Shown here piece after piece: positions 1-64,000 of a stretch of 64,000 nucleotides of DNA. Under the pieces are notes generated by a model, which saw nothing but the letters and a program-made list of their open reading frames with translations, had not been told where the DNA came from and searched no databases. The stretch is from Phycisphaerae bacterium (GTDB lineage Bacteria; Planctomycetota; Phycisphaerae; Phycisphaerales; SM1A02): positions 1-64,000 of the forward strand of contig JAEUIU010000020.1 in the NCBI GenBank assembly GCA_016795065.1. Direction: 5' to 3'. The position numbers and the translations under genes were made by a program. Each line of letters starts with the position of its first letter. Within the stretch, counting starts at the first letter, position 1.

Positions 1-589
1 GGGCGTCGCATCGGCCACGTTTCAGCGATGGCACGGACTTGAGCTGCTGGTACACCGTGATCGGGAGCATCTCGTGCGACGCCGCCCACTTGAAGAACGA
101 GCAGAGGCGATGCACCTGGCCGTTGACGTGCTTCCGCGACCACGCCATGCGCGGCGGCGTGGCGTGCGGATCGCCCGAGACCATGGCCTCACGCACGAGG
201 CGCAGCTTGTTCGGCCCGAACTCCTCCGCCGGCGTCGTGCCGAACATTCGTCGCACGATGCGGTCGACCTGGGCGATGGTCGAGACCTCGGATGCGGTGT
301 AGGTCTCGCGAGCCCATGTCGAGTACGCGTCGAGCAGCGCCGCGACGGTGAGCCTGGCTGGTCTGCTCGGCTCGCGCCGACCTGAGGGCGTCGGCCGGTC
401 GGGAAGGCATCGGCCACGCGCTTCCCACTCCGCGATGACGCGGTGGTACGCCTCGCGCGTCGCGGGTTCATCCCACGGGCCGAGCCAATACTCGGTGCGC
501 ACCTTGGTCACGCGGTCCGTCAGGGTGACGGTTCCGTGGCCTCTCTTCTCGTACAACGCGGGCGGCTGACGGGTCTTCCGTTGGGCCAT
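1..589 (-). CDS. Tyrosine-recombinase (phage-type) integrase, 3' part cut off by the window edge
   Basis: About 196 N-terminal residues are visible, from an ATG at 589 and open to the left edge. The protein begins MAQRKTRQPPALYEKRGHGT, followed by a basic, Trp-rich segment typical of the N-terminal DNA-binding part of integrases. A SAM-like core-binding helical region follows (LTVAALLDAYSTWARE near residues 82-97; later an HVNGQVHRLCSFFKWA stretch). The catalytic R-H-R-Y domain would lie beyond the edge, so catalysis cannot be confirmed. A GGAG lies 9 nt before the ATG. The gene sits immediately downstream of, and on the same strand as, tRNA-Val at 708-781, the usual arrangement for an element integrated in the 3' end of a tRNA gene. 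The family call rests on N-terminal style and context. Confidence 0.72.
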   Translation of the reverse strand, partial: MAQRKTRQPPALYEKRGHGTVTLTDRVTKVRTEYWLGPWDEPATREAYHRVIAEWEARGRCLPDRPTPSGRREPSRPARLTVAALLDAYSTWARETYTASEVSTIAQVDRIVRRMFGTTPAEEFGPNKLRLVREAMVSGDPHATPPRMAWSRKHVNGQVHRLCSFFKWAASHEMLPITVYQQLKSVPSLKRGRCDA

Positions 590-610
590 GGCTCGCAGCT
601 CCAATCCGAG

Positions 611-633
611 TTCCGCGACCTGAGGTCGCGGAA
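611..633. repeat. Perfect 10-bp inverted repeat upstream of the integrase
   Basis: TTCCGCGACC and GGTCGCGGAA are separated by 3 nt, 22 nt upstream of the integrase start. Such a short, perfect dyad could be an operator for the integrase or part of the attachment region. No T-tract follows it on the minus strand, so it is not a classical terminator. A second, imperfect dyad lies at 670-689. Confidence 0.5.
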
Positions 634-707
634 AAATCGGCCTTGTGCTGCGCCGCCCGGAATGGGCGGGACCCGCAACTCGCGGGGTCAGCGCTACTTG
701 TTGGAAG

Positions 708-781
708 TGGGCGATACTGGACTCGAACCAGTGACCTCACGGGTGTGATCCGTGCGTTCTAGCCAGCTGAACTAATCGCCC
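708..781 (-). tRNA. tRNA-Val (anticodon CAC)
   Basis: The reverse complement folds as a standard cloverleaf. Acceptor GGGCGAT pairs with ATCGCCC, discriminator A is complementary to 708, anticodon stem CACGG/CCGTG holds a 7-nt loop with CAC, and the T-arm is ACTGG-TTCGAGT-CCAGT. No CCA is encoded. The 3' end faces the integrase gene and is the probable attachment site. Confidence 0.95.
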
Positions 782-793
782 GGCGAGTCGGGG

Positions 794-822
794 AATGTAC
801 CGCTTGTGGCGGGTTGTGTCAC
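794..822 (-). promoter_or_regulatory. Sigma70-like promoter of tRNA-Val
   Basis: Reading the minus strand, GTGACA (817-822) and TACATT (794-799) are separated by 17 nt. The -10 box lies 12 nt before the mature tRNA 5' end. Confidence 0.65.
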
Positions 823-850
823 GCCCTGGCACGTGGGATTACGCGGGCAG

Positions 851-1642
851 TTATCGCGGCCTTGCGGGGGTGTTGGTGGGCTGTGGCTGAGCGGTCGCCT
901 GCGGATCGGGGTAGCCGAGCTTCGCGTATCGCCAGAAGGTGTTTTCGGCGTTGATGACAGCGATCAGGAAGCCCTCGCGGCCGTCGAGGAAGCCGGCTCG
1001 GAGGACGTAGGTCAATACGAACATCCACGCTCCGCGGAGTGCTGCGACAACGGCGCCTCCGTTCCTTCCGCGGCGGCGGAGATTCGCGGCTCCGTCGCTG
1101 CTGTAGCGGTTCATCTTCGAAAGCGCATCCTCAATCGTGCGGTAGCCCTCGTGCAGCAGCGGATGCTGAAGCCGTCCGATCGGGCCGTTCGTTAGGAGTC
1201 GCTCGTGGACCAGATCGTCGCTGAACCTCGCCGTTCCGCGGCGGAAGAGTCGCGTCACGTGATCGGGCCACCATCCCGAATGGCGCATCGCCCGGCCGCA
1301 CATGCTCGATAGCCTCGGCATTTCGTAGGCATCCGCCGTCGGTTGGCTGATCGTCCGGAGCACTTCCTCTCGCCCCTCCTCCGAGACGCGCTCGTCGCAG
1401 TCGATCGACAGCACCCAATCGCCGGTGGCCAACTCGAGCGCCCGGTTCTTCTGCGGCCCGAAGCCTTGCCAATCGCTTCGGACCTCGACCTTCGCACCTG
1501 CGTCGCGGGCTATCCGCGCGGTCGCGTCGGTGCTTCCGCCATCCACCACGATGACCTCATCGGCGAACTGCACCGAAGCCAAGGCCGCGGGCAAGCGGAC
1601 CTCCTCATTGCGTGCGATGAGAATGACGGAGAGTCGAGGCAT
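851..1642 (-). CDS. Family 2 glycosyltransferase, WaaE/KdtX-like
   Basis: This 263-residue protein has a GT-A fold signature: SVILIARNEE at the N-terminus, VVDGGSTDAT (residues 32-41) for the nucleotide-binding loop, and DCDE at 81-84 as the DxD-type metal site. Length and the WQGFGPQKNRA stretch match the WaaE/KdtX subfamily, which adds a hexose to lipopolysaccharide inner core or related envelope glycans. The enzyme would act at the cytoplasmic face of the inner membrane; substrate specificity cannot be read from sequence. It has no transmembrane anchor. It lies 128 nt downstream of tatA on the same strand and no Shine-Dalgarno precedes the ATG at 1642. Confidence 0.88.
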   Translation of the reverse strand: MPRLSVILIARNEEVRLPAALASVQFADEVIVVDGGSTDATARIARDAGAKVEVRSDWQGFGPQKNRALELATGDWVLSIDCDERVSEEGREEVLRTISQPTADAYEMPRLSSMCGRAMRHSGWWPDHVTRLFRRGTARFSDDLVHERLLTNGPIGRLQHPLLHEGYRTIEDALSKMNRYSSDGAANLRRRGRNGGAVVAALRGAWMFVLTYVLRAGFLDGREGFLIAVINAENTFWRYAKLGYPDPQATAQPQPTNTPARPR

Positions 1643-1770
1643 GACAGCACGTGCAACCGGCCGCCAAGCCGACCGGCGGTTCCTCGACGGATCCTACAGC
1701 GTTCGTTCGCGTTGCCGCGCGGGCGCCGACCGCTCGTGGGGTCTGGCGCGTTCGTCCCCTGGCCTCGACC

Positions 1771-2073
1771 TCAGCCAACCTTCGACGCATCGCTCCGCTG
1801 ACTATCGACCTGCCGCACGCCCTCGGTCGAGTGGCGGTCCTGAAGCTGTTGGGGCTGGCGTCCCGGCTGGGAGCTGGCCTGCTCAACCTCGTCGCTGACG
1901 TTCTTCAGGCCCTTCTTGAACTCGACGATGCTCTGGCCGAGCGAACGGCCGACCTCGGGGAGGCGGCGGCCGAAGAGCAGGAGGCCGATGACCAGGATGA
2001 TGATCCACTCCGCACCGCCCGGGAGCCCGAAAATAGCGAGGGTTGGGGTCATGGGTGAGGAGAGGGTGAGCAT
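1771..2073 (-). CDS. tatA: Sec-independent protein translocase TatA/E
   Basis: This 100-residue protein is a TatA/E subunit, which forms the pore for folded twin-arginine substrates in the inner membrane. It shows the GGAEWIIILVIGLLLFG transmembrane helix (about residues 19-35), the FG hinge, and the amphipathic helix LPEVGRSLGQSIVEFKKG (39-56), followed by a Gln/Ser-rich polar tail. The open frame extends far upstream, but an AAGGA 6 nt before the ATG at 2073 fixes the start. A second in-frame ATG at 2052 is possible. No tatB or tatC gene lies in the window, so it is apparently monocistronic. Confidence 0.92.
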   Translation of the reverse strand: MLTLSSPMTPTLAIFGLPGGAEWIIILVIGLLLFGRRLPEVGRSLGQSIVEFKKGLKNVSDEVEQASSQPGRQPQQLQDRHSTEGVRQVDSQRSDASKVG

Positions 2074-2159
2074 GGAGAGTCCTTGAGGTCGTGCCCCGGC
2101 CGCTTTGGCCGGGCAGCCGGGGAGCTTGATCGCCCACTGCCGGAGTCGCGAACAGAGCG

Positions 2160-2165
2160 AGTATA
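2160..2165 (-). promoter_or_regulatory. Candidate -10 box (TATACT) for tatA
   Basis: TATACT reads on the minus strand 87 nt upstream of the tatA start, in the divergent intergenic region shared with the transglycosylase gene. No convincing -35 hexamer is visible at 17 nt. Confidence 0.35.
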
Positions 2166-2359
2166 CCGCTTCAACTCGCCGCCTCTTCGACCCAACGGGG
2201 CTTCGGCCGTGATTCGTTGCCAAAGCGGCCAGATTGCCGATAGCAGTCCCTTCTGAGTCCGGCTCGCCGAGCCGGTCGATCACCCGCCCCCAGAGGTCCG
2301 AGCGAACGGGCGCAGTGCTGCCCGTGGCGATGTTTCTCGGACGGAAGTACCTTCCTGCC

Positions 2360-3769
2360 ATGCGCCCCGCCTCCGCCTGCCCCCGTTCCCTGTTCCACGC
2401 GTCGCACCGAGCAATTCCGGCCTTCACCACAGGCTGGCACCTGCTGCGAAGCTGCATCGTTCCGGCCCTGGTCGCCGGCTCCCTTGCCCTGACCGGCTGC
2501 AAGACCACTCCGGAACCCGAACCGGTCCGCAAGGCCGACCCGTGGGCCGAGACGACCGGTCCGGCCCTCGTCAAGCTTGGGCCGAACGATCCGAAGCCCG
2601 ACTTCGGTGCCGCATACGCCAACAAGGACACCTTCCTCGACTCGGCCGTCGATCGCAGCGTGAGCTGGTTCCAGGCGCCGTCGAGCAAGCAGTTCTTCCC
2701 CTTCTACAACCAATCGACCACGGAGGTCGTCGCCACTCACGAGCAGGCCGGAGCCAGCGTCGTCGCATTCAAGGACGCCCTGACCACCGCGACCAGTGCC
2801 GAGGACTTCGCCGGCAAGATCGACCAGCTCTTCGATGTCTGGCAGTCGGTCGGCTACGACCAGGATCGCAACGTCCTCTTCACCGGCTACTTCTCGCCGG
2901 AGTTCAAGGGCAGCCGGACCCGCAGCGACCAGTACCGCTATCCGCTCTATCGACGACCTGCCGACTTGGTCACCGATCCGGTGTCGGGCGAACCGTTAGG
3001 TCGCCGCATGCCGGACGGCTCGACCCAGCCCTGGCCCGCGCGCGACGAAATCGAGTCGAGCGGCATGTTCGCCGGCTCCGAACTCGCTTGGGTCGAATCG
3101 GCGCTTGACGCCTACATCATCCACGTCAACGGCAGCGCGAAGATCTTCACGCCCGACAACCGGATCATGTACATCGGCTACGCGGGCAAGACCGATCGGC
3201 CCTACTACGGCCTCGGTAAGGCCCTCGTCGAAGCGGGCGTGATTCCCAAGGAGAAACTCTCGCTGCGGGCCATTCGCGAGGAGCACAAGAAGAACCCCGC
3301 CGCCATCGAGGAGATGATGAAGAAGAACGAAAGCTACGTCTTCTTCACCGAATACCAGGGCGGCAACTGGCCGGCCGGCTCGCTTGGCGTGAAGGTGCAC
3401 GAGAAGGCCTCGCTCGCCACCGACAAGAAGATCTTCCCCCGCGGCGGCGTGGTGGTCGTCGACACGATGACCCCGACCATCGCCAAGGGACCGCAGCAGT
3501 TCCTCCGCTTCCTGCTCGATCAGGACACCGGCGGCGCGATCCGCGCCGCCGGACGCGCCGACATCTACATGGGCACCGGCGCCGCGGCCGAGATGCTCGC
3601 GGGCGGGCAGTTCAACGACGGCAAGCTCTACTACCTCGTCCTCAAGCCCGAGTACGTCTCGCAGTATCCGCTGCCGATGAAGTCCGGAGCGGGAAAGAGC
3701 GGCCCCGGCGTGCGCAGCGACGGCATGACACCAGCCGGTGCGGCCAGCCCGGTCGGCTCGGCCAGGTGA
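2360..3769 (+). CDS. mltA: MltA-like membrane-bound lytic murein transglycosylase (lipoprotein)
   Basis: The 469-residue product is an MltA-family lytic transglycosylase, which cleaves the MurNAc-GlcNAc bond of peptidoglycan to give 1,6-anhydro ends. A signal peptide ends in the lipobox LALTGC (Cys47), so it should be lipid-anchored in a periplasmic compartment. The MltA domain carries LFTGYFSPEFKGSR near residues 173-186 and later YGLGKALVEAG. The C-terminal 3D domain (three Asp) includes VVVVDTMTP, FLLDQDTGGAIRAAGRADIY and a final GKLYYLVLK. The start at 2360 was chosen because it gives a coherent lipoprotein signal; an in-frame ATG at 2330 is an alternative. A strong terminator follows. 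Confidence 0.9.
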   Translation: MRPASACPRSLFHASHRAIPAFTTGWHLLRSCIVPALVAGSLALTGCKTTPEPEPVRKADPWAETTGPALVKLGPNDPKPDFGAAYANKDTFLDSAVDRSVSWFQAPSSKQFFPFYNQSTTEVVATHEQAGASVVAFKDALTTATSAEDFAGKIDQLFDVWQSVGYDQDRNVLFTGYFSPEFKGSRTRSDQYRYPLYRRPADLVTDPVSGEPLGRRMPDGSTQPWPARDEIESSGMFAGSELAWVESALDAYIIHVNGSAKIFTPDNRIMYIGYAGKTDRPYYGLGKALVEAGVIPKEKLSLRAIREEHKKNPAAIEEMMKKNESYVFFTEYQGGNWPAGSLGVKVHEKASLATDKKIFPRGGVVVVDTMTPTIAKGPQQFLRFLLDQDTGGAIRAAGRADIYMGTGAAAEMLAGGQFNDGKLYYLVLKPEYVSQYPLPMKSGAGKSGPGVRSDGMTPAGAASPVGSAR

Positions 3770-3793
3770 TGGCTCCATAACAGTTCGTTCATG

Positions 3794-3830
3794 ACGGCCC
3801 GCATCTCAGCGATGCGGGCCGTTTTCGTTT
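3794..3830 (+). terminator. Rho-independent terminator of mltA
   Basis: An 11-bp perfect stem (ACGGCCCGCAT / ATGCGGGCCGT) with a 7-nt loop is followed by TTTCGTTT. It overlaps the last codons of the convergent gene at 3806-4573. Confidence 0.9.
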
Positions 3831-4573
3831 GCTCCCTCGCGCCGCTCGCGCGGTCGCCAGCCCGGCTCGATCGCCGGTTCGGCGACACTTGTGCTGGTCG
3901 CGAACTCCCCGTCGTAACTCAAGGTTGCAAAGGCGGCGGGCCAGGCTCGCGGGCGGTAGTGGGGGACACCGGGACTCAGCGAATACTCGCGGACGAAAGC
4001 CCGCTCGTCCGCCGCGATCCGGGCGATCGCGCAGCCGGTTCCGATCGCGTATGCCACCCCAGCAATCGCGAGGAACCGACGGATGCCTTGCCAGCCGAAC
4101 TCAAAGGGCCGCCGGAGGGTGAAGTCGCCGCCGCATTCGGCGCAGCGGGCGGTGCTGCCGTCCCCATCGGCGATGGGTCCAGGGAGGGGATGTCCACAGG
4201 CCGGGCAGAGCCCCCGACGAGCTCGCTTGGCCGGGATGCGATGCAGAAACCACGCCTCAAGGAAGTGGCTCATCGGTGCAAGCCACACCACGAACCCAGC
4301 CATGACGAGGGTGACGGCGAGGCACTCGACCATCGTCGAAACCGAGAAGCCCACTCCCCGAAGGAGACCCCGAGTCACGCAGAAGATCACGAAGAAGTAG
4401 GCGGCGAGCACCAGGCAGAACGCAGCGAGAAAGGCGCCGAGCAGGCCCTGCGGCACCCGGTCGGGATGGCTCTCGGCGGCACCGCGATGATCGCCGGCCT
4501 CGCCGCGATCCGAATCCTCGGGATCTTCGCTCGCCGTGTGACGCATCGGCTGGAATACTACGACCTTCTTCAC
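3806..4573 (-). CDS. Membrane protein with a central zinc-ribbon, function unknown
   Basis: This 255-residue protein is not recognised as a named family. After a charged N-terminus it has two hydrophobic segments (about residues 44-68 and 82-105). A CPACGHPLPGP...CAEC zinc-ribbon of two CxxC pairs (about residues 125-148) follows, then a third hydrophobic segment near 165-185. Zinc-ribbon membrane proteins of this type are common and mostly uncharacterised in planctomycetes. The start is uncertain: GTG at 4573 or ATG at 4546, neither with a Shine-Dalgarno. The gene is divergent from the ABC exporter at 4591 and may share its promoter region. Its 3' end lies inside the mltA terminator. Confidence 0.7.
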   Translation of the reverse strand: MKKVVVFQPMRHTASEDPEDSDRGEAGDHRGAAESHPDRVPQGLLGAFLAAFCLVLAAYFFVIFCVTRGLLRGVGFSVSTMVECLAVTLVMAGFVVWLAPMSHFLEAWFLHRIPAKRARRGLCPACGHPLPGPIADGDGSTARCAECGGDFTLRRPFEFGWQGIRRFLAIAGVAYAIGTGCAIARIAADERAFVREYSLSPGVPHYRPRAWPAAFATLSYDGEFATSTSVAEPAIEPGWRPRERREGANENGPHR

Positions 4574-4590
4574 CGGTCCCGGAGCACACG

Positions 4591-5598
4591 ATGGTTTCGA
4601 CGAGCGAGCTCGCCATTGACGTCAGGCATGCGAGCAAGACCTTTCGCGGACGAGTCCACGCACTGCGCGACGTTACGCTCCAGGTCGCACCGGGCGAGAT
4701 CTTCGGGCTTCTCGGTCCCAACGGGGCGGGGAAGAGCACGTTGGTCAAGATCCTCCTCACCGTCATCCGGGCCACCCGCGTCGAGGGCACGATGCTCGGC
4801 AGTCCGATCGGCCACCGTCCGACGCTTCGCCGGATCGGCTACCTCCCGGAACACCTTCGCTTCCCGAGCTACCTCAACGGCGAGCAAGCCCTCGGATACT
4901 TCGGGGCCCTCTCTCTGGTCGGGCGGCGGGAACGGCGGCAGCGGGCCGGGGAACTCCTCGCTCTCGTCGGCATGCAGAATTGGGCCAAGCAGAAGATCGC
5001 GTCCTATTCAAAGGGCATGCGACAGCGATTGGGGCTCGCGGTTTCCCTCATCGCCAATCCGGCCCTGATCGTCTTGGACGAACCGACCGATGGGGTCGAT
5101 CCAGTCGGACGCAAGGACATCCGCGAGTTGCTCATCAGGATGAGGCAAGAAGGCAAGGCCGTCTTCGTGAATAGCCACTTGCTCGGTGAGTTGGAGATGG
5201 TCTGCGATCGCGTCGCCATCATGAGTAAGGGCACCGTCATTCGACAAGGAACGATCGGTGAGCTGACCGAACGATCGCGCCGCTACGAGTTCGTGATTGC
5301 CGGCGGGGCACCGAGTGGCGAATTGGCCGAGATGTTAGGGACCAACCGAGTGCGGGTCTCGGCCCGTCAGCCGGGAAGCGACGGCCTGGCGGCCTCGACG
5401 ATGCTCGAGCTGCCGACCTCGGATCCGATCGAGGCCCAGCCTTTCCTCGACGCGCTGCGCTCGCGAGGCGTCACGGTCGTCTCGGCCCGGCCGGTGCGAC
5501 AGTCGCTTGAGGACCTCTTCCTCGACGCGATGCGAGAATCGGGTGACGCGACGCCGGGCGCAGTGCGCGGCAGCGAGAACAACGGGAAGGCCGCCTGA
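4591..5598 (+). CDS. ABC transporter ATP-binding protein
   Basis: This 335-residue ATPase subunit shows Walker A GPNGAGKST (42-50), ABC signature YSKGMRQRL (139-147) and Walker B LIVLDEP (159-165), then an H-loop (NSHLLGELE). The roughly 100-residue C-terminal extension is typical of ABC-2 type exporters (DrrA/NosF-like). It would energise the permease encoded 1 nt downstream. The substrate cannot be inferred. ATG 4591 gives the expected N-terminus. Confidence 0.92.
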   Translation: MVSTSELAIDVRHASKTFRGRVHALRDVTLQVAPGEIFGLLGPNGAGKSTLVKILLTVIRATRVEGTMLGSPIGHRPTLRRIGYLPEHLRFPSYLNGEQALGYFGALSLVGRRERRQRAGELLALVGMQNWAKQKIASYSKGMRQRLGLAVSLIANPALIVLDEPTDGVDPVGRKDIRELLIRMRQEGKAVFVNSHLLGELEMVCDRVAIMSKGTVIRQGTIGELTERSRRYEFVIAGGAPSGELAEMLGTNRVRVSARQPGSDGLAASTMLELPTSDPIEAQPFLDALRSRGVTVVSARPVRQSLEDLFLDAMRESGDATPGAVRGSENNGKAA

Positions 5599-5599
5599 C

Positions 5600-6757
5600 A
5601 TGCAGACCATCGCCCTTCTTGTCGACTCGTGGCGCCTGCTCACCAGCAGAAAGCTCTTCTGGCTGACGCTGGCGATCAACCTCTTCGTCGTCGCCCTCTA
5701 CGGCTCGATCGCCCTCACCGACACCGGCGTTTCGCTTCTCTACGGGCTCATCCCGATCGAGAACGAGCGGTTCCGCGCGGGCTCGATCATGGCCCGTACC
5801 GTGCTCATGCCCTTCATCAATGTCCAGATCATCTCCTTCTGGCTGGCATGGGCTGCGACCGGACTCGGGCTCATCTCGACCGCATCAATCTTCCCCGACT
5901 TCCTGGCCGACGGCGCCATCGACATGGTGCTCGCCAAGCCGCTCTCGCGGCTGAAGGCGTTCCTCGTGAAGTACCTCGGGGCGCTCCTCTTCGTCCTGAT
6001 GCAGGTGACGGTCTTCTGCGTGGCGTCGCTCATCATCGGTCGCCTTCGCATGGGCGAGTGGCAGTGGATGCTCCTCGCCGCGATCCCGGTGGTGACGATC
6101 TTCTTCTCCTACCTCTACGCGATCAGTGCCCTCGTTGGCGTGGCGACGCGCTCGTCGATCGCAGCGATCCTTGCCGCAGCGGTCTTCTGGTTTTCGGTGT
6201 TCCTCATCCAGACCGCCGAGTTCGCCCTGCTTCAGGTGTCGACCTTCACCGAGTCGGTCGCGACAGCGCGGGCCGAGGTGATTCGCGAGCGGGAGACGGA
6301 ATTGGCCGCGATGGAGGCCCGGGGCCTGACCCGTGACGACAACGAGTTCGAGCGGCTGCGCGGCAAGCTCGGCAACGACCGTGAGCAATACGAGAAGGAA
6401 GCGGGAACCGCGGCGACATCAAAGGCGTGGCACGATGGGCTCTACATCGCGACGATGATCATTCCGAAGACCTCCGGGACGATCGGCCTCATCGACCGCT
6501 GGTTCGCGAAGGACGTCGGCGTCTCGTCGCTGACGGAGCTGCTGACCATGGAGGGTCCGCCGGGGCGCCGGGGAGGGCCTCGCTTCCGCGCCGATGAGGA
6601 CCTCGAGCTTCCGGACGATCTCGGATCGCAGACCGAGAGCCGTTCGAAGCAGGTCGTGGCGGAACGGTCGATCGCGTGGGTGATCGGCACGAGTCTCCTC
6701 TTCGAACTGGGCGTGCTTGGGATTGCCGCCTGGATCTTCGTGCGCCGCGACTTCTGA
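5600..6757 (+). CDS. ABC-2 type transporter permease
   Basis: This 385-residue integral membrane protein starts 1 nt after the ATPase gene, indicating translational coupling in a two-gene operon. The first transmembrane helix (residues about 17-37) is followed by a large loop, then four clustered helices (about 78-100, 127-150, 155-180, 190-215). A charged, coiled-coil-like extracytoplasmic segment rich in Glu/Arg follows (about 220-275), with a last helix at the C-terminus (about 358-380). This topology fits ABC-2 permeases that export lipids, polysaccharides or small molecules. The open frame extends upstream inside the ATPase gene, but the ATG at 5600 is the natural start. Confidence 0.85.
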   Translation: MQTIALLVDSWRLLTSRKLFWLTLAINLFVVALYGSIALTDTGVSLLYGLIPIENERFRAGSIMARTVLMPFINVQIISFWLAWAATGLGLISTASIFPDFLADGAIDMVLAKPLSRLKAFLVKYLGALLFVLMQVTVFCVASLIIGRLRMGEWQWMLLAAIPVVTIFFSYLYAISALVGVATRSSIAAILAAAVFWFSVFLIQTAEFALLQVSTFTESVATARAEVIRERETELAAMEARGLTRDDNEFERLRGKLGNDREQYEKEAGTAATSKAWHDGLYIATMIIPKTSGTIGLIDRWFAKDVGVSSLTELLTMEGPPGRRGGPRFRADEDLELPDDLGSQTESRSKQVVAERSIAWVIGTSLLFELGVLGIAAWIFVRRDF

Positions 6758-6779
6758 CGTGGTCTGCGTGTGGTCGAGG

Positions 6780-7580
6780 TCAGGTCCCCAACTCGCGCCC
6801 GCGCCGCTCGGCGGCGGCTAACGCTTCGCGCATGGCGTCAGCGAAGCCGCGGGCCTCGAGGACGGCAAGCGCCGCCGCCGTCGTGCCGCCCTTGCTGGTG
6901 ACCGCGGCCCGCAGGTCGGCGGCGTCGGCGCTGCGGTCCTCAAGCATTCGTGCGGCGCCGACAATCGTCTGGCGCACAAGCTCGCGAGCGGTTGCCTGAT
7001 CGAAGCCGAGGTCACGGGCTCCGCGCTCCCAGGCCTCCGCCAGCAGGAAGAGATACGCGGGTCCCGATCCGCTCGTGGCCGTCACCGCATCGAGCATCCC
7101 CTCGGGGACGCGCACGGTGCGCCCCACGGCAGCGAACAAGCGCATCGCCAGCCCGTCGTCGCCGGGCGCGGCCCCCTCGCTCAGGGCGATGCCGGTCACG
7201 CCAAGGCCGAGCCGACAGGGTGTGTTGGGCATGGCCCGGATCACGGCGTGAGCGGTGCGGTCGCCGATCGCGTCGAGGATGCGCCGACCGGAGAGCCCGG
7301 CCATCACGCTGATGAAGGTCGTCCGGCATGAACGAGTCGTTAGGCGTCTGGCGAGCTCCGGGAAGGACTGCGGCTTCACCGCCAAGAGGACCTCCGGTGC
7401 GTCGCGAGCGTCGGCGGCGTCAGCGCTCACCCGACAGCCGAACCGTTCCGCATCGCCCCGCCGGGTCGCATCGGGCTCGATCGCCAGCACGTCCGATGCG
7501 GCAAGAACCCCGGCGCGCACCGCGCCCTCGACGACGGCCTGCCCCATGTTCCCGTAGCCGCAGACAGCAAATGTGGACAT
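6780..7580 (-). CDS. proC: Pyrroline-5-carboxylate reductase
   Basis: ProC (266 residues) reduces 1-pyrroline-5-carboxylate to proline with NAD(P)H, the last step of proline synthesis in the cytoplasm. The Rossmann motif GYGNMG lies at residues 8-13, AVKPQ follows near 65, and RAMPNTP marks the substrate region. The C-terminal dimerisation domain has SGSGPAY and the family signature ending in TSKGGTTAAAL. The ATG at 7580 starts directly at the Rossmann strand. It is divergent from accA with only 73 nt between starts, so the two promoters overlap. Confidence 0.95.
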   Translation of the reverse strand: MSTFAVCGYGNMGQAVVEGAVRAGVLAASDVLAIEPDATRRGDAERFGCRVSADAADARDAPEVLLAVKPQSFPELARRLTTRSCRTTFISVMAGLSGRRILDAIGDRTAHAVIRAMPNTPCRLGLGVTGIALSEGAAPGDDGLAMRLFAAVGRTVRVPEGMLDAVTATSGSGPAYLFLLAEAWERGARDLGFDQATARELVRQTIVGAARMLEDRSADAADLRAAVTSKGGTTAAALAVLEARGFADAMREALAAAERRGRELGT

Positions 7581-7639
7581 GCCGCGCAGTATCGCCGAGA
7601 CACCTGCGCGGCGGATTTCTCGGTCCTGTCGCCGTTCCC

Positions 7640-7645
7640 TATACT
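7640..7645 (+). promoter_or_regulatory. -10 box of accA, placed for a leaderless transcript
   Basis: TATACT ends 8 nt before the accA ATG (7654). No Shine-Dalgarno is present. A weak TTTCTC lies 18 nt upstream as a possible -35. Confidence 0.55.
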
Positions 7646-7653
7646 TGCCGCCC

Positions 7654-8643
7654 ATGCAACGGCCCGGATACAGCGCGACCTATGTGCTCGATTTCGAGCA
7701 GCCGATCGTCGAGATCGAGAAGCAGATCGACGCCCTTGCCGAGCTTCCCAACGCCGAGCGGTTCGATGCCGAGATCAGGAAGCTGGAAGAAACCCGCAAG
7801 GGCATTCTCGAGAAGACCTACGCATCGCTGTCGGCGTGGCAAACCGTGCGCGTCGCCCGCCATCCGCTCCGGCCGCAGACCTCTGACTACATCCAGCACA
7901 TGTGTCGCGACTTCTGCGAGCTGCATGGCGACCGGCGCTTCGGGGACGACCCGGCGATCATCACCGGATTCGGCCGGATCGGATCGATGAAGGCCCTGAT
8001 CATTGGCCAGCAGAAGGGCAAGACCGTCGCCGAGAAGGTCGCCTGCCACTTCGGTTGTGCCCACCCCGAGGGATACCGCAAGGCCCTCCTGAAGATGAAG
8101 CTCGCCGAGAAGTTCGGCCTCCCGATCGTCACCTTCGTTGACACGCTCGGCGCCTATCCGGGCATCGGCAGTGAGCAGCGTGGTCAGGCCCAGGCCATCG
8201 CCGAGAACCTCTTTGAAATGAGCCGGCTCAGGACCCCAATCGTCAGCGTGGTCATCGGCGAGGGCGGCTCTGGCGGGGCCCTCGGCATCGCGGTCGCCGA
8301 TCGGGTGGCCATGCTCGAACACGCCTGGTACTCGGTCATTAGCCCCGAGGGGTGCGCGGCGATCCTCTGGAAGGAAGCCAACGAGCAGACCAACACCCGG
8401 GCGGCCGAGCAGTTGGCTCTGACCGCACGGCGGAATCTCGAGAACGGCCTCATCGACGACGTCATCACCGAACCAGTCGGTGGGGCCCATCGCGACCCGA
8501 AGGCCACCGCGGAGCGAGTCCAGACCTGGATCCTCGACCGACTCCGCGAGTTGACGAGGATCAACCCCGAGACCCTCGTCCGGCAGCGCTATGAGAAGTT
8601 CAGGGCGATGGGGGCCTTCAGTCGGAAGATCGGATCGACCTGA
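7654..8643 (+). CDS. accA: Acetyl-CoA carboxylase carboxyltransferase subunit alpha
   Basis: AccA (329 residues) is the alpha half of the carboxyltransferase that moves the carboxyl group from biotin to acetyl-CoA to make malonyl-CoA, the first step of fatty acid synthesis. The N-terminal segment LDFEQPIVEIEKQIDAL, the crotonase-type core (GFGRIGSMKALIIGQQKGK, VTFVDTLGAYPGIGSEQRGQ) and the oxyanion region GEGGSGGALGIAVADRV are all present. Full length. No accD or accBC lies nearby. The ATG at 7654 matches the family N-terminus and sits 8 nt after a TATACT box. Confidence 0.96.
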   Translation: MQRPGYSATYVLDFEQPIVEIEKQIDALAELPNAERFDAEIRKLEETRKGILEKTYASLSAWQTVRVARHPLRPQTSDYIQHMCRDFCELHGDRRFGDDPAIITGFGRIGSMKALIIGQQKGKTVAEKVACHFGCAHPEGYRKALLKMKLAEKFGLPIVTFVDTLGAYPGIGSEQRGQAQAIAENLFEMSRLRTPIVSVVIGEGGSGGALGIAVADRVAMLEHAWYSVISPEGCAAILWKEANEQTNTRAAEQLALTARRNLENGLIDDVITEPVGGAHRDPKATAERVQTWILDRLRELTRINPETLVRQRYEKFRAMGAFSRKIGST

Positions 8644-8694
8644 GCGAGGACGAGCTGTATCGCGCGGGGCATCGCGCGGATTGTGCGGCTGCCT

Positions 8695-8723
8695 TTGACG
8701 GGAGCCCCTTTTTCCGCTATTCT
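8695..8723 (+). promoter_or_regulatory. Sigma70-type promoter of the DksA-like gene
   Basis: TTGACG (8695-8700) and TATTCT (8718-8723) are separated by exactly 17 nt. The expected transcription start near 8730 gives a leader of about 130 nt. This argues that coding starts downstream and not at the far upstream end of the open frame. Confidence 0.7.
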
Positions 8724-8859
8724 TCGCCACCTTTTCTACGCGGAATTCAGGCAGGAAGTGGGTCGGAAGTCACTTTCCGGTCACCTGCACCCCTCCCCCG
8801 AGGGATTCCTGACGCCCGCGATTGAAGAATCCGCGACCGCGGCGAGAGGTTGTCCAACT

Positions 8860-10158
8860 TTGGCGAAGAGCCCAGCGTCAAGCTCGAAGGCAGACCCCCA
8901 GACTAGCAAGGTGAAGGGGTCTCATTCGGCGCGCGCCGGAGCCTCGAAGCCCGGCACCTCGAGCGCAAAGGCTGCTCCCGCAAAGGGATCCGCCAAGGCC
9001 CCGGCTGCGAAGGCCGCCTCTCCCAAGGCCACTCCCCCGAAGGTCGCTCCCAAGGCTGCTGACGCAAAGAAGTCCGCGCCCCTGAAAGCCCAAGCTGGCA
9101 AGGCCCCGGCGGCCGCAAAGGCTACCCCAACCAAGCCGGCCACCGGCTCGAAGGCCCCTGCGAAGGGTGCCGACAAGAGTGCCGAGAAGAGCGCCAAGAC
9201 GTCGAGTCTGCCTGCCCACAATGCCAACCTAAACGGCAAGCTGAACGCTGCCGACAAGGGTGACGGGAAGAAGAGCGGGAAGGGCTCTCCCGCGGGAAGC
9301 CCGGGAGCGAATGCTCCAACCGCGGCCGCTGGAAAGTCGGGGCTCGGAAAGCCCGTCGCGGTTCCGACCGTAAAGTCGAAGGCCGCGCCCGTGCCGACTG
9401 GCAAGGGCGGGAAGGGCACCGCCAAGGCGGATGGCAAGCCAGACGCCAAAGCCGGCCTGAAGGACTCCTCCAAGGACAACAAGTCAGCAGGCAAGTCGAA
9501 GGGTGGAGCGGAGAACGCTGCGGCCGAGAAGGCCAAGCCCGCACCTGCGGCTTCCAAGTCGAAGTCCTCACCGAAGAAGAAGGGCCCCATTGACCTTGCG
9601 ACCGCGAAATCGGTCGCCGCTGTTGCCGCTGCCTCGCAGGCCGACAGCTCTGGCTACGTGATCATCAACGGTCGTCGCGTGCGGATGATCTCGACCAAGG
9701 GCCTCCCGGCGCCAAGGCGGACCAAGGTCGTTGTCGAAAAGGAAGTCGAGAAGCACGAGCCGCCGATCTCGTCGATCAAGACCAAGATGGTCAAGAAGGA
9801 GCTCGACGAGTACAAGGCGCTTCTCATGCTGAAGCGGCGCCAGCTCATCGGGATGCTTCACGGGATGGAAGACGAGGCGCTCCGCTCCAGCGGCGGCAAC
9901 CTCTCGACCATGCCGTTGCACATGGCCGACATCGGAACCGACACCTTCGACCAGGACTTCACCCTCGGGATGGCCGAAACCGAACGGGCCCTGCTCGATG
10001 AGATCGATGCCGCCCTGAAGCGCATCGACAACAAGACCTACGGCGTCTGCCAGCTCAGCGGGAAGCCGATTCCGAAGACCCGACTCGAGGCCAAGCCTTG
10101 GGCGAAGTATTCGATCGAAGCGGCGAAACTCATGGAGCGTGGTAACGGTAGCCGGTAG
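8860..10158 (+). CDS. Histone-H1-like Lys/Ala/Pro tail fused to a zinc-less DksA/TraR-like domain
   Basis: With a TTG start at 8860 (GAGAGG 10 nt upstream and a promoter at 8695-8723) the protein has 432 residues. Residues 1-240 are low-complexity Lys, Ala, Pro, Ser and Gly in repeats such as KAPAAKAASPKATPPK, resembling H1/AlgP-type DNA-binding tails. Residues about 305-432 are a DksA/TraR-like coiled coil and C-terminal region: ELDEYKALLMLKRRQL, then DEIDAALKRIDNKTYGVCQL and TRLEAKPWAKYSIEAA. DksA normally binds the RNA polymerase secondary channel and modulates ppGpp-dependent initiation. Here the zinc finger is degenerate: only Cys397 remains, and the other positions are Ser and Ala. A nucleoid or polymerase-associated role is inference. 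The exact start is uncertain. Confidence 0.8.
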   Translation: MAKSPASSSKADPQTSKVKGSHSARAGASKPGTSSAKAAPAKGSAKAPAAKAASPKATPPKVAPKAADAKKSAPLKAQAGKAPAAAKATPTKPATGSKAPAKGADKSAEKSAKTSSLPAHNANLNGKLNAADKGDGKKSGKGSPAGSPGANAPTAAAGKSGLGKPVAVPTVKSKAAPVPTGKGGKGTAKADGKPDAKAGLKDSSKDNKSAGKSKGGAENAAAEKAKPAPAASKSKSSPKKKGPIDLATAKSVAAVAAASQADSSGYVIINGRRVRMISTKGLPAPRRTKVVVEKEVEKHEPPISSIKTKMVKKELDEYKALLMLKRRQLIGMLHGMEDEALRSSGGNLSTMPLHMADIGTDTFDQDFTLGMAETERALLDEIDAALKRIDNKTYGVCQLSGKPIPKTRLEAKPWAKYSIEAAKLMERGNGSR

Positions 10159-10173
10159 GCTGAGTCGTCAACA

Positions 10174-10190
10174 CGGATCGTGTCGATCCG
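10174..10190. repeat. Short inverted repeat after the DksA-like gene
   Basis: CGGATCG-TGT-CGATCCG is a 7-bp perfect dyad 15 nt after the stop. It lacks a T-tract and could be a weak terminator or an operator in the lspA promoter region. Confidence 0.4.
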
Positions 10191-10204
10191 ACAACCGATT
10201 TCCC

Positions 10205-10210
10205 TATAGT
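10205..10210 (+). promoter_or_regulatory. Candidate -10 box (TATAGT) for lspA
   Basis: TATAGT lies 52 nt upstream of the lspA ATG. No good -35 hexamer is visible; the dyad at 10174-10190 occupies that position. Confidence 0.4.
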
Positions 10211-10262
10211 CCGAACGACTTCGCCCCGGGCGGCCGGGAGCAACGCACGCCGGCAGTTGTCC

Positions 10263-10958
10263 ATGAGCGAGGCCCCACACCAGAACACGGACGCCGGCTC
10301 GGGCGCACCGGAGGCGTCCGTCGGCCACGGCATCGCAGGGCGGTCGCTTGCGGCGTGGGCTCTTCTTCTCACAGTCGTGGCGATCGGACTTGTGGGCGAC
10401 CTCATTAGCAAGTCGTGGGCGTTCAAGAACGTCGCTGGCAAGCCGGTCACGCTGGTCTACGAGGAGGTCGTCGGCAACCCGAGATACCCGTTGCCCTTTC
10501 ACGAGGGCGTTCGGGCGCTTCCCGCTGACCTTCTGGACTTCAGGCTGGTCCTCAACCATGGCGCGGTGTTCGGCGTTGGCCAGAACCGCCAGCGGATCTT
10601 CATCGGCTTCACCATCATCGCCGCGATGGTGGCGGTCGGGTTCTTCGCCCGTTGGACGAAGGCGAATGCGCGGCTGGCCCACATCGCAATCGGCATGATC
10701 CTCGCAGGCGGCCTCGGCAATCTCTACGATCGCCTCACGGTAGGTGCGGTGCGCGACTTCCTGCACATGCTGCCGCGATGGGACCTGCCATGGGGATGGA
10801 AGTGGTGGAACAATCCGACGAACGAGGTCTTCCCGTGGATCTTTAACGTCGCCGACGTGCTGCTGCTGGCGGGCATGGCCCTCTTCATGATCTACGCCTA
10901 CCGGCGTGATCACCACGAGGACAGTGCGACGAATCGCGGCGTGGACAGCACGGGCTAA
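10263..10958 (+). CDS. lspA: Lipoprotein signal peptidase (signal peptidase II)
   Basis: LspA (231 residues) is the inner-membrane aspartyl protease that removes signal peptides from prolipoproteins, such as the lipoproteins at 2360, 42832 and 51718. Four hydrophobic segments are visible (about 30-46, 110-130, 138-155, 192-212). The catalytic Asp residues fall in VRDFL (Asp165) and FNVADVL (Asp198), with the conserved GNLYDR at 152-157. A roughly 25-residue insert precedes the LNHG motif, as in several planctomycete homologues. The N-terminus is extended by about 28 polar residues. The 3' end overlaps the convergent truB gene by 4 nt. Confidence 0.93.
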   Translation: MSEAPHQNTDAGSGAPEASVGHGIAGRSLAAWALLLTVVAIGLVGDLISKSWAFKNVAGKPVTLVYEEVVGNPRYPLPFHEGVRALPADLLDFRLVLNHGAVFGVGQNRQRIFIGFTIIAAMVAVGFFARWTKANARLAHIAIGMILAGGLGNLYDRLTVGAVRDFLHMLPRWDLPWGWKWWNNPTNEVFPWIFNVADVLLLAGMALFMIYAYRRDHHEDSATNRGVDSTG

Positions 10959-11740
10959 CAGTTCGCCGCGCTCATCATCGCCAAGGCCCTCTCGACCGGA
11001 ATGAGGCGGTCGACTGTGAGCTCATCGGGCAACGCGTCGAGCGTGACGGCCAACGATTGGTTGAAGGGTCCGACCGCGGTGCGGCGAAGCGACGCACAGT
11101 GGCCGCCGGTGCCGAGCGACTCGCCGATGTCGCGGGCGAGCGAGCGGATGTAAGTGCCCTTCCCGCAGCGGATGTCCAGCTCAAGCTCCGGCCACTCGTA
11201 GCGAAGGACCGTCAGGTCGTGGATGACGACCGGTCGCGCGGGCAACTCCTGCGGCGAGCCGCTGCGGGCGAGGGCATAGGCCCGTCGACCGCCGACCTTC
11301 ATCGCACTGAACGCCGGTGGGCGCTGTTGGATGGTCCCAACGAAGCGAGCGACCGCAGCGGTGACGCAATCGGCGGAGGGAAGTTTCTCGACGGCGACTT
11401 CGGTTCGTTCGCCCTCGCGGTCATCGGTGGTGGTGAAGGCGGAGAGATCCACCGTGGTCCGGTATCGCTTGTCGGTCGCCATGAGACGCTCGATCGACTT
11501 GGTGGCCTTTCCCAGGGCAAGGACCAGAACGCCGGTCGCAAGCGGATCGAGCGTGCCTGCATGGCCGGTGCGAACGCCGCCAGCACGGCGACGAACGCGG
11601 GCCACGACGCCAAAGGAGGTCATGCCGAGGGGCTTGTCGACCACAAGAACGCCATCCAGCGCCGGAGCCGCGCCGTCGCGCGGGGTTCGCCGCGGCTCTT
11701 CTTCGTGGTTCCGCTGCGGCTCCTTGTCCGATTGGGGCAT
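10955..11740 (-). CDS. truB: tRNA pseudouridine(55) synthase
   Basis: TruB (261 residues) converts U55 to pseudouridine in the T-loop of tRNAs. The catalytic Asp65 lies in GHAGTLDPLATGVL. KPLGMTS at 36-42 and the later GKGTYIRSLARDIG are family motifs. It lacks a full C-terminal PUA domain, which is usual for shorter bacterial forms. The N-terminal 25 residues are polar and variable. Its stop overlaps the lspA stop by 4 nt, and its start at 11740 lies inside the tRNA-Ser promoter region. Confidence 0.95.
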   Translation of the reverse strand: MPQSDKEPQRNHEEEPRRTPRDGAAPALDGVLVVDKPLGMTSFGVVARVRRRAGGVRTGHAGTLDPLATGVLVLALGKATKSIERLMATDKRYRTTVDLSAFTTTDDREGERTEVAVEKLPSADCVTAAVARFVGTIQQRPPAFSAMKVGGRRAYALARSGSPQELPARPVVIHDLTVLRYEWPELELDIRCGKGTYIRSLARDIGESLGTGGHCASLRRTAVGPFNQSLAVTLDALPDELTVDRLIPVERALAMMSAANC

Positions 11741-11751
11741 CGCGGTACACT
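11724..11751 (+). promoter_or_regulatory. Sigma70-type promoter of tRNA-Ser/tRNA-Pro
   Basis: TTGTCC (11724-11729) and TACACT (11746-11751) are separated by 16 nt. The -10 ends 12 nt before tRNA-Ser, the same geometry as the tRNA-Val promoter. Confidence 0.65.
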
Positions 11752-11763
11752 ACCCCGCTCTCC

Positions 11764-11852
11764 GGACAGGTGTCCGAGCGGTTGAAGGAGCAGCATTGGA
11801 AATGCTGTATACGGCTTACGCTGTATCGCGAGTTCGAATCTCGCCCTGTCCG
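11764..11852 (+). tRNA. tRNA-Ser (anticodon GGA)
   Basis: Acceptor GGACAGG pairs with CCTGTCC, discriminator G. Anticodon stem CAGCA/TGCTG has the loop TTGGAAA, and the long variable arm is typical of class II tRNAs. The T-loop is TTCGAAT. No CCA is encoded. Confidence 0.95.
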
Positions 11853-11908
11853 CTGGCGTCGAGTCCCCAACGACGCAGCCGGTGACGGTCGACGGCACAA
11901 CTCAACAA

Positions 11909-11983
11909 CGGGCTATAGCGCAGTTTGGCTAGCGCGCTTGACTGGGGGTCAAGAGGTCGTGGGTTCAAATCCCGCTAGCCCGA
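11909..11983 (+). tRNA. tRNA-Pro (anticodon GGG)
   Basis: Acceptor CGGGCTA pairs with TAGCCCG, discriminator A. Anticodon stem CTTGA/TCAAG has the loop CTGGGGG, and the T-arm is GTGGG-TTCAAAT-CCCGC. It lies 56 nt after tRNA-Ser with no separate promoter seen, so the two are probably co-transcribed. Its 3' end is partly duplicated at 12202-12285. Confidence 0.95.
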
Positions 11984-12045
11984 TTGAAAGCACCGGGCGG
12001 AAGGCAAGGCCCTTCCGCCCGGTGCTTGCAATCGGTCTACGTGCC
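11963..12045 (+). repeat. Direct repeat copy 1: tRNA-Pro 3' end plus hairpin
   Basis: This copy begins at the tRNA-Pro T-loop and runs through the acceptor end, a 17-bp hairpin and the sequence CAATCGGTCTACGTGCC. It is matched by copy 2 at 12202-12285 with a handful of differences. Confidence 0.85.
11988..12027 (+). terminator. Hairpin downstream of tRNA-Pro (copy 1)
   Basis: A perfect 17-bp stem (11988-12004 with 12011-12027) with a 6-nt loop. Only mixed sequence follows, no T-tract, so it may be a processing or terminator hairpin. Confidence 0.6.
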
Positions 12046-12201
12046 ACGGGCTGCGCCCGCGTCACGGTGTCTCGCCCTGAGCCGGCCCGCGGCGCTTCGG
12101 CTGCGCCTGCGCGGCGCGTGCCGTCTCATGGCGATCCACGCGGTCTTGTCGTCGCCGCGGGTGGGCGGTGGCGGCGTCGCGCGGCGTGGGGCGACCGCGG
12201 C

Positions 12202-12285
12202 GTTCAAATCCCGCTGGGCCCGATTCAAAGCACCAGGCGGAAGGCAAGGCCCTTCCTCCTGGTGCTTTCAATCGGTTTACGTCCC
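12202..12285 (+). repeat. Direct repeat copy 2: truncated tRNA-Pro 3' end plus hairpin
   Basis: GTTCAAATCCCGCTGGGCCCGA reproduces the T-loop and 3' acceptor of tRNA-Pro, followed by the same hairpin and flank as copy 1. No 5' tRNA half is present in the 156-nt GC-rich spacer (12046-12201), so this is a tRNA fragment. Confidence 0.85.
12227..12268 (+). terminator. Hairpin of repeat copy 2
   Basis: The 18-bp stem (12227-12244 with 12251-12268) shows one covarying pair relative to copy 1 (G-C to A-T) and one mismatch. It ends in TTTC. Confidence 0.6.
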
Positions 12286-12308
12286 GCTGACCCGACGTGA
12301 CGAGACGA

Positions 12309-12340
12309 AACGCCCTTCGACCCGCAGATCGAAGGGCGTT
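12309..12340 (+). terminator. Rho-independent-type terminator
   Basis: A perfect 12-bp stem (AACGCCCTTCGA / TCGAAGGGCGTT) with an 8-nt loop is followed by CTCGTT. It could terminate the tRNA operon and separates it from the gene remnant downstream. Confidence 0.65.
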
Positions 12341-12384
12341 CTCGTTGCGTACACGGCAGTTGCGCAATCTCCAGATCGGTTCAC

Positions 12385-12681
12385 TTGAAGGGAGATCGCT
12401 TCGCGTACCTCTGTGTGTTCAACGCGGGAGTGTGGCGTCCAGTGCACCACGCTGTCGTTGCGGCAAGCGCCCACGGTGAAACAGGCATCGCCCGATTCAG
12501 CGACATGGGTTGCAACGTCCTCTACCTTCCGGCTTGGCATTCGGAAGACGGAATCATGGGGGCGGGCGCCCCGTTCATTCTCGGCGCCGACGGGTCACGC
12601 ACAACCCACGGCACCAAGGCTGACCACCAGACGCCCGGGTTCGAGTCGGTCTCGCTTGGGCGAGTGCCGGGCAGGAGCTGA
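12385..12681 (+). pseudogene. Remnant of a secreted-protein domain (Bacteroides-type 'YLPA' module)
   Basis: The translated stretch contains VHHAVVAASAHGETGIARFS and then DMGCNVLYLPAWHSEDGI with AGAPFILG. This resembles a module known from extracellular Bacteroidetes proteins with transglutaminase-like or F5/8-type domains, where a fDMGxxxvYLPAyY...G.PFiL pattern recurs. Only about 75 residues look protein-like, with no signal peptide and no clear start signal. The rest of the frame to 12681 looks random. It therefore reads as a gene fragment. The remaining gap 12682-12794 holds nothing recognisable. The family link is from memory of the pattern and is uncertain. Confidence 0.35.
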
Positions 12682-12794
12682 ACGTGTGGTCCTGCGAGCT
12701 CGGCCAGTGGACGACCTTGCCGTGTCCTCCCCGAACGTCGGGGCCGCTCACCGCTGGTGATCGGCAGGCGCAGATGAATCAAGCCGCGACCGAC

Positions 12795-13973
12795 TCAGTC
12801 GCAATTCTCAGTCACATGCAAGGCGAAGTTGCCCCTTGCGCCTTGGTAGCCGGCGACGCGAATGTAGAACGTCTGACTCGGATCGCTCTGGAAGGAGAGT
12901 TCACTCTTTCGATTGAGCGCCCCGATCTGGCAGGTTGCATGGGCGAAATCGTCGTTGCATCCGACGTACTGGCCGAGGCAGCCATTGGGGCCGGCCTTCC
13001 AGACCGAGATCACGGTGTCGAAGTCGGTGTCGGGGTTGCACGTCGAGACGGTGATCGAGCCGCTGCTAAAGGGGCAGGTCGAGACCACCTTGATCCATTC
13101 GCAGACCGTGTCTCCGGACGCGCAGGGCGAGATGTCGGTATCGGGGTCGTTGTCCAGCGTCGTTCCGTAGTATGTTTCGCCCGCGCTTGCGATCACGCTG
13201 AGGTCTGCGGCGGTCTCGCAGGTCTGCCCGATCGAGGTGAACTCGAGATTCAGCACGCCCTCGCCGCTGAATCCGTCGTAGCCGCCGACGCGGAGCTTGT
13301 ATTCCGAGCCAGGGAGGACATTGAAGCTGATTTCCGAGGTGAGCCCGCACGCGGGATTGTCGTCGTTGCAGGCGATGACGGTGGTGAGCGAGAAACTCGC
13401 GCTCGGGCAGCCGGCAGGCTGGGAGGGAAACGCATAGGCATACGCTGCGAGCCGCGTGTCCCAGCTCGTGCCGCAGGTCGAGGCCGTCAGCGTTCCGAAG
13501 CCGATCGGCGTGATCGTGTACCAGACGTCGGACTCAATCGAGTCATAGCCGAACTGAATGCAACTGCTGCCAGGTGTGAACGGGGGTCCTTGGTCGTTGG
13601 CGCCAACGGTGCAGAAGGGCGTCTGGCCCTCGGCGATCGGAAGCGGGTTCTCGCAGAGGTCGTTCGAAGGAACCGAGAAGCAGGGGCCCCAGCCTCCAAG
13701 CAAGATGGCCAGGTCGGAGGCGTCGGTGCTTCCGGAGCCGTCGAGGTCGCCTGTCGCTTCGCCCCAGCCGCCCAGCAGTTGGGCCAGGTCGGCTCCGTCG
13801 ATGTTGCCCGAGCTATCGAAGTCGCCGGGGCATCCGCATGAGGCTCCCGCGACACCGCCTCCCGCTGGCTTGGCGCGCTGGGATCTCCCCTCGGCGGGGG
13901 TGAGGGCGAACGCGGAAGCGAGAACGATGGAGGTGAGGGTGAGCATGGGTAGCGACGACGTGTAGAGGTTCAT
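12795..13973 (-). CDS. Secreted dockerin-like/PPC-like repeat protein
   Basis: This 392-residue exported protein has a signal peptide (hydrophobic core LTLTSIVLASAFAL). Two EF-hand dockerin-like repeats follow (FDSSGNIDGADLAQLLGGWG and LDGSGSTDASDLAILLGGWG, residues about 52-95). Two PPC-like beta domains come next, each with DxWYxItP or CEWIKV-type starts, CND-D motifs and paired cysteines. Dockerin-like repeats are frequent at the termini of planctomycete secreted proteins, but their partner is unknown here because no cohesin is seen. Placement at the N-terminus is less usual. The open frame extends upstream, but ATG 13973 gives the signal peptide. No Shine-Dalgarno; a hairpin lies just upstream. 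Confidence 0.85.
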   Translation of the reverse strand: MNLYTSSLPMLTLTSIVLASAFALTPAEGRSQRAKPAGGGVAGASCGCPGDFDSSGNIDGADLAQLLGGWGEATGDLDGSGSTDASDLAILLGGWGPCFSVPSNDLCENPLPIAEGQTPFCTVGANDQGPPFTPGSSCIQFGYDSIESDVWYTITPIGFGTLTASTCGTSWDTRLAAYAYAFPSQPAGCPSASFSLTTVIACNDDNPACGLTSEISFNVLPGSEYKLRVGGYDGFSGEGVLNLEFTSIGQTCETAADLSVIASAGETYYGTTLDNDPDTDISPCASGDTVCEWIKVVSTCPFSSGSITVSTCNPDTDFDTVISVWKAGPNGCLGQYVGCNDDFAHATCQIGALNRKSELSFQSDPSQTFYIRVAGYQGARGNFALHVTENCD

Positions 13974-13979
13974 GTGAGG

Positions 13980-14004
13980 TGGCAGGCGACGAGAAGGCCT
14001 GCCA
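13980..14004 (-). repeat. Hairpin in the leader of the dockerin/PPC gene
   Basis: TGGCAGGC and GCCTGCCA with a 9-nt loop lie 7-31 nt upstream of the start codon, where a ribosome would bind. Confidence 0.5.
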
Positions 14005-14139
14005 AGGTCCACACCCCCACGGACGCATTGCCTGCCGCAAGAGCGCAACGAATGTGGCGAAATGGAAGGGTTGGGTTCGAGGCGACGCCGGCTGCATCCG
14101 CAACACGCGCTCATTCTTGGCCATGTCAGCCGACGGGAC

Positions 14140-14167
14140 TTGCCATATGCCGATACGGGAATATATT
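14140..14167 (+). promoter_or_regulatory. Strong promoter for a leaderless arsR-type gene
   Basis: TTGCCA (14140-14145), a 16-nt spacer and TATATT (14162-14167), followed after 6 nt by the ATG at 14174. Transcription should start at or next to the start codon. Confidence 0.7.
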
Positions 14168-14173
14168 GCCGGC

Positions 14174-14521
14174 ATGGCTCGGGCAGCCACGACCTCCGAC
14201 GTCTTCAATGCGATCGCCGAACCGCGTCGCCGGCTCCTTCTCGATTGCCTCTTGCCGGGCGAACGCGATGTGAGCGGCCTCGTCGAGAAACTCGGCTGGC
14301 CGCAGGCTCTGGTCTCGAAGCACCTCGGCGTCCTGCGTAGCGTCAGGCTCGTCACCGTGCGCGTCGAGGGCCGCAAACGGGTGTACAGCATCAGCGGCGA
14401 GGGGCTCAAGCCCATTCACGACTGGACCAAGCTCTACGAACAGTATTGGTCGCAACAACTGGATCGCATCAAGCTGCGGGCCGAGGCAAGCGCCGCCCGA
14501 GCACGGGAGAAAAGGCAATGA
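14174..14521 (+). CDS. ArsR-family winged-helix repressor
   Basis: This 115-residue protein has the ArsR/SmtB fold: TTSDVFNAIAEPRRRLLLDC (helix 1-2), then the recognition region GWPQALVSKHLGVLR and a beta wing VTVRVEGRKRVYSI. It lacks the Cys-rich ELCVCDL metal motif, so it belongs to the non-metal group that pairs with SRPBCC proteins. It probably represses its own operon, but the ligand is unknown. It overlaps the next gene by 4 nt (ATGA). The start at 14174 is preferred because of the promoter 6 nt upstream; in-frame ATGs at 14147 and upstream would overlap the promoter. Confidence 0.9.
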   Translation: MARAATTSDVFNAIAEPRRRLLLDCLLPGERDVSGLVEKLGWPQALVSKHLGVLRSVRLVTVRVEGRKRVYSISGEGLKPIHDWTKLYEQYWSQQLDRIKLRAEASAARAREKRQ

Positions 14522-15009
14522 GCACGAACATTCCGATGGACACCTCCGCGCAGGAGGAGATTCGTACGCTCTCGATCCGCAAGGAAATCGAGATCGATGC
14601 CCCGATCGAGATCTGCTTCGCGTCGGTGCTCGAAGAGCTGGGCCCGGGGAGCCAAATGCCGGACGGCACGCCGTTCCACATGAAGATCGAGGCCTGGCCC
14701 GGAGGCCGTTGGTACCGCGACCTCGGCAACAACACCGGGCATTTCTGGGCCCATGTGCAGGTCATCAAGCCGCCATCGCTCCTTGAGCTCAGCGGCCCGA
14801 TGTTCATGTCCTATCCAGCGACGAACTTCGTTCAGTACCGACTGACCGCATCTGGAGAGCGGACTCGCCTGACCGTGGTCCATCGGGCGATGGGTGTGAT
14901 CACCACCGAACATAGTGAAGGCGTGCAGCACGGATGGGAGCACGGCTTGCGACGCATTCGTGAGATTGCCCACGGGAAACGATCGCCCACGACGGGGCAG
15001 CGAGCGTAA
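14518..15009 (+). CDS. SRPBCC (AHSA1/START-like) domain protein
   Basis: This 163-residue protein has the hydrophobic-ligand-binding SRPBCC fold: RKEIEIDAPIEICFASVLEE at the start, WPGGRWYRDLG with GHFWAHVQVIKPPSLLEL in the middle, and a long C-terminal helix HGWEHGLRRIREIA. ArsR-SRPBCC gene pairs are widespread, and the SRPBCC partner is thought to bind a small hydrophobic molecule. The start overlaps the arsR stop by 4 nt, so translation is coupled. About 230 nt without a gene follow (15010-15243). Confidence 0.9.
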   Translation: MSTNIPMDTSAQEEIRTLSIRKEIEIDAPIEICFASVLEELGPGSQMPDGTPFHMKIEAWPGGRWYRDLGNNTGHFWAHVQVIKPPSLLELSGPMFMSYPATNFVQYRLTASGERTRLTVVHRAMGVITTEHSEGVQHGWEHGLRRIREIAHGKRSPTTGQRA

Positions 15010-15243
15010 GGCGCCGTTTCCGCTATCGCGTTGCGCGCTCGCCGCAAATTCAGGTGGCCGCCCGAACGCAACTCCATTTCGGCTTCATGAACATGCATAC
15101 ACCCTGAACCGCTGCTACGGTCCATGTCGTACAAACGGGAAGCAGGGCCACGCGTACCGCAGGCAATGCGATGCGCGTTCAGGCGTCGGAGCGCCCCCGC
15201 TGCCGATCCGGAATGTGTGCGTTCACGAAGGAGGAGGTTGTGC

Positions 15244-17562
15244 ATGGGCGAGCCGTACGGGGTGCGTTTCTCGAAGTCGATGCGCTTTGGCCTGATTGTG
15301 GCCACGGTCTCGGCAATGGCGACTGGCATCGTCTTTTGGCAACTCATCGAGTACCAGCATCAACAGGCTCTTGACGACCTTGCCCGGCGATCCCAGCTTC
15401 TTGGGCATCGACTGCTGCCTTCCGCGGCTCGGGCGCTTGCCGCCGACAGCGGGGCGGCTCCAAGTCTGCTCGGTGAACGGCTCGACGGCCATGGCCGTCT
15501 CCTTGGTCTTGCGGTGTTTCGCGCCTCGGGAGAACTGCTGCTCGCCGGCGATGGCGTTGGTGAACCTTCGTCGTCCCTGATGGACACCGTGCGCGACGCC
15601 GTTGTTCAGCGCGACGAGGTCAGCGGCCTCTTTCGCGATCGCGAAGGGAGCACCCACATCCTCGTCCAGCCAGTGGTGGACGGGGAGGGCAAGGTCGAAG
15701 GCGCCGTCGCGGTCCTTCACGACGCCCTCTATCTCGAGGACCGCCTCACGCGCGGCATTCTTCGTGGCGCTGCGGCGACCTTGATCGTCTTCCTTTCGAT
15801 GCTCGTCGTCACGTCGCTCCTCGCGTGGCTCATCTTCGAGCGGCCGCTCGTGCGCCTCGCCGAGTGGATGCGACGGCTGCGATTTGGAAACGAGCCGGAA
15901 TTGCCGCCGCGCGGGTTGCCCGTGCGACGCCTTGCTGACGAGACTCTCCATCTCGCGGCGTCGTTCCGCGCCTCACGCGAGCGCGAGCGGGGCGACGCCC
16001 AGGACATCGTCCGCTCCGACCGGGCGTGGACGCGCGACCGACTTCGCGCTCACGCCATCGACGCCCTCGCGGGCATGCCGCTTGTCGTGGTCAGCAACCG
16101 CGAACCTTACATGCATGTCATGCAACAGGGTCGCCCCAAGCTGGTGCGGCCGGCGAGCGGACTGGTCACGGGACTGGATCCTGTCTTGCGTGCGTGCGGC
16201 GGTCTCTGGGTCGCTCACGGCGCAGGCGATGCCGATCGGCGCACCGCCGATTCGAACGGCTGCATTCCGGTGCCTCCCGACGATCCCCGCTACACGCTGC
16301 GCCGCGTCTGGATCACCAAGGACGAGGAACAGGGCTACTACTACGGCTTCTCCAACGAGGGCCTCTGGCCGCTCTGTCACCTGACCCACGAACGCCCGGT
16401 GTTTCGCTCCGGCGATTGGGACCACTATATGCGGGCCAATCGACGATTCGCGGACGCCGCCCTGGAGGAGATCGGCTCGGAGCGGGCGGTGGTGATGGTG
16501 CAGGACTATCAGCTCGCCCTCGTTCCGGGCATGATCAAATCGGCCCGGCCGGACTTGCGGGTGGGACTGTTCTGGCACATTCCGTGGCCGAATGCCGAGG
16601 CTTTCCGCATCTGCCCCTATCGCGTCGAGATTCTCAAGGGCATGCTCGGAGCGGACCTGATCGGCTTCCATCTCCAGCAGCACTGCAACAACTTCCTCGA
16701 GTCGGTCGATCGCATGATCGAGGCAAAGCTCGATTGGGACCGCTTCTCGGCCGAGGTCCAGGGTCATGCCGCGCTGGTGCGACCCTTCCCGATCAGCGTT
16801 CAGGGCTGGGCGGAGCGCGGTGTCGTCACGGGCGAAGTGTTAGCCAAACAGATCGCCGAGCTTCGCGCCCAGCATCAGCTTGAGGACGTGATCGTCGCCG
16901 TCGGCGTCGACCGGATCGACTACACGAAGGGAATCTCGGAACGGTTCCGGGCCATTTCGCGACTTTTCGAGAAGCATCCGGAGTTGCGCGGCAAGTTCAC
17001 CTTCGTCCAGCTTGGCGCGCCGAGCCGCACGCACATCCCGCGCTATCGAGATCTGGTGATGGAGCTTGAGAAGCTGGCGGATGAAGTCAACTGGGCGCAC
17101 CGGCTTGAGGGCAGCGCCAGCGGCTGGCGGCCGATCCAGTTCCTGGTCGCCCATCACGAGGGGCCCGCGGTCTATGCGTTCATGAAGATGGCCGAGATCT
17201 GCGTGGTCAGTTCCCTTCACGACGGGATGAACCTCGTCGCCAAGGAGTTCGTCGCCGCCAAGGCCGATGCCGAACCGGACGGGGCAAGCGACGGCGTCTT
17301 GGTGCTGTCGGAGTTCGCCGGCGCGGCGCGCGACCTGCCCGAGGCGATCATCATCAATCCCTACGACACCGAGGAGTTCGCCGACGCGATCTGGCAGGCG
17401 ATCACGATGGATGGGAAGGAACGTCGCGCCCGCATGACCCGCATGCGACTGAGGGTCGAGGAGAACAACATCTACCGCTGGGCCGCCGACTTCCTCGCCG
17501 GGCTGGTCGAGTCCAAGGGCGAGAGCGAACTCAACGGAAAGGACCAGCCGGTGGCGCGATAG
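15244..17562 (+). CDS. otsA: Trehalose-6-phosphate synthase (GT20) with an N-terminal membrane sensor/HAMP-like module
   Basis: The 772-residue product joins two parts. Residues 1-275 hold a transmembrane helix (15-33), an extracytoplasmic loop of about 140 residues (34-175), a second helix (176-197) and a HAMP-like cytoplasmic linker (FERPLVRLAEWMRRLRFG). Residues about 280-760 are GT20 OtsA: VVVSNREP (281-288), YYGFSNEGLWPLCH, FWHIPWPNAE, GVDRIDYTKGISERF (Arg and Lys phosphate ligands) and HDGMNLVAKEF. OtsA makes trehalose 6-phosphate from UDP- or ADP-glucose and glucose 6-phosphate. DYQL replaces the usual DYHL. An AAGGAGGAGG lies 6 nt before ATG 15244. No otsB phosphatase is in the window. 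Membrane-controlled osmolyte synthesis is an inference. Confidence 0.9.
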   Translation: MGEPYGVRFSKSMRFGLIVATVSAMATGIVFWQLIEYQHQQALDDLARRSQLLGHRLLPSAARALAADSGAAPSLLGERLDGHGRLLGLAVFRASGELLLAGDGVGEPSSSLMDTVRDAVVQRDEVSGLFRDREGSTHILVQPVVDGEGKVEGAVAVLHDALYLEDRLTRGILRGAAATLIVFLSMLVVTSLLAWLIFERPLVRLAEWMRRLRFGNEPELPPRGLPVRRLADETLHLAASFRASRERERGDAQDIVRSDRAWTRDRLRAHAIDALAGMPLVVVSNREPYMHVMQQGRPKLVRPASGLVTGLDPVLRACGGLWVAHGAGDADRRTADSNGCIPVPPDDPRYTLRRVWITKDEEQGYYYGFSNEGLWPLCHLTHERPVFRSGDWDHYMRANRRFADAALEEIGSERAVVMVQDYQLALVPGMIKSARPDLRVGLFWHIPWPNAEAFRICPYRVEILKGMLGADLIGFHLQQHCNNFLESVDRMIEAKLDWDRFSAEVQGHAALVRPFPISVQGWAERGVVTGEVLAKQIAELRAQHQLEDVIVAVGVDRIDYTKGISERFRAISRLFEKHPELRGKFTFVQLGAPSRTHIPRYRDLVMELEKLADEVNWAHRLEGSASGWRPIQFLVAHHEGPAVYAFMKMAEICVVSSLHDGMNLVAKEFVAAKADAEPDGASDGVLVLSEFAGAARDLPEAIIINPYDTEEFADAIWQAITMDGKERRARMTRMRLRVEENNIYRWAADFLAGLVESKGESELNGKDQPVAR

Positions 17563-17692
17563 CCTTGCCGCGGGCGGCCGTTCGCCGGCGTTCCAGCCCC
17601 CCGGCCGCAATTTGAACGCTTCATTGTTGCTCCGGACACATCGCGGTCCGGGCGAGGTGGTATCGTCGAGTCACGAAAGGACTCGGTGAGGC

Positions 17693-19513
17693 ATGAACGG
17701 CACGGATGTGAGCACTTCAGCAGGAGGAGGGACGCAGGCACGCACGGCAGCGCCGTTCCGCCTGCCGCGTCGTGGCTCGCGCCTGTTTGACTCGCTGCTG
17801 GCTCCCGTCGAAGAGGTCCTGGGTCTTGGCGAACTGAATCGAATCTATGGGCGTCTCGAGGGCATTGCACCCGACGAGTTCTGTTCGTTCGCCCTGCGCG
17901 ACCTCTCCTTCTCGGCCCAGTTCGATGGGGCGAAGCTCGACGCCATCCCGCGCAGCGGACCGCTGGTGATCGTTGCGAACCATCCCTTCGGTGGCATCGA
18001 TGGGCTTGCGGCTCTCGACCTGATCTCGAAGGTCAGGCCGGACGTCAAGCTCCTGGCCAATCACCTTCTGCGGCGAATCCCGCAGCTTGGCGAACGCTGC
18101 TTCTTTGTCGACCCCTTCGATCGAAAGGATTCCCGCCAGCGGAACATCGCCTCGATGCGTGCTGCCGCTCGGTGGGTGTCTGACGGCAACGCCCTCATTG
18201 TCTTCCCGGCCGGCGAGGTCGCCCACGCGACGTGGAGCCGCTGGTCGGTCTCGGACGGAACGTGGAAGGAGAACATCGGCCGGCTGATCCTGAGGGCGAA
18301 GGCCGCGGTCCTTCCGATCTTCTTCGACGGGCGCAACAGCGGACTCTTCCACGCCGCCGGACTGGTCAACGCGTGGTTGCGCACGGTCATGCTTCCGCGC
18401 GAGATGCTCGCCAAGCGCAACGGCGTGACTCAAGTCGAGATTGGCAGCGTCATTCCGCCCCAGCGGCTCGCGTCAATGGCGTCAGCGACCGACGTGATGT
18501 CGTACCTCCGCGTGCGCACGTTCATGTTGCGCGGGCGCTCGGCGACGGCCGCCCAACCGGCGGAGCGGGTGCGCTCGACTGGTGCTCCGATCACCGCCGG
18601 TCCGAGCGTCGACGCGATGCTCGCCGAGATCGAGGCCCTGCCGCCGAACCGGATCCTCGCCACGCAGGGCAAGCGCATGGTGGTCGCCGCGCTGGCGCCT
18701 GAGATCCCGCAGATCCTCGACGAGATCGGACGGCTGCGCGAGATCACCTTCCGCGAGGTCGGCGAAGGCACCGGCCGTCCACGCGACCTCGACCGATTCG
18801 ATTGCTACTACACGCATCTCTTCGTCTGGGACCAGGAGCGCCGCGGCGTGGTGGGGGCGTACCGCATCGGCCAGGTCGATGAGATCGTCAGTGAATTCGG
18901 CGTCGAGGGCCTCTATACCCACACGCTCTTCCGCTACCGGAGTGAGTTGATCGATCAGATCGGCCCGTCCCTCGAGCTGGGCCGCTCCTTCGTCATCCCC
19001 GATTGCCAGCGCTCGTACTGGCCGCTCCTCCTCCTGTGGCGCGGCATCGGCCGCTACCTGAGCGAACGGCCGCGCTATCGGCATCTCTTCGGGCCGGTGA
19101 GCATCAGCGACGAATACCAGTCGATGTCCAAGCGGATCCTCATCGCGTTCCTCGAGCGAAGCCGTTGTGGAGCGCCGCTGGCCCGCCTGCTCGCCCCGCG
19201 GACCCCGGTTCCGCAGCAGCGTTCCCAGGATTGGAGCGAACGTCAGCAGAGCCTGGTGGTCGACAACCTCGAGGAAGTCGATTCCCTCGTCCGCGAGCTC
19301 GAGTCGGGCCAGCGAGGGATCCCGATCCTGGTCCGCCAGTACCTCAAGCTCAACGCGAAGGTGCTTGGTTTCAACGTCGATCCCGACTTCGGCAACGCGA
19401 TCGACGCCCTGGTCCTGATCGACCTGACCAAGGTCGATCGGCGGATCATGAATCTCTACATGGGGTCGGACGAGGCCGACGCGTTCCTCCGGCATTCGCC
19501 CAGCCGGTCGTGA
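17693..19513 (+). CDS. OlsF-like bifunctional acyltransferase (PlsC-type plus GNAT/OlsB-type)
   Basis: The 606-residue protein has two catalytic parts. Residues about 80-280 are a lysophospholipid acyltransferase-like domain with NHPFGGIDG (96-104) and a later FPAGEVA. Residues about 310-560 resemble the OlsB/'hemolysin' acyl-ACP N-acyltransferase (GNAT) domain, with VVGAYRIG and LELGRSFVIPDCQRSYWPLL. The same order occurs in OlsF, which makes ornithine lipids by N-acylation followed by O-acylation. An amino-acid lipid synthase is therefore likely, but the head group is not provable here. A CGAGTC-ACGAAAG-GACTCG hairpin (17667-17685) places the AAGG in its loop, 14-17 nt before the ATG. Confidence 0.82.
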   Translation: MNGTDVSTSAGGGTQARTAAPFRLPRRGSRLFDSLLAPVEEVLGLGELNRIYGRLEGIAPDEFCSFALRDLSFSAQFDGAKLDAIPRSGPLVIVANHPFGGIDGLAALDLISKVRPDVKLLANHLLRRIPQLGERCFFVDPFDRKDSRQRNIASMRAAARWVSDGNALIVFPAGEVAHATWSRWSVSDGTWKENIGRLILRAKAAVLPIFFDGRNSGLFHAAGLVNAWLRTVMLPREMLAKRNGVTQVEIGSVIPPQRLASMASATDVMSYLRVRTFMLRGRSATAAQPAERVRSTGAPITAGPSVDAMLAEIEALPPNRILATQGKRMVVAALAPEIPQILDEIGRLREITFREVGEGTGRPRDLDRFDCYYTHLFVWDQERRGVVGAYRIGQVDEIVSEFGVEGLYTHTLFRYRSELIDQIGPSLELGRSFVIPDCQRSYWPLLLLWRGIGRYLSERPRYRHLFGPVSISDEYQSMSKRILIAFLERSRCGAPLARLLAPRTPVPQQRSQDWSERQQSLVVDNLEEVDSLVRELESGQRGIPILVRQYLKLNAKVLGFNVDPDFGNAIDALVLIDLTKVDRRIMNLYMGSDEADAFLRHSPSRS

Positions 19514-19542
19514 AGCGAGCACTCGACATGTGCGCAAGCTGT

Positions 19543-19548
19543 TAGTAT
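19543..19548 (+). promoter_or_regulatory. Candidate -10 box (TAGTAT) for the MFS gene
   Basis: TAGTAT ends 7 nt before the GTG start at 19556; no Shine-Dalgarno is present. The -35 region is weak. Confidence 0.4.
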
Positions 19549-19555
19549 CGGTGGC

Positions 19556-20863
19556 GTGGCGAGCGAACCCGGACCAGCGTCCACCAGTACAACGAGTGCA
19601 GCGGTCGAGCCGACGGCCAAGGCCACAGACAGCCCCGACAACCGCCGGGCCGTGACGGTGGCGGTGCTGGTTGCCGCCCTGGGCTACTTCGTCGATCTTT
19701 TCGACCTGATCCTCTTCACCGTGCTGCGCAAGCCGAGTCTTGCAGCGCTGGGTGTCGATGCCGTCACGTGGGGCCGCCTGATCATCAATTGGCAGCTCAC
19801 CGGCATGCTTCTCGGCGGCATCGTCTGGGGTGTGATGGCGGATCGTCGCGGCCGCATTGCGGTCCTCTTCGGCTCGATCGTGATGTACTCGGTGGCGAAC
19901 CTGCTCAACGCGTTCGTCGTCGATCCATATACCTATTCTGCGCTGCGCTTCATCGCCGGCTTCGGCTTGGCTGGCGAGCTCGGGGCTGGCGTCACGTTAG
20001 TCAGCGAGCTCCTTCCGACGCGATCGCGCGGGATCGGAACCACGATCGTCGCCACCGTCGGACTGACCGGCGCGGTGGTGGCCGGTCTGGTCGGCGAGGC
20101 GCTGACCAGCGCGTACCCCACGCACGGATGGCGAGCGGCTTATGCGATCGGCGGCGTTCTCGGGCTCATGCTGCTGGCCCTTCGCGTGGGGCTCCTGGAG
20201 AGCGGGATCTTCCGGGGCGTCGACGTTTCGGTTGCGCGCGGCAACATTCTCATGCTCCTCTGGCCGGCATCGCGGCTCTGGCGGTTCGTACGAGTCATCC
20301 TCGTGGGCATGCCGATCTGGTTCGCGGGCGGCGTTCTCTTCGTCTTCTCCTTCGAGATCGGCGGTGCGCTCGGGCTTGATCCGGGGCCATCGCCGGGGAA
20401 GGTCGTGATTTTCGCCTACGTCGGCGTGGTGCTCGGGGATCTGGCGTCGGGCCTCGTCAGCCAATACCTTCGCCGACGCAAGCCGGTGATTGCCGGGTTC
20501 ATGATCGCCTACGCCTTGGCAATCCTGGCGCTCCTTCGCTTCGGCGGGCATAGCCATGAGGTCTATTACGGGCTGATGGTGATCCTCGGCGCCTCGACCG
20601 GATTCTGGGTGCTCTTCGTGACGGTAGCGAGCGAGCAGTTCGGCACGAATCTGCGGGCGACGGTGACTACCAGCGCTCCGAACTTCGTGCGCGGCGCCGC
20701 CGTCCCCATCCTCGACGTCTGGCTCCTTTCGCAATCTTGGCTTGGGATCGCGATGATTCCTGCGACAATCCTCGTGGGACTGTCCTGTATCGCAATCGGG
20801 TTCACGGCGCTGATGTTCATGCGCGAGAGTTTCGACACCGATCTGGACTACATCGAGCACTGA
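19556..20863 (+). CDS. Major facilitator superfamily transporter
   Basis: This 435-residue carrier has 12 predicted transmembrane helices. The first lies near residues 32-55, and the MFS loop-2/3 motif GVMADRRGR (about 89-97) follows the second helix. RFIAGFGLAGELGAG in helix 4 resembles the sugar/metabolite:proton symporter groups. A second half begins near residue 240. The substrate is not identifiable. A polar N-terminus of about 30 residues precedes helix 1, and the GTG at 19556 is the first start after the candidate promoter. The M28 peptidase gene starts 7 nt downstream, so peptide breakdown and uptake may be co-expressed. Confidence 0.88.
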   Translation: MASEPGPASTSTTSAAVEPTAKATDSPDNRRAVTVAVLVAALGYFVDLFDLILFTVLRKPSLAALGVDAVTWGRLIINWQLTGMLLGGIVWGVMADRRGRIAVLFGSIVMYSVANLLNAFVVDPYTYSALRFIAGFGLAGELGAGVTLVSELLPTRSRGIGTTIVATVGLTGAVVAGLVGEALTSAYPTHGWRAAYAIGGVLGLMLLALRVGLLESGIFRGVDVSVARGNILMLLWPASRLWRFVRVILVGMPIWFAGGVLFVFSFEIGGALGLDPGPSPGKVVIFAYVGVVLGDLASGLVSQYLRRRKPVIAGFMIAYALAILALLRFGGHSHEVYYGLMVILGASTGFWVLFVTVASEQFGTNLRATVTTSAPNFVRGAAVPILDVWLLSQSWLGIAMIPATILVGLSCIAIGFTALMFMRESFDTDLDYIEH

Positions 20864-20870
20864 ACCCGTC

Positions 20871-22982
20871 ATGATGTCGTTCACCGCTGTCCTCCTGGCG
20901 CTCGCTGCGCCCGCTATCCTGGCCGATCCTCGAGCCCTGGTCGATGCGGTCAACGGAGTGGCCGAGTCAACGTCCCTCTCGGCATTTCATGAGTTGCTTG
21001 GAAGCGAACCGCACATCGCCGGAACCGACGGTGATCGGCGCCAGGTGGAACGACTCGCCACCGCCTTCCGTGAGATGGGGCTCGACGTTGAGGTCCATCG
21101 CATCGCCCCCTACCTGACCAAGCCGGTCGAAGCCTCACTCGAGATCGTCCGCGGCGACCTGCCCATTCCCGAAGGCGGACGGCGCGGCGTTCTCACGTTG
21201 GACCTGCGCGAGCGCAACCTCCTCGAGGATCCCGCCACCGAGCACCCTGAACTGACCTACGGCTGGAACGCCTACAGCGGCTCGGGCGACGTCACGGCGG
21301 GTGTCGTGTACGCCAACTACGGGCGTCGCGAGGACTTCGCGAAACTAAAGGAGTGGGGGGTCAGTTGTCAGGGCAAGATCGTGCTCGCCCGCTATGGCGG
21401 CAACTTCCGAGGCTACAAGGCGAAGTTCGCTGAGGAGGCCGGCGCTGCTGGCCTGATCATCTACACCGATCCGGGCGACACCGGCTTCACGAAGGGACCG
21501 ACGTGGCCCGACGGCGGCTGGTCCAACGACACCTGCATCCAGCGAGGTTCGCTCCTGACGTTGCCGTGGCCCGGTGATCCGCTGACGCCAGGTCGCGAGG
21601 CGACGACGGATGCGGTGCGCGAGGATCTCGCGGCTCTCGGACTTCCGCACATCCCCGTGCAACCGATCGGCTACGCGGCAGCCGAGCGAATCATCGCTCG
21701 CATGAAGGGCCGTGAGGTCCCCGAGGAATCTTGGCGAGGCGGGGTGCGCCAGCCCTATCGGCTTGAGGGCGGCGACGCGCTTCTCGTGCATCTCGTGGTA
21801 AAGCAGGAGCGTTTCATTGGCGAAACGGCCAACGTGGTGGCGACATTGCGCGGTGCGACGCGACCCGACGAATGGGTGATTGTCGGATGCCATCACGATG
21901 CGTGGGGCTTCGGCGCTGCTGATCCGTTGGCGGGCACGATGGTCCTGATGGAGTCGGCCCGGGCATTCGCCGAGGCGGCCCGCTCCGGCATTCGGCCCGA
22001 TCGGAGCATCGTCTTCGCGGCATGGGGTGCCGAGGAGTTCGGCATCATTGGCAGCACCGAATGGGTCGAATCGCGACGGTCCGAGCTTGAGCGCGGCGCG
22101 GTGGCCTACGTGAACCTCGACATGGCGTCGATGGGTGACCGGCTCGGGGTCGGTTGTTCGCCATCGCTTCAGCCGTTGGTCGAAGCGGCCACGAAGTTGG
22201 CGATCTCGCCCTTCGACGATGAGCCCGCGTTCAAGGCGTGGTCGTCAAGCGCCGAGCCCAAGGAGCGGGTGAAGCTCTTCGGTGACTTGGGCGGCGGATC
22301 GGACCACGTCGGCTTCTGGTGCCACGCGGGCGTGCCGTCTCTGTCGCTTGGGGCCCACGGCTCACGCGGGAACTCATATCACTCCAATTACGACACCATT
22401 GCGTGGTACCGCAAGACCGTTGGCGAGGACTACCGTTCGTCGCTTCTGGTGACGCGGGTATGTAACGCATTTGTGGCGGCGTGTGCCAATGGGAGCCTCT
22501 GGCCTGACGATCCTGCCTCGGTCATTGCGTCGACGATCCGGTTGGCGAGGGAAGCGAAGGCTCGATGCGGTCATGTGGCGATCGCCGCGGAAGTTGACTC
22601 GGTGATTGCATCGTTCGAGGCGCTGGTCGAGCCAGGCGCCGAGACCAGCCGTCTGTTGGGAGAGATTCGGAACGCCGGACGCAACGACGAACTGGCGACG
22701 CAGGCGATTCGAGCAATTCGCTCAGCGTGGCTGGACGATTCCGGAGTTCCAGGTCGGCGATGGTTCCGCAACACGTTTGCGGCAACGGATCGCTTCTCTG
22801 GATATGCCCCTGCGATGTTGCCCCTCCTCACTGAAGCCATCGAGGATGGCGATCTTGAGGCCGCCGGGGCCGCAGCTGCGCGATATCGGGCCATTGCGGA
22901 GAGGATCGGGATCGCACTCGCCCGTGTGAATCAGGCTGGACGAGTCAGCCCGTCCCAGGCAGATCCCGCCCTCGACAAGTAG
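20871..22982 (+). CDS. Secreted M28 metallopeptidase, glutamate carboxypeptidase II-like
   Basis: This 703-residue exported zinc peptidase has a short signal peptide (TAVLLALAAPAILA). It is followed by the first part of the M28 domain, a PA insertion (about residues 125-280; GKIVLARYGGNFRGYKAKFA), and the zinc core. The core shows HHDAWGFGAADPLAG (His and bridging Asp), AAWGAEEFGIIGS (Glu-Glu), NLDMASMGD and a late HSNYDT (His). A helical dimerisation domain ends the protein. The layout matches PSMA/GCPII rather than simple aminopeptidases. It is probably co-transcribed with the MFS gene 7 nt upstream. There is no lipobox. Confidence 0.92.
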   Translation: MMSFTAVLLALAAPAILADPRALVDAVNGVAESTSLSAFHELLGSEPHIAGTDGDRRQVERLATAFREMGLDVEVHRIAPYLTKPVEASLEIVRGDLPIPEGGRRGVLTLDLRERNLLEDPATEHPELTYGWNAYSGSGDVTAGVVYANYGRREDFAKLKEWGVSCQGKIVLARYGGNFRGYKAKFAEEAGAAGLIIYTDPGDTGFTKGPTWPDGGWSNDTCIQRGSLLTLPWPGDPLTPGREATTDAVREDLAALGLPHIPVQPIGYAAAERIIARMKGREVPEESWRGGVRQPYRLEGGDALLVHLVVKQERFIGETANVVATLRGATRPDEWVIVGCHHDAWGFGAADPLAGTMVLMESARAFAEAARSGIRPDRSIVFAAWGAEEFGIIGSTEWVESRRSELERGAVAYVNLDMASMGDRLGVGCSPSLQPLVEAATKLAISPFDDEPAFKAWSSSAEPKERVKLFGDLGGGSDHVGFWCHAGVPSLSLGAHGSRGNSYHSNYDTIAWYRKTVGEDYRSSLLVTRVCNAFVAACANGSLWPDDPASVIASTIRLAREAKARCGHVAIAAEVDSVIASFEALVEPGAETSRLLGEIRNAGRNDELATQAIRAIRSAWLDDSGVPGRRWFRNTFAATDRFSGYAPAMLPLLTEAIEDGDLEAAGAAAARYRAIAERIGIALARVNQAGRVSPSQADPALDK

Positions 22983-23163
22983 AGGCCGAGCGCGAGGTGT
23001 TCGGCGGCGGCAGATCGTTGCGGTCTTGTCGACTGTTCGGGGGTTGACGCCTACCGCACGCGGTGCCTTTTCAAAGGTGCGCAGAACGGCCACCGCAAAC
23101 CTCCGACTCCTGCCGAAATCCGCTTGGAAGAACCCTTTCGGCGGCGTACCTTCTAGCTCTCGG

Positions 23164-23197
23164 ACATCGGGGGCCTCTCCCGATGTTGTTGTTTGTT
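23164..23197 (+). terminator. Rho-independent terminator or attenuator
   Basis: An 8-bp stem (ACATCGGG / CCCGATGT) with a 7-nt loop is followed by TGTTGTTTGTT. It lies 182 nt after the M28 stop and 54 nt before the dehydrogenase start, so it may end the first transcript or attenuate the second. Confidence 0.75.
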
Positions 23198-23250
23198 CAA
23201 TTGTCCCGCCGAATCGCGTGCGGCGGGATCCATCAGAAGGACTGCGCTTC

Positions 23251-24675
23251 ATGACCTGCACGAAGCACTGGAAGAACCCAATGAGCCTTGGTCGCATTAC
23301 CACCCTCGCTGCCCTCACCGCCTCTATGGCCTTGGCCTCGTTCGCGTCGGCCGGCGCCGTCCCGCCGGTCGCGACCAAGCGGATCGCTACGGGCTTCAAC
23401 TACCCGACCTTTGTGACCCATGCCCCCGGCGATACCAGCCGGCTCTTCGTGCTTGAGAAGCGCGGTGTGATCAAGATCATCAACCTCGCCGACAACACCG
23501 TCCTGGCGACGCCGTTTCTCAACATTGACCCGATCGTGACGGGCGGAACGTCCGTGAGTGACGAGCAAGGGCTGCTCGGCCTTGCCTTCCACCCTGACTA
23601 CGACACCAACGGCTATTTCTTCGTCTATTACACGACGGCTTCTGCGAACGTCGTGTCCCGCTATCAGGTCAGCTCTGACCCGAACGTCGCCCTGACGACC
23701 GGCCAGGTCATCATCAGTTGGACCGACCCGTTCATCAACCACAACGGTGGCTGGATGGACTTTGGCCCGGACGGCTACCTGTACATCGGTACGGGGGACG
23801 GCGGCAGCGCCAACGACCCAGGCAACCGCGCCCAGACGATCACCAGTATGAAGCTCGGCAAGATGCTCCGCATCATCCCGGACGTGGTTGACTCGGTGGC
23901 CCCGCACTACACGAACCCCTCCGACAACCCCTTCGTCGGAATCACCGGCGACGACGAGATCTGGTTTTACGGTCTCCGAAACCCGTGGCGCAACTCCTTC
24001 GACCGGGCGACCGGCGACCTCTGGATCGGCGACGTCGGCCAGAACGCGATTGAGGAAATCAACTTCGTTCCGGCTGGTCAGAAGGGCCTCAACTTCGGTT
24101 GGCGCTGCATGGAAGGCATGAGCTGCACCGGCCTGACCGGTTGCACCTGCAATGACAACGCGCTCACTGACCCGATCAAGACCCACGCCCATGCGGCTGG
24201 CACCAACGGCGGCTTCTGCATCACGGGCGGCTACGTCTACCGTGGCTGTGCGTATCCGGAGCTCGACGGCACCTACTTCTACGCCGACTACTCGTCGAAC
24301 AACGTCTGGTCGCTGAAGTACGACGGTAGGACGCTCAGCGACTTCACGGTTCGCAACAGCCAGATCACGCCCTCGATCGAAGGCTTCACGGTGAACCAGA
24401 TCGCCAGCTTCGGTGAGGACGCCAACGGCGAGATCTATATCGTTGATCATGGCTCTGCCACTGCTGGAGCCATCTTTAAGATCATTCCCGATGCCGGCGA
24501 GGCGACCTGCGTCGTGCCGAATCCGGCTGATCTCGACAACGACGGCGACGTTGACGCTGCCGACCTGTCGATTCTGCTGGGGGCATGGGGCAGCACTGGC
24601 CCGGGCGACTTCGACAACGATGGCGACGTCGATGCCGCCGACCTCTCCGTTCTCCTGGGTGCCTGGACTTTCTAA
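23251..24675 (+). CDS. Secreted PQQ-type (GSDH/HHIP-like) sugar dehydrogenase with dockerin-like repeats
   Basis: The 474-residue product has a signal peptide (ITTLAALTASMALASFASA) and a six-bladed GSDH-like propeller: DEQGLLGLAFHPDY, GDGGSANDPGNRAQ, GLRNPWRNSFD and later a GGYVYRG motif. The family oxidises sugars outside the cytoplasmic membrane, usually with PQQ, although many members are untested. The C-terminus (about 430-474) carries two dockerin-like EF-hands (DLDNDGDVDAADLSILLGAW and a second copy), typical of planctomycete export products. ATG 23251 has AGAAGG 10 nt upstream; ATG 23281 is an alternative. A four-Cys loop (CMEGMSCTGLTGCTC) decorates one blade. Confidence 0.9.
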   Translation: MTCTKHWKNPMSLGRITTLAALTASMALASFASAGAVPPVATKRIATGFNYPTFVTHAPGDTSRLFVLEKRGVIKIINLADNTVLATPFLNIDPIVTGGTSVSDEQGLLGLAFHPDYDTNGYFFVYYTTASANVVSRYQVSSDPNVALTTGQVIISWTDPFINHNGGWMDFGPDGYLYIGTGDGGSANDPGNRAQTITSMKLGKMLRIIPDVVDSVAPHYTNPSDNPFVGITGDDEIWFYGLRNPWRNSFDRATGDLWIGDVGQNAIEEINFVPAGQKGLNFGWRCMEGMSCTGLTGCTCNDNALTDPIKTHAHAAGTNGGFCITGGYVYRGCAYPELDGTYFYADYSSNNVWSLKYDGRTLSDFTVRNSQITPSIEGFTVNQIASFGEDANGEIYIVDHGSATAGAIFKIIPDAGEATCVVPNPADLDNDGDVDAADLSILLGAWGSTGPGDFDNDGDVDAADLSVLLGAWTF

Positions 24676-24705
24676 GCAACCCGCGATTCGAATCCTGATC
24701 CAAGG

Positions 24706-24742
24706 ACAACGGCCCGATCCTGCGATCGGGCCGTTGTTGCTT
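24706..24742 (+). terminator. Rho-independent terminator after the sugar dehydrogenase
   Basis: A perfect 14-bp stem (ACAACGGCCCGATC / GATCGGGCCGTTGT) with a 4-nt loop is followed by TGCTTT. It lies between two convergent genes and may serve both. Confidence 0.9.
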
Positions 24743-24767
24743 TCGGTCGCGTGTTCGACCTGCCGCG

Positions 24768-25517
24768 CTACTGCCGCGAGGCCTTACGGGCGGCATTGCG
24801 CTCGGTCCACATGTTCAGGAGCTCAACTCCCAACGCGAAGGCCATGGCGAAGTAGATGTACCCCTTCGGCATGGCGTGCTGGTGGGCGACGCCTTCGGTG
24901 ACCAGCATGAAGCCGATGAGGAGGAGGAAGGAGAGGGCGAGCATCTTGAGCGTCGGCCTTCGCTCGACGAAGTTGCTGACGGGCTCGGCGAAGACCATCA
25001 TGATTCCGACCGAGGCGATGACCGCCCCGATCATGATGTAGATCGACTGGGCCATGCCCACGGCCGTGATGACGCTGTCGATCGAGAAGACCAGATCCAT
25101 GACCATGATCTGGGTGATCACGCTTGTCATGGTCGCAACGCGTCCGCCGGCGAGTGCGGCGTCGTGATGTCCGCCCGCCTTGTGGTGGATTTCGCGGACG
25201 GCCTTGGCCATGAGGATCAGGCCGCCAAGGACGAGGATCAGGTTGCGGCCCGACACCTCCACGTGCAACTGAAGGATGTTGAAGGTCGCCCAAGGCTTGG
25301 TCAGGCTGGCGATCCAACCGACGAAGCAAAGGAGGATGATCCGCATCACCATTGCGGCGATGAGGCCGATCCGCCGGGCCCTCTTCTGCTGCTCGGGCGG
25401 GAGCTTCGAGGAGAGGATTGCGATGAAGACGATGTTGTCGATTCCCAGGACCACCTCGAGGGCGGTGAGGGTGACAAAGGCGAGGAGGTTCTCGGTCGTG
25501 AAGATCTGTTCGAGCAT
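24768..25517 (-). CDS. TerC-family integral membrane protein
   Basis: The 249-residue protein belongs to the TerC family (tellurite resistance/Alx, metal homeostasis). It has seven or more membrane helices, including LLAFVTLTALEVVLGIDN near residues 9-26 with the family's buried acidic residues (EVVLGIDN and VMDLVFSIDSVITA). A His-rich cytoplasmic loop (REIHHKAGGHHDAA) lies near 110-125. Members export or buffer Mn2+ and assist metalation of secreted proteins. The start at 25517 matches the conserved N-terminus. No tellurite genes are nearby. Confidence 0.93.
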   Translation of the reverse strand: MLEQIFTTENLLAFVTLTALEVVLGIDNIVFIAILSSKLPPEQQKRARRIGLIAAMVMRIILLCFVGWIASLTKPWATFNILQLHVEVSGRNLILVLGGLILMAKAVREIHHKAGGHHDAALAGGRVATMTSVITQIMVMDLVFSIDSVITAVGMAQSIYIMIGAVIASVGIMMVFAEPVSNFVERRPTLKMLALSFLLLIGFMLVTEGVAHQHAMPKGYIYFAMAFALGVELLNMWTERNAARKASRQ

Positions 25518-25620
25518 CGTGGTGCGACTCGTCAAGGCGGCCCATTCGTCGGGCTGGTGGCGAGGGCGATTGGTGTCCGGCGAACGCGGCCTCAGGCACA
25601 TCAGCGGCGAGGTGAGGGAC

Positions 25621-25626
25621 TACACT
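25621..25626 (+). promoter_or_regulatory. Candidate -10 box (TACACT) for the DUF1573 gene
   Basis: TACACT ends 6 nt before the ATG at 25633, again with no Shine-Dalgarno. Confidence 0.45.
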
Positions 25627-25632
25627 CCCGAC

Positions 25633-26721
25633 ATGCAAGCTAGCAGACTTCTCGCAGCCTTGAGCGTTGTGGCCGTCTTCGCATCGATGTGCTCCTTCGC
25701 CTCCGGACTGCCAACGGCTTTCGGACAGGGTGCGCCGCCGTCGGCACAAGCCCAAGCGCCTGGCGCGCCCCAAGTCGGCGTGACGCCGGCGACGGTCGAC
25801 TTCGGGAAGATCAAGCCCGAGTCGGTTACCCCGGCCAAGTTCCAGGTGACCAATGCCGGCAACGCCCCCCTCAAGATTGTGAAGGCGACGCCAAGCTGCA
25901 AGTGCACCGCCATCTCTCCCGTAGAGGGCACGATCATCGAGCCCGGCCAGACGATCGAAGTGTCCGCCTCGCTCAAGGCCCCGTCCACGCCAGGCGAACG
26001 CGATGCCAAGGTGTTTCTGATGTTCGAGGGCTATCAGGCGCCGGTCATCCTGAAGCTGGTCGGTGAAGTGGTCATGGACATCGTCTGCGAGCCGGCCTTC
26101 GTAGATGCCCTGAAGGGAGTGACCAGCGGCGTCGTCAAGGTCCGCTCGCAGGACGGCAAGCCGTTTCGCATCTTGAGTGCGGGCGGGAGCGCTCCGGTCT
26201 ATCAGGGTTTCGATCCGGCGACAGACCAGCCCAAGGCGGCATACGACCTCAAGTGGAACGTCGCGGGAATGGAGAAGCTCCCGCTCTGGTGGGTGGTCGT
26301 CACCGATCGCCCAGAGGCACGTCTCCTTCCGCTGCGGGTCCGAAACGAGAACACCGGCGCGAAGGCTGACATGGGCCGGTTCGACCGCCAGTGGTTCGTC
26401 AAGGAGAGCATCGTGTTCATCGGCTCGTTGGACGTTGCCAAGCCCGTCGAGCACACGATTGAGGTCGAGTACTACAACCCACCATCGAAGGACCCGACCA
26501 AGGCGCGGACGAAGCTGCCGAATTGGGCGGCACTAAAGTCCGTCCGATCGGCGGATCCGAGCCTCGCGATCGAGGTCCTCGAATCGAAGGTTGTCGGCGA
26601 CACCATCCTGGAAGTGAAGGTCCGGGTCACGGGCTCGACGGCCAAGACGATCTACACCGACTGCATCATTCAGACGGAAACGGGCGTTGCCATGGTTCCG
26701 ATGGTTGCTGTTGTCAACTGA
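25633..26721 (+). CDS. Exported DUF1573 (HYDIN/ASH-like) protein
   Basis: This 362-residue protein has a signal peptide (LLAALSVVAVFASMCSFASG). An Ala/Pro/Gln linker follows, then a DUF1573 immunoglobulin-like domain (residues about 52-150) with VDFGKIKPESV and the characteristic TPSCKCT Cys pair. The remainder (150-362) looks like further beta domains without a recognised family. DUF1573 proteins are abundant in planctomycetes and Bacteroidetes and are of unknown function. The start codon lies 6 nt after a TACACT box, suggesting a leaderless message. It is divergent from terC. Confidence 0.85.
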   Translation: MQASRLLAALSVVAVFASMCSFASGLPTAFGQGAPPSAQAQAPGAPQVGVTPATVDFGKIKPESVTPAKFQVTNAGNAPLKIVKATPSCKCTAISPVEGTIIEPGQTIEVSASLKAPSTPGERDAKVFLMFEGYQAPVILKLVGEVVMDIVCEPAFVDALKGVTSGVVKVRSQDGKPFRILSAGGSAPVYQGFDPATDQPKAAYDLKWNVAGMEKLPLWWVVVTDRPEARLLPLRVRNENTGAKADMGRFDRQWFVKESIVFIGSLDVAKPVEHTIEVEYYNPPSKDPTKARTKLPNWAALKSVRSADPSLAIEVLESKVVGDTILEVKVRVTGSTAKTIYTDCIIQTETGVAMVPMVAVVN

Positions 26722-26775
26722 CGATGCGCGAAGCGAGCCGCCGACCTGTCGGCCGGTGCATGGGAAACCGAACCG

Positions 26776-27663
26776 ATGTGGGCACCGCTCGATCTTCGCA
26801 ATGCTGAATCGGTCGGAGCGACGCTTGAGCGTGCCGCCGAACTGCTTCGCGCTTCACCCTTTCGTCGGGGGTGCGTCCATCATCTACCCGCTCATGGGCG
26901 GTTGGTCGTCGCGGGCGACCTTCACGACAACCCGGTCCACCTTCAGCGCATTGTCGGCTTTGCCCGGCTCGAGCGCGATGAGCAAAACCATGTCGTTCTC
27001 CAAGAGCTGATTCACGGCGATCGGCTCGTGAATGGCGTCGACCTCTCCTATCGAGTCGTCGCCCGCGTCGCCGAACTGGTGGTGCGTTTTCCGAGCCAGG
27101 TTCATCCGCTGCTTGCCAACCACGAGCTTTGCCAGATGCTGGGGATCGGTGTGAGCAAGGGCTACGGCGACGGCACGGCCCTCTTCAATGACGGGCTTGA
27201 TTTCGTCTTCGGCGACGACGCCCAGTTCGTCGCCGACATGCTTGCCGAGTTCTTTCGGGCGATGCCGTTGGCGGTGCGGACCGACGGCGGGCTCTGGTGC
27301 TCGCATTCGATTCCCTCGCCCGAAACCACTGACCGGTTTGACCCCTCGGTTCTCGGCCGCGAGTTGGAGAGCGCCGACTACGCGGCGCCTCGCGGTTCGG
27401 CCTACCTGATGGTTTGGGGACGCGGCCAGGTACCTGAGCAGGTTGAGCGGCTCGCGTCGCTGTTGGACGTTCGACTCTTCTGCCTCGGCCACGCGATGAG
27501 CGAAATGGGCGCCCACTCGGTCACGCCCCGCATGGCGGTGATCAACAGTGATCACGAACGGGGTCGCGTCGCCGAGATCGATCTCGCCGCGCTGCCGGTC
27601 GATGCGGACGACCTGGTCATGTCGACCCTTCCTCTCGCCGCGCTCTCGGATGGCGTGGCATGA
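26776..27663 (+). CDS. Calcineurin-like metallophosphoesterase
   Basis: The 295-residue protein has the dinuclear-metal phosphoesterase motifs: VVAGDLHDN (GDxHDN, about residues 43-51), LANHE (Asn-His, about 113-117), a histidine in WCSHSIPSP and a late GHAMS. No signal peptide is visible, so it is cytoplasmic. The substrate may be protein phosphate or a nucleotide. It overlaps tsaB by 4 nt (ATGA), so the two are translationally coupled. Confidence 0.85.
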   Translation: MWAPLDLRNAESVGATLERAAELLRASPFRRGCVHHLPAHGRLVVAGDLHDNPVHLQRIVGFARLERDEQNHVVLQELIHGDRLVNGVDLSYRVVARVAELVVRFPSQVHPLLANHELCQMLGIGVSKGYGDGTALFNDGLDFVFGDDAQFVADMLAEFFRAMPLAVRTDGGLWCSHSIPSPETTDRFDPSVLGRELESADYAAPRGSAYLMVWGRGQVPEQVERLASLLDVRLFCLGHAMSEMGAHSVTPRMAVINSDHERGRVAEIDLAALPVDADDLVMSTLPLAALSDGVA

Positions 27664-28358
27664 TCCGGAACGATCCAGAGCGGCATCTCCTGGCGATCGA
27701 GATGTCGCAGCGTGGCGGCGCGGTGGCGTTTGGACGCGAGGCGGGCGCCCTTCTTGTCGAGCGTTTCGAGAGCGGGGGCGGGCAGGATGCCGATCCGCTC
27801 GTGCCGACGATCGATCGGGTGGTGCGGGCGGCCGGATGTGCTCCGAAAGATATCGGCGCGATCGGCATCTCCATCGGGCCTGGCGGCTTCACCGGATTAC
27901 GGATCTCGGTCACCGTCGCAAAATGTCTGAGCGAATCGTTAGGTGTCCCGGTGGTGGCGGTACCATCGGCGCTGGTCGCGGCAGCGGCGGCCGAAGGGCA
28001 AGGTGATTGGATTGTCGCCCTCGCTTCCAAGCGCGAGACCGCGTGGATTTCCCGGGTGCGGGGCGATGACGGGCGGCTTGTCATCGAAGGCCAACCGGGC
28101 GTCGTGCATGCGTCCGATTTTCGGACCGACCCGCATGACCGCACCCTTCTGGCCGACGAGTTCGCGCCGGCCGACATGATCGCCCGGGCCCGCGATGCGG
28201 GCTTGACCATTGAGAGGCCGCAGTTTGACGCGATTCCCTGCTGGAAGCTTGCGAAAGCCCTGCTCCAGCGTGGAACCACGGTCAATCCGTTGGAACTCGC
28301 CCCTCTCTATCCGCGCGAGCCCGAGGCCGTCACATTGTGGCGCGAGCGGCACGGCTAG
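27660..28358 (+). CDS. tsaB: tRNA threonylcarbamoyladenosine biosynthesis protein TsaB
   Basis: TsaB (232 residues) is the non-catalytic partner of TsaD in the synthesis of t6A37 in ANN-decoding tRNAs. It shows the ASKHA-like fold: LLAIEMSQRGG at the start, then the family signature ISIGPGGFTGLRISV (residues about 79-93) and VPSALVAAA. TsaD and TsaE are not in the window. The start overlaps the phosphoesterase gene by 4 nt. The C-terminal LYPREPEAV element is conserved in the family. Confidence 0.93.
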   Translation: MIRNDPERHLLAIEMSQRGGAVAFGREAGALLVERFESGGGQDADPLVPTIDRVVRAAGCAPKDIGAIGISIGPGGFTGLRISVTVAKCLSESLGVPVVAVPSALVAAAAAEGQGDWIVALASKRETAWISRVRGDDGRLVIEGQPGVVHASDFRTDPHDRTLLADEFAPADMIARARDAGLTIERPQFDAIPCWKLAKALLQRGTTVNPLELAPLYPREPEAVTLWRERHG

Positions 28359-28666
28359 CGGCGAACGCCCGATAGTGAACTCCTGCCCGCGCGAGCGTCA
28401 TGATCGCGCGAGAAGGAACCTCACCCGCTCCCTTGCGAATGCTGCGGGGAAGGAAGCGGCACCATCAGCCGATCGAGACCCGAGACTGAATGGGAGGATG
28501 GGCAAGGCGGAGAAGGACTTCCGCCCGTTCGGAACAGGTAGCTGCGGTCGAGTCCAGGTCGGCGACGACGGTGCGAGAGCGCCGCGTCGCCGGGACGAGG
28601 TGCGGCTGGTAGGAAGACGCGATCACGGCGACCAGCGCCGCGTTCGCGCGATCCACGGAGGGAGCA
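28359..28666. other. Gene-free stretch upstream of the signalling cluster
   Basis: These 308 bases show no convincing coding frame. A weak dyad (CGCGCGA / TCGCGCG, around 28390-28412) follows tsaB. The promoter of the signalling operon is expected here but no clear hexamers are seen. Confidence 0.4.
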
Positions 28667-29341
28667 ATGTCCGGCGATCGATCCAGCCAACACGGCGCAC
28701 ATGGCCAGCCCAGCAACCCCGGCGAGCGCGAGCCCGCTCCGAGCAACAACGGCCGCGATGCCGATCGTTCGAAGTGGGCCGAGAAACAGGTCTTCACCAC
28801 CGGTGAGGCCGCCGAGGTCTGTAAGGTCTCCCAACAGACCATCATCCGCTGCTTCGACAGCGGACGGTTGAACGGATTCCGCGTGCCAGGCTCGCGATTC
28901 CGTCGCATTCCGCGCGGCGAACTCATCCGTTTCATGCGCAGCAACGAGATTCCGCTCGACACGCTCGGCGATGACCGCAAGCGCGTGCTCGTCGTCGATG
29001 ATGATCCGCAGGTGCTCGCGATCGTGCAGGAGACGCTCAAGGACGAACGATTCGATCTCCGCACCGCCGGCAACGGCTACGACGCGGGCATCCTGACCGA
29101 ACAGTTCCGACCGGACCTGATTCTGCTCGATTTCATGTTGCCGGACATCAACGGCTCCGTGGTGTGCGAGCGGATCCGCGGCAATCCGGAGTATGCGGGC
29201 ACACGCATCGTTTTCGTCTCGGGCGTGGTCGACGAGGCCGACGTCTCCCGACTGATGGCACGCGGCGCGGACGCATTCATCCAGAAGCCCTTCCGCGCGG
29301 ACGAACTGTTACGGACCGTGACCAAGCTCCTCGAGGCCTAA
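28667..29341 (+). CDS. HTH (MerR/BldC-like) plus receiver domain protein
   Basis: The 224-residue protein starts with about 35 polar residues. An excisionase/BldC-like helix-turn-helix comes next (FTTGEAAEVCKVSQQTIIRC, residues 43-62, with a wing through about 95), then a complete CheY-like receiver (about 103-222). The receiver has the acidic pocket VVDDD, phospho-acceptor Asp in LILLDFMLP, switch residue in VFVSG and Lys in IQKPF. The order HTH then REC is the reverse of usual response regulators and is a known planctomycete/deltaproteobacterial form. A GGAGGGAG lies 4 nt before the ATG. The histidine kinase gene starts 3 nt downstream. Confidence 0.92.
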   Translation: MSGDRSSQHGAHGQPSNPGEREPAPSNNGRDADRSKWAEKQVFTTGEAAEVCKVSQQTIIRCFDSGRLNGFRVPGSRFRRIPRGELIRFMRSNEIPLDTLGDDRKRVLVVDDDPQVLAIVQETLKDERFDLRTAGNGYDAGILTEQFRPDLILLDFMLPDINGSVVCERIRGNPEYAGTRIVFVSGVVDEADVSRLMARGADAFIQKPFRADELLRTVTKLLEA

Positions 29342-29344
29342 TCA

Positions 29345-31648
29345 ATGGCAGAAACCGTTCCCGAGGGGACGGCTCGGTCCGCAGCAGCCGATGCGCTGAC
29401 TCGTTCCGTGCTGGAGCGGCTGGACGCCCTGCCGACCCCGAGTCCGCTGGCGATGCGGCTCCTTGCCGCAGCCAACGACGACGCCACCTCGGCCCGCGAC
29501 CTTGTCGAGATCATCCGTCAGGATTCCGCCCTGACCGGCAAGGTGCTCTCGCTTTGCCGCCGCGGCCCCCGCGGACGACAGCTTGACGTTGCCTCGCTCG
29601 ATCGGGCGGTCGTTCTCCTGGGCTTTGCCGCCGTTCGGGCTGCGGCCCTTTCGGTTGAGTTCGTTTCGACGCTCGGTAGCGACGCCGGCAGCTCCGCCCG
29701 CGGCTTTGATGCATGTCGGTTCTGGAGGCACTCGCTTGCCAAGGCGATTGTCGCCGAGGCCGCGGCCCGGCACGCCAAAGGTGGAGACTCGGGGCGGGCC
29801 TTTGTCGCAGGACTGCTGCACGATCTTGGCGCCCTCGCCCTTTCCCGGGCGACGCCGGCCCTTTTCGACCGGGCCTGCGAGGAATCGGAACGGTGCGGCC
29901 GCCCGCTCGACGTGATGGCCGAGTCGATCCTGGGTTTGGGATGCGCCGCCGCCGGAAGTCGGCTCGCGGCCCGATGGAACCTACCCGAGGAACTTCAGGA
30001 GTTGCTTCGCCTTCGCGGCGTCGATTCGCTGGTCGCCTCGGGTCCGCATCGCGTCACGCTTCTCCTTGCTGACCTGGCCGATCGGATCGTTCGCCGCCGG
30101 CATCTGGGCGGCGACGGCTTCGGCCCGACAAGCGCCGCCGATCCCGACCCGCTGCTCGCTGCGTTAGGCATCGCGACGGGGGCGCTCGAGCCGGGCATCG
30201 AGGGCCTCTTCGCCGAGGTTGCGGCGCGGGCCGAATCGCTCGGAATCTCGACCGCCACGCCGGCGGCCATTGCCGCTGAGGCGATCGAGCGGGCCAACCG
30301 CCGACTGGAATCGCTGCGGACGCTCGGACAGGATCTTCGACCTGCCGGCGATCCGGTGGACGAGCTTGACGCCGCCGGCGACCCGATCGCCACGTTAGGT
30401 GCGATCGTACGATCTATCTCTCGCCTCGTCGGCGCGGGCCGTTCCCGGGAACGGCTACTGGTCGTGGGCGCGGGCATCGATGGAATGCGAAGCGAGGTGC
30501 GCGAGTTCGACGGTGATGGCGCTCTCATCGCGGGCCGCGTTGCCGGCGAGGGCGACATGGACGGAACGTTAGCTGCACGACGCTGGTGCGAGATGCGGGC
30601 GAAGGGCGGCCATCCAGGCTCGCTCGCCCTCGCCTGTCGCGGTCAGACCGTGGCTTCGATCCACCGTGCCGATGGGGACGTCCTCCCTTCGGCCGCACTC
30701 GCTCGGGCACCCGTATCGCTGTGGGCCTTCGCCCTGGCTGCGAGCCTCGATCGCCAGCGGGCAATGCGCGCTGCAGACCGAGCGGCCGAGGCGATGCGTG
30801 CCCTTGAGATCGCCCGTGAACGGCTCATCCGCGATCGGGCCCTCGCGAGCGTGGGCGAGATTGCTGCCGGGCTTGCCCATGAGATCAACAACCCGCTGAC
30901 GGTCGTTTCGGGGCGAGCTCAACTCCTGCGACGCAGCGCCCGGATTGAGGACGCCGCGGCTCTCGACCAGATCGTCGACGCCGCTGAGCGGGCCAGTGCT
31001 CTCGTGTCGCAACTTCTTCGGACCGTGCGGCCCACCAGTCCGATCATCCGATCGGTACCTGCGTCCGAGATCATCGCCACTGCAATGCGCAGCCTTCGCA
31101 TCACCGGGAGCTTCAGCGCTGGCGGGAATGGGGCGTTGCCGGGCCCTGGCGGCGATACAGACCGCATGGTTCAACAGGCGTCGCGCATCGTTGTCCGCGC
31201 TGCCGATCCAGCCCCTACGACCCGGTCTGCGCCGCCAGCGTGTCTTGCCGATCCGGCGTACGTGGCGGAGGCGCTTGCCGAGGTGTTGCAGAACGCATTG
31301 GACGCTGCGGCCGAGGGTTGCATTGAGGTGAGCGCTCAAACCGACGTCCTCAACGGCCGATGCATGATTCGCGTCAGGGATGTCGGGCCGGGTTTCAGTG
31401 ACCGGGCCCTTCGACACGCCACTGACCCGTTCTTCAGCGAGCGCATCGCTGGACGCGGCGCCGGACTGGGCCTTGCGAAGGCCCGCTCCATCGTCGAGTC
31501 CTGCGGAGGGACGCTCGAACTGGAGAACAGCCCCGAGGGCGGAGCGATCGTGACGATCGCCTTGCGGACCTCGGAGACACAACCAAGAGCCGATTCGCGT
31601 GGGGAAGATTGTTCGGGTTCATGCCGTCCTCGGAGGGAGGCGGCCTGA
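29345..31648 (+). CDS. HDOD domain-histidine kinase hybrid
   Basis: The 767-residue soluble protein has an HDOD domain (residues about 20-215; LPTPSPLAMRLLAA, GLLHDLGALAL). A middle region of unclear fold (about 300-480) follows. The kinase core has a HisKA helix (GEIAAGLAHEINNPLTVVSG with His near 518) and a HATPase domain (N-box EVLQNALDAA, G1 VRDVGPGF, G2 GRGAGLGLAKARSIVE). It has no membrane segment, so it senses an internal or partner-borne signal. HDOD domains are degenerate HD modules without catalytic metal. It sits between two receiver genes, either of which could be the partner. Its end overlaps the next frame. Confidence 0.92.
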   Translation: MAETVPEGTARSAAADALTRSVLERLDALPTPSPLAMRLLAAANDDATSARDLVEIIRQDSALTGKVLSLCRRGPRGRQLDVASLDRAVVLLGFAAVRAAALSVEFVSTLGSDAGSSARGFDACRFWRHSLAKAIVAEAAARHAKGGDSGRAFVAGLLHDLGALALSRATPALFDRACEESERCGRPLDVMAESILGLGCAAAGSRLAARWNLPEELQELLRLRGVDSLVASGPHRVTLLLADLADRIVRRRHLGGDGFGPTSAADPDPLLAALGIATGALEPGIEGLFAEVAARAESLGISTATPAAIAAEAIERANRRLESLRTLGQDLRPAGDPVDELDAAGDPIATLGAIVRSISRLVGAGRSRERLLVVGAGIDGMRSEVREFDGDGALIAGRVAGEGDMDGTLAARRWCEMRAKGGHPGSLALACRGQTVASIHRADGDVLPSAALARAPVSLWAFALAASLDRQRAMRAADRAAEAMRALEIARERLIRDRALASVGEIAAGLAHEINNPLTVVSGRAQLLRRSARIEDAAALDQIVDAAERASALVSQLLRTVRPTSPIIRSVPASEIIATAMRSLRITGSFSAGGNGALPGPGGDTDRMVQQASRIVVRAADPAPTTRSAPPACLADPAYVAEALAEVLQNALDAAAEGCIEVSAQTDVLNGRCMIRVRDVGPGFSDRALRHATDPFFSERIAGRGAGLGLAKARSIVESCGGTLELENSPEGGAIVTIALRTSETQPRADSRGEDCSGSCRPRREAA

Positions 31649-32874
31649 CTGAACGAATCGAAACCCCGAGGGACCGATGGAGCTTGGTGGGGATGGGGAG
31701 GGATCTACGAGTGGGATCGAACGCGAACCGTTCCGAGGACCATGGCGATTCGTTTGGGCATGATGGTGATCTCGATGCAGGCGTTCCGTTGCGGCGCGAG
31801 GAGGGAAGTGCCGCTGCGTTGCTCGTCGGCGCGTCGGCCGGTGTGGAAAGCGCGATTCGCGCCGCCGCCACCCGGGCCGGAGTCGAGGTCGTCACCGCCA
31901 ATCCGGGTGACGACGCCCGGGCAGCCCTGATCGAGCGCCGATTTGATGTCGTGCTGATCTCCGATGAGCGGCACACCGCGATCGCGCGGTTTGCCCAACT
32001 CGTTACGCGACTGGCGCCGTCGGCGAAGACGATTCTTCTGGCCAAGGCGATGACCGTCGCGACGGTGGTCGAGGCGATGCGCGGTGGGATGATCGACGTG
32101 ATGGAGCTGCCTATCGAACAGGCCGACTTCCGATCGCGCCTCCTCTCCGCCATCGAGCGGAGCCGCGAGGATCGCGACCGCGAGGACCGCGTGCATCGGC
32201 TCAAGGGCATCTGCAAGAAGCTCAACGACGCCCGTGCCGAGGTCTCCGAGCAGGCTCGAGCCCTTTCCGACGACCTTCGGGCCGTCCGCGAGGAAGCCGA
32301 CGGCAAGCTCGACGACGTTGCGATGACCGCCGAGTACCGGACGCTTCTTCGGCAGGAACTCGATCTGGAGGACCTGCTTCGGGTTGGCGTGGAGTACCTG
32401 ATCGGAAAGACCGGCCCCACCAACGCCGCCGTCTTCCTGCCCGGCAGCGATGGCGAGTGGAGCCTGGGTGCCTACGTCAATTACGACTGCCCCCGGTCGG
32501 TGGCTCAGCCGCTGCTCGACCGGTTGGCGAGCGACGTCTGCCCCGAGCTCTCGCAGATGGACGAGTTGATGCGGTTTGAGGACTCGAGCGACTTCGTCGA
32601 GAGCCTCGGGCTTGGCACGACCACCCTCGCTACGAGCCAGATCGTCGCGTGGCCCTGCTATGCGAAGAGCGACTGTTTGGCGGTGTTCGTTCTCTTCCGC
32701 GACTCGAAGAGGGGCTTTGGCGACGAGCTCGCCACGGTGATCGACGCCCTTCGAACGGTCTTTGCCGAGCAAATCGCGACGGTCCTCCGGATTCACCATC
32801 GGGCGACCGGCGGCTGGCCGAACGAGGCCAGCGATGAGGATCACGATGAGTGGGACGACCGCAAGGCGGCGTGA
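31621..32874 (+). CDS. Degenerate receiver plus GAF domain protein
   Basis: About 417 residues from ATG 31621, overlapping the kinase end; TTG 31609 or ATG 31693 are also possible. After a polar N-terminus, a receiver-like fold (about residues 55-180) lacks the acidic pair (AALLVGASAG) and the Lys (MELPIEQADF), and ends the core strand as VVLISDER. A long coiled coil (about 182-235) leads to a GAF domain (about 245-405; DLEDLLRVGVEYLI, TNAAVFLPGSDGEW). It probably works as a pseudo-receiver adaptor or sensor in this cluster. No output domain is visible. Confidence 0.82.
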   Translation: MPSSEGGGLTERIETPRDRWSLVGMGRDLRVGSNANRSEDHGDSFGHDGDLDAGVPLRREEGSAAALLVGASAGVESAIRAAATRAGVEVVTANPGDDARAALIERRFDVVLISDERHTAIARFAQLVTRLAPSAKTILLAKAMTVATVVEAMRGGMIDVMELPIEQADFRSRLLSAIERSREDRDREDRVHRLKGICKKLNDARAEVSEQARALSDDLRAVREEADGKLDDVAMTAEYRTLLRQELDLEDLLRVGVEYLIGKTGPTNAAVFLPGSDGEWSLGAYVNYDCPRSVAQPLLDRLASDVCPELSQMDELMRFEDSSDFVESLGLGTTTLATSQIVAWPCYAKSDCLAVFVLFRDSKRGFGDELATVIDALRTVFAEQIATVLRIHHRATGGWPNEASDEDHDEWDDRKAA

Positions 32875-33028
32875 GCCGCAAGCGGGACAGGCATGAGAGG
32901 GACGACGCGGGCGGCGCAGGAGAGGGCGCCGCCTGCGTTCGTTTCGGCCTGGATCCTGATCCGAGGGCGCCGGCGCGGGATTGCGGGGCGCGATGTACCT
33001 TGTGTCCAATTGGAGGAGATGCCGGATC

Positions 33029-33586
33029 GTGGAGACGCCCAAACCAGATGAGACTTTTGATCAAGGCCGCTTTGCATCGGAGGAGCTTCTGCCCCTCGTG
33101 TATGAGGAGTTGCGGCGGCTTGCCTCGCGAAGGCTCGAGCGTGAGGTTCCGGGGCTGACGATTCAGGCCACCGCCCTCGTGCACGAGGCTTACATGCGAC
33201 TTCTCGGTGACGGGACGCCCACCTGGGAGAACAAGGGGCACTTCTTCGGCGCTGCCGCGATCGCGATGCGCCGGATCCTAGTCGAGCGGGCCAGGCGGGC
33301 CCAGAGTGGGAAACATGGTGGAGGGCGGGAGCGCGTTCCCCTCACCGAAATCGACGTGGCGGCCGTTGACGATCGCCTGGATTTTTTGGCCCTCGACGCG
33401 GCCCTCCGTCGCATGGAGCGTGAGGACGAGCGGGGAGCCCGCATCGTCATGCTGCGATTCTTCGCAGGGCTGAGCGTCGAGGAGACGGCCGAGGCGCTCG
33501 GCCTCTCGGCCTCGACCGTGAAGCGGGAATGGTCGTGCGCCCGGGCCTGGCTCTATGACGAACTGGATCGAACGGACCATGGCTGA
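33029..33586 (+). CDS. ECF-type RNA polymerase sigma factor (planctomycete kinase-linked group)
   Basis: This 185-residue sigma factor has region 2 (LLPLVYEELRRLASRRLERE, then ATALVHEAYMRLLGD) and region 4 (FAGLSVEETAEALGLSASTVKREW), matching the ECF group that is genetically linked to Ser/Thr kinases in planctomycetes. The GTG at 33029 is chosen because GGAGGAG lies 10 nt upstream. It overlaps the kinase gene by 8 nt, indicating coupled synthesis. Kinase-controlled activation of the sigma factor in place of an anti-sigma factor is the usual proposal for this arrangement. Confidence 0.92.
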   Translation: METPKPDETFDQGRFASEELLPLVYEELRRLASRRLEREVPGLTIQATALVHEAYMRLLGDGTPTWENKGHFFGAAAIAMRRILVERARRAQSGKHGGGRERVPLTEIDVAAVDDRLDFLALDAALRRMEREDERGARIVMLRFFAGLSVEETAEALGLSASTVKREWSCARAWLYDELDRTDHG

Positions 33587-35876
33587 AAGCGAGGGCAACG
33601 GCCCCTCCTACGCACGTGTGAGGGAGGTCTTCCTCGCGGTCGAAGATCTGTCCGGACCCGACCTCCATCGCGAGGTCGGGCGACTTTGCGGTTCGGACGA
33701 CCGACTGCGCACGAAGGTGCTGCGGATGCTCGACGGCGCCGCACGGGCGTCGACCTTCCTTCTTGAGCCTGCAACGCTTGATGGGGTGCCGATGCTCGCC
33801 GATCCGCTCCCGCCGCCGGAGACGATCGGCGCCTACCGGATCAACGAACTGTTAGGTGAAGGCGGATTCGGCAGCGTCTATCGGGCTCGGCAGGAAGTGC
33901 CCATTCGCCGCGACGTCGCGATCAAGATCATCAAGCCGGGCATGGATACGCGAAGCGTCATCGCCCGCTTCGAGGCCGAGCGGCAGACGCTCGCCCTTCT
34001 GCATCACCCCAACATCGCCCAGGTGTTCGAGGCAGGCGCGACCCCGGAGGGCCGGCCGTACTTCGTGATGGAGCTGATCCCGGGTGAGCCGATCACGCGC
34101 TATTGCGATCACCGGCGTCTGACGATCGAGGAGAGGCTGGTGATCTTCTGTGAGGTCTGCCGGGCCATTGAGCACGCCCACCAGAAGGGCGTGATCCATC
34201 GCGATCTCAAGCCCTCGAACATCCTCGTCCAGGACGAGTCTGGGCATCCGGTGGTGAAGGTCATCGATTTCGGCATCGCCAAAGCGATCGAACCGTTCGC
34301 CGCTGATGCCACACGACTGACGGTGAACGCCCAGATCGTTGGCACGCCCGATTACATGAGCCCGGAGCAGCTTGACGGCGGTGGCGCCGATACGCGCGTC
34401 GACATCTACGCCCTTGGGGTTCTCCTGTTCGAACTCCTCACCTCGTTCACGCCCCTCGGGCTCGCCTCGCGCGAGCGATCGTCGCTGTCGCTCCTGATGC
34501 GGGCCATCCGCGAAGAGATCCCAAAGCGCCCGTCGGCGCGACTCGGACAGCTCGAGCAGTCCGCGGCGGAGATCGCCCGGCTGCGAAGTACGGAGCCACG
34601 TCGCCTGCGGGCACGCATCGAGGGAGATCTTGACTGGATCGTTTTGAAGGCAATCGAGAAGGAGCGCGAACGACGATACGACTCGGTCGGGGCCCTCGCC
34701 TCGGACATCCTGCATCACCTCGCCCAGGAGCCCGTTTCGGCCGCGCGGCCCGGTGCGTGGTACACCGCCGGCAAGTTCGTGCGGCGCCATCGTCTGGCCG
34801 TTGCCGCGGTGAGTGCCGTTGTCGCTGCGCTCGCGATCGGCCTGACGTTGACGGCGGCCGCGCTCACTCGGGCGATGCGTGCCGAGTCGGAGTTGCGGCT
34901 TGCCCATGACCAGGCGGTGGCGGTAAATGACTTTCTTGTGGATGACCTTCTGGGCGCCGCAAACACCAGTCGTGCCGGCCACACGGTGACGGTCGTAGAG
35001 GCGATGAAGGGTGGCCTTCCACATGTGGATCAGCGATTCGCGGCCAAACCGGCAGTTGGGGCAAGGGTGAAGTACGCGATCGGAAGCGTCTTCCGCGACA
35101 TTGGCCTGCTGGAGGAGTCGGTGCCTCCGCTCAAGGCGTCCGTCGAGGCCCTCGAGCGCGAGCTCGGCCCGAGTCACGCGAACACGATCGACGCCAAGAT
35201 TGCGTTAGGCGATGCGCTGCGCGAGCTGGGACGGGACGAAGAGGCAGAGGCGATGCTGCGGCCAGCCGTCGCTGTGATGGAATTGACGAGTGGTCCGGAC
35301 GATCCGCGAACGCTGCGAATCAAGGGAAGCCTCGGCGAAGTGCTTCAGAAGCGAGGCCGCCACGACGAGGCCGATGCGCTCCTCAGAGAGACGATCGAGC
35401 GGATGGTTCGCGTTCTTGAGCCGAGCGAGGAGTCGCTGCTTGCCGCACGGATGTCGCTGGTCGCGAGTCTCGGCGCCCAGGCCCGCGACAGCGAGGCGCT
35501 GCCGTACTCACAGGCGGTGCTTGACCAGGCGAAGGCGTCGTTCTCGCCGACGCATCCAGCGGTGTTGGCGGCAATGAACAACCACGCGGCGATGCTTTCG
35601 AACTTGAAGCGGTACGCCGATGCGGAACCAATCTACCGTGACCTGCTCTCGGCTGTGGAGGGCTCGCTGCCAGCCGGCCACTGGCAGATCGCGGTGACGC
35701 GCTTTTCGCTGGGTCACGCGATCGGTGAGGCCGGCCGGGCCGGCGACGCGATACCCCTGATCGAAAGGGCGATCGTCGAGGCGACGGCGGCGCTTGGGCC
35801 GGAGCATGATCTCGTGAAGCGCATGACGGCGGAGCGCGATGGGTATCGGCACAGGCTTGAGGGCGCGACGCCCTAA
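33579..35876 (+). CDS. Ser/Thr protein kinase with transmembrane helix and TPR region
   Basis: The 765-residue protein has a Hanks-type kinase domain (residues about 85-370): GEGGFGSVYRA, the VAIKIIK lysine, HRDLKPSN near 207, DFGIAKA, and GTPDYMSPEQ. A juxtamembrane segment, one transmembrane helix (about 407-427) and TPR-like repeats (about 520-740; e.g. ALGDALRELGRDEEAEAMLR) follow. The short N-terminal helical region (VREVFLAVEDLSG) is shared with the kinase at 38481. It overlaps the ECF sigma gene by 8 nt and is the likely regulator of that sigma factor. A bidirectional terminator follows. Confidence 0.93.
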   Translation: MAESEGNGPSYARVREVFLAVEDLSGPDLHREVGRLCGSDDRLRTKVLRMLDGAARASTFLLEPATLDGVPMLADPLPPPETIGAYRINELLGEGGFGSVYRARQEVPIRRDVAIKIIKPGMDTRSVIARFEAERQTLALLHHPNIAQVFEAGATPEGRPYFVMELIPGEPITRYCDHRRLTIEERLVIFCEVCRAIEHAHQKGVIHRDLKPSNILVQDESGHPVVKVIDFGIAKAIEPFAADATRLTVNAQIVGTPDYMSPEQLDGGGADTRVDIYALGVLLFELLTSFTPLGLASRERSSLSLLMRAIREEIPKRPSARLGQLEQSAAEIARLRSTEPRRLRARIEGDLDWIVLKAIEKERERRYDSVGALASDILHHLAQEPVSAARPGAWYTAGKFVRRHRLAVAAVSAVVAALAIGLTLTAAALTRAMRAESELRLAHDQAVAVNDFLVDDLLGAANTSRAGHTVTVVEAMKGGLPHVDQRFAAKPAVGARVKYAIGSVFRDIGLLEESVPPLKASVEALERELGPSHANTIDAKIALGDALRELGRDEEAEAMLRPAVAVMELTSGPDDPRTLRIKGSLGEVLQKRGRHDEADALLRETIERMVRVLEPSEESLLAARMSLVASLGAQARDSEALPYSQAVLDQAKASFSPTHPAVLAAMNNHAAMLSNLKRYADAEPIYRDLLSAVEGSLPAGHWQIAVTRFSLGHAIGEAGRAGDAIPLIERAIVEATAALGPEHDLVKRMTAERDGYRHRLEGATP

Positions 35877-35900
35877 CGCGAAGGGACCGACCCACTGCGC

Positions 35901-35938
35901 AACGACACGGGCGGCGCTGGCGCGCCGCCCGTGTCGTT
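35901..35938. terminator. Bidirectional terminator between kinase and lectin genes
   Basis: A perfect 16-bp stem (AACGACACGGGCGGCG / CGCCGCCCGTGTCGTT) with a 6-nt loop, AA on one side and TT on the other, separates two convergent genes. Confidence 0.85.
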
Positions 35939-35968
35939 CTCAAGATCGACTGCTGAGTGTTGGGCCGA

Positions 35969-37504
35969 TCAGCCACCACACTGGCAGGCGAAGTTGCATT
36001 GGTTCGCCGCCTCACCTGCGCAGATGGAGTCCCATTGGTTGTTGCAGCAGAAGGGATCCAATTCGCAGACGCATGCCGAACAGCCTGGCTGGTCAGAGCC
36101 GACGGTCAGGTGGGCGAAACAAGCATTGCTGGAGGGGCACGGTCCCCAAGACCCAAGGAGAATGGCAAGGTCGGCGGCATCCACGGTCGCGTCATGGTTG
36201 AGGTCCGCGATCGTTCCGGGTTGTCCCCAAGCTCCGAGGAGAACAGCAAGGTCTGAGCCGTTCGTCGAGCCGGTTCCATCGAGGTCACCTGCGCATGGCA
36301 CTTCGATGATTGCATGGGTCAGGAAGGTGGAGGTCGAATCGTTCCACTTGCCTTCGGCGGCGCCGTTGAAGATCATCATGCCGAAGTCTTCATTGTTGGC
36401 GTTGTTCGGCTCGCCACGGTTCCAGTTCGTGTACTCGGTCGGAGTCAGGTCCGTCCACTCGAACGCGTTCTCGTACCGCTGGTCGTGGAGACCGATCCAG
36501 GCCGAAGTCACCTCAGCGAACGTCGTGAAGTTCGCCCGGGTCCACTCGTTCTCAGCGGCCGTCTCCAGGGAGACGAGGTTGCCGCCCATCGAAAGGGCGA
36601 GTCGCTCGGCCGAGAGCCAGGAGGTCTTGCTCACAAGGAAGTAGCGGCTTCGTGTGGCGGGGTTGACGATTCCAGTGCTGACAAGCTGGGCGGTGCAGTA
36701 CTGGTTGGCCTCATTGACGCAAATGCTGTCCCAGGAGTTGTTGCAGCAGAAAGTATCAATCGTGCAGACCTGGTTGCAGCAGGTCTCGTCATCACAGCCG
36801 GGGCCGTGCGTGCTGAAGCACGAGCCGCCGGAACCGCATGTTGCGATCGACCTCTCGCCGACACCCGGCAGGAACGCAAGCTTGCTGATGTCGTTCCACA
36901 GCCCGCTGCCGGCGCCCATCTCGACGGCATCCTCGTTCCCGAAGTTGTTTGGTTCACCCGGTGCCCAGTGGAGGTAGCTCAGGGGAGATCCGTCGTCCCA
37001 CACGAAGACGCCCTCGTTGGTCAGGTCATTGAGTCCGATGAATGCAGCGGAGAGCGGGTTGGAGCCTCCCACGAGAAGCGCGCGGCGCATCCACTCGTTT
37101 TCGGTGCCACTCGAGATGGTCACCAGATTCAATCCTTGGCTCGCCAGAAGGCCGGCCACGGCGGCCCGTCCACTGGGCGAGGTGATCCAATACTTGTGGC
37201 CGTTCAGGGGATTGAGCACGGGTCCGCCGACGATCGTCGGAGGCGTGCACATGTCCTTTGCCTCACCCACGCAGAGCTCGTCCCACTCGTTATTGCAGCA
37301 GTACGGATCCTCATAGCAGACCAACTCACAACAGTTGACATCGTTGCACCCCGGCGTGTCGTGGGCCGAGTAGCACGACGGCGCCGACCCGCATTGGGCG
37401 CTGGCGACCGAGGCCAGGAGCGCGGCGGCCACACCGGCGAACAGTGAATTCATGGCGGTGACGGAAGGGGTGGTGAACTGGGACGGAACGAGAATGCGAC
37501 GCAT
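35969..37504 (-). CDS. Secreted protein with two C-type lectin domains, three Cys-rich repeats and dockerin-like repeats
   Basis: The 511-residue product has a signal peptide (MNSLFAGVAAALLASVASA after residue 17). Its order is: Cys-rich repeat 1 (about 38-86), C-type lectin 1 (about 97-220; HWAPGEPNNFGNED then LWNDI), Cys-rich repeat 2 (about 226-268), C-type lectin 2 (about 280-405; WNRGEPNNANNED then KWND), two dockerin-like EF-hands (about 408-452; LDGTGSTNGSDLAVLLGAWG), and Cys-rich repeat 3 (about 460-505). EPN and WND motifs suggest Ca2+-dependent mannose-type binding. ATG 37504 or 37453 could be the start; neither has a Shine-Dalgarno. It lies between two sigma/kinase modules. Confidence 0.88.
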   Translation of the reverse strand: MRRILVPSQFTTPSVTAMNSLFAGVAAALLASVASAQCGSAPSCYSAHDTPGCNDVNCCELVCYEDPYCCNNEWDELCVGEAKDMCTPPTIVGGPVLNPLNGHKYWITSPSGRAAVAGLLASQGLNLVTISSGTENEWMRRALLVGGSNPLSAAFIGLNDLTNEGVFVWDDGSPLSYLHWAPGEPNNFGNEDAVEMGAGSGLWNDISKLAFLPGVGERSIATCGSGGSCFSTHGPGCDDETCCNQVCTIDTFCCNNSWDSICVNEANQYCTAQLVSTGIVNPATRSRYFLVSKTSWLSAERLALSMGGNLVSLETAAENEWTRANFTTFAEVTSAWIGLHDQRYENAFEWTDLTPTEYTNWNRGEPNNANNEDFGMMIFNGAAEGKWNDSTSTFLTHAIIEVPCAGDLDGTGSTNGSDLAVLLGAWGQPGTIADLNHDATVDAADLAILLGSWGPCPSSNACFAHLTVGSDQPGCSACVCELDPFCCNNQWDSICAGEAANQCNFACQCGG

Positions 37505-37806
37505 GGGCTAGTGGCCTTTCTTGGGTGTCGATTCGATGGCGACGGTTCGGAATGGGGTGTCCGTGGGACGTGGGCGTTGCAGGAGGTTCGACAACGCCCA
37601 CGCCCCCGAGACGCCTGACAGTGCGCGAGGACTGGTTGATTCACCGGGCTCTCTTCTTCCCGGGCACTCCCAATGCGACGCCGATGTCACCTATGGTCCA
37701 TGTTTCGGCAAGATTTTCTGGCTCGGTCGGTACCATGGGCTGCCGGGCGGTCACGCAGCCTTGGCTCTCGCGTATGTCGCTCGCTTGACCATTCCCCTCA
37801 ACCTCC
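37505..37806. other. Divergent intergenic region between lectin and ECF sigma genes
   Basis: These 302 bases contain no convincing gene. They hold a leader hairpin for the lectin gene (37570-37601). No confident sigma70 promoter was found, which fits control by an alternative sigma factor. Confidence 0.4.
37570..37601 (-). repeat. Hairpin in the leader of the lectin gene
   Basis: GTGGGCGTTG and CAACGCCCAC form a perfect 10-bp stem with a 12-nt loop, 66-97 nt upstream of the start at 37504. No T-tract follows on the minus strand. Confidence 0.55.
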
Positions 37807-38451
37807 ATGAACGCCTCCGAAGGGAATCGCCAGGACCCGGCAGGGAATCACCCCGACAACACCCAAGGGTCCTCCTCGGCTCCCCAAGGTGACGTCACCC
37901 GCCTCCTCCGGGCGATCGGGGCGGGTGATCACCACGCTCCCGACGACCTGCTTCCTTTGGTCTATGAGGAGCTTCGTAAGCTTGCCGCCCAGCGGCTCGA
38001 GCGCGAGAGGCCCGGACAGACGCTTCAGGCGACGGCCTTGGTGCACGAGGCCTATCTCCGCCTGGTCGGCGACGGGGATACCTCGTGGGAGAACAAGGCT
38101 CACTTTTTCGGAGCCGCGGCCTTGGCCATGCGACGGATCCTCGTCGATCGGGCGAGGCGGCTGGGCCGCGATCGCCATGGCGGCGGTAAGCGGCCGATAT
38201 CGCTTGCCGAGATCGACGTGGCCGGCGTCAATGAATCAGGGCACGATTCCGTCGATTTCGTGGCCCTCGACGAGGCCCTGCGTCGCATGGAGGCGGAAGA
38301 CGAGCGGATGGCCCGCGTGGTCATGCTCCGCTACTTCGCCGGATTCTCCATCGAGGAGACCGCGGAAGCGCTCGGCATGTCGCCGACCAGCGTCAAGCGA
38401 GAATGGAGCTGCGCCCGGGCGTGGCTCTACGACGAGTTGGGCGGCGAGTAG
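37807..38451 (+). CDS. ECF-type sigma factor, paralogue of 33029-33586
   Basis: The 214-residue protein aligns along its length with the sigma factor at 33029: LLPLVYEELRKLAAQRLERE, ATALVHEAYLRLVGDG, HFFGAAALAMRRILVDRARR and YFAGFSIEETAEALGMSPTS followed by VKREWSCARAWLYDEL. Its N-terminus is about 28 residues longer and polar. It lies 29 nt upstream of a paralogous Ser/Thr kinase, so the whole sigma/kinase module was duplicated. The DNA-binding helix differs at several residues, suggesting different or partly overlapping target promoters. Confidence 0.92.
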   Translation: MNASEGNRQDPAGNHPDNTQGSSSAPQGDVTRLLRAIGAGDHHAPDDLLPLVYEELRKLAAQRLERERPGQTLQATALVHEAYLRLVGDGDTSWENKAHFFGAAALAMRRILVDRARRLGRDRHGGGKRPISLAEIDVAGVNESGHDSVDFVALDEALRRMEAEDERMARVVMLRYFAGFSIEETAEALGMSPTSVKREWSCARAWLYDELGGE

Positions 38452-38480
38452 GACCACGATCGGCGGGGCACTGAGACACC

Positions 38481-41213
38481 ATGAACGAACGGAACTCGGC
38501 ATCGTCGTCGTTGGCCCGGGTGAAAGAGGTCTTCCTAGCCATCGTCGAGCTGAAGGATGTCGCCCGCGACGCCGAGATTGCCCGGCTCTGTGGGGATGAC
38601 CTCGAACTGCGCGACAAGGTCGTGCGCATGCTCGGCCGGCACTCCGTCGAAGGCGGATTCCTTGAGGCGCCAGCCGCCATCCTGGTACCTGCCACCGGCA
38701 CCACGAGCGGGCTCGAACCGATGCCCGAACGGATCGGGTCCTACGCGATCATTGACCTCCTGGGTGAGGGCGGCTTCGGCAGCGTCTACCGGGCAAGGCA
38801 AGAAGTTCCAATTCGCCGCGAGGTCGCCCTGAAGGTGATCCGGCGAGGAATGGACTCGCGGAGTGTCATTGCCCGCTTCGAGGCGGAGCGGCAGACCCTC
38901 GCCCTTCTTTCCCATCCCAACATCGCCCGGGTCATCGATGCCGGTCAGACCGACGACGGTCGCCCCTATTTCGTGATGGAACTGATCGAGGGAGTTCCGA
39001 TCACGAGGTATTGCGATCAGGAGCGCCTTCCGATCGAGCGGAGGCTGCGGCTTTTCATGGATGTCTGCCGAGCGGTCGAGCACGCCCATCAGAAGGGCGT
39101 CATTCACCGTGACATCAAGCCATCCAACGTCATGGTCCAGGCGACTGGCGGACGAGTCGATGCGAAGGTCATCGACTTTGGCATCGCCAAGGCGATCGAA
39201 CCGATGGGGGCAGGCTCCGGAACCGAGGCGCGTCTCACCATGGAGGCCCAACTTCTCGGCACTCCAGACTACATGAGTCCCGAACAGGTCGACTCGGAGC
39301 TTGGCGATGTCGACACGCGGGTAGATATCTACGCGCTCGGGACGCTTCTGTATGAGCTCCTCGCGGGAGTGACTCCCTTGGGAATCGCTCGGCGAAGCGG
39401 ATCCTCGCTGCCGGCGACGATGCGACTGATTCGCGAGGTCGACCCTCCACGACCCTCCCAGCGAGTGGCGAATCTGGGCGACGAGGCTGCTGAAATCGCC
39501 GCGTTGCGAGCGACCGACCCGCGCAGGCACCGAGCTGCGGTCACGGGCGACCTCGACTGGATCGTCATGCGGGCGATCGACAAGGAACGTACCCGCCGTT
39601 ACGACTCGGTCGGTTCGCTGGTCGCGGATGTCCAACGCCATCTGGCCAATGAGCCGATTCTCGCGGCGCGGCCGGGCCCTTGGTATGTGACCCGTAAGTT
39701 CGTTCGTCGCCACCGCGTCGCCGTCGCGAGTTCGGTGCTCCTTTTCATCAGCCTGATGGTGGGGCTGGGCGCAACGCTTCTTGCCCTCTCCCGCGCCGTG
39801 AGCGCCGAAGCTCAGGCAACGCTCGCCCGGGATGATCTTGCAACGGTGAATGACTTCCTCGTCGAGGATCTCCTCACCATGGCTCGTCCGGAGAGGGGTG
39901 GCCACAAGACAACGATCGTCGAAGCGATGGGGAACGCGATCACCCTGGTCGACCGGCGTTTCGCGACCCAGCCGATCCTGGCAGCGCGGGTGCGGGCGGT
40001 CATGGCGAGTGCCTATCGTGCTCTCGGGCTCCGTGACGTCGCCCTAGCGACCGTCGAACCGGCCGAGCGGATTCTCCTGGAACAACTGGGACCGGATGAT
40101 CCGCTGACGCTCGATGTCACGCTGATCCGCTCAAGCGCACTGAGTGACCTCGGCCGTTTGGAGGAGGCCGAGAGCGTGCTTCGCGACGCCGATGAACGTG
40201 CTCGTGCGGCCTTCGGCCTGGATCACCCCGCTACTCTCTCGGTTCGCTCCCATCTTGGCGAGCTCCTCCAGAAGATGGGAAAGCACGGGGAAGCGGACCC
40301 GATCCTCATCGACGCAATCGAAAGGCTGCGACGCCTTCGCCCAGATGATGACGCCAGCGTCCTGACTCCTGCACTTTCTCTTGTGGCGAGCCTCGGCGCG
40401 CAGAAGCGCTATGCCGAAGCGATTCCCTACTCCGAGGTGGTGCTGCGGCGGGCCAAGGCCCGCCACTCGGCGTCCGATCCCATCACGCTTGCGGCAGCCA
40501 ACAATCACGCCACGATGCTGACGAATCTCGGCCGATTCGCCGAAGCTGAGGAGACCTACCGTGCCCTGCTCGCGACGCTGACGGAATCGATGCCAGAAGG
40601 CCACTGGCAGATCGCCTTGGCGCGGCATTCCCTTGGCGTTTCCATCGAGCGGCAAGAGGGTCGACGCGCCGAGGCCACCGAACTGCTTCGCACCTCGGCC
40701 ACGGACTTGCTCGCGGCCTTAGGGCCGGATCACGCGTTCACGGAACGGGTATTCGGCGTCCTGGCCAATCATCTACGAGCTATCCAGAGTCCCGAGGAAG
40801 TCGCCGCCTTGGAGCAGGCGGTGGGCCTGCGACTTCGCGTCGCCAAGCCAGATGAACGCGACTCGGCGGTGAGGGCGGTGCGGAGCTACCTCGTTCGCGC
40901 GGCTGCAGTCCGCAACGAGTCCACACCGGTGGCACTTGGCAATCTCGAGGCCTACTGTCAGGCGATCGTCGACCGGGGCGAGGCGCCGGGAGCGAACGCT
41001 CTTTCGAACCTCGGCTGGGCGTGCCTCGACCGCAGCGACAGCGTTCGAGCCGAGCGGTTGCTCCTTCGCGCGGATCAGCTTGCCCGCACCTCTTCCGACC
41101 CCGACCTTGAGCTCCTTCGCGAGATCGCTGATCGCCTAGCCACGCTTTATGACATGGCCGGCAATCGGGAGGAGGTGAGGAAGTGGGGAGCGAAGGGGAG
41201 CGGCGGCAGGTAG
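38481..41213 (+). CDS. Ser/Thr protein kinase with transmembrane helix and long TPR region, paralogue of 33579-35876
   Basis: The 910-residue protein has the kinase core (about 85-375; GEGGFGSVYRA, VALKVI lysine, HRDIKPSN near 209, DFGIAKA, GTPDYMSPEQ), a transmembrane helix (about 412-435) and TPR-like repeats. The C-terminal part is about 145 residues longer than in the paralogue and ends in another helical repeat block (ALSNLGWACLDRSDSVRAER). The N-terminal VKEVFLAIVEL segment matches the first kinase. It is the probable partner of the ECF sigma factor 29 nt upstream. Confidence 0.93.
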   Translation: MNERNSASSSLARVKEVFLAIVELKDVARDAEIARLCGDDLELRDKVVRMLGRHSVEGGFLEAPAAILVPATGTTSGLEPMPERIGSYAIIDLLGEGGFGSVYRARQEVPIRREVALKVIRRGMDSRSVIARFEAERQTLALLSHPNIARVIDAGQTDDGRPYFVMELIEGVPITRYCDQERLPIERRLRLFMDVCRAVEHAHQKGVIHRDIKPSNVMVQATGGRVDAKVIDFGIAKAIEPMGAGSGTEARLTMEAQLLGTPDYMSPEQVDSELGDVDTRVDIYALGTLLYELLAGVTPLGIARRSGSSLPATMRLIREVDPPRPSQRVANLGDEAAEIAALRATDPRRHRAAVTGDLDWIVMRAIDKERTRRYDSVGSLVADVQRHLANEPILAARPGPWYVTRKFVRRHRVAVASSVLLFISLMVGLGATLLALSRAVSAEAQATLARDDLATVNDFLVEDLLTMARPERGGHKTTIVEAMGNAITLVDRRFATQPILAARVRAVMASAYRALGLRDVALATVEPAERILLEQLGPDDPLTLDVTLIRSSALSDLGRLEEAESVLRDADERARAAFGLDHPATLSVRSHLGELLQKMGKHGEADPILIDAIERLRRLRPDDDASVLTPALSLVASLGAQKRYAEAIPYSEVVLRRAKARHSASDPITLAAANNHATMLTNLGRFAEAEETYRALLATLTESMPEGHWQIALARHSLGVSIERQEGRRAEATELLRTSATDLLAALGPDHAFTERVFGVLANHLRAIQSPEEVAALEQAVGLRLRVAKPDERDSAVRAVRSYLVRAAAVRNESTPVALGNLEAYCQAIVDRGEAPGANALSNLGWACLDRSDSVRAERLLLRADQLARTSSDPDLELLREIADRLATLYDMAGNREEVRKWGAKGSGGR

Positions 41214-41234
41214 AGGGCAATCGGTGACAAATCG

Positions 41235-42698
41235 CTATCGCGCAAACGCGATTCGCTTACGAAGCGAATCCGGCAACGGTGTGGCCACGTTCCCGGTGTT
41301 GAGCTGATCGTGCCGATGCATGAACCAGCCGTTCGGAGCACCGTCCTTGGTCTGGGCTGCGCCGCCGAATCCGCTAAGGCACATCGCGACGCCGACACCC
41401 TCTTCCGGCTTCTGGCTGCTTCCATGTCCGACGACAAAGAAGACGTCGACCTTGCCGTCGCCGTTGAAGTCGGCGATGAGCGGAAGATGGCTGTTCATGG
41501 CGAGCTTGTGCGGGCAGAGCGGGGCGGCATCGAATTCGTAGAGGGTCGCGCCGTCGGCGCCGCGCAAGACCTTGAAGAGTCCCCGACCGTTCAGGGCGCA
41601 GAGATCCGGCCTGCCGTCGCCGTCCATGTCGGCGACGCTCACGCCGCGGGTGACCGACCAGGCGCCGATCGCCGAATCAAAAGGCATGCTCCATAGCACC
41701 GAGCCGTCGTGACCGCGGAGAACGGTGACTTTGTCGCTCGCGACAATCACCTCAGGCTTGCCGTCGCCATCGACATCGGCGATGACCGTGGGTCCCATGA
41801 TGTATCGCTCGATCGCCGCGGTCGTCCAAAGCGGCGTACCGTCCTTGCGGAAGGCATATACCTTGCCGTCGTAGGTGCCGATGGCGAAGTCCACGGCGCC
41901 GTCACCATCGACGTCTCCCACGCTTGGGCCGTGATAGAGCATCTTGCTGCCGGCCTGCACGTGCCAAAGCTCGTGGACGGCGGGGGGGGCGTCGGGCGAG
42001 CTCTTGTCGTCGGCGGCCCCATCTGCGGCAACGATTCGGCCATCGCCGTTGAAGCTCGTTGCGATGTAGTCCTCGCGGCCGTCGGCGTTAAGATCGAGGA
42101 CCACAGGGCAGCTTTGTACAGCGCCCTTGCCGACGATCTGGACGTTCCGCATGCGCGAACCGTTTCCGGCGTCGATCACATGCAGCCGGCCCTTGAAGGT
42201 CCCGACCACGACGCGTACGGCACCGTCGATCAATCCGATCCAAGGCGGCGTGTCGATGCATTCGCCGACGCCGGCCTCGTAGGTCCACCGCTTGGCTCCC
42301 GTGGCAGCATCGAACGCGATCACCTGACTGGTGTTCGACACTGGAACGACCAACTCAAGCGAACCGTCCTCGCCGAGGTCGACGAATCGACACGAGGCAT
42401 CGAGGCAGGCGTCGCCTTTCCCCGGCTGCGACGAGGCGTCGTAGGCCCAGATCTCCTGCCCATCCTTGCCGCTCAGGACACGCACCTTCGAATCGCCGAA
42501 GTAGCTGCAGAAGGCCACATCAACGATTCGATCCCCGTTGACGTCAGCGACCGCGCCGCCGCCGAAGGAGGTCGACTTCAGCGGCACGCTCCAGAGGACG
42601 CGCAGGGGCGAGGGCGTCGGCGAGTCCGCAGTGCCCAATTGCTCGCTGGGCGACTGCGTGAGGAGGCCGAGACACGACGCGCACGCGAATTGCCACAT
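41235..42698 (-). CDS. Exported FG-GAP/VCBS-repeat beta-propeller protein
   Basis: The 487-residue product starts with a weak signal-like segment ([19 protein letters not shown]) and then a series of FG-GAP/VCBS or PQQ-like blades. Typical units are [65 protein letters not shown] and [14 protein letters not shown]. The DxDGDG loops are likely Ca2+-binding. Such propellers act as extracellular adhesion or scaffold domains. The start at 42698 is supported by GAGGAG 6-8 nt upstream; the frame is open further upstream but without export signal. A perfect dyad lies in the leader. Confidence 0.85.
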
Positions 42699-42722
42699 GG
42701 AGGGCTCCTCACGAAAGGACCT

Positions 42723-42750
42723 GTTCGCCAAGCAAAGGCGCTTGGCGAAC
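42723..42750 (-). repeat. Perfect 11-bp inverted repeat in the leader of the FG-GAP gene
   Basis: GTTCGCCAAGC and GCTTGGCGAAC flank a 6-nt spacer, 25-52 nt upstream of the start codon. It could be an operator or an mRNA hairpin. Confidence 0.6.
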
Positions 42751-42831
42751 GATGCCGATTGTACGGCTTGGTCCTGTGTGAGCGAGCCGCGGTACGCGGC
42801 AGGCGAAGCGTCCGAAAGTTGGAGCTTGCGA

Positions 42832-43434
42832 TCAGCCCGCGAACCGTTCGAATGCTGGCAGGTGATTCTGAAGCGATGCGGCCCGCAATCGCTCGAACAC
42901 GGTGCGAACATCCGGTTCCTTGACTGTCGGAATCAGCCGGTCATAGAGGGCGATGTTGTCGCGCTCGAGCTGGGCCGCCAGCGCCGCGCACTCAGCAAAG
43001 GTCGCCGGCACGGCGGGCAGCGGTCCGGGGGCGAGCTTGGGATCCGCTACGCCATGGCGTTCCATGACGCCGAGGACCATTGATTCGTGGCGTCCTTCGG
43101 CGCGAACGATGTTCACGAATGGGCGAACCTGACCGTGGCGGGCCATCACGTTCGTGTAGAAGGCTTGGGCGTTTCGCTCGTCCTGCAGGGCTGCTCGGAG
43201 CGCCGCCTCGGTGTCGGAGTCAAGGGTCGTGCGCTCGCCGGGCGGCAGGGCGCACGGTCCCTGGCAGTTGCCAGCGCAGTTCGCGCCGCCACAGTTGGAA
43301 GTGCAGTTGGCTCCACAACCGAGAGCGCCGGGACTCGGGGATCTGGGTTGTGTCGCGCAGCCCGCGACGGTGACAAATCCACCCAATAGGATCGCGACGA
43401 GCCCGATCCTCGATCGGCTTCCGTGTGCATTCAT
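42832..43434 (-). CDS. Ferritin-like DUF2202 lipoprotein with a CxxxC-repeat linker
   Basis: The 200-residue protein has a lipoprotein signal ending in VTVAGC (about residue 26). A linker with six further cysteines at 3-4-residue spacing follows ([18 protein letters not shown], then QGPC). The rest (about 70-200) is a four-helix ferritin-like DUF2202 domain with [17 protein letters not shown] and [13 protein letters not shown], whose Glu and His residues suit a di-metal site. Function is unknown; oxidative or metal chemistry at the envelope is an inference. ATG 43434 has GGAG 6 nt upstream. It is on the same strand as the FG-GAP gene, 133 nt before it. Confidence 0.8.
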
Positions 43435-43634
43435 GACAAGCTCCATGATGATCCGTGGCGGCGCCGAGAGAATCGCTTCAAGAGGTTCTCGTTCCGACGC
43501 CGACGGCGGGGGTGCCCAACGCTCTTGATTCACAAGGAGTGCGTTGCATCGCGAGATTGATCGACAAACGCCGGACGGTCAACTCGGAACGCCTGATGGC
43601 GTTCGCTGATCAGGTCGTGTCTCGCGAAAGCGAG

Positions 43635-44300
43635 TCACTGCTCCTCTCCCCGCTCAAACGCCGCGATCTCCTCCAGCGACTCTCGGGCCCGCCGCACGCT
43701 CGTTCCAACGGTGTTGCTGTCGAGCCATTGGGCCCGGTCGGGCTTCCCCGGGCGGCGGCTCCAGAGCCAGAGGGCGAGGAGGATCGCGAACGGCACGAGT
43801 CCGCTTGCGAAGAGCCAGTAGACGACCGTCGGGTTCTTCGTCCACACGTCCGCGCCGAGTGACGCGAAGATCACCAGCATCAGCGGAATCCAGATGAAGC
43901 AGCCGGTGACCGCGAAGAACGGTCCGAGGCGAATCTGCCAGGCGCGAAGCGATTCGATGCGACGCTGGATCGCAATCACCGGTCCTCCTGGATCGATGGT
44001 GAGGACCAGATGCAGCTCGCGTGCCGCGAGGATCATGAGAAGCGTCGAGTACGCCTGGATGACGATGCCGCACAGCATCAGGTGGGGCACGTCGCGATGG
44101 GCGACCCAGAACGACGCGAAGAGCGGCGTCAGGATGAGACCGACAAGGAGTTGGAAACCCTGTCCGATGACGAGCGGCCAAAGGGCGAACTTCACCCGCC
44201 GCAGGCGCTGCGTCGTCATCGACCGCCGCAACAGCGAGTTGTGCGTCGCGAGTTCGCGCTCGAGCGATTTCCAGTTGGCCTTGAGATCATCGAGTTCCAT
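43635..44300 (-). CDS. Four-helix membrane protein linked to an ECF sigma factor (candidate anti-sigma)
   Basis: This 221-residue protein is not assigned to a named family. The N-terminal cytoplasmic helix (MELDDLKANWKSLERELATH) is followed by two pairs of transmembrane helices (about 39-60, 70-92; 121-142, 153-175) and a charged C-terminal tail. It overlaps the ECF sigma gene upstream by 14 nt. Such overlap of a small membrane protein with an ECF sigma gene is typical of anti-sigma factors, but no ZAS motif (HxxxCxxC) is present. The anti-sigma role is inferred from context only. Confidence 0.72.
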   Translation of the reverse strand: MELDDLKANWKSLERELATHNSLLRRSMTTQRLRRVKFALWPLVIGQGFQLLVGLILTPLFASFWVAHRDVPHLMLCGIVIQAYSTLLMILAARELHLVLTIDPGGPVIAIQRRIESLRAWQIRLGPFFAVTGCFIWIPLMLVIFASLGADVWTKNPTVVYWLFASGLVPFAILLALWLWSRRPGKPDRAQWLDSNTVGTSVRRARESLEEIAAFERGEEQ

Positions 44301-44832
44301 GGTGCGCTCCGGACGTGTCTGGACGGGCTGCGGTCATGTCGCGGCGAATCGTCTGCTTCAGGCGTCCGATCTTGGTGGCGACGTTGGTTTCAGTGATGCC
44401 TAACACTTCGGCGATCTCGGCGTAGCTTTGCTCATCGAGATAGAGCATGAGGAGCGCCCGATCGAGCGGTGGGAACGCTTCCATCGCTCGCCGCAGCTCG
44501 CCGATGCGGGGATCGGGCTCCGGAGGCGTGGGCGAAGTCATGTCGGAGGGCAGCGGCTCGGCGCTTCGCCGGGTGGTTCGTCGAAGGTGCGAAATTGCCA
44601 CGTTGAGGGCGACGCGATAGGCCCAGGTCGGGAACGATCGACTGACGTCGTAACGGTGAAACGACCGCCAAAGTTCGGTGGCGATCTCCTGCATGAGATC
44701 GTCGCGATCGTGGGCCGACCGGGTGTACGCGAAGGCCACCTTGCCGACGATGCCGCGGTGGGCCTCAAGCAGGGCCGAGAATCGCTGGCGGAGGTCGCCA
44801 GTGGATGGGTTGATGGCCACGTCGTGCATCAT
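44287..44832 (-). CDS. ECF-type RNA polymerase sigma factor (RpoE/CnrH-like)
   Basis: The 181-residue protein has region 2 (YTRSAHDRDDLMQEIATELW, FPTWAYRVALNVAISHLRR) and region 4 (DRALLMLYLDEQSYAEIAEVLGI, then TNVATKIGRLK). It belongs to a different ECF group from the two kinase-linked factors in this window. The start is ATG 44832 or the adjacent ATG 44829. The downstream overlapping membrane protein is its probable regulator. About 238 bases without a gene (44833-45070) precede it. Confidence 0.92.
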   Translation of the reverse strand: MMHDVAINPSTGDLRQRFSALLEAHRGIVGKVAFAYTRSAHDRDDLMQEIATELWRSFHRYDVSRSFPTWAYRVALNVAISHLRRTTRRSAEPLPSDMTSPTPPEPDPRIGELRRAMEAFPPLDRALLMLYLDEQSYAEIAEVLGITETNVATKIGRLKQTIRRDMTAARPDTSGAHHGTR

Positions 44833-45070
44833 CGCGGTTCGCCCGAAGGATGGGGCGTCCCGGTGATTCGCACGAGGGCCACCTGAAATCACGCGAAGGA
44901 CGACGAATCCGGAAGAACGGCCGACGTGACGCAGCACCGTTCACGGCCCGGTCAGACTCGGTCCGGCAGGTCAGGGCGAGAGGTGTCAGGCCGTGCGATG
45001 GCCCGCTCCGAGCCAGAGGTTGGGAACGAGGGCGCTCCGTCGTGAACGGAAGTTCCTCTCGACACGAGTC

Positions 45071-45442
45071 TCAGGTCGCCGGCTGGCCGCGAGCCCGCTC
45101 GGCGAGCAACTCGTCCAACGAGAGCATCGCGTGTCTCAGGTGGGGGATGAAGATCGACCCGCCGACCACGAGGGCGACATTGAGGGCGTCCTCGATCTCC
45201 TCTTTCGAATAGCCCTGCTTCACGCACTGCTCTAAGTGGTAATCGATGCAGTCGTTGCAGCGGAGTACCGCGCTCGCGACGAGTCCCAGCAGTTCCTTGG
45301 TGCGACCCGGAAGTGCGCCATCCTCGTAGGTGGCGCTGTCGAGGCGCATGAAACGATTGATGCCGAGATGCTTGCTTTCCAGGACGCGAGCCTGGCCGAC
45401 GGCGCGGTCATCGCGGAACTGCTGGATGGGACGGTGGGGCAT
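45071..45442 (-). CDS. Carboxymuconolactone decarboxylase/AhpD-like protein
   Basis: The 123-residue protein has the CMD fold with LPGRTKELLGLVASAV and the redox pair in RCNDCIDYHLEQCVKQG (CxxC plus His), as in AhpD-type alkylhydroperoxidases. It ends with ALVVGGSIFIPHLRHAM. It probably reduces peroxides or relays electrons in the cytoplasm; the partner is unknown. It lies 12 nt downstream of psd on the same strand, so the two are probably co-transcribed with the HTH protein gene. Confidence 0.9.
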   Translation of the reverse strand: MPHRPIQQFRDDRAVGQARVLESKHLGINRFMRLDSATYEDGALPGRTKELLGLVASAVLRCNDCIDYHLEQCVKQGYSKEEIEDALNVALVVGGSIFIPHLRHAMLSLDELLAERARGQPAT

Positions 45443-45454
45443 CGTGGTCTCCGT

Positions 45455-46114
45455 TCACCAGTCGGCGCGGGCGAGAATCGTGACCCCGCCGGTGACGATG
45501 TCGCCCTTCGCAACGAGGGACTTCGTTCGCTCAGGATGTGGCAGGATGAGTTCTGTCGTCGACCCGAACTTGATCATGCCGAAGCGTTCGGCGCGAGCGA
45601 GTTTCGTTCCGACGCCGATCGGGCAGACGATGCGCCGGGCGATCGCTCCCGAGACCTGGCGGATGCCGATCGTCTCGCCCGAGGCCGTGCGCATCACGAT
45701 CAGGTTCGATTCGTTCACCTGGGCGCTCTCCTCGGTGCGGGCATCGAGGTACTTCCCGGGCTTGTGGGTGATCGCGATCACATCGCCGTCACACGGGCTT
45801 CGGTTGATGTGGACGTTGAGGACGCTCAGGAAGATGCGAACGATCAGGGCCGGCCGGCCGCCGGTCGCCTCGTGGGTGTCGACGGTGAAGACGGCCGAGA
45901 CGGTACCGTCGGCAGGCGAGACGAAGTCGCGGGCGTCGGCGGTCGCCGGCTTCCTTCCGAGCGGATCGCGGAAGAAGGAGAGAAGTGACAGGCAGACGAT
46001 CGCGACCAGCCCCACCGCCCACCATTGCCCGAACCACGCCGCCGCGAGCGCAAGCAAAAGGCTGACGACCAGGATCGTCAGCCATTCGCGAAGTCCGTAG
46101 CCGGTCAGGAGCAT
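45455..46114 (-). CDS. psd: Phosphatidylserine decarboxylase (short type)
   Basis: Psd (219 residues) makes phosphatidylethanolamine from phosphatidylserine. Two membrane segments (about 10-27 and 30-46) are followed by the catalytic part: FVSPADGTVSAV, FLSVLNVHINRSP and the autocleavage site KFGSTTEL, where Ser becomes the pyruvoyl group. Length matches the short, archaeal-type Psd/Asd group. Its ATG overlaps the TAA of the upstream HTH gene (TAATG), a strong sign of translational coupling. A phosphatidylserine synthase gene is not in the window. Confidence 0.93.
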   Translation of the reverse strand: MLLTGYGLREWLTILVVSLLLALAAAWFGQWWAVGLVAIVCLSLLSFFRDPLGRKPATADARDFVSPADGTVSAVFTVDTHEATGGRPALIVRIFLSVLNVHINRSPCDGDVIAITHKPGKYLDARTEESAQVNESNLIVMRTASGETIGIRQVSGAIARRIVCPIGVGTKLARAERFGMIKFGSTTELILPHPERTKSLVAKGDIVTGGVTILARADW

Positions 46115-46944
46115 TACTCAGACCAGCGGCCGATGGCGAAGCCTGCGATGCCGCAGACGATCGCAACCAGGGCAAGTCCGCCCGCCCAGACTGGCATGTT
46201 GCCGGTGAACATCGTGGCAAGGGCCGGGACCGCACCGGTCGAGGTCACCACCGCCATGATGAGGACGCAGACGAGGCTGATGGCCGAACCGATCATCAGG
46301 CCGATGCCGGCGCCCGACCAGCTTCCGTCGTAGCTCTCAACCATCATCGGCATCATGGTCATCGTGCCGCCGCCGGCCGTGACCATGTTCCCACCGCTCT
46401 CGGCGCCGCCGGCGGCCTCGAAGAGACCGCTCGCGTTGGCCGGAAGCTCGACGTTCTCGTCGTTGGAGAAGGCGTCTTCGATGAGGGCAGCCCCGGAGAG
46501 GCTGTCATCGTTCTCGCGGGTGAGGTCGAGCAGACCGCTTCCCGAGCCGACGGTCTCCAGGGAGAGCTCGCCCGAGCCGCCCTTCTTGTCCTGTCCGAAG
46601 CGGCTGGCCTCGAACGCGCTGATGCCGGTCTCGTCGCTCGAGTCGGCCATGCTGCGCGGGGCCGGCTTGGCGGCGGGGCCGCGCTTGGTGCCCGGGGTCG
46701 AATCGGCCAGGTCGATGGCGGCGCCGTGACCGGAGCCGTGGCTGGAGTCCTCGAGGGCGAGCGGGATGTCCCCGCCGTCTTCCTCGCCGGAGAGCAGGTT
46801 GATCTGCTCGGCCTTGAACATCACCTTGTCACGGTCGCGGAACTCCTGGATCTCGCCCCGCTTCCCCATCTCGAGGACCTGATCGACCGACTTGCCGAGT
46901 TTCGCGGCGGCTTCTTCCGCCGTGTAGAACATCTTGCTGCCCAT
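46114..46944 (-). CDS. Membrane-tethered HTH (excisionase-like) protein coupled to psd
   Basis: The 276-residue protein begins with an excisionase/MerR-like helix-turn-helix (FYTAEEAAAKLGKSVDQVLE, residues 6-25, with wing FRDRDKVMFKAEQINLL). A long acidic, Ser/Gly-rich low-complexity linker (about 50-190) follows. Two or three transmembrane helices lie near the C-terminus (about 205-230 and 243-270; GLALVAIVCGIAGFAIG). The topology puts the HTH in the cytoplasm and the tail in the membrane. GGAGG 6 nt before ATG 46944 is one of the strongest ribosome sites in the window. Overlap with psd suggests a role in lipid homeostasis, which is inference. Confidence 0.82.
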   Translation of the reverse strand: MGSKMFYTAEEAAAKLGKSVDQVLEMGKRGEIQEFRDRDKVMFKAEQINLLSGEEDGGDIPLALEDSSHGSGHGAAIDLADSTPGTKRGPAAKPAPRSMADSSDETGISAFEASRFGQDKKGGSGELSLETVGSGSGLLDLTRENDDSLSGAALIEDAFSNDENVELPANASGLFEAAGGAESGGNMVTAGGGTMTMMPMMVESYDGSWSGAGIGLMIGSAISLVCVLIMAVVTSTGAVPALATMFTGNMPVWAGGLALVAIVCGIAGFAIGRWSE

Positions 46945-47106
46945 GCGACCTCCGAGGGGGGTGTGGGGATGGCTCCTCACCAACCGGGTTACGAACTCCG
47001 TACGCTATCGGTTGCTGCGGGCAGTCGCAAGCCCATGCCTTCCTCCGATTGGACGAAGGCCGGCCGCGAGCGGGAGCACCTCTCGATACTACGGAGAACG
47101 CAAGCG

Positions 47107-48237
47107 ATGCCGGCGAGGAAGCGCGTGCAACGAGGGCTGGTGTCGGCGGGTCGTGCCCCCAGACTCGAACCAGCTTCGGCCCCGGCTCGCGACCGCTTTG
47201 CCGCCGAACAGGTGGAGGCTTGGTTTGCGTCGAATTGCCGCGAACTGCCGTGGCGCACAAGGCGAACGGGATACACGGCCCTCGTCAGTGAGGCGATGCT
47301 CCAGCAGACCCAGGTCTCGCGGGTCGTCGACAAGTACGTCGAGTTCATGAGGCGATTTCCCACGGTCGCGGATCTGGCCCGAGCTGCCGAGCGGGAGGTT
47401 CTCGCGGCTTGGCAGGGGCTGGGCTATTACGGACGGGCCAAGCGGCTGCACGCGGCGGCGAAGGCGGTCGTGGAGCGTTTCGGCGGGCGTGTGCCTTCGA
47501 CCGTGGATGAGTTGCGGACGCTTCCCGGAGTGGGTCCGTATACGGCGGGGGCAATCGCATCGATCGCCTTCGGACGGCCAGAGCCGATTGTGGATACGAA
47601 TGTCGCGCGGGTTCTGATGCGGCTCGACAGCCGGCCCGGAACAGCGGGCGAACGGGCCACGGCCGAGTGGGTGTGGAGCCGCGCAGGATCGCTGGTCGCG
47701 GTGGCCCGGTCGCCAGCCGCTTTCAACGAAGGGCTGATGGAACTGGGGGCGACGATCTGCCCAGCCGGGGAACCGGCCTGTTCGGCCTGTCCCCTTGCCA
47801 ACGCATGTCTGGCCCGAGCCCGCAGGATCGCAGCGACGATTCCCGAGCCGGCGCTGAAGGCGGCGAGGAAGCGGGTCTATCACCACGCGGTCGTCTTCGA
47901 GCGCAACGGGAAGGTGCTGCTGGTGCAGAGGCCGAGCGAAGGGCTCTGGTCCTCGATGTGGCAAGTCCCGACCGTCGAGGCCGATGAAGCGATCGGGCCG
48001 TCCCATGTCGCCTCCATGGTCGAACCCAGGCCTCACACGATTGAACTGCGTGAGCGCTTTGTGCATCAGACATCGCATCGCGAAGTGGTCTTTGTGGTTC
48101 ATCGGGGGAAGACGCGAGTGCGCGACGTGGATGGCGTGTGGGTGGCCGCGGAAGAAGTGAACTCCTACGCGCTGTCGAACCCGATGAGGGCGATCGTCGC
48201 TGGGCGTGCGCGCAACACCAAGCGAGGCGAACGATGA
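47107..48237 (+). CDS. mutY: A/G-specific adenine DNA glycosylase
   Basis: MutY (376 residues) removes adenine mispaired with 8-oxoguanine. The N-terminal HhH-GPD domain has the catalytic Glu in LVSEAMLQQTQVSRV, the hairpin LPGVGPYTAGAIASIAFG, the catalytic Asp in IVDTNVARVL and the 4Fe-4S cluster C-x6-C-x2-C-x5-C (CPAGEPACSACPLANAC). The C-terminal part (about 270-370) is the NUDIX-like 8-oxoG recognition domain. The frame is open much further upstream, but ATG 47107 with GGAG 10 nt upstream fits the family. It overlaps the DinB-like gene by 4 nt. Confidence 0.95.
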   Translation: MPARKRVQRGLVSAGRAPRLEPASAPARDRFAAEQVEAWFASNCRELPWRTRRTGYTALVSEAMLQQTQVSRVVDKYVEFMRRFPTVADLARAAEREVLAAWQGLGYYGRAKRLHAAAKAVVERFGGRVPSTVDELRTLPGVGPYTAGAIASIAFGRPEPIVDTNVARVLMRLDSRPGTAGERATAEWVWSRAGSLVAVARSPAAFNEGLMELGATICPAGEPACSACPLANACLARARRIAATIPEPALKAARKRVYHHAVVFERNGKVLLVQRPSEGLWSSMWQVPTVEADEAIGPSHVASMVEPRPHTIELRERFVHQTSHREVVFVVHRGKTRVRDVDGVWVAAEEVNSYALSNPMRAIVAGRARNTKRGER

Positions 48238-48815
48238 CGATCCTCTTGGACGAGGTGATCGAACTTCTCCGAACGACGCCGAGCGTTCTGGATGCCATGC
48301 TGCGCAGGGCGCCCGAACGGTTCGTCCTAGGCAGCTACGGACCCAACACCTTCTCGCCCTTCGACGTCGTCGGCCACCTCATCACCGGCGAGCGCACGGA
48401 TTGGATCGTGCGGCTTCGCCTGATTCTCGAACGGGGAACGAGCGAGCCGTTCCCGAAGTACGACCGCTACGCCCAGTTCGAGTCGAGCGCTGGACGCACC
48501 TTGGATGACCTGCTGGACGAGTTCGCTCGGCTGCGGGCCGCCAATCTCGCGGTGCTATTGGCGGCCAACATCTCGATCGACGATCTCACCCGGCGAGGTC
48601 TCCATCCAGCCCTCGGCGAAGTGACCCTTGAGAATCTCCTGGCCACGTGGGTCGCCCACGATCTCAACCACATCGCCCAGATCGCCCGAGCCATGGCCTG
48701 GCAATACGAGACCGAGGTCGGGCCGTGGAGGAAGTACCTCGGGATCCTGAACCTGCCGCGCACGGAGATGGAAGCGGACGGCGTGCGGCGAAAATCTGCC
48801 GCGGACGCGGATTGA
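48234..48815 (+). CDS. DinB-family (DinB_2) protein
   Basis: The 193-residue protein has the DinB four-helix bundle with potential metal-binding histidines in FDVVGHLITGE and HDLNHIAQI. This superfamily includes metal-dependent thiol transferases (bacillithiol/mycothiol) and damage-inducible proteins. The exact reaction is unknown. The start overlaps the mutY stop (ATGA), so expression is coupled. Its 3' end is 13 nt from the convergent pgpH-like gene. Confidence 0.88.
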   Translation: MTILLDEVIELLRTTPSVLDAMLRRAPERFVLGSYGPNTFSPFDVVGHLITGERTDWIVRLRLILERGTSEPFPKYDRYAQFESSAGRTLDDLLDEFARLRAANLAVLLAANISIDDLTRRGLHPALGEVTLENLLATWVAHDLNHIAQIARAMAWQYETEVGPWRKYLGILNLPRTEMEADGVRRKSAADAD

Positions 48816-48828
48816 ACTGAACCAGTCG

Positions 48829-51324
48829 CTAGGCCCGCGCAGCGTCGCTTCGGATCTCGGTCTTCGGTTCGATCCGCGTCGTTGACGGATACGCGATGCG
48901 CCCGTGGTGGATCGCCGAGAGCGTCTTGATGATCGTGTCTTCGACGATCTTGAGTTCGGCGAAGGTGAGCGGGCACTCGTCGAATTGGCCGTCGTCGAGG
49001 CGACGGCGGGCGAGCGAGCGGACGAGTCCTTCGATGCGGTTGTGGGTCGGCTCGTTGAGGGCTCGCGTCGCGGATTCGCTGCAATCGCAGAGCATGAGAA
49101 TCGCCGCTTCCTTGGTGCGCGGCCGCGGACCCGGATAGCGGAAGTCGAACTCCTCGACCGAATCCTCGTCTTCGCCCTTGCGCTCGGCCTCGGTCTTCGC
49201 CCGGTGGAAGAAGTATTCAACCAGCGTCGTACCGTGGTGGCTCTCGATGAAGTGATGCAGCGGCTTCGGAAGGCCGTATTCCTTGGCGAGCTCAAGGCCA
49301 TCCTTCACGTGACCCACGATGACGAGAAGGCTCATCGCCGGGCTGAGTCGCTCATGCTTGTTCGTGCTGCCGAGCTGGTTCTCGACGAAGTACTCGGGCT
49401 TGTTGACCTTGCCGATGTCGTGATAGAGCGCCCCGGCGTAGGCTAACAGTCCGTCCGCGCCGATCGCCTCGGCGGCGGCTTCGGCCAGGCTCGCAACCTG
49501 CAGCGAGTGGTTGTAGGTGCCCGCCGCCCGTTCCTGCATCTGGCGAAGGAGCGGGTGGCGCGGATCGCGCAACTCGGCCAGGGTGAGGCCGGTTGAGATG
49601 CCGAAGGCCTTCTCGATCGAAGGCAGCATGCCCAGAACGAGGAAGCCGACAGCGTAGCTTCCGATCGCCCCAAACGTGCCGTCGCGCAGGCTCTGCCAGA
49701 GTCCGCCTTCGGCCAGTTCGGTTTCGAGCACGCCGAGTCCGACCATGCCGAGGCCCGAGACGATCGCGGTGATGCCTGCGGCGCGGACGATCGTCGCCCG
49801 ATGGCGGACCTCGCGCAGGCACGCGACCAGGGTGCCGCAGCCAAGGACGAGCACCAGGGCCGTCGTTGGCGGAAGGTCGGTTGCGACGGTGAGGAGAATC
49901 GCCTCGACCGCCGAGACGAAGAAGGCGAATCGCTGGCCGTAGGCGAGGCAGATGATGAGGGCGGCCAGGAGGCACGCGGCGGAGCAGGCCGGTACCGCGA
50001 TGAGCGGGAACTCGGCGCTGGCCAAGCACGCGAAGACCGTGGTCAGGAACATCAGGGTGAAGACACCGGCGAGGCGCTGCGGCCTTGTGCCGACGGCCGG
50101 CTCATGTCGAACGGTGTAGAGGAGGATGAGGACAGCGAGGGCCAGTCCCAGAGCGGCGCTTCCGAGGGAGGCCGCGAGGGTCTGTCGCCAGGTCGCGGCA
50201 GCGTCGGCCTTGGTATCGCTTTCGATGAGCCGCGAAAGCTGGTCCGGGGTGATTCGATCACCGTCGGCATAGATCACTTCGCCGCGCAGATGGACTTCCT
50301 TCTCCGGCGGCACCGCGTCAGCGGCCTGTTCGGCGGCGAGCTTGGTGCGATTCTCGTCAAATCCGATCGTCGCCCGCGGATCGTTGACGACCACGCCGGC
50401 GACGATGGGCGCTAGCTGTTCGGAGAAGCCGGCATCGCGGGCGAGGCGGATGATCGCCCGACGGAGATCCTCCTGAATTGGGCCGATGCCGGGTGGCAAC
50501 TCGTGGGCGGTGTCGACGCGCGTGCCCGGCGATTCGATTGCGACGGCCGGAAGATCGCGGTGCGCTTCCTTTCCCGGTTCGGCGAGCGGGTCGGGCCGCG
50601 ATGACGCCGGGCTCTCGTGGGCGTCGGTCGGCTTCTCCGCTCCGCGCTCTGACGACGGCGGCAGGACATAGCGCTCGAGCGTCGTCATGAAGAGCTGGTA
50701 TTCCTGCGACGCGACGATCGGCTCCTCGCTCCACAGCGATCCGATGAGTCGATCGGTCCAGGTCCGCCAGTTCTCCGAAGCGACCTTGGCCCCGCCGTAC
50801 CGCTGCAGCTCGGCCAGCGCCGAGTCGCTCAGGTCGAAGGCGTTGGCCAACTCGTTGTCGATCTCGCTGACCGATCGCTTCTCGAAGGTCGCGACCGGCA
50901 ATCCCTCGATCTTGGCCTTGAGGCTCGAGAGGTACTTCCCGTTGGCGACATAGAACCGCGGGGCGGTCCGACGGGCCTCCTCACGCTTCGAGTTGGTGAG
51001 GGACTGGTTCTCGGTTTCGTACTGGGCCAGGTTGATCCGGCTGTCGATCGCAATCTGGCCGACGAACGCCCGCGGGACCCCTCGGCTCCAGGCGGTCAGG
51101 AGTGCGAACGCCAATGCGAACGCGAAGGTGATGCCGACGGTCGCCGCGAACTCGGGCCGCCGAAACCACTCCACGAACTCGGGGCTCGGGCGGGGCAGGT
51201 TCCGGCGCAACTCCTCGCGACGTCGTGACGACGTGCTGCCACGGTGGCTGCCGAATGAACCGGACAGGCCGCCGTGGGAGTCTTTGGAGTTGCCACGGCC
51301 GAAGCCGAACATCGACCCAAACAT
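48829..51324 (-). CDS. pgpH: PgpH/YqfF-type 7TM-HD phosphohydrolase
   Basis: The 831-residue membrane protein has a first helix (about 62-80), a large extracytoplasmic 7TMR-HDED domain (about 85-365), a seven-helix membrane region (about 380-580) and a cytoplasmic HD domain (about 600-790). The HD domain shows HSLQVASLAEAAAEAIGADG, YHDIGKVNKPEYFVENQ, HVKDGLELAKEYGLP and SHHGTTLVEYFF. Homologues (PgpH) hydrolyse cyclic di-AMP. The extracytoplasmic domain contains an extra Ser/Pro/Glu-rich insert near 225-265. ATG 51324 gives a Gly/Ser/Arg-rich N-terminal tail of about 45 residues. Confidence 0.92.
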   Translation of the reverse strand: MFGSMFGFGRGNSKDSHGGLSGSFGSHRGSTSSRRREELRRNLPRPSPEFVEWFRRPEFAATVGITFAFALAFALLTAWSRGVPRAFVGQIAIDSRINLAQYETENQSLTNSKREEARRTAPRFYVANGKYLSSLKAKIEGLPVATFEKRSVSEIDNELANAFDLSDSALAELQRYGGAKVASENWRTWTDRLIGSLWSEEPIVASQEYQLFMTTLERYVLPPSSERGAEKPTDAHESPASSRPDPLAEPGKEAHRDLPAVAIESPGTRVDTAHELPPGIGPIQEDLRRAIIRLARDAGFSEQLAPIVAGVVVNDPRATIGFDENRTKLAAEQAADAVPPEKEVHLRGEVIYADGDRITPDQLSRLIESDTKADAAATWRQTLAASLGSAALGLALAVLILLYTVRHEPAVGTRPQRLAGVFTLMFLTTVFACLASAEFPLIAVPACSAACLLAALIICLAYGQRFAFFVSAVEAILLTVATDLPPTTALVLVLGCGTLVACLREVRHRATIVRAAGITAIVSGLGMVGLGVLETELAEGGLWQSLRDGTFGAIGSYAVGFLVLGMLPSIEKAFGISTGLTLAELRDPRHPLLRQMQERAAGTYNHSLQVASLAEAAAEAIGADGLLAYAGALYHDIGKVNKPEYFVENQLGSTNKHERLSPAMSLLVIVGHVKDGLELAKEYGLPKPLHHFIESHHGTTLVEYFFHRAKTEAERKGEDEDSVEEFDFRYPGPRPRTKEAAILMLCDCSESATRALNEPTHNRIEGLVRSLARRRLDDGQFDECPLTFAELKIVEDTIIKTLSAIHHGRIAYPSTTRIEPKTEIRSDAARA

Positions 51325-51717
51325 CGGGATGCCCGCGTGAGCGGGCCGCGGGTCGTTCCCGCTTGCCGGACAAACGGCAGAGCAGGGGACCGGGCGAAGA
51401 ATCGAACACTCTATCGCCCGCTTTGAAGCAGTCCTAGAGGATGGGTGGGAGGAACCGCGACCAGCGGGCGACGAAGGCTGTGAATCGCCGGATAACTACC
51501 TCGGGCCGCCGGGATTCCGGTGAACGCCTGAACTCGCGTCGGGCCCACCGGGTGACCCCTCGCAAACCATTCTCCTGACGAGGCTTGCGACCCCACGAAC
51601 GTCCTCGAGGCCGCCTTTCGTCGAACCGATGCGTCTTGTACCGCGGAATGGGGAGTCGTCCCTTGCGGTTGCAGCCGCCCGCTGGACAAATGGCATTCGA
51701 GTCGAGAGCCTTCGTGG
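51325..51717. other. Divergent gene-free stretch
   Basis: These 393 bases separate pgpH from a lipoprotein gene. A GGGCGA/TCGCCC dyad near 51387-51420 is the only visible structure. No convincing coding frame or standard promoter was found. Confidence 0.4.
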
Positions 51718-52308
51718 GTGCGAATACCCCGGCAACAAGGTCTGCGCTCTATCAGGGCATCCCTGACGCTCCTTGCGGCACTGGTCGGCTGCGCTCCAGA
51801 GCGCGATCCGGTGAGCGCGAACCAAGTCCTTGCCCCAAACGACACCGAAGCCTCGGTCGAGTGGACCGACAAGGAGCGACACGAGGCCATCGCGGCCATG
51901 CGTGACGCCCTCGCGGGCACCCCGGCGGAACCGCCGACCCCCGCGCCGTACGGGGTTCGCTGGAGTGACGTCTGGATCTCGGTCTACTGGGGTGTCGCCG
52001 ATTACGAGATGGCAATTCTCCGCTTCACCGAGGAGACCGAGGGACGCATGGTCTTCGAGCTCGAGAGCGCTCTCGACGAGCCTGCCACGCTGGTGATCGA
52101 GAAAGTCGCTCCGCCGGAGTGCATCCGCTCGCACGCGACGGTTGGAAGTTTCGGCCAGCGCGAGGAGATCGCCCGGGGACTTGAGGTCTCGTTCCGCCGC
52201 TACCTCGAAGCGTTCGGCAAGAAACCCGGCTTCGAGAAGCCCGGATTCCGCTGGGAGTTGCCCCCAAGCTTGCCGACAGGTGCACCGGCGAATTCACCTG
52301 CGAACTGA
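51718..52308 (+). CDS. Putative lipoprotein, function unknown
   Basis: The 196-residue protein has a short signal with a lipobox (SLTLLAALVGC, Cys25). The rest is mixed alpha/beta with VRWSDVWISVYWGVADYEMA in the middle and a Pro/Gly-rich C-terminus. No family is recognised. The GTG start at 51718 has no Shine-Dalgarno. Its stop is 19 nt from the 3' end of convergent gatA. Codon use (GC-rich third positions) supports coding. Confidence 0.65.
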   Translation: MRIPRQQGLRSIRASLTLLAALVGCAPERDPVSANQVLAPNDTEASVEWTDKERHEAIAAMRDALAGTPAEPPTPAPYGVRWSDVWISVYWGVADYEMAILRFTEETEGRMVFELESALDEPATLVIEKVAPPECIRSHATVGSFGQREEIARGLEVSFRRYLEAFGKKPGFEKPGFRWELPPSLPTGAPANSPAN

Positions 52309-52327
52309 CCTCGTCGGGCTCCGTGCG

Positions 52328-53794
52328 TCACACACTCGGCTTCATCGTGTGCCAGAGCGTTGCGGTCTCAAACATCCGCGCAGCCCGCAGGAGAAGCGAT
52401 TCGGCGAAGGGCTTCGCCTGAAGCTGGAGCCCGATCGGAAGTTCGACCCCGTTCTCCTTCGCCATGCCGCCCTGGATTGAGATCCCGGGAATGCCGGCGA
52501 TGTTCGTGTTCACGGTGTAGACGTCGCAGAGGTACATCGCGAGTGGGTCGCTCTTGCCGCCCATCGAGAACGCCGGGGTCGGCGCCGTCGGCCCGAGCAG
52601 GATGTCGCAACGTTCAAACGCCCGATCGAACTCGTCCTTGATCAGTCGTCGGACCTGCAGGGCCCGCTTGTAGTACGCGTCGTAGTAGCCGCTGGAGAGG
52701 ACGTAGGTCCCGATCATGATCCGCCGCTGGACCTCGGGACCGAACCCTTCCGCCCGACTCTTCGCGTAGAGGTCGAAGAGATCCTCGCCAGCCGCGAGTT
52801 CGGCGCGATGGCCGTAGCGGATGCCGTCGAAGCGGGCGAGATTGCTCGACGCCTCGGCCGGTGCGATGACGTAATAGGTCGAGATGCCGATGTCGGTGAG
52901 CGGCAGGTGAATCCCCTCGACGATCGTCGCCCCGAGCTTGCGATAGACCTCCGCCGCCTCGCGCACCGCCGTGTTCACGCGCGGGTCGTTGGCGTCGCTG
53001 AGGTACTCGGCCGGAATGCCGACCCGCAACCCGCGAACGGGCACGTCGAGTTCGCCGAGGTAGTCGTCGACGGGAATGTCGGCACTGGTCGAGTCGCGCG
53101 GATCGTGGCCGGCGATGACCTGAAGTACCGCAGCCGAGTCGCGCACGGTCTGCGTCAGCGGCCCGATCTGGTCGAGGCTCGAGCCGAACGCGACGAGGCC
53201 GTAGCGGCTGACGCGCCCATAGGTCGGCTTCAGTCCGACGATGCCACAGAGTGAGGCCGGCTGGCGAATCGAACCGCCAGTGTCCGAACCAAGGGCCACG
53301 TCGCACAACCCGGCCGCGACCGCGACCGCGCTGCCGCCCGAACTGCCACCCGGCACGCGCGAGGTGTCCCATGGGTTCTTCGACGGGCCGAAGGCGCTGT
53401 TCTCGGTCGACGAGCCCATGGCGAACTCATCGAGGTTGGTCTTGCCGACGACGACCGCACCGGCTTCGGCCAGCTTGGTCACCACCGTCGCCTCGTAGGG
53501 CGAGCGGTAGTTCTTCAGCATGCGCGACGAACAGGTGGTGTGACCGACGGCCGTGGCGATGTTGTCCTTGATCGCCACCGTGACGCCGGCGAGCAGCCCC
53601 TTACGCTTCGGTCCCGCGTCGGCATCCACCGCCGCCGCCTGTGCGAGGCAGGACTCCTCAAGCACTTCGTTGTAGGCGTTGAGCCGGGTGTTTGCGGCCC
53701 GAACGCGCTCCAGCGTCGCCTGGGCGTGGGCGGTGGCGCTGGCCTTGCCGGTGCGAACGTCATCAGCGAATCGGATTCGGTCGGGGCAACTCAT
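52328..53794 (-). CDS. gatA: Glu-tRNA(Gln)/Asp-tRNA(Asn) amidotransferase subunit A
   Basis: GatA (488 residues) is the glutaminase/amidase subunit that supplies ammonia for transamidation of misacylated tRNA. The Ser-cisSer-Lys triad is complete: Lys76 in VAIKDNIAT, Ser151 in GGSSGGSA and Ser175 in GSDTGGSIRQPAS. LDEFAMGSSTENSAFG matches the GatA group rather than general amidases. It lies 36 nt after gatC on the same strand. gatB is not in the window. Confidence 0.96.
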   Translation of the reverse strand: MSCPDRIRFADDVRTGKASATAHAQATLERVRAANTRLNAYNEVLEESCLAQAAAVDADAGPKRKGLLAGVTVAIKDNIATAVGHTTCSSRMLKNYRSPYEATVVTKLAEAGAVVVGKTNLDEFAMGSSTENSAFGPSKNPWDTSRVPGGSSGGSAVAVAAGLCDVALGSDTGGSIRQPASLCGIVGLKPTYGRVSRYGLVAFGSSLDQIGPLTQTVRDSAAVLQVIAGHDPRDSTSADIPVDDYLGELDVPVRGLRVGIPAEYLSDANDPRVNTAVREAAEVYRKLGATIVEGIHLPLTDIGISTYYVIAPAEASSNLARFDGIRYGHRAELAAGEDLFDLYAKSRAEGFGPEVQRRIMIGTYVLSSGYYDAYYKRALQVRRLIKDEFDRAFERCDILLGPTAPTPAFSMGGKSDPLAMYLCDVYTVNTNIAGIPGISIQGGMAKENGVELPIGLQLQAKPFAESLLLRAARMFETATLWHTMKPSV

Positions 53795-53830
53795 CGAGGG
53801 TCAGCGCGTGGGAAGGAGAGTGGAAATCGC

Positions 53831-54178
53831 TCAGGCGCCGCCGGCGTCGGCGAGCACCTTCGGCACGGCGAGGTATCGCCCCTCGGTGGCGGGGGCATTG
53901 CGAAGAAGATGTTCAAGCGGCATGGACTCGCTCGGCACGTCCTCGGCGAGGCGGTTGTTGAGCGGCAGCGGGTGAGCCATCGGCTCGACATCACCGACGT
54001 CGACCTCGTTCAATTTCGAGATGTGTCCGAGAATCGAACGAAGCTGGCCGCAATAGCGTTCGACGTCGCTCTCCGAGAGCCGAAGCCGGGCGAGCTTGGC
54101 GACGTGTCGGACCGCATCAAGGTCAAGGCCGCCGCTTTCGTGGGCGTCGGCGCCGGAATGTCCGCTGCCGGAAGTCAT
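53831..54178 (-). CDS. gatC: Glu-tRNA(Gln)/Asp-tRNA(Asn) amidotransferase subunit C
   Basis: GatC (115 residues) stabilises the GatCAB complex. It has the family's helix LDAVRHVAKLARLRLSESDV, then ILGHISKLNEVDVGDVEPMA and a C-terminal NAPATEGRYLAVPKVL. The N-terminus is extended by about 15 polar residues. The start at 54178 follows a TACGCT box by 6 nt with no Shine-Dalgarno. It forms an operon with gatA and is divergent from the efflux genes, with only 116 nt between starts. Confidence 0.94.
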   Translation of the reverse strand: MTSGSGHSGADAHESGGLDLDAVRHVAKLARLRLSESDVERYCGQLRSILGHISKLNEVDVGDVEPMAHPLPLNNRLAEDVPSESMPLEHLLRNAPATEGRYLAVPKVLADAGGA

Positions 54179-54184
54179 GTCCAA

Positions 54185-54190
54185 AGCGTA
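54185..54190 (-). promoter_or_regulatory. Candidate -10 box (TACGCT) for gatCA
   Basis: On the minus strand TACGCT ends 6 nt before the gatC ATG. The -35 region is weak. Confidence 0.35.
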
Positions 54191-54294
54191 ACAGGTCAGG
54201 GCCGCCGTGGGCTGCGAGGGGAGAACGCAAGAATGCGATCGCGTAGCATCCACGCTCTGCCGCCGACAGGCGCAGCAGTTCGTCGCGTGGGGCA

Positions 54295-55668
54295 GTGCGT
54301 GTGAGCAGTCGAGCCATACCTGAAGCAATGCCCGAAGCCATGTCAGGACATCGCAACGTTTTCATCATGATCGCCACGCGGCTGGCGGTCTGCGTCGTGC
54401 TGCTTGCGGCGGCGCTGGGCATCTTCGCGTGGCTCGTCTCCTCCAGGCCCCAGGCCGCCGAGAGCGATCGGGCCAATCAGCTTCGCCGCGTCACCGTCAT
54501 CGACGTCATTGAGGCCCCGGTCGGGCGCCGAGTCCGCGGATACGGAACGGCTCGGGCCCTGGAAAGCGCCGACGTGCCGGCCCGGGTCGGGGCGACGATC
54601 GTCGAGCTCGGCGCCAAGTACCGCGAGGGCGAGTGCGTCTCGACGGGCGAGTTGTTAGTTCGTCTTGACGATGCCGATTTCCGCCGACAGCTTGAGATGG
54701 CCACTCAGGCGATCGATTCCATCGATGCCCAACTCGCCATGTTGGATGTCGACGAGCGCACGGCAGCCGAATCGCTTCGTCTTGCCGAGGCTGACGCAGC
54801 CATTGTTCGGGCCGACGTCGCCCGTGCCGAGGAGGCGGCCCGCGACGGCGCGGCGAAGGAACGTGAGGTCGATCGGGTGCGGCAAGCGTCGATCGGGGCC
54901 GAACGGGCCGTGGTGATGGCCCGCGAGGCGAGCGAAAAGATGAAGCCTCGTCGGGCGTCGCTTCTGGCCGATCGGGCCCGACAGGAGGCGTCGCGCCACC
55001 TTGCGCACGATTCGCTCGATCGCTGCACGATCCGCAGTCCGATGAACGGCGTCGTGCAGAACGCCGACAAGGAAATCGGCGAGATGGTCACGGTCGGCAT
55101 GCAGGTAGCCCGCGTCGTTGATCCGGCGAAGATCGAGATCCCGGCGCTCCTTCCCGCGTCGACACGCCCATTGGTTGGCGTCGGCAACGTCGTCCTGCTG
55201 ACGCCCGATCGCGATGGAGCGAAGAGCGTCGAGGCGAAGCTGACCCGCATCGCTCCCGAAGACGATCCGTCGACGCGCACCTACACTGTGTACGTTGAGT
55301 TCGCCGCAACCGAAGCGATCGCCCCGGGAACCTTCATCGAGGTCTCGGTGATGTGCCCAGCTTCCGAGCCCCGCACGGTCTTGCCGCGGCGGGCAATCTC
55401 CGAGGGCCGCGTCCTCGTCGTGCGGGACGGCCGCGTGCATGTGACGCCGGTCGAGGTCGAGTTCGCCCTCACCGGGCTCCAACCGCAATCGGGCCTTCCG
55501 GACTCGGAGTGGATCGTCCTCCGCGAGGATCTGCCGCACGGTTCGAAGGTCGTCCTTGACGCCTCGCGACAGATTCCCGACGGCACCGCGATCTTGGCCC
55601 TCCCCCCGACCGGCAAGGCCGAAGGAGAGAGCGACGCCGGTGCCGCATCGCTGGGGAGCGCCCGATGA
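54295..55668 (+). CDS. RND efflux periplasmic adaptor (membrane fusion protein)
   Basis: The 457-residue protein is an HlyD/AcrA-type adaptor. One N-terminal membrane helix (about 26-45) is followed by a lipoyl half (VPARVGATIVELGAKYREGE), a long alpha-helical hairpin (about 130-240), the second lipoyl half (RCTIRSPMNGVVQNADKEIG) and beta-barrel/membrane-proximal domains. It links the RND pump encoded next door, overlapping by 4 nt, to an outer-membrane channel. The start is uncertain: GTG 54295, GTG 54301 (GGGG 8 nt upstream) or ATG 54328. No TolC-type gene lies in the window. Confidence 0.9.
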   Translation: MRVSSRAIPEAMPEAMSGHRNVFIMIATRLAVCVVLLAAALGIFAWLVSSRPQAAESDRANQLRRVTVIDVIEAPVGRRVRGYGTARALESADVPARVGATIVELGAKYREGECVSTGELLVRLDDADFRRQLEMATQAIDSIDAQLAMLDVDERTAAESLRLAEADAAIVRADVARAEEAARDGAAKEREVDRVRQASIGAERAVVMAREASEKMKPRRASLLADRARQEASRHLAHDSLDRCTIRSPMNGVVQNADKEIGEMVTVGMQVARVVDPAKIEIPALLPASTRPLVGVGNVVLLTPDRDGAKSVEAKLTRIAPEDDPSTRTYTVYVEFAATEAIAPGTFIEVSVMCPASEPRTVLPRRAISEGRVLVVRDGRVHVTPVEVEFALTGLQPQSGLPDSEWIVLREDLPHGSKVVLDASRQIPDGTAILALPPTGKAEGESDAGAASLGSAR

Positions 55669-58600
55669 GCGCATCGGGCAACGGACTAGTCCGCTTCGGC
55701 GTCAAGCGTCCGATCGTCGGCAGCCTGCTGATGTGGTTCTTGGTGATTGGCGGCGTCTACTGCCTGCTCAACCTCCGTCGTGAGTTCTTCCCGAAGGTCG
55801 ATCCCGACGCAGCGTCGATCAGCATCATCTATCCCGGCGCCTCGCCCGCTGAGGTTGAGGAGTCGATGGCCCGCAAGATCGAGGACGCGGTTGCCGACCT
55901 CGATGGCATCAAGCGAATCACGTCGAACCTGGCCGAAGGCGGCGGCGGTATCGCGGTCGAGTTCAACGACGGGCGCGATATGGCCGACGCACTGGACGAT
56001 GTGCGCGTCGCCGTCGACAGCCTGAACGACCTGCCTGAGGAAGCGGAGCGGATCCGGGTCACGGAACTGCAGCCGAACTTCCCGGTCATCATGCTGACCC
56101 TCTTCGGTGACGCCAGCGAATCGGCGCTCAAGCAGGCCGCCCGCCGTGTCGCCGACGAGTTGCGATCGCTGCCGGAGATGGGCTCGGTGGTGCTGACCGG
56201 CACCCGCGACTCGGAGATTCGCATCGACGTCAACCCCGTCGCGATGAAGCGTTACGGCCTTCGCCTCTCGACGGTCAACGACATCGTGCGATCGTGGATG
56301 ACCGAACTGCCCGGCGGCACGATGCGCACCACCGGGGCCAACCTCGGCGTGCGGACGATGGGTGTGGCGGAGCGGGCCGAGACGATCCGTGAGATTCCGA
56401 TGCGGGCGACGACCGACGGCCAGGTCGTGCGACTTGCCGACATCGCCACCGTCACCGAGAGCTTCGTCGACGAGCAGGTCGCGCGTCGCTTCAACGGCAA
56501 GCCTGCGGCATCGATCATCGTCTTCAAGAAGGGCGATGAGGACGCGGTGCGCATCGCCGAGATGGTCCGCGGCTACGTCGCCGGGCGGCGCGGCGACGAG
56601 TATCACGCGGGTTCGGGATGGAGTGCCCTCAAGTCGATCGTGACCGGATCGGACCGGTGGCGAGGCTACGAGCTCGGCCAGCGGATGCGCGAGCGCGACC
56701 CGCTGCCCTGCGACCTCCAGTCGCACAGCGATCTTGCACGCATCATCGAGGGGCGTCTCGACCTCCTCACAAACGACGCCTGGCAAGGGTCGCTCTTGGT
56801 CTTCGTGGTGATGGTTCTCTTCATGAACGCCAGGAGCGCCTGGTGGGTGATGAGCGGGATCTTCGTCTCAATCGGTTGCACCACGCTCCTGATGTGGATG
56901 TTCGACATCACCCTGAACCTCATCACGATGTTCGGGCTGCTCATCGTCGTCGGCATGCTGGCCGATGATGCGATCGTGGTCAGCGACATCATCCTGCAGC
57001 GCGCCACGAAGGGACGCAATGCCGAAGAGGCGGCGATCGAGGGCACGACCTCGGTCTTCTGGCCGATCGTCGCCAACGCATCGACGGTCATTGTCGCCTT
57101 CCTGCCGCTGGCCTTCGTCGGCGGGCGCATCGGCGACTTGCTGGCGATGCTCCCGATGGTTGCCGCGGCTGCGCTCTCCTCTAGCGTCGTCGAGACCATG
57201 ATCATCCTGCCCGCCCACATGGCCCACTCGATCCACTCGATGCGTGGCTCGCGGCCTGGGCCGATCGCCCGCACGTGGGCCCGCTTCGAGCATTGGCGCG
57301 AGGACCGGCTGATGCCAGGCATCATCTCCCTCTACACCCGCGTCGCCACGGCGATTGTCGATAACCGCTATGTCGCGACGACCGCGACAATCGCCGTCTT
57401 GATCGTCTCGTTAGGGATGGTTGGCGGCGGTCGTGTCCCGTTTACCTTCCTTCCCGCCGATGACAGCGAGACGGTCATCATCGATGTGCGTCTCCCGATC
57501 GGCTCGACCATGGAGATGACCGAGGAACTCGCCGGCCGATTCGAGCGGGCAGCGAAGGCCCAGCCCGAGGTGTTCGGGGTCAGTTCGATTCTCGGCCAGT
57601 CGACCAACTTCGAGACGGGCCAGCCCAACGCCAGCGCGACGCACATCGCCCAGCTCTACGTCGAGCTTCTTCCGGTCGAGACCCGCGACCGGCATTCGAC
57701 GATGGTGCTGGCCAGCATCCGCGAGGCCGCCGGTGACGTCAGCGAGGCCGAGAGCGTTCGCTTCAGCGAGATCACGGGAGGCCCGTCTGGAGCCGACATC
57801 ACCTACGAGGTGCGCGGTGAGGACAAGCTCGCTGCCCGCGAGGTGGCCGAGGAACTCAAGCTCGAACTCATGCGGATCGAAGGCGTCGATAGCATCGCCG
57901 ACGACGACTTCAGCACCCAGCGCGAACTTCGCGTCGAGCTGCGCCCTTCGGCTGCCGCCCTGGGCTTCAACGTCGCCGATGTGGCCCGTCAGGTGCGGGG
58001 CATTCTCTATGGGCTCGAGGCACACACCTATAGCGCCGATCGCGAGGACGTGAAGGTGCGGGTGCGGATCGACGAGGCCTCGCGGAAAAGGGTCGACTCG
58101 GTGGCGGATCTCTGGATCGCCGCCCCGAATGGCGCACTGCTGCCGCTCTCCGAGGTTGCGACGGTGACCGAGGGTAACTCCTATGCGGCTGTGCGGCGTA
58201 TCGATCGAGAGCGCACCATCACCGTGACCGCTGATTGCGTCGGTGCGACGAACCCCGAACTCGTCACCGAGAAGCTCGCACCGGCGCTTGAGCGACTGAA
58301 GTCGACCCATCACTCGGTCCAGATCCGCGAAGGCGGTCGGCAGAAGGACCTGGCCGAAGCGTTCGCCTCGCTGCCCCTGGCGTTCATGGTCGCCCTCGGC
58401 GGCATCTACGTCATCCTGGCCTGGCTCTTCGGCAACTACACCCAGCCGCTGGCGGTGATGCTCGCGATCCCTTTCGGCATGATCGGCGTTGTATGGGGCC
58501 ACTTCGTCATGGGCTACCAGCTCACCTTCCTCTCGATGATCGGATTCGTGGCCCTGACCGGCATCGTCGTCAACAACTCGCTCATCCTGGTCGAGTTCAC

Positions 58601-58934
58601 GAATCAGGCGATGAATGACGAGAAGCGATCGCTGCATGACGCGCTACTTCAGGCCGGCAGCCAGCGGCTTCGTCCGATCTTCCTCACCACCCTGACCACA
58701 CTCTGCGGCCTGATCCCGCTGCTCATGGAGCAGTCCTTCCAGGCCCGCTTCCTGATTCCGATGGGCATCTCGATCGGCGGCGGACTGGTCAGCGCGACCA
58801 TGCTCACGCTGCTGGTCCTGCCGGCGAACATCCTGATCATCGACGACCTTCGCCGAGGCCTGCACTACCTTTGGCACGGCGAGTCGCCCGAGAATCGCGC
58901 GGTTCGCCTCGCCGAACTTGAACACGCGACGTGA
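55665..58934 (+). CDS. RND-family efflux permease (AcrB/HAE1-like)
   Basis: The 1089-residue inner-membrane pump has the RND layout: helix 1 near residues 15-35, a large periplasmic loop, helices 2-6 (about 365-500), a second large loop, and helices 8-12 at the C-terminus. The proton-relay Asp pair lies in GMLADDAIVVSDIIL. An FGLLIVVG motif and GIVVNNSLILVEF in the second half are typical. The N-terminal half of the first loop shows PGASPAEVEESMARKIEDAV. Substrates cannot be inferred. It overlaps the adaptor gene by 4 nt. Confidence 0.94.
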   Translation: MSASGNGLVRFGVKRPIVGSLLMWFLVIGGVYCLLNLRREFFPKVDPDAASISIIYPGASPAEVEESMARKIEDAVADLDGIKRITSNLAEGGGGIAVEFNDGRDMADALDDVRVAVDSLNDLPEEAERIRVTELQPNFPVIMLTLFGDASESALKQAARRVADELRSLPEMGSVVLTGTRDSEIRIDVNPVAMKRYGLRLSTVNDIVRSWMTELPGGTMRTTGANLGVRTMGVAERAETIREIPMRATTDGQVVRLADIATVTESFVDEQVARRFNGKPAASIIVFKKGDEDAVRIAEMVRGYVAGRRGDEYHAGSGWSALKSIVTGSDRWRGYELGQRMRERDPLPCDLQSHSDLARIIEGRLDLLTNDAWQGSLLVFVVMVLFMNARSAWWVMSGIFVSIGCTTLLMWMFDITLNLITMFGLLIVVGMLADDAIVVSDIILQRATKGRNAEEAAIEGTTSVFWPIVANASTVIVAFLPLAFVGGRIGDLLAMLPMVAAAALSSSVVETMIILPAHMAHSIHSMRGSRPGPIARTWARFEHWREDRLMPGIISLYTRVATAIVDNRYVATTATIAVLIVSLGMVGGGRVPFTFLPADDSETVIIDVRLPIGSTMEMTEELAGRFERAAKAQPEVFGVSSILGQSTNFETGQPNASATHIAQLYVELLPVETRDRHSTMVLASIREAAGDVSEAESVRFSEITGGPSGADITYEVRGEDKLAAREVAEELKLELMRIEGVDSIADDDFSTQRELRVELRPSAAALGFNVADVARQVRGILYGLEAHTYSADREDVKVRVRIDEASRKRVDSVADLWIAAPNGALLPLSEVATVTEGNSYAAVRRIDRERTITVTADCVGATNPELVTEKLAPALERLKSTHHSVQIREGGRQKDLAEAFASLPLAFMVALGGIYVILAWLFGNYTQPLAVMLAIPFGMIGVVWGHFVMGYQLTFLSMIGFVALTGIVVNNSLILVEFTNQAMNDEKRSLHDALLQAGSQRLRPIFLTTLTTLCGLIPLLMEQSFQARFLIPMGISIGGGLVSATMLTLLVLPANILIIDDLRRGLHYLWHGESPENRAVRLAELEHAT

Positions 58935-58997
58935 TTGGGTGATTCGCCTCCGCGAACTGCGCCCAAGGGAGCGTGTCGCGCGAGTACCATTCAGCGC

Positions 58998-59978
58998 ATG
59001 AGCGCCCTGCCGCGCGACCTTTTCATCGGCATCGATCTCGGTGGCACCAACATGACCATCGGAGTCGTGGACGCGCGCGGCGAGTTGTTAGGGAAGGCGA
59101 AGCGGAAGACGAAGGCCCGGCTTGGGCGCGATGCGGTGATCACCCGAATCGCCGAGGGGGTCGAACGAGCTTGCGTGAAGGCCGGCGTGACGAGGGATCG
59201 AATTCGCGGCGTCGGCATCGGCGCTCCCGGCCCGGTCGACATCGAGCGCGGGACGGTGATCAAGTCCGGCAATCTCGGCTGGACCGATGAGCCGTTGCGT
59301 GACCTGCTTGCCTCGCAACTTGGCGTGCCGGTCATTCTCGACAATGACGTGAATGTCGCTGCGTTCGGTGAGGTCGTCCTCGGCGCCGCTCGCGGCCACC
59401 AACACGCCCTTGCGGTGTGGGTCGGCACCGGCCTCGGCGGGGCCCTGATCCTCAACGGCCAGATCTTCCCCGGGACCTTCTACACGGCCGGCGAGTTCGG
59501 CTACACGATCGTCATTCCGGACGGCGGGCCGGGAGGTCGGACGCTCGAGGAGCACGCGTCGCGATCCGGGATGACCGTAGCGATCCGACGGCTGATGCCT
59601 TCCCATCCTGATTCCGCGTTCCATCGCCTGCTTCGCGACTGCAACCCGGCGGATCCGATCGGAAGCTCGGTCATCGCCGATGCCTATGCTGAGGACGACG
59701 AGCTGGCCCGCTCGGTGGTGCATCATGCCGCCGACGTCCTTGGGCTGGCGATCGCGAACTGGATCACGATGCTCTCGATCGATGCGGTGATTCTCGGCGG
59801 CGGCGTGGTCGAATCGCTCGGCGAGCCGTTCGTCGCCCGCGTCCGAAAGCGATTCGAGCGATGGGTCTTTCCGGCCCGTTGTCGGGAGTGCCAGCTTCTG
59901 GTCAGCGAGCTCGGCGACCTCGCCGGCGTCTACGGCGCGGCGATGCTGGCCCGTCAGGCGAATGGGATGAAGTCATGA
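58998..59978 (+). CDS. ROK-family sugar kinase without the usual zinc motif
   Basis: The 326-residue protein is a ROK-type kinase. The phosphate-1 motif FIGIDLGGTNMTIGVVD begins near residue 8. GIGAPGPVDIERG, the catalytic Asp in VILDNDVNVAAFGE and an adenosine motif VILGGGVVESLG are present. ROK glucokinases normally carry a CxCGxxGCxE zinc cluster near residue 180; here this region reads GGPGGRTLEEHASRSG with no Cys. Glucose or N-acetyl-sugar phosphorylation is likely but not certain. ATG 58998 has no Shine-Dalgarno, and a TACCAT box ends 7 nt upstream. It overlaps the Nif3 gene by 4 nt. Confidence 0.88.
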   Translation: MSALPRDLFIGIDLGGTNMTIGVVDARGELLGKAKRKTKARLGRDAVITRIAEGVERACVKAGVTRDRIRGVGIGAPGPVDIERGTVIKSGNLGWTDEPLRDLLASQLGVPVILDNDVNVAAFGEVVLGAARGHQHALAVWVGTGLGGALILNGQIFPGTFYTAGEFGYTIVIPDGGPGGRTLEEHASRSGMTVAIRRLMPSHPDSAFHRLLRDCNPADPIGSSVIADAYAEDDELARSVVHHAADVLGLAIANWITMLSIDAVILGGGVVESLGEPFVARVRKRFERWVFPARCRECQLLVSELGDLAGVYGAAMLARQANGMKS

Positions 59979-61102
59979 ACAAGCGCACCGTCAAGGATCT
60001 CCTTCGGGCCGTCGACGACATCGCTCCGCTGCACCTCGCCGAGGAGTGGGACAACGTCGGGCTTCTTGTCGGTCGCGGCGATGCCCCGGTATCGAGCGCG
60101 CTCCTCACGATCGACCTGACTCCGGCGGTCCTCGAGGAGGCGGTGCGGCAGGCCTGCGAGGCGGTCATTAGCTATCACCCGCCGATCTTCAAGCCGCTGA
60201 AGCGGATCGCTAACGCCACGCCCGCCGAGCGAGTCGTTATGCGACTTCTCGAGCGGGGCATCGCGGTGATATCGCCGCACACCGCCCTCGACGCGGCGCC
60301 GAACGGCCTGAACGACTGGATCGCGGCTGGCATCGGAACCGGAGACGTGCGGGCCCTCGTGCCGCACGGGCAATTGCCGCCCAACGAGGAAACCAAGATC
60401 GTCACCTTCTGCCCGGTCGATGCGGTGGATCGCCTGCGCGACGCCCTCGCGGCGGTCGGAGCTGGGCGCATCGGCGGCTACGAGCGATGTTCGTTCGAGG
60501 GCCGCGGCTTCGGCACCTTCTTCGGTGGCAGCGCCACCGAACCGCGCGTCGGCAAGCGTGGGCAGCTCGAGCGGGTGGAGGAAGCCCGTCTGGAGATGGT
60601 CTGTCCGCGACGCGTGCTGGCCCTCGCGGTCGAGTCGATTCGACAGTTCCATCCCTACGAGGAGCCGCCGATCGAGATCCACGAACTCTCGCCGCGTCCC
60701 TTCCGCCATACGGGCGCCGGGCGGCGCATCACGCTCGACCAGCCGCTGACCATCCAGCAGATTGCCGAAAGGCTGAAGTCGCACTTTGGCGTGAGTCCGG
60801 TGCAGGTCGCGTTGCCCGACGGCGCGCCGGAGCAGCACTCGCGCATCGGCATCTCTGCGGGTGCGGGCGGAACGCACCTCGACATCGCCATCGAAAGCGG
60901 GTGCACGCTCTTCGTGACCGGGGAATGTCGACATCACGACGTTCTCGCGTCGCTCGCCCGCGGGTGCGGCCTTCTCATCGCCGGCCACACCAACACCGAG
61001 CGTGGGTACTTGCCCACCTTCGCGCGCCGGCTCGCTCAGGCAGTCGAGGGCGTCACCTTCCAGCTCGCCGCGGCCGACCGCGATCCCTTTGTTTGCCTCT
61101 GA
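59975..61102 (+). CDS. Nif3/YqfO-family (GTP cyclohydrolase I type 2 homologue) protein
   Basis: The 375-residue protein is of the long Nif3-like type. The N-terminal half has LHLAEEWDNVGLLVG and the metal site VISYHPPIFKPLKR, then VISPHTALDAAPNGLNDW. A PII-like insert (about 130-235; FCPVDAVDRLRDALAAVGAG) follows. The C-terminal half has FVTGECRHHDVL and AGHTNTERGYLP, supplying the remaining metal ligands. Many genomes encode it but its role is unsettled. It is translationally coupled to the ROK kinase (ATGA). Confidence 0.92.
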   Translation: MNKRTVKDLLRAVDDIAPLHLAEEWDNVGLLVGRGDAPVSSALLTIDLTPAVLEEAVRQACEAVISYHPPIFKPLKRIANATPAERVVMRLLERGIAVISPHTALDAAPNGLNDWIAAGIGTGDVRALVPHGQLPPNEETKIVTFCPVDAVDRLRDALAAVGAGRIGGYERCSFEGRGFGTFFGGSATEPRVGKRGQLERVEEARLEMVCPRRVLALAVESIRQFHPYEEPPIEIHELSPRPFRHTGAGRRITLDQPLTIQQIAERLKSHFGVSPVQVALPDGAPEQHSRIGISAGAGGTHLDIAIESGCTLFVTGECRHHDVLASLARGCGLLIAGHTNTERGYLPTFARRLAQAVEGVTFQLAAADRDPFVCL

Positions 61103-61292
61103 ACAAACCCTTGCGAAACCGGGACTTTCGTGCAGGCGTATCTCCTGAGGGGGGTAGGATGCCGCGCGACCGACACGCACCGGTCAGGCGAGCTGAAATG
61201 ACGGACAGATCGGCGGGCGATTGGCAGAGAGAGAGCGATGGCACGGAAGTCATCATGCCAACGGCCCGATAGATGCGCTCAGGAGGCGCGAC

Positions 61293-62852
61293 GTGGCGGC
61301 GAAGACCCGACGCGAAAACAATCCGGAACGTCCAGCCCGCAAGAGCTCGACGCACAAACCAACCGCACCTGCTCGCAGCGCCAAGAGCGCCGAGCTGAAT
61401 GGCAAGAGCCACCACAATGGCCATGGACGCGAGGCGACAGCCGTCGCCTCGCGAATCACCATGCCCATGTCGGTCGACCTGCGCAAGCACTTCGTGCTCG
61501 ACACGAACGTGCTGTTGCACAATCCAAATGCCATCTTCAAGTTCGAGGAGCACGAGGTCGTCATTCCGCTGACGGTGATCGAAGAGCTCGACACCTTCAA
61601 AAAGAACAACGACGAGCGCGGCCGCAACGCACGGGCCGTGATTCGCGCGTTGGACAAGCTGCGCGGCGAAGGGGCGCTCTTTGAGGGCGTCGTCTGGAAC
61701 GAGCAGGGCGGTTCGATCCGAATCGACCGCGGCGACTTGGCCCTGCCGCACGGACTCGACGCCGACAAGCCCGACAACCGGATCCTCGCCGTCGCGCACG
61801 TCATGCACGCGAGCGGCAAGCGGACCATCTTCATCACCAAGGACATCAATGCCCGCGTCAAGGGCGACGCGTTAGGGATTCCCGCCGAGGACTTCGAACA
61901 CGATCACGTCGACACCGATTGGCTCTACACCGGTTACGTGAACATGGTCGTGCCCGGCGCGGTGATCGATGACCTCTATAACGAGCGACAGCTCTCGGTC
62001 GATGTCCTCACCGGCATTCCGGTGCGGCTGAGCAACGGAACGGACCGCGCCTCCCTCGATCCGATCCCCAATCAGTTCGTCGTCCTCCAGAACGCCGACG
62101 ACGATTCCCACACCGGGCTCGCCCGCGTCCTCGCCGACACGGGGCACCTCATTCCGGTGACCGGGCCGCGCAAGCCCGTGTACGGAGTTATGGCCCGAAA
62201 TCTCCAGCAGACGATGGCCCTGGATCTTCTCCTCGATGACGAGGTCAAGATCGTTTCGCTCATCGGCCCGGCCGGCACCGGCAAGACGCTTCTCGCCCTT
62301 GCGGCGGGACTCCAGAAGACGCTAAAGGAAGAGCGCTACGACAAGCTTCTCACCGCACGACCGATCATGCCGTTAGGCCGTGACATCGGTTACCTGCCCG
62401 GCGACAAGGACGAGAAGCTCTCGATGTGGATGCAGCCGGTTTTCGACAACCTGGCCTATCTCCTGTCGACGCGCGGCACCCACAGCCGCGACGACGCCGA
62501 CTCGAAGTCGGCCGAGCAGCGGATGGACCAACTGATGGCCAGCGGCAAGGTGATCCTCGAGCCGCTGACCTACATCCGTGGCCGCAGCCTGCCGCACCAG
62601 TTCTTCGTCGTCGACGAGGCCCAGAACCTTTCGCCGCACGAGGTGAAGACGATCGTCTCACGCGTCGGCGACGGCACGAAGATCGTCCTCTGCGGAGACA
62701 TTCTCCAAATCGACAATCCCTACCTCGACAGCGCCAGCAACGGTCTCTCGCACCTTATCGAACGGATGAAGGGCCAGCGGATCGCCGGGCATGTCACGCT
62801 GTCGAAGACCGAGCGAAGCGATCTGGCGAGCTTGGCGGCGGAGGTTTTGTAG
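61293..62852 (+). CDS. PhoH-family ATPase with N-terminal PIN domain (PhoH2-type)
   Basis: The 519-residue protein combines a PIN nuclease-like domain (about 62-230; FVLDTNVLLHNP, VIEELDTFKK, KPDNRILAVAHVM, TKDINARVK) with a PhoH helicase/ATPase domain (about 300-515; Walker A GPAGTGKT near 327, Walker B FFVVDEAQN, TRPIMPLGRDIGYLPGD-like element). PhoH2 proteins are proposed to unwind and cleave RNA. The start is GTG 61293 because AGGAGG lies 6 nt upstream. The first 50 residues are basic and low-complexity. Confidence 0.93.
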   Translation: MAAKTRRENNPERPARKSSTHKPTAPARSAKSAELNGKSHHNGHGREATAVASRITMPMSVDLRKHFVLDTNVLLHNPNAIFKFEEHEVVIPLTVIEELDTFKKNNDERGRNARAVIRALDKLRGEGALFEGVVWNEQGGSIRIDRGDLALPHGLDADKPDNRILAVAHVMHASGKRTIFITKDINARVKGDALGIPAEDFEHDHVDTDWLYTGYVNMVVPGAVIDDLYNERQLSVDVLTGIPVRLSNGTDRASLDPIPNQFVVLQNADDDSHTGLARVLADTGHLIPVTGPRKPVYGVMARNLQQTMALDLLLDDEVKIVSLIGPAGTGKTLLALAAGLQKTLKEERYDKLLTARPIMPLGRDIGYLPGDKDEKLSMWMQPVFDNLAYLLSTRGTHSRDDADSKSAEQRMDQLMASGKVILEPLTYIRGRSLPHQFFVVDEAQNLSPHEVKTIVSRVGDGTKIVLCGDILQIDNPYLDSASNGLSHLIERMKGQRIAGHVTLSKTERSDLASLAAEVL

Positions 62853-63174
62853 CGGGTTGTGGCCGGATCTCGGGTGAGGTTCTGACGCCCACGTTCACCG
62901 CAGAGGTGTGGAGGACGCAGCGGTTGGAAGGAGGAGGGGGAGAGGGGTGGTGGGTTTGGTGCGATCCGTGCGGCGCTTCAAGGCCGCTCTCCCCCGACGC
63001 GCAGCGGTGGGGGCGATGTCATGAGCTCGTCGAATGGCAGAGGGGGCTTGGCGGGGTCTGAGATCGATCGAGGATACGGGAGTCGATGCGGGTTGGCGGC
63101 CGCTGATGGTCATCGTTCGATCTCACGCGGTTGCGTCGTATTTCCATTGCGGGGTTGACGTGCCAGCGCCTTGA
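62853..63174. other. Gene-poor stretch with a purine-rich G tract
   Basis: No convincing coding frame is seen. Positions about 62922-62957 carry at least four runs of G on the plus strand (GGTTGGAAGGAGGAGGGGGA, then GAGGGGTGGTGGG), a candidate G-quadruplex. Confidence 0.45.
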
Positions 63175-63408
63175 GGCCATTCTGTCGATGGGCTGGTAGG
63201 TGCCTGGGGACCCTGTCCTACCTTCCTCCAGGGCGGAAGCGAATCGCAAGGGCTTCAGTTCGAAGGTGCGGAACCGGCGTCGATGTCGCCCTTCGCGCTT
63301 GCGGGCATGTTCGGCTTCTCGAACCTCGAGGAGTTTGCGATCTGGCTTGGGCAATTGCCCGAACCGGCTCGAGCGCTCATCCTCGCAAATCTCGGAGGTG
63401 CGGCATGA
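63175..63408 (+). pseudogene. 3' remnant of a dockerin-type secreted protein gene
   Basis: A 77-codon open frame after an in-frame TGA at 63172 begins with VDGLVGAWGPCPT, resembling the end of a dockerin-like repeat. It continues through a Gly/Ser/Glu linker to MSPFALAGMFGFSNLEEFAI, then WLGQLPEPARALILANLGG. Upstream in the same frame lies GVDVPAP, which may be a decayed EF-hand. The last codons overlap the next gene by 4 nt (ATGA). It could be a decayed gene end, or a small gene starting at ATG 63283 (41 residues). The tail's function is unknown. Confidence 0.45.
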
Positions 63409-64000
63409 ACGTCCGTTCCCAGCCTCGTACCACGCTGACGCTTCTATCGGTCGCCTTCCTGGTAGCAGCCGCTTGCCGCACGGCCTTCAGCCAGTGCGGC
63501 TACGAGGCGGAGGTGTTGCCGTGGCCGCCGGGGTACCACTTGGTCCTTCCGTCGGACATGAACGAGTCGGGTGTCGTGGTGGGCCAGCGAAAGGTGCAGG
63601 GCGGGTCGCTCCAGATCAGCGCGTTCCGCTGGACCGCGGAGGAAGGCTATGTCACCCTGCCGCCTCCGCCGCAAGGGGCCGCCGAGTGGGAAGCGACGGA
63701 CATCGACGCGTTCGGGACGATCGTGGGGCTGGCGGATCTGCCCGGCAATCCCTCATGGTTCCAGATCGTCCGTTGGCCGGTCGGGGGAGGCGTGGAGTTG
63801 CTCTCGCCAGCGAATTCCGCACTCAGTTACAGCAACTACGCCGTTCTCGCCGACGGCTCAATTGTTGGGACCATCTCCAACGGCCCCAACGGACAGTTTC
63901 CGCGACCGTTCTGGTGGCGGGACGGGGGATTCCTGTCCATACCTGAGCCGATCGGGTCGGCGGACGGGGGATTTCGTTGTGCCCACCCGACCGGCTGGGC
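63405..64000 (+). CDS. Exported HAF-repeat protein, 3' part cut off by the window edge
   Basis: About 198 residues are visible from ATG 63405, with GGAGG 6 nt upstream. A signal peptide (TTLTLLSVAFLVAAACRTAF) is followed by repeats of the HAF type, each with a DMNESGVVVGQ / DIDAFGTIVG turn and an AFRWT or IVRWP strand. HAF-repeat proteins are extracellular beta-propeller-like products of unknown role, frequent in planctomycetes. The frame is open to the window end. Start overlap with the upstream remnant is ATGA. Confidence 0.78.
   Translation, partial: MNVRSQPRTTLTLLSVAFLVAAACRTAFSQCGYEAEVLPWPPGYHLVLPSDMNESGVVVGQRKVQGGSLQISAFRWTAEEGYVTLPPPPQGAAEWEATDIDAFGTIVGLADLPGNPSWFQIVRWPVGGGVELLSPANSALSYSNYAVLADGSIVGTISNGPNGQFPRPFWWRDGGFLSIPEPIGSADGGFRCAHPTGW

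Follow-up and report, generated by a model that had tools for sequence, protein, structure and literature searches.

DksA is best understood as a partner of ppGpp, and four-cysteine (C4) zinc ligands are typical of the DksA/TraR superfamily, although not universal. The closest described fusion of a DksA domain with a histone-H1-like part is DdbA of Streptomyces, for which Aldridge et al. (2013) is said to be the original paper. DdbA (SCO2075) of Streptomyces coelicolor has an H1-like N-terminus and a DksA C-terminus and is described as DNA binding; its loss is reported to affect spore nucleoid compaction as well as resistance to osmotic and oxidative stress (PMC9043899, PMC11942623). A chlamydial protein also named DdbA (CTL0322, PMC8343073) is separate and should not be mixed up with it.

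Both parts of such a fusion have further precedents. The KPAA-type tail of AlgP is disordered, DNA-binding and nucleoid-associated, and AlgP is also found with polyphosphate granules (PMC9239181). The zinc-free DksA2 of P. aeruginosa is functional and still classed as a DksA (PMC9213440). Escherichia coli DksA contacts ppGpp through R91, K98, K139, L95 and R129, and the exchanges K98A or R129A abolish site 2 but leave polymerase binding (PMC7676912).

An H1-like tail and a DksA-type domain are encoded in one frame

We analyzed a window, i.e., the whole stretch of 64,000 nucleotides, from a Phycisphaerae bacterium (Planctomycetota), in which positions 8683–10158 of the plus strand form a single open frame without a stop codon, with tail, linker and domain all in frame. 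The features at its 5' end and its main parts are:

8695–8723, plus strand: sigma-70-type promoter TTGACG-N17-TATTCT (motif scan, conserved in relatives)
8844–8849, plus strand: probable ribosome-binding site GAGAGG (from sequence, 10 nt 5' of TTG 8860)
8860–10158, plus strand: coding sequence of the fusion protein, 432 aa, TTG start (open frame, relatives' N-termini, codon-position GC)
8860–9567, plus strand: Lys/Ala/Ser/Gly/Pro-rich, histone-H1-like N-terminal tail, 236 aa (composition, charge, equivalents in relatives)
9652–9696, plus strand: conserved linker motif GYVIINGRRVRMIST (predicted β-hairpin)
9781–10155, plus strand: DksA/TraR-type domain, 125 aa (PF01258, TIGR02890 and TIGR02420 matches, AlphaFold2, PDB comparison)

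The start codon of the fusion gene is most likely TTG 8860, which we favor because GAGAGG lies 10 nt upstream, because proteins of relatives start with [M/V/L]-A-K/T at the equivalent place, and because GC by codon position is 0.60/0.65/0.76 in 8860–9567, a coding pattern, compared with 0.64/0.56/0.61 in 8683–8859, where this pattern is missing. Starts at GTG 8683 or at 8695 were dropped in view of the relatives' N-termini and codon-position GC. A preliminary description of this DNA had let its interval begin at 8695, which is the first base of the promoter and not of the gene. The product from TTG 8860 has 432 residues, 43.7 kDa and a pI of 10.2, and consists of a 236-residue N-terminal tail, a 71-residue linker and a 125-residue C-terminal DksA/TraR-type domain.

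TTGACG-N17-TATTCT was the only promoter-like site in 8500–10500, where shuffled sequences average 0.1 sites. We assessed its conservation in the 220 nt 5' of the start in 11 relatives, whose start codons were picked by eye from the N-terminal pattern, with dinucleotide shuffles as control. The window and all 11 relatives have a TTG-type/N17/TAnnnT box with a 17-nt spacer. Their summed score was 107 compared with 28 ± 11 in shuffles, none of 300 shuffles scoring as high; single relatives are weak when taken alone, e.g., L033, for which 30 of 200 shuffles were equally good. These sequence comparisons support a promoter conserved among relatives. The promoter named in the preliminary description thus stands, rare in shuffles and with a box of its type in 11 of 11 relatives, but not the substantial expression read from it, as a promoter match by itself does not imply an expression level.

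The C-terminal domain is predicted to have a DksA fold and retains one of four zinc ligands

The domain matched PF01258 above the gathering score (32.5 bits; domain cut-off 24.9). DksA and YteA models matched with E values from 1e-15 to 3e-21, all under their equivalog or subfamily cut-offs: the best-scoring NCBIfam model, TIGR02890 (YteA), gave 76 bits against a family cut-off of 134.4, and scores for RNA polymerase-binding DksA equivalogs were not reached with TIGR02420 (58 bits, cut-off 115.5) or NF033459 (61 bits, cut-off 105). A PDB sequence search found Chlamydia trachomatis Dks (6ptg, 3e-16) as the best match, followed by P. aeruginosa DksA2 (4ijj).

AlphaFold2, run with an alignment of 61 sequences, produced a DksA fold (pLDDT 82) with a coiled-coil hairpin, a small globular domain and a C-terminal helix, as in the DksA/TraR superfamily; the tip was the least certain part. 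The best eight Foldseek rows were all DksA entries (TM 0.83 for 4ijj, 0.85 for 1tjl). VIA-align ranked 4ijj (Z = 14.1), E. coli DksA (1tjl, 13.8) and the RNA-polymerase complexes 7khi (13.2) and 5vsw (12.8) high, with unrelated coiled coils appearing only from Z of about 9 down. The fold suggested earlier from the letters was hence confirmed by structure prediction and both structural comparisons. Two sites within the domain need separate mention:

9919–9936, plus strand: coiled-coil tip HMADIG (alignment of 61 sequences)
10048–10122, plus strand: degenerate zinc-finger site with Cys 10048–10050, Ser 10057–10059, Ser 10111–10113 and Ala 10120–10122 (alignment to the four ligand positions)

All 61 sequences agree at five positions of the tip pattern HMADxGxD (H, A, D, G and the final D). 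The Asp of HMAD pairs with D74 of E. coli DksA in hhalign and is off by two columns in MAFFT.

Numbered within the domain, the zinc ligand positions read C90, S93, S111 and A114, so that one of four Cys is left, as had been claimed, and the C4 set is incomplete. Among 150 distinct Phycisphaerae loci, 146 have two Cys or fewer, one has three and three have four; the four loci with three or four Cys are all tail-less. A Balneolota group contributed 28 sequences with one Cys (CTSA) and no tail, and Planctomycetota outside Phycisphaerae mostly have four Cys, with or without a tail.

Most ppGpp-contacting residues are replaced in a genome without a detected RelA/SpoT domain

The site-2 positions R91, L95, K98, R129 and K139 of E. 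coli DksA read T, L, E, K and A in the window protein, i.e., the contact set is not retained; residues 79–143 of the E. coli sequence used match the PDB alignment. Part of the ppGpp site thus persists, with L95 unchanged and R129 exchanged conservatively for Lys. Among the first 48 rows of the alignment, which comprise 47 planctomycete sequences and one from the Balneolota group, 41 have Glu where E. coli has K98.

No RelA_SpoT domain was detected in the source genome, which is 95% complete, nor in 143 of 150 Phycisphaerae genomes, while 11 of 14 control genomes contained one. Seven Phycisphaerae genomes have a RelA/SpoT-type domain; these matches sit in open frames no longer than 371 aa, which is too short for a long RSH. 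This agrees with the reported absence of long RSHs from the PVC group (PMC3153485). The source genome has one PF01258 protein only, with no second found, together with one member of the GreA/GreB family and two HU-type genes.

The basic tail and a conserved linker motif

The tail consists of 26% Ala, 20% Lys, 13% Ser, 11% Gly and 11% Pro, with a pI of 10.5 and a net charge of about +35. At roughly double the length of the DksA domain, it accounts for almost the entire charge of the protein, the 125-aa domain being near-neutral. Lys makes up 15–20% of the tail over 150 aa; elsewhere in the six frames of the window no 150-aa stretch exceeds 10%, which rules out chance low complexity as the origin of the tail. 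A frameshift or a separate gene for the tail was ruled out as well, since it is in frame here and in relatives. Two statements of the preliminary description thereby found support, i.e., an H1-like arm of about 240 residues ahead of the DksA domain (236 aa here, N-terminal as its body text said) and a common frame of arm and domain, seen in this DNA as well as in 121 of 150 Phycisphaerae loci. Tail and linker matched nothing significant in Pfam.

In several relatives (L056–L058, L149, L224) the DksA domain is followed by a short, acidic tail of Asp and Glu, e.g., EEDEEDDADEEDFLDEDEGDRDD in L149, in addition to a basic N-terminus. From their sequences, the two ends of these proteins could therefore bind each other.

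The linker contains GYVxINGRRVRxIS, found 91–99 residues N-terminal of the tip in 24 distinct sequences that carry the full pattern, i.e., the window protein and its closest kin. AlphaFold2 modeled it as a small hairpin with a modest pLDDT of about 62–68. This conserved hairpin motif is apparently new; that it touches nucleic acid or RNA polymerase would be guesswork.

Fusion and zinc loss are ordinary in Phycisphaerae

Homologues were present in 144 of 150 Phycisphaerae genomes, and 176 of 199 genomes sampled across Planctomycetota matched the family profile. We scored a tail as present wherever 60 residues in a row contained no less than 15% Lys and no less than 60% K/A/P/S/T/G. By this definition, 121 of 150 distinct Phycisphaerae loci have one, and tail-less members occur within the class too; such fractions are approximations, because some of the loci stem from an even draw and others from a search for close relatives. 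Lys-rich tails recur in other planctomycete classes, where their counts are biased upward because long frames were picked there deliberately. The survey of fusion and Cys pattern that had been suggested thus gave 121 of 150 loci with a tail and 146 of 150 without a zinc site. The singularity implied by the preliminary description is not upheld, fusion and zinc loss being ordinary in Phycisphaerae and each known elsewhere. On a poorly resolved domain tree we counted at least 18 tail changes and at least seven zinc changes, and coupling of tail gain to zinc loss was unsupported on this tree because there were too few independent pairs.

Upstream of the fusion gene lies accA. The downstream neighbor is:

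10257–10958, plus strand: lspA, lipoprotein signal peptidase (PF01252, E 2e-27)

lspA follows in 108 of 145 Phycisphaerae loci and in 25 of 28 loci of the Balneolota group (L083–L110), where a tail-less, one-Cys DksA relative sits directly 5' of it. The dksA–lspA pairing therefore spans phyla and may be an old arrangement. SCO2075 of Streptomyces presumably also adjoins lspA, as the fusion gene does here.

We noted two further features of the window. The 3' end of a tRNA-Pro gene and the hairpin following it (11909–12040; GAAAGCACC...GGCGGAAGGCAAGGCCCTTCC...GGTGCTT...AATCGGT) are repeated about 240 nt downstream (12200–12285) without a full tRNA, which is a partial duplication. An open reading frame on the minus strand (12795–14114) contains paired DFDSSGNIDGADLAQLLGGWG / DLDGSGSTDASDLAILLGGWG repeats that, judged by eye, resemble dockerin-type calcium-binding repeats, which are common in planctomycete surface proteins.

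Proposed function and alternatives

Based on the computed features, i.e., frame, fold, Cys loss, replaced ppGpp residues, undetected RelA/SpoT domain and conserved promoter, we propose that the fusion is rather probably a DNA-tethered DksA-type secondary-channel factor that is independent of zinc and ppGpp. This agrees with the DNA-tethered polymerase regulator suggested in the preliminary description, for which DdbA is a studied precedent. By analogy with DdbA, DksA2 and AlgP it would bind both DNA and RNA polymerase, and a regulatory effect is inferred. The folded C-terminal domain would dock at the secondary-channel rim of RNA polymerase, which would place its coiled-coil tip (HMADxG) close to the active site and could alter promoter-complex stability. 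The disordered Lys/Ala/Pro arm would bind DNA irrespective of sequence and hold the factor at high concentration on the nucleoid, and may contribute to DNA compaction. As the zinc ligands and most ppGpp-contacting side chains are gone, the protein should act free of zinc/thiol sensing and of ppGpp, and its output would be set by its own amount and by nucleoid state. Tail-less members in the same class indicate that tethering is not essential everywhere.

It is conceivable, although we hold it to be rather unlikely, that DksA of Phycisphaerae, a class mostly without ppGpp synthetases, was rebuilt as a chromatin-coupled transcription factor, in which tethering by the H1-like arm and the lineage-specific Arg hairpin GYVxINGRRVRxIS, as a possible contact to RNA polymerase or nucleic acid, would replace ppGpp and zinc input and nucleoid state would set global transcription.

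The length and charge of the arm, together with the altered nucleoid compaction described upon loss of DdbA in Streptomyces, would also suit a mainly nucleoid-compacting H1-like protein whose DksA domain serves to dock or dimerise and does not regulate transcription. We give this only a small chance: conservation is much stronger in the DksA domain, with its invariant tip, than in the arm, tail-less versions occur, and the genome already has two HU-type genes.

Charge and composition cannot tell DNA from other polyanions, and the similar Lys/Ala/Pro tail of AlgP associates with polyphosphate granules (PMC9239181). The arm might thus localise the DksA domain to such granules or to RNA instead of DNA, which we regard as improbable, given that DNA and the nucleoid are targets of the AlgP tail too (PMC9239181) and that DdbA, the nearest fusion, is described as a DNA-binding protein. 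That the arm is a drifting low-complexity extension of little function on an ordinary DksA-family protein, for which the many tail-state changes on the poorly resolved tree and the tail-less members of the class speak, appears just as doubtful, since 121 of 150 Phycisphaerae loci have retained a basic, Lys-rich arm while its sequence turned over, and other planctomycete classes have such tails as well.

Phycisphaerae, with a near-universal DksA-like protein and mostly appearing to lack RelA/SpoT, offer a natural test of how DksA acts without ppGpp. They also offer one of whether a single molecule can both organize the nucleoid and regulate polymerase, which has been proposed for DdbA of Streptomyces.

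Comparison with known systems

The YteA/DksA-like proteins of Firmicutes (TIGR02890) provide the top NCBIfam model; the window protein, however, stays below its cut-off, and YteA lacks the arm. C. trachomatis Dks (6ptg), also from the PVC group, has at least one ligand Cys replaced in its zinc region YGICDVSG, but is a 132-residue construct without a Lys-rich arm. DksA2 of P. aeruginosa (4ijj) is the top structural match and likewise has no four-Cys zinc site. In contrast to the fusion, it lacks an H1-like arm and is a zinc-starvation paralogue beside the zinc-containing DksA1, whereas the window protein is the sole PF01258 protein of its genome. With AlgP/PhaF of Pseudomonas it shares a Lys/Ala/Pro-rich, histone-H1-like tail, which is disordered and DNA-binding in the known cases; here, however, the tail is N-terminal, has no regular KPAA repeat and is fused to a DksA domain.

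The architecture described for DdbA, in which one protein joins a Lys-rich, H1-like N-terminus to a DksA domain, is present here, with the same domain order and both kinds of part. Streptomyces, however, belongs to a different phylum and makes ppGpp, and DdbA is described as acting together with ppGpp. Since an H1-DksA fusion and a zinc-free DksA2 are already known, neither element is new. Our literature search found no paper on a planctomycete H1-DksA fusion, and what is apparently new compared with these systems is that a zinc-free H1-DksA fusion is the usual DksA in a class that mostly lacks RSHs.
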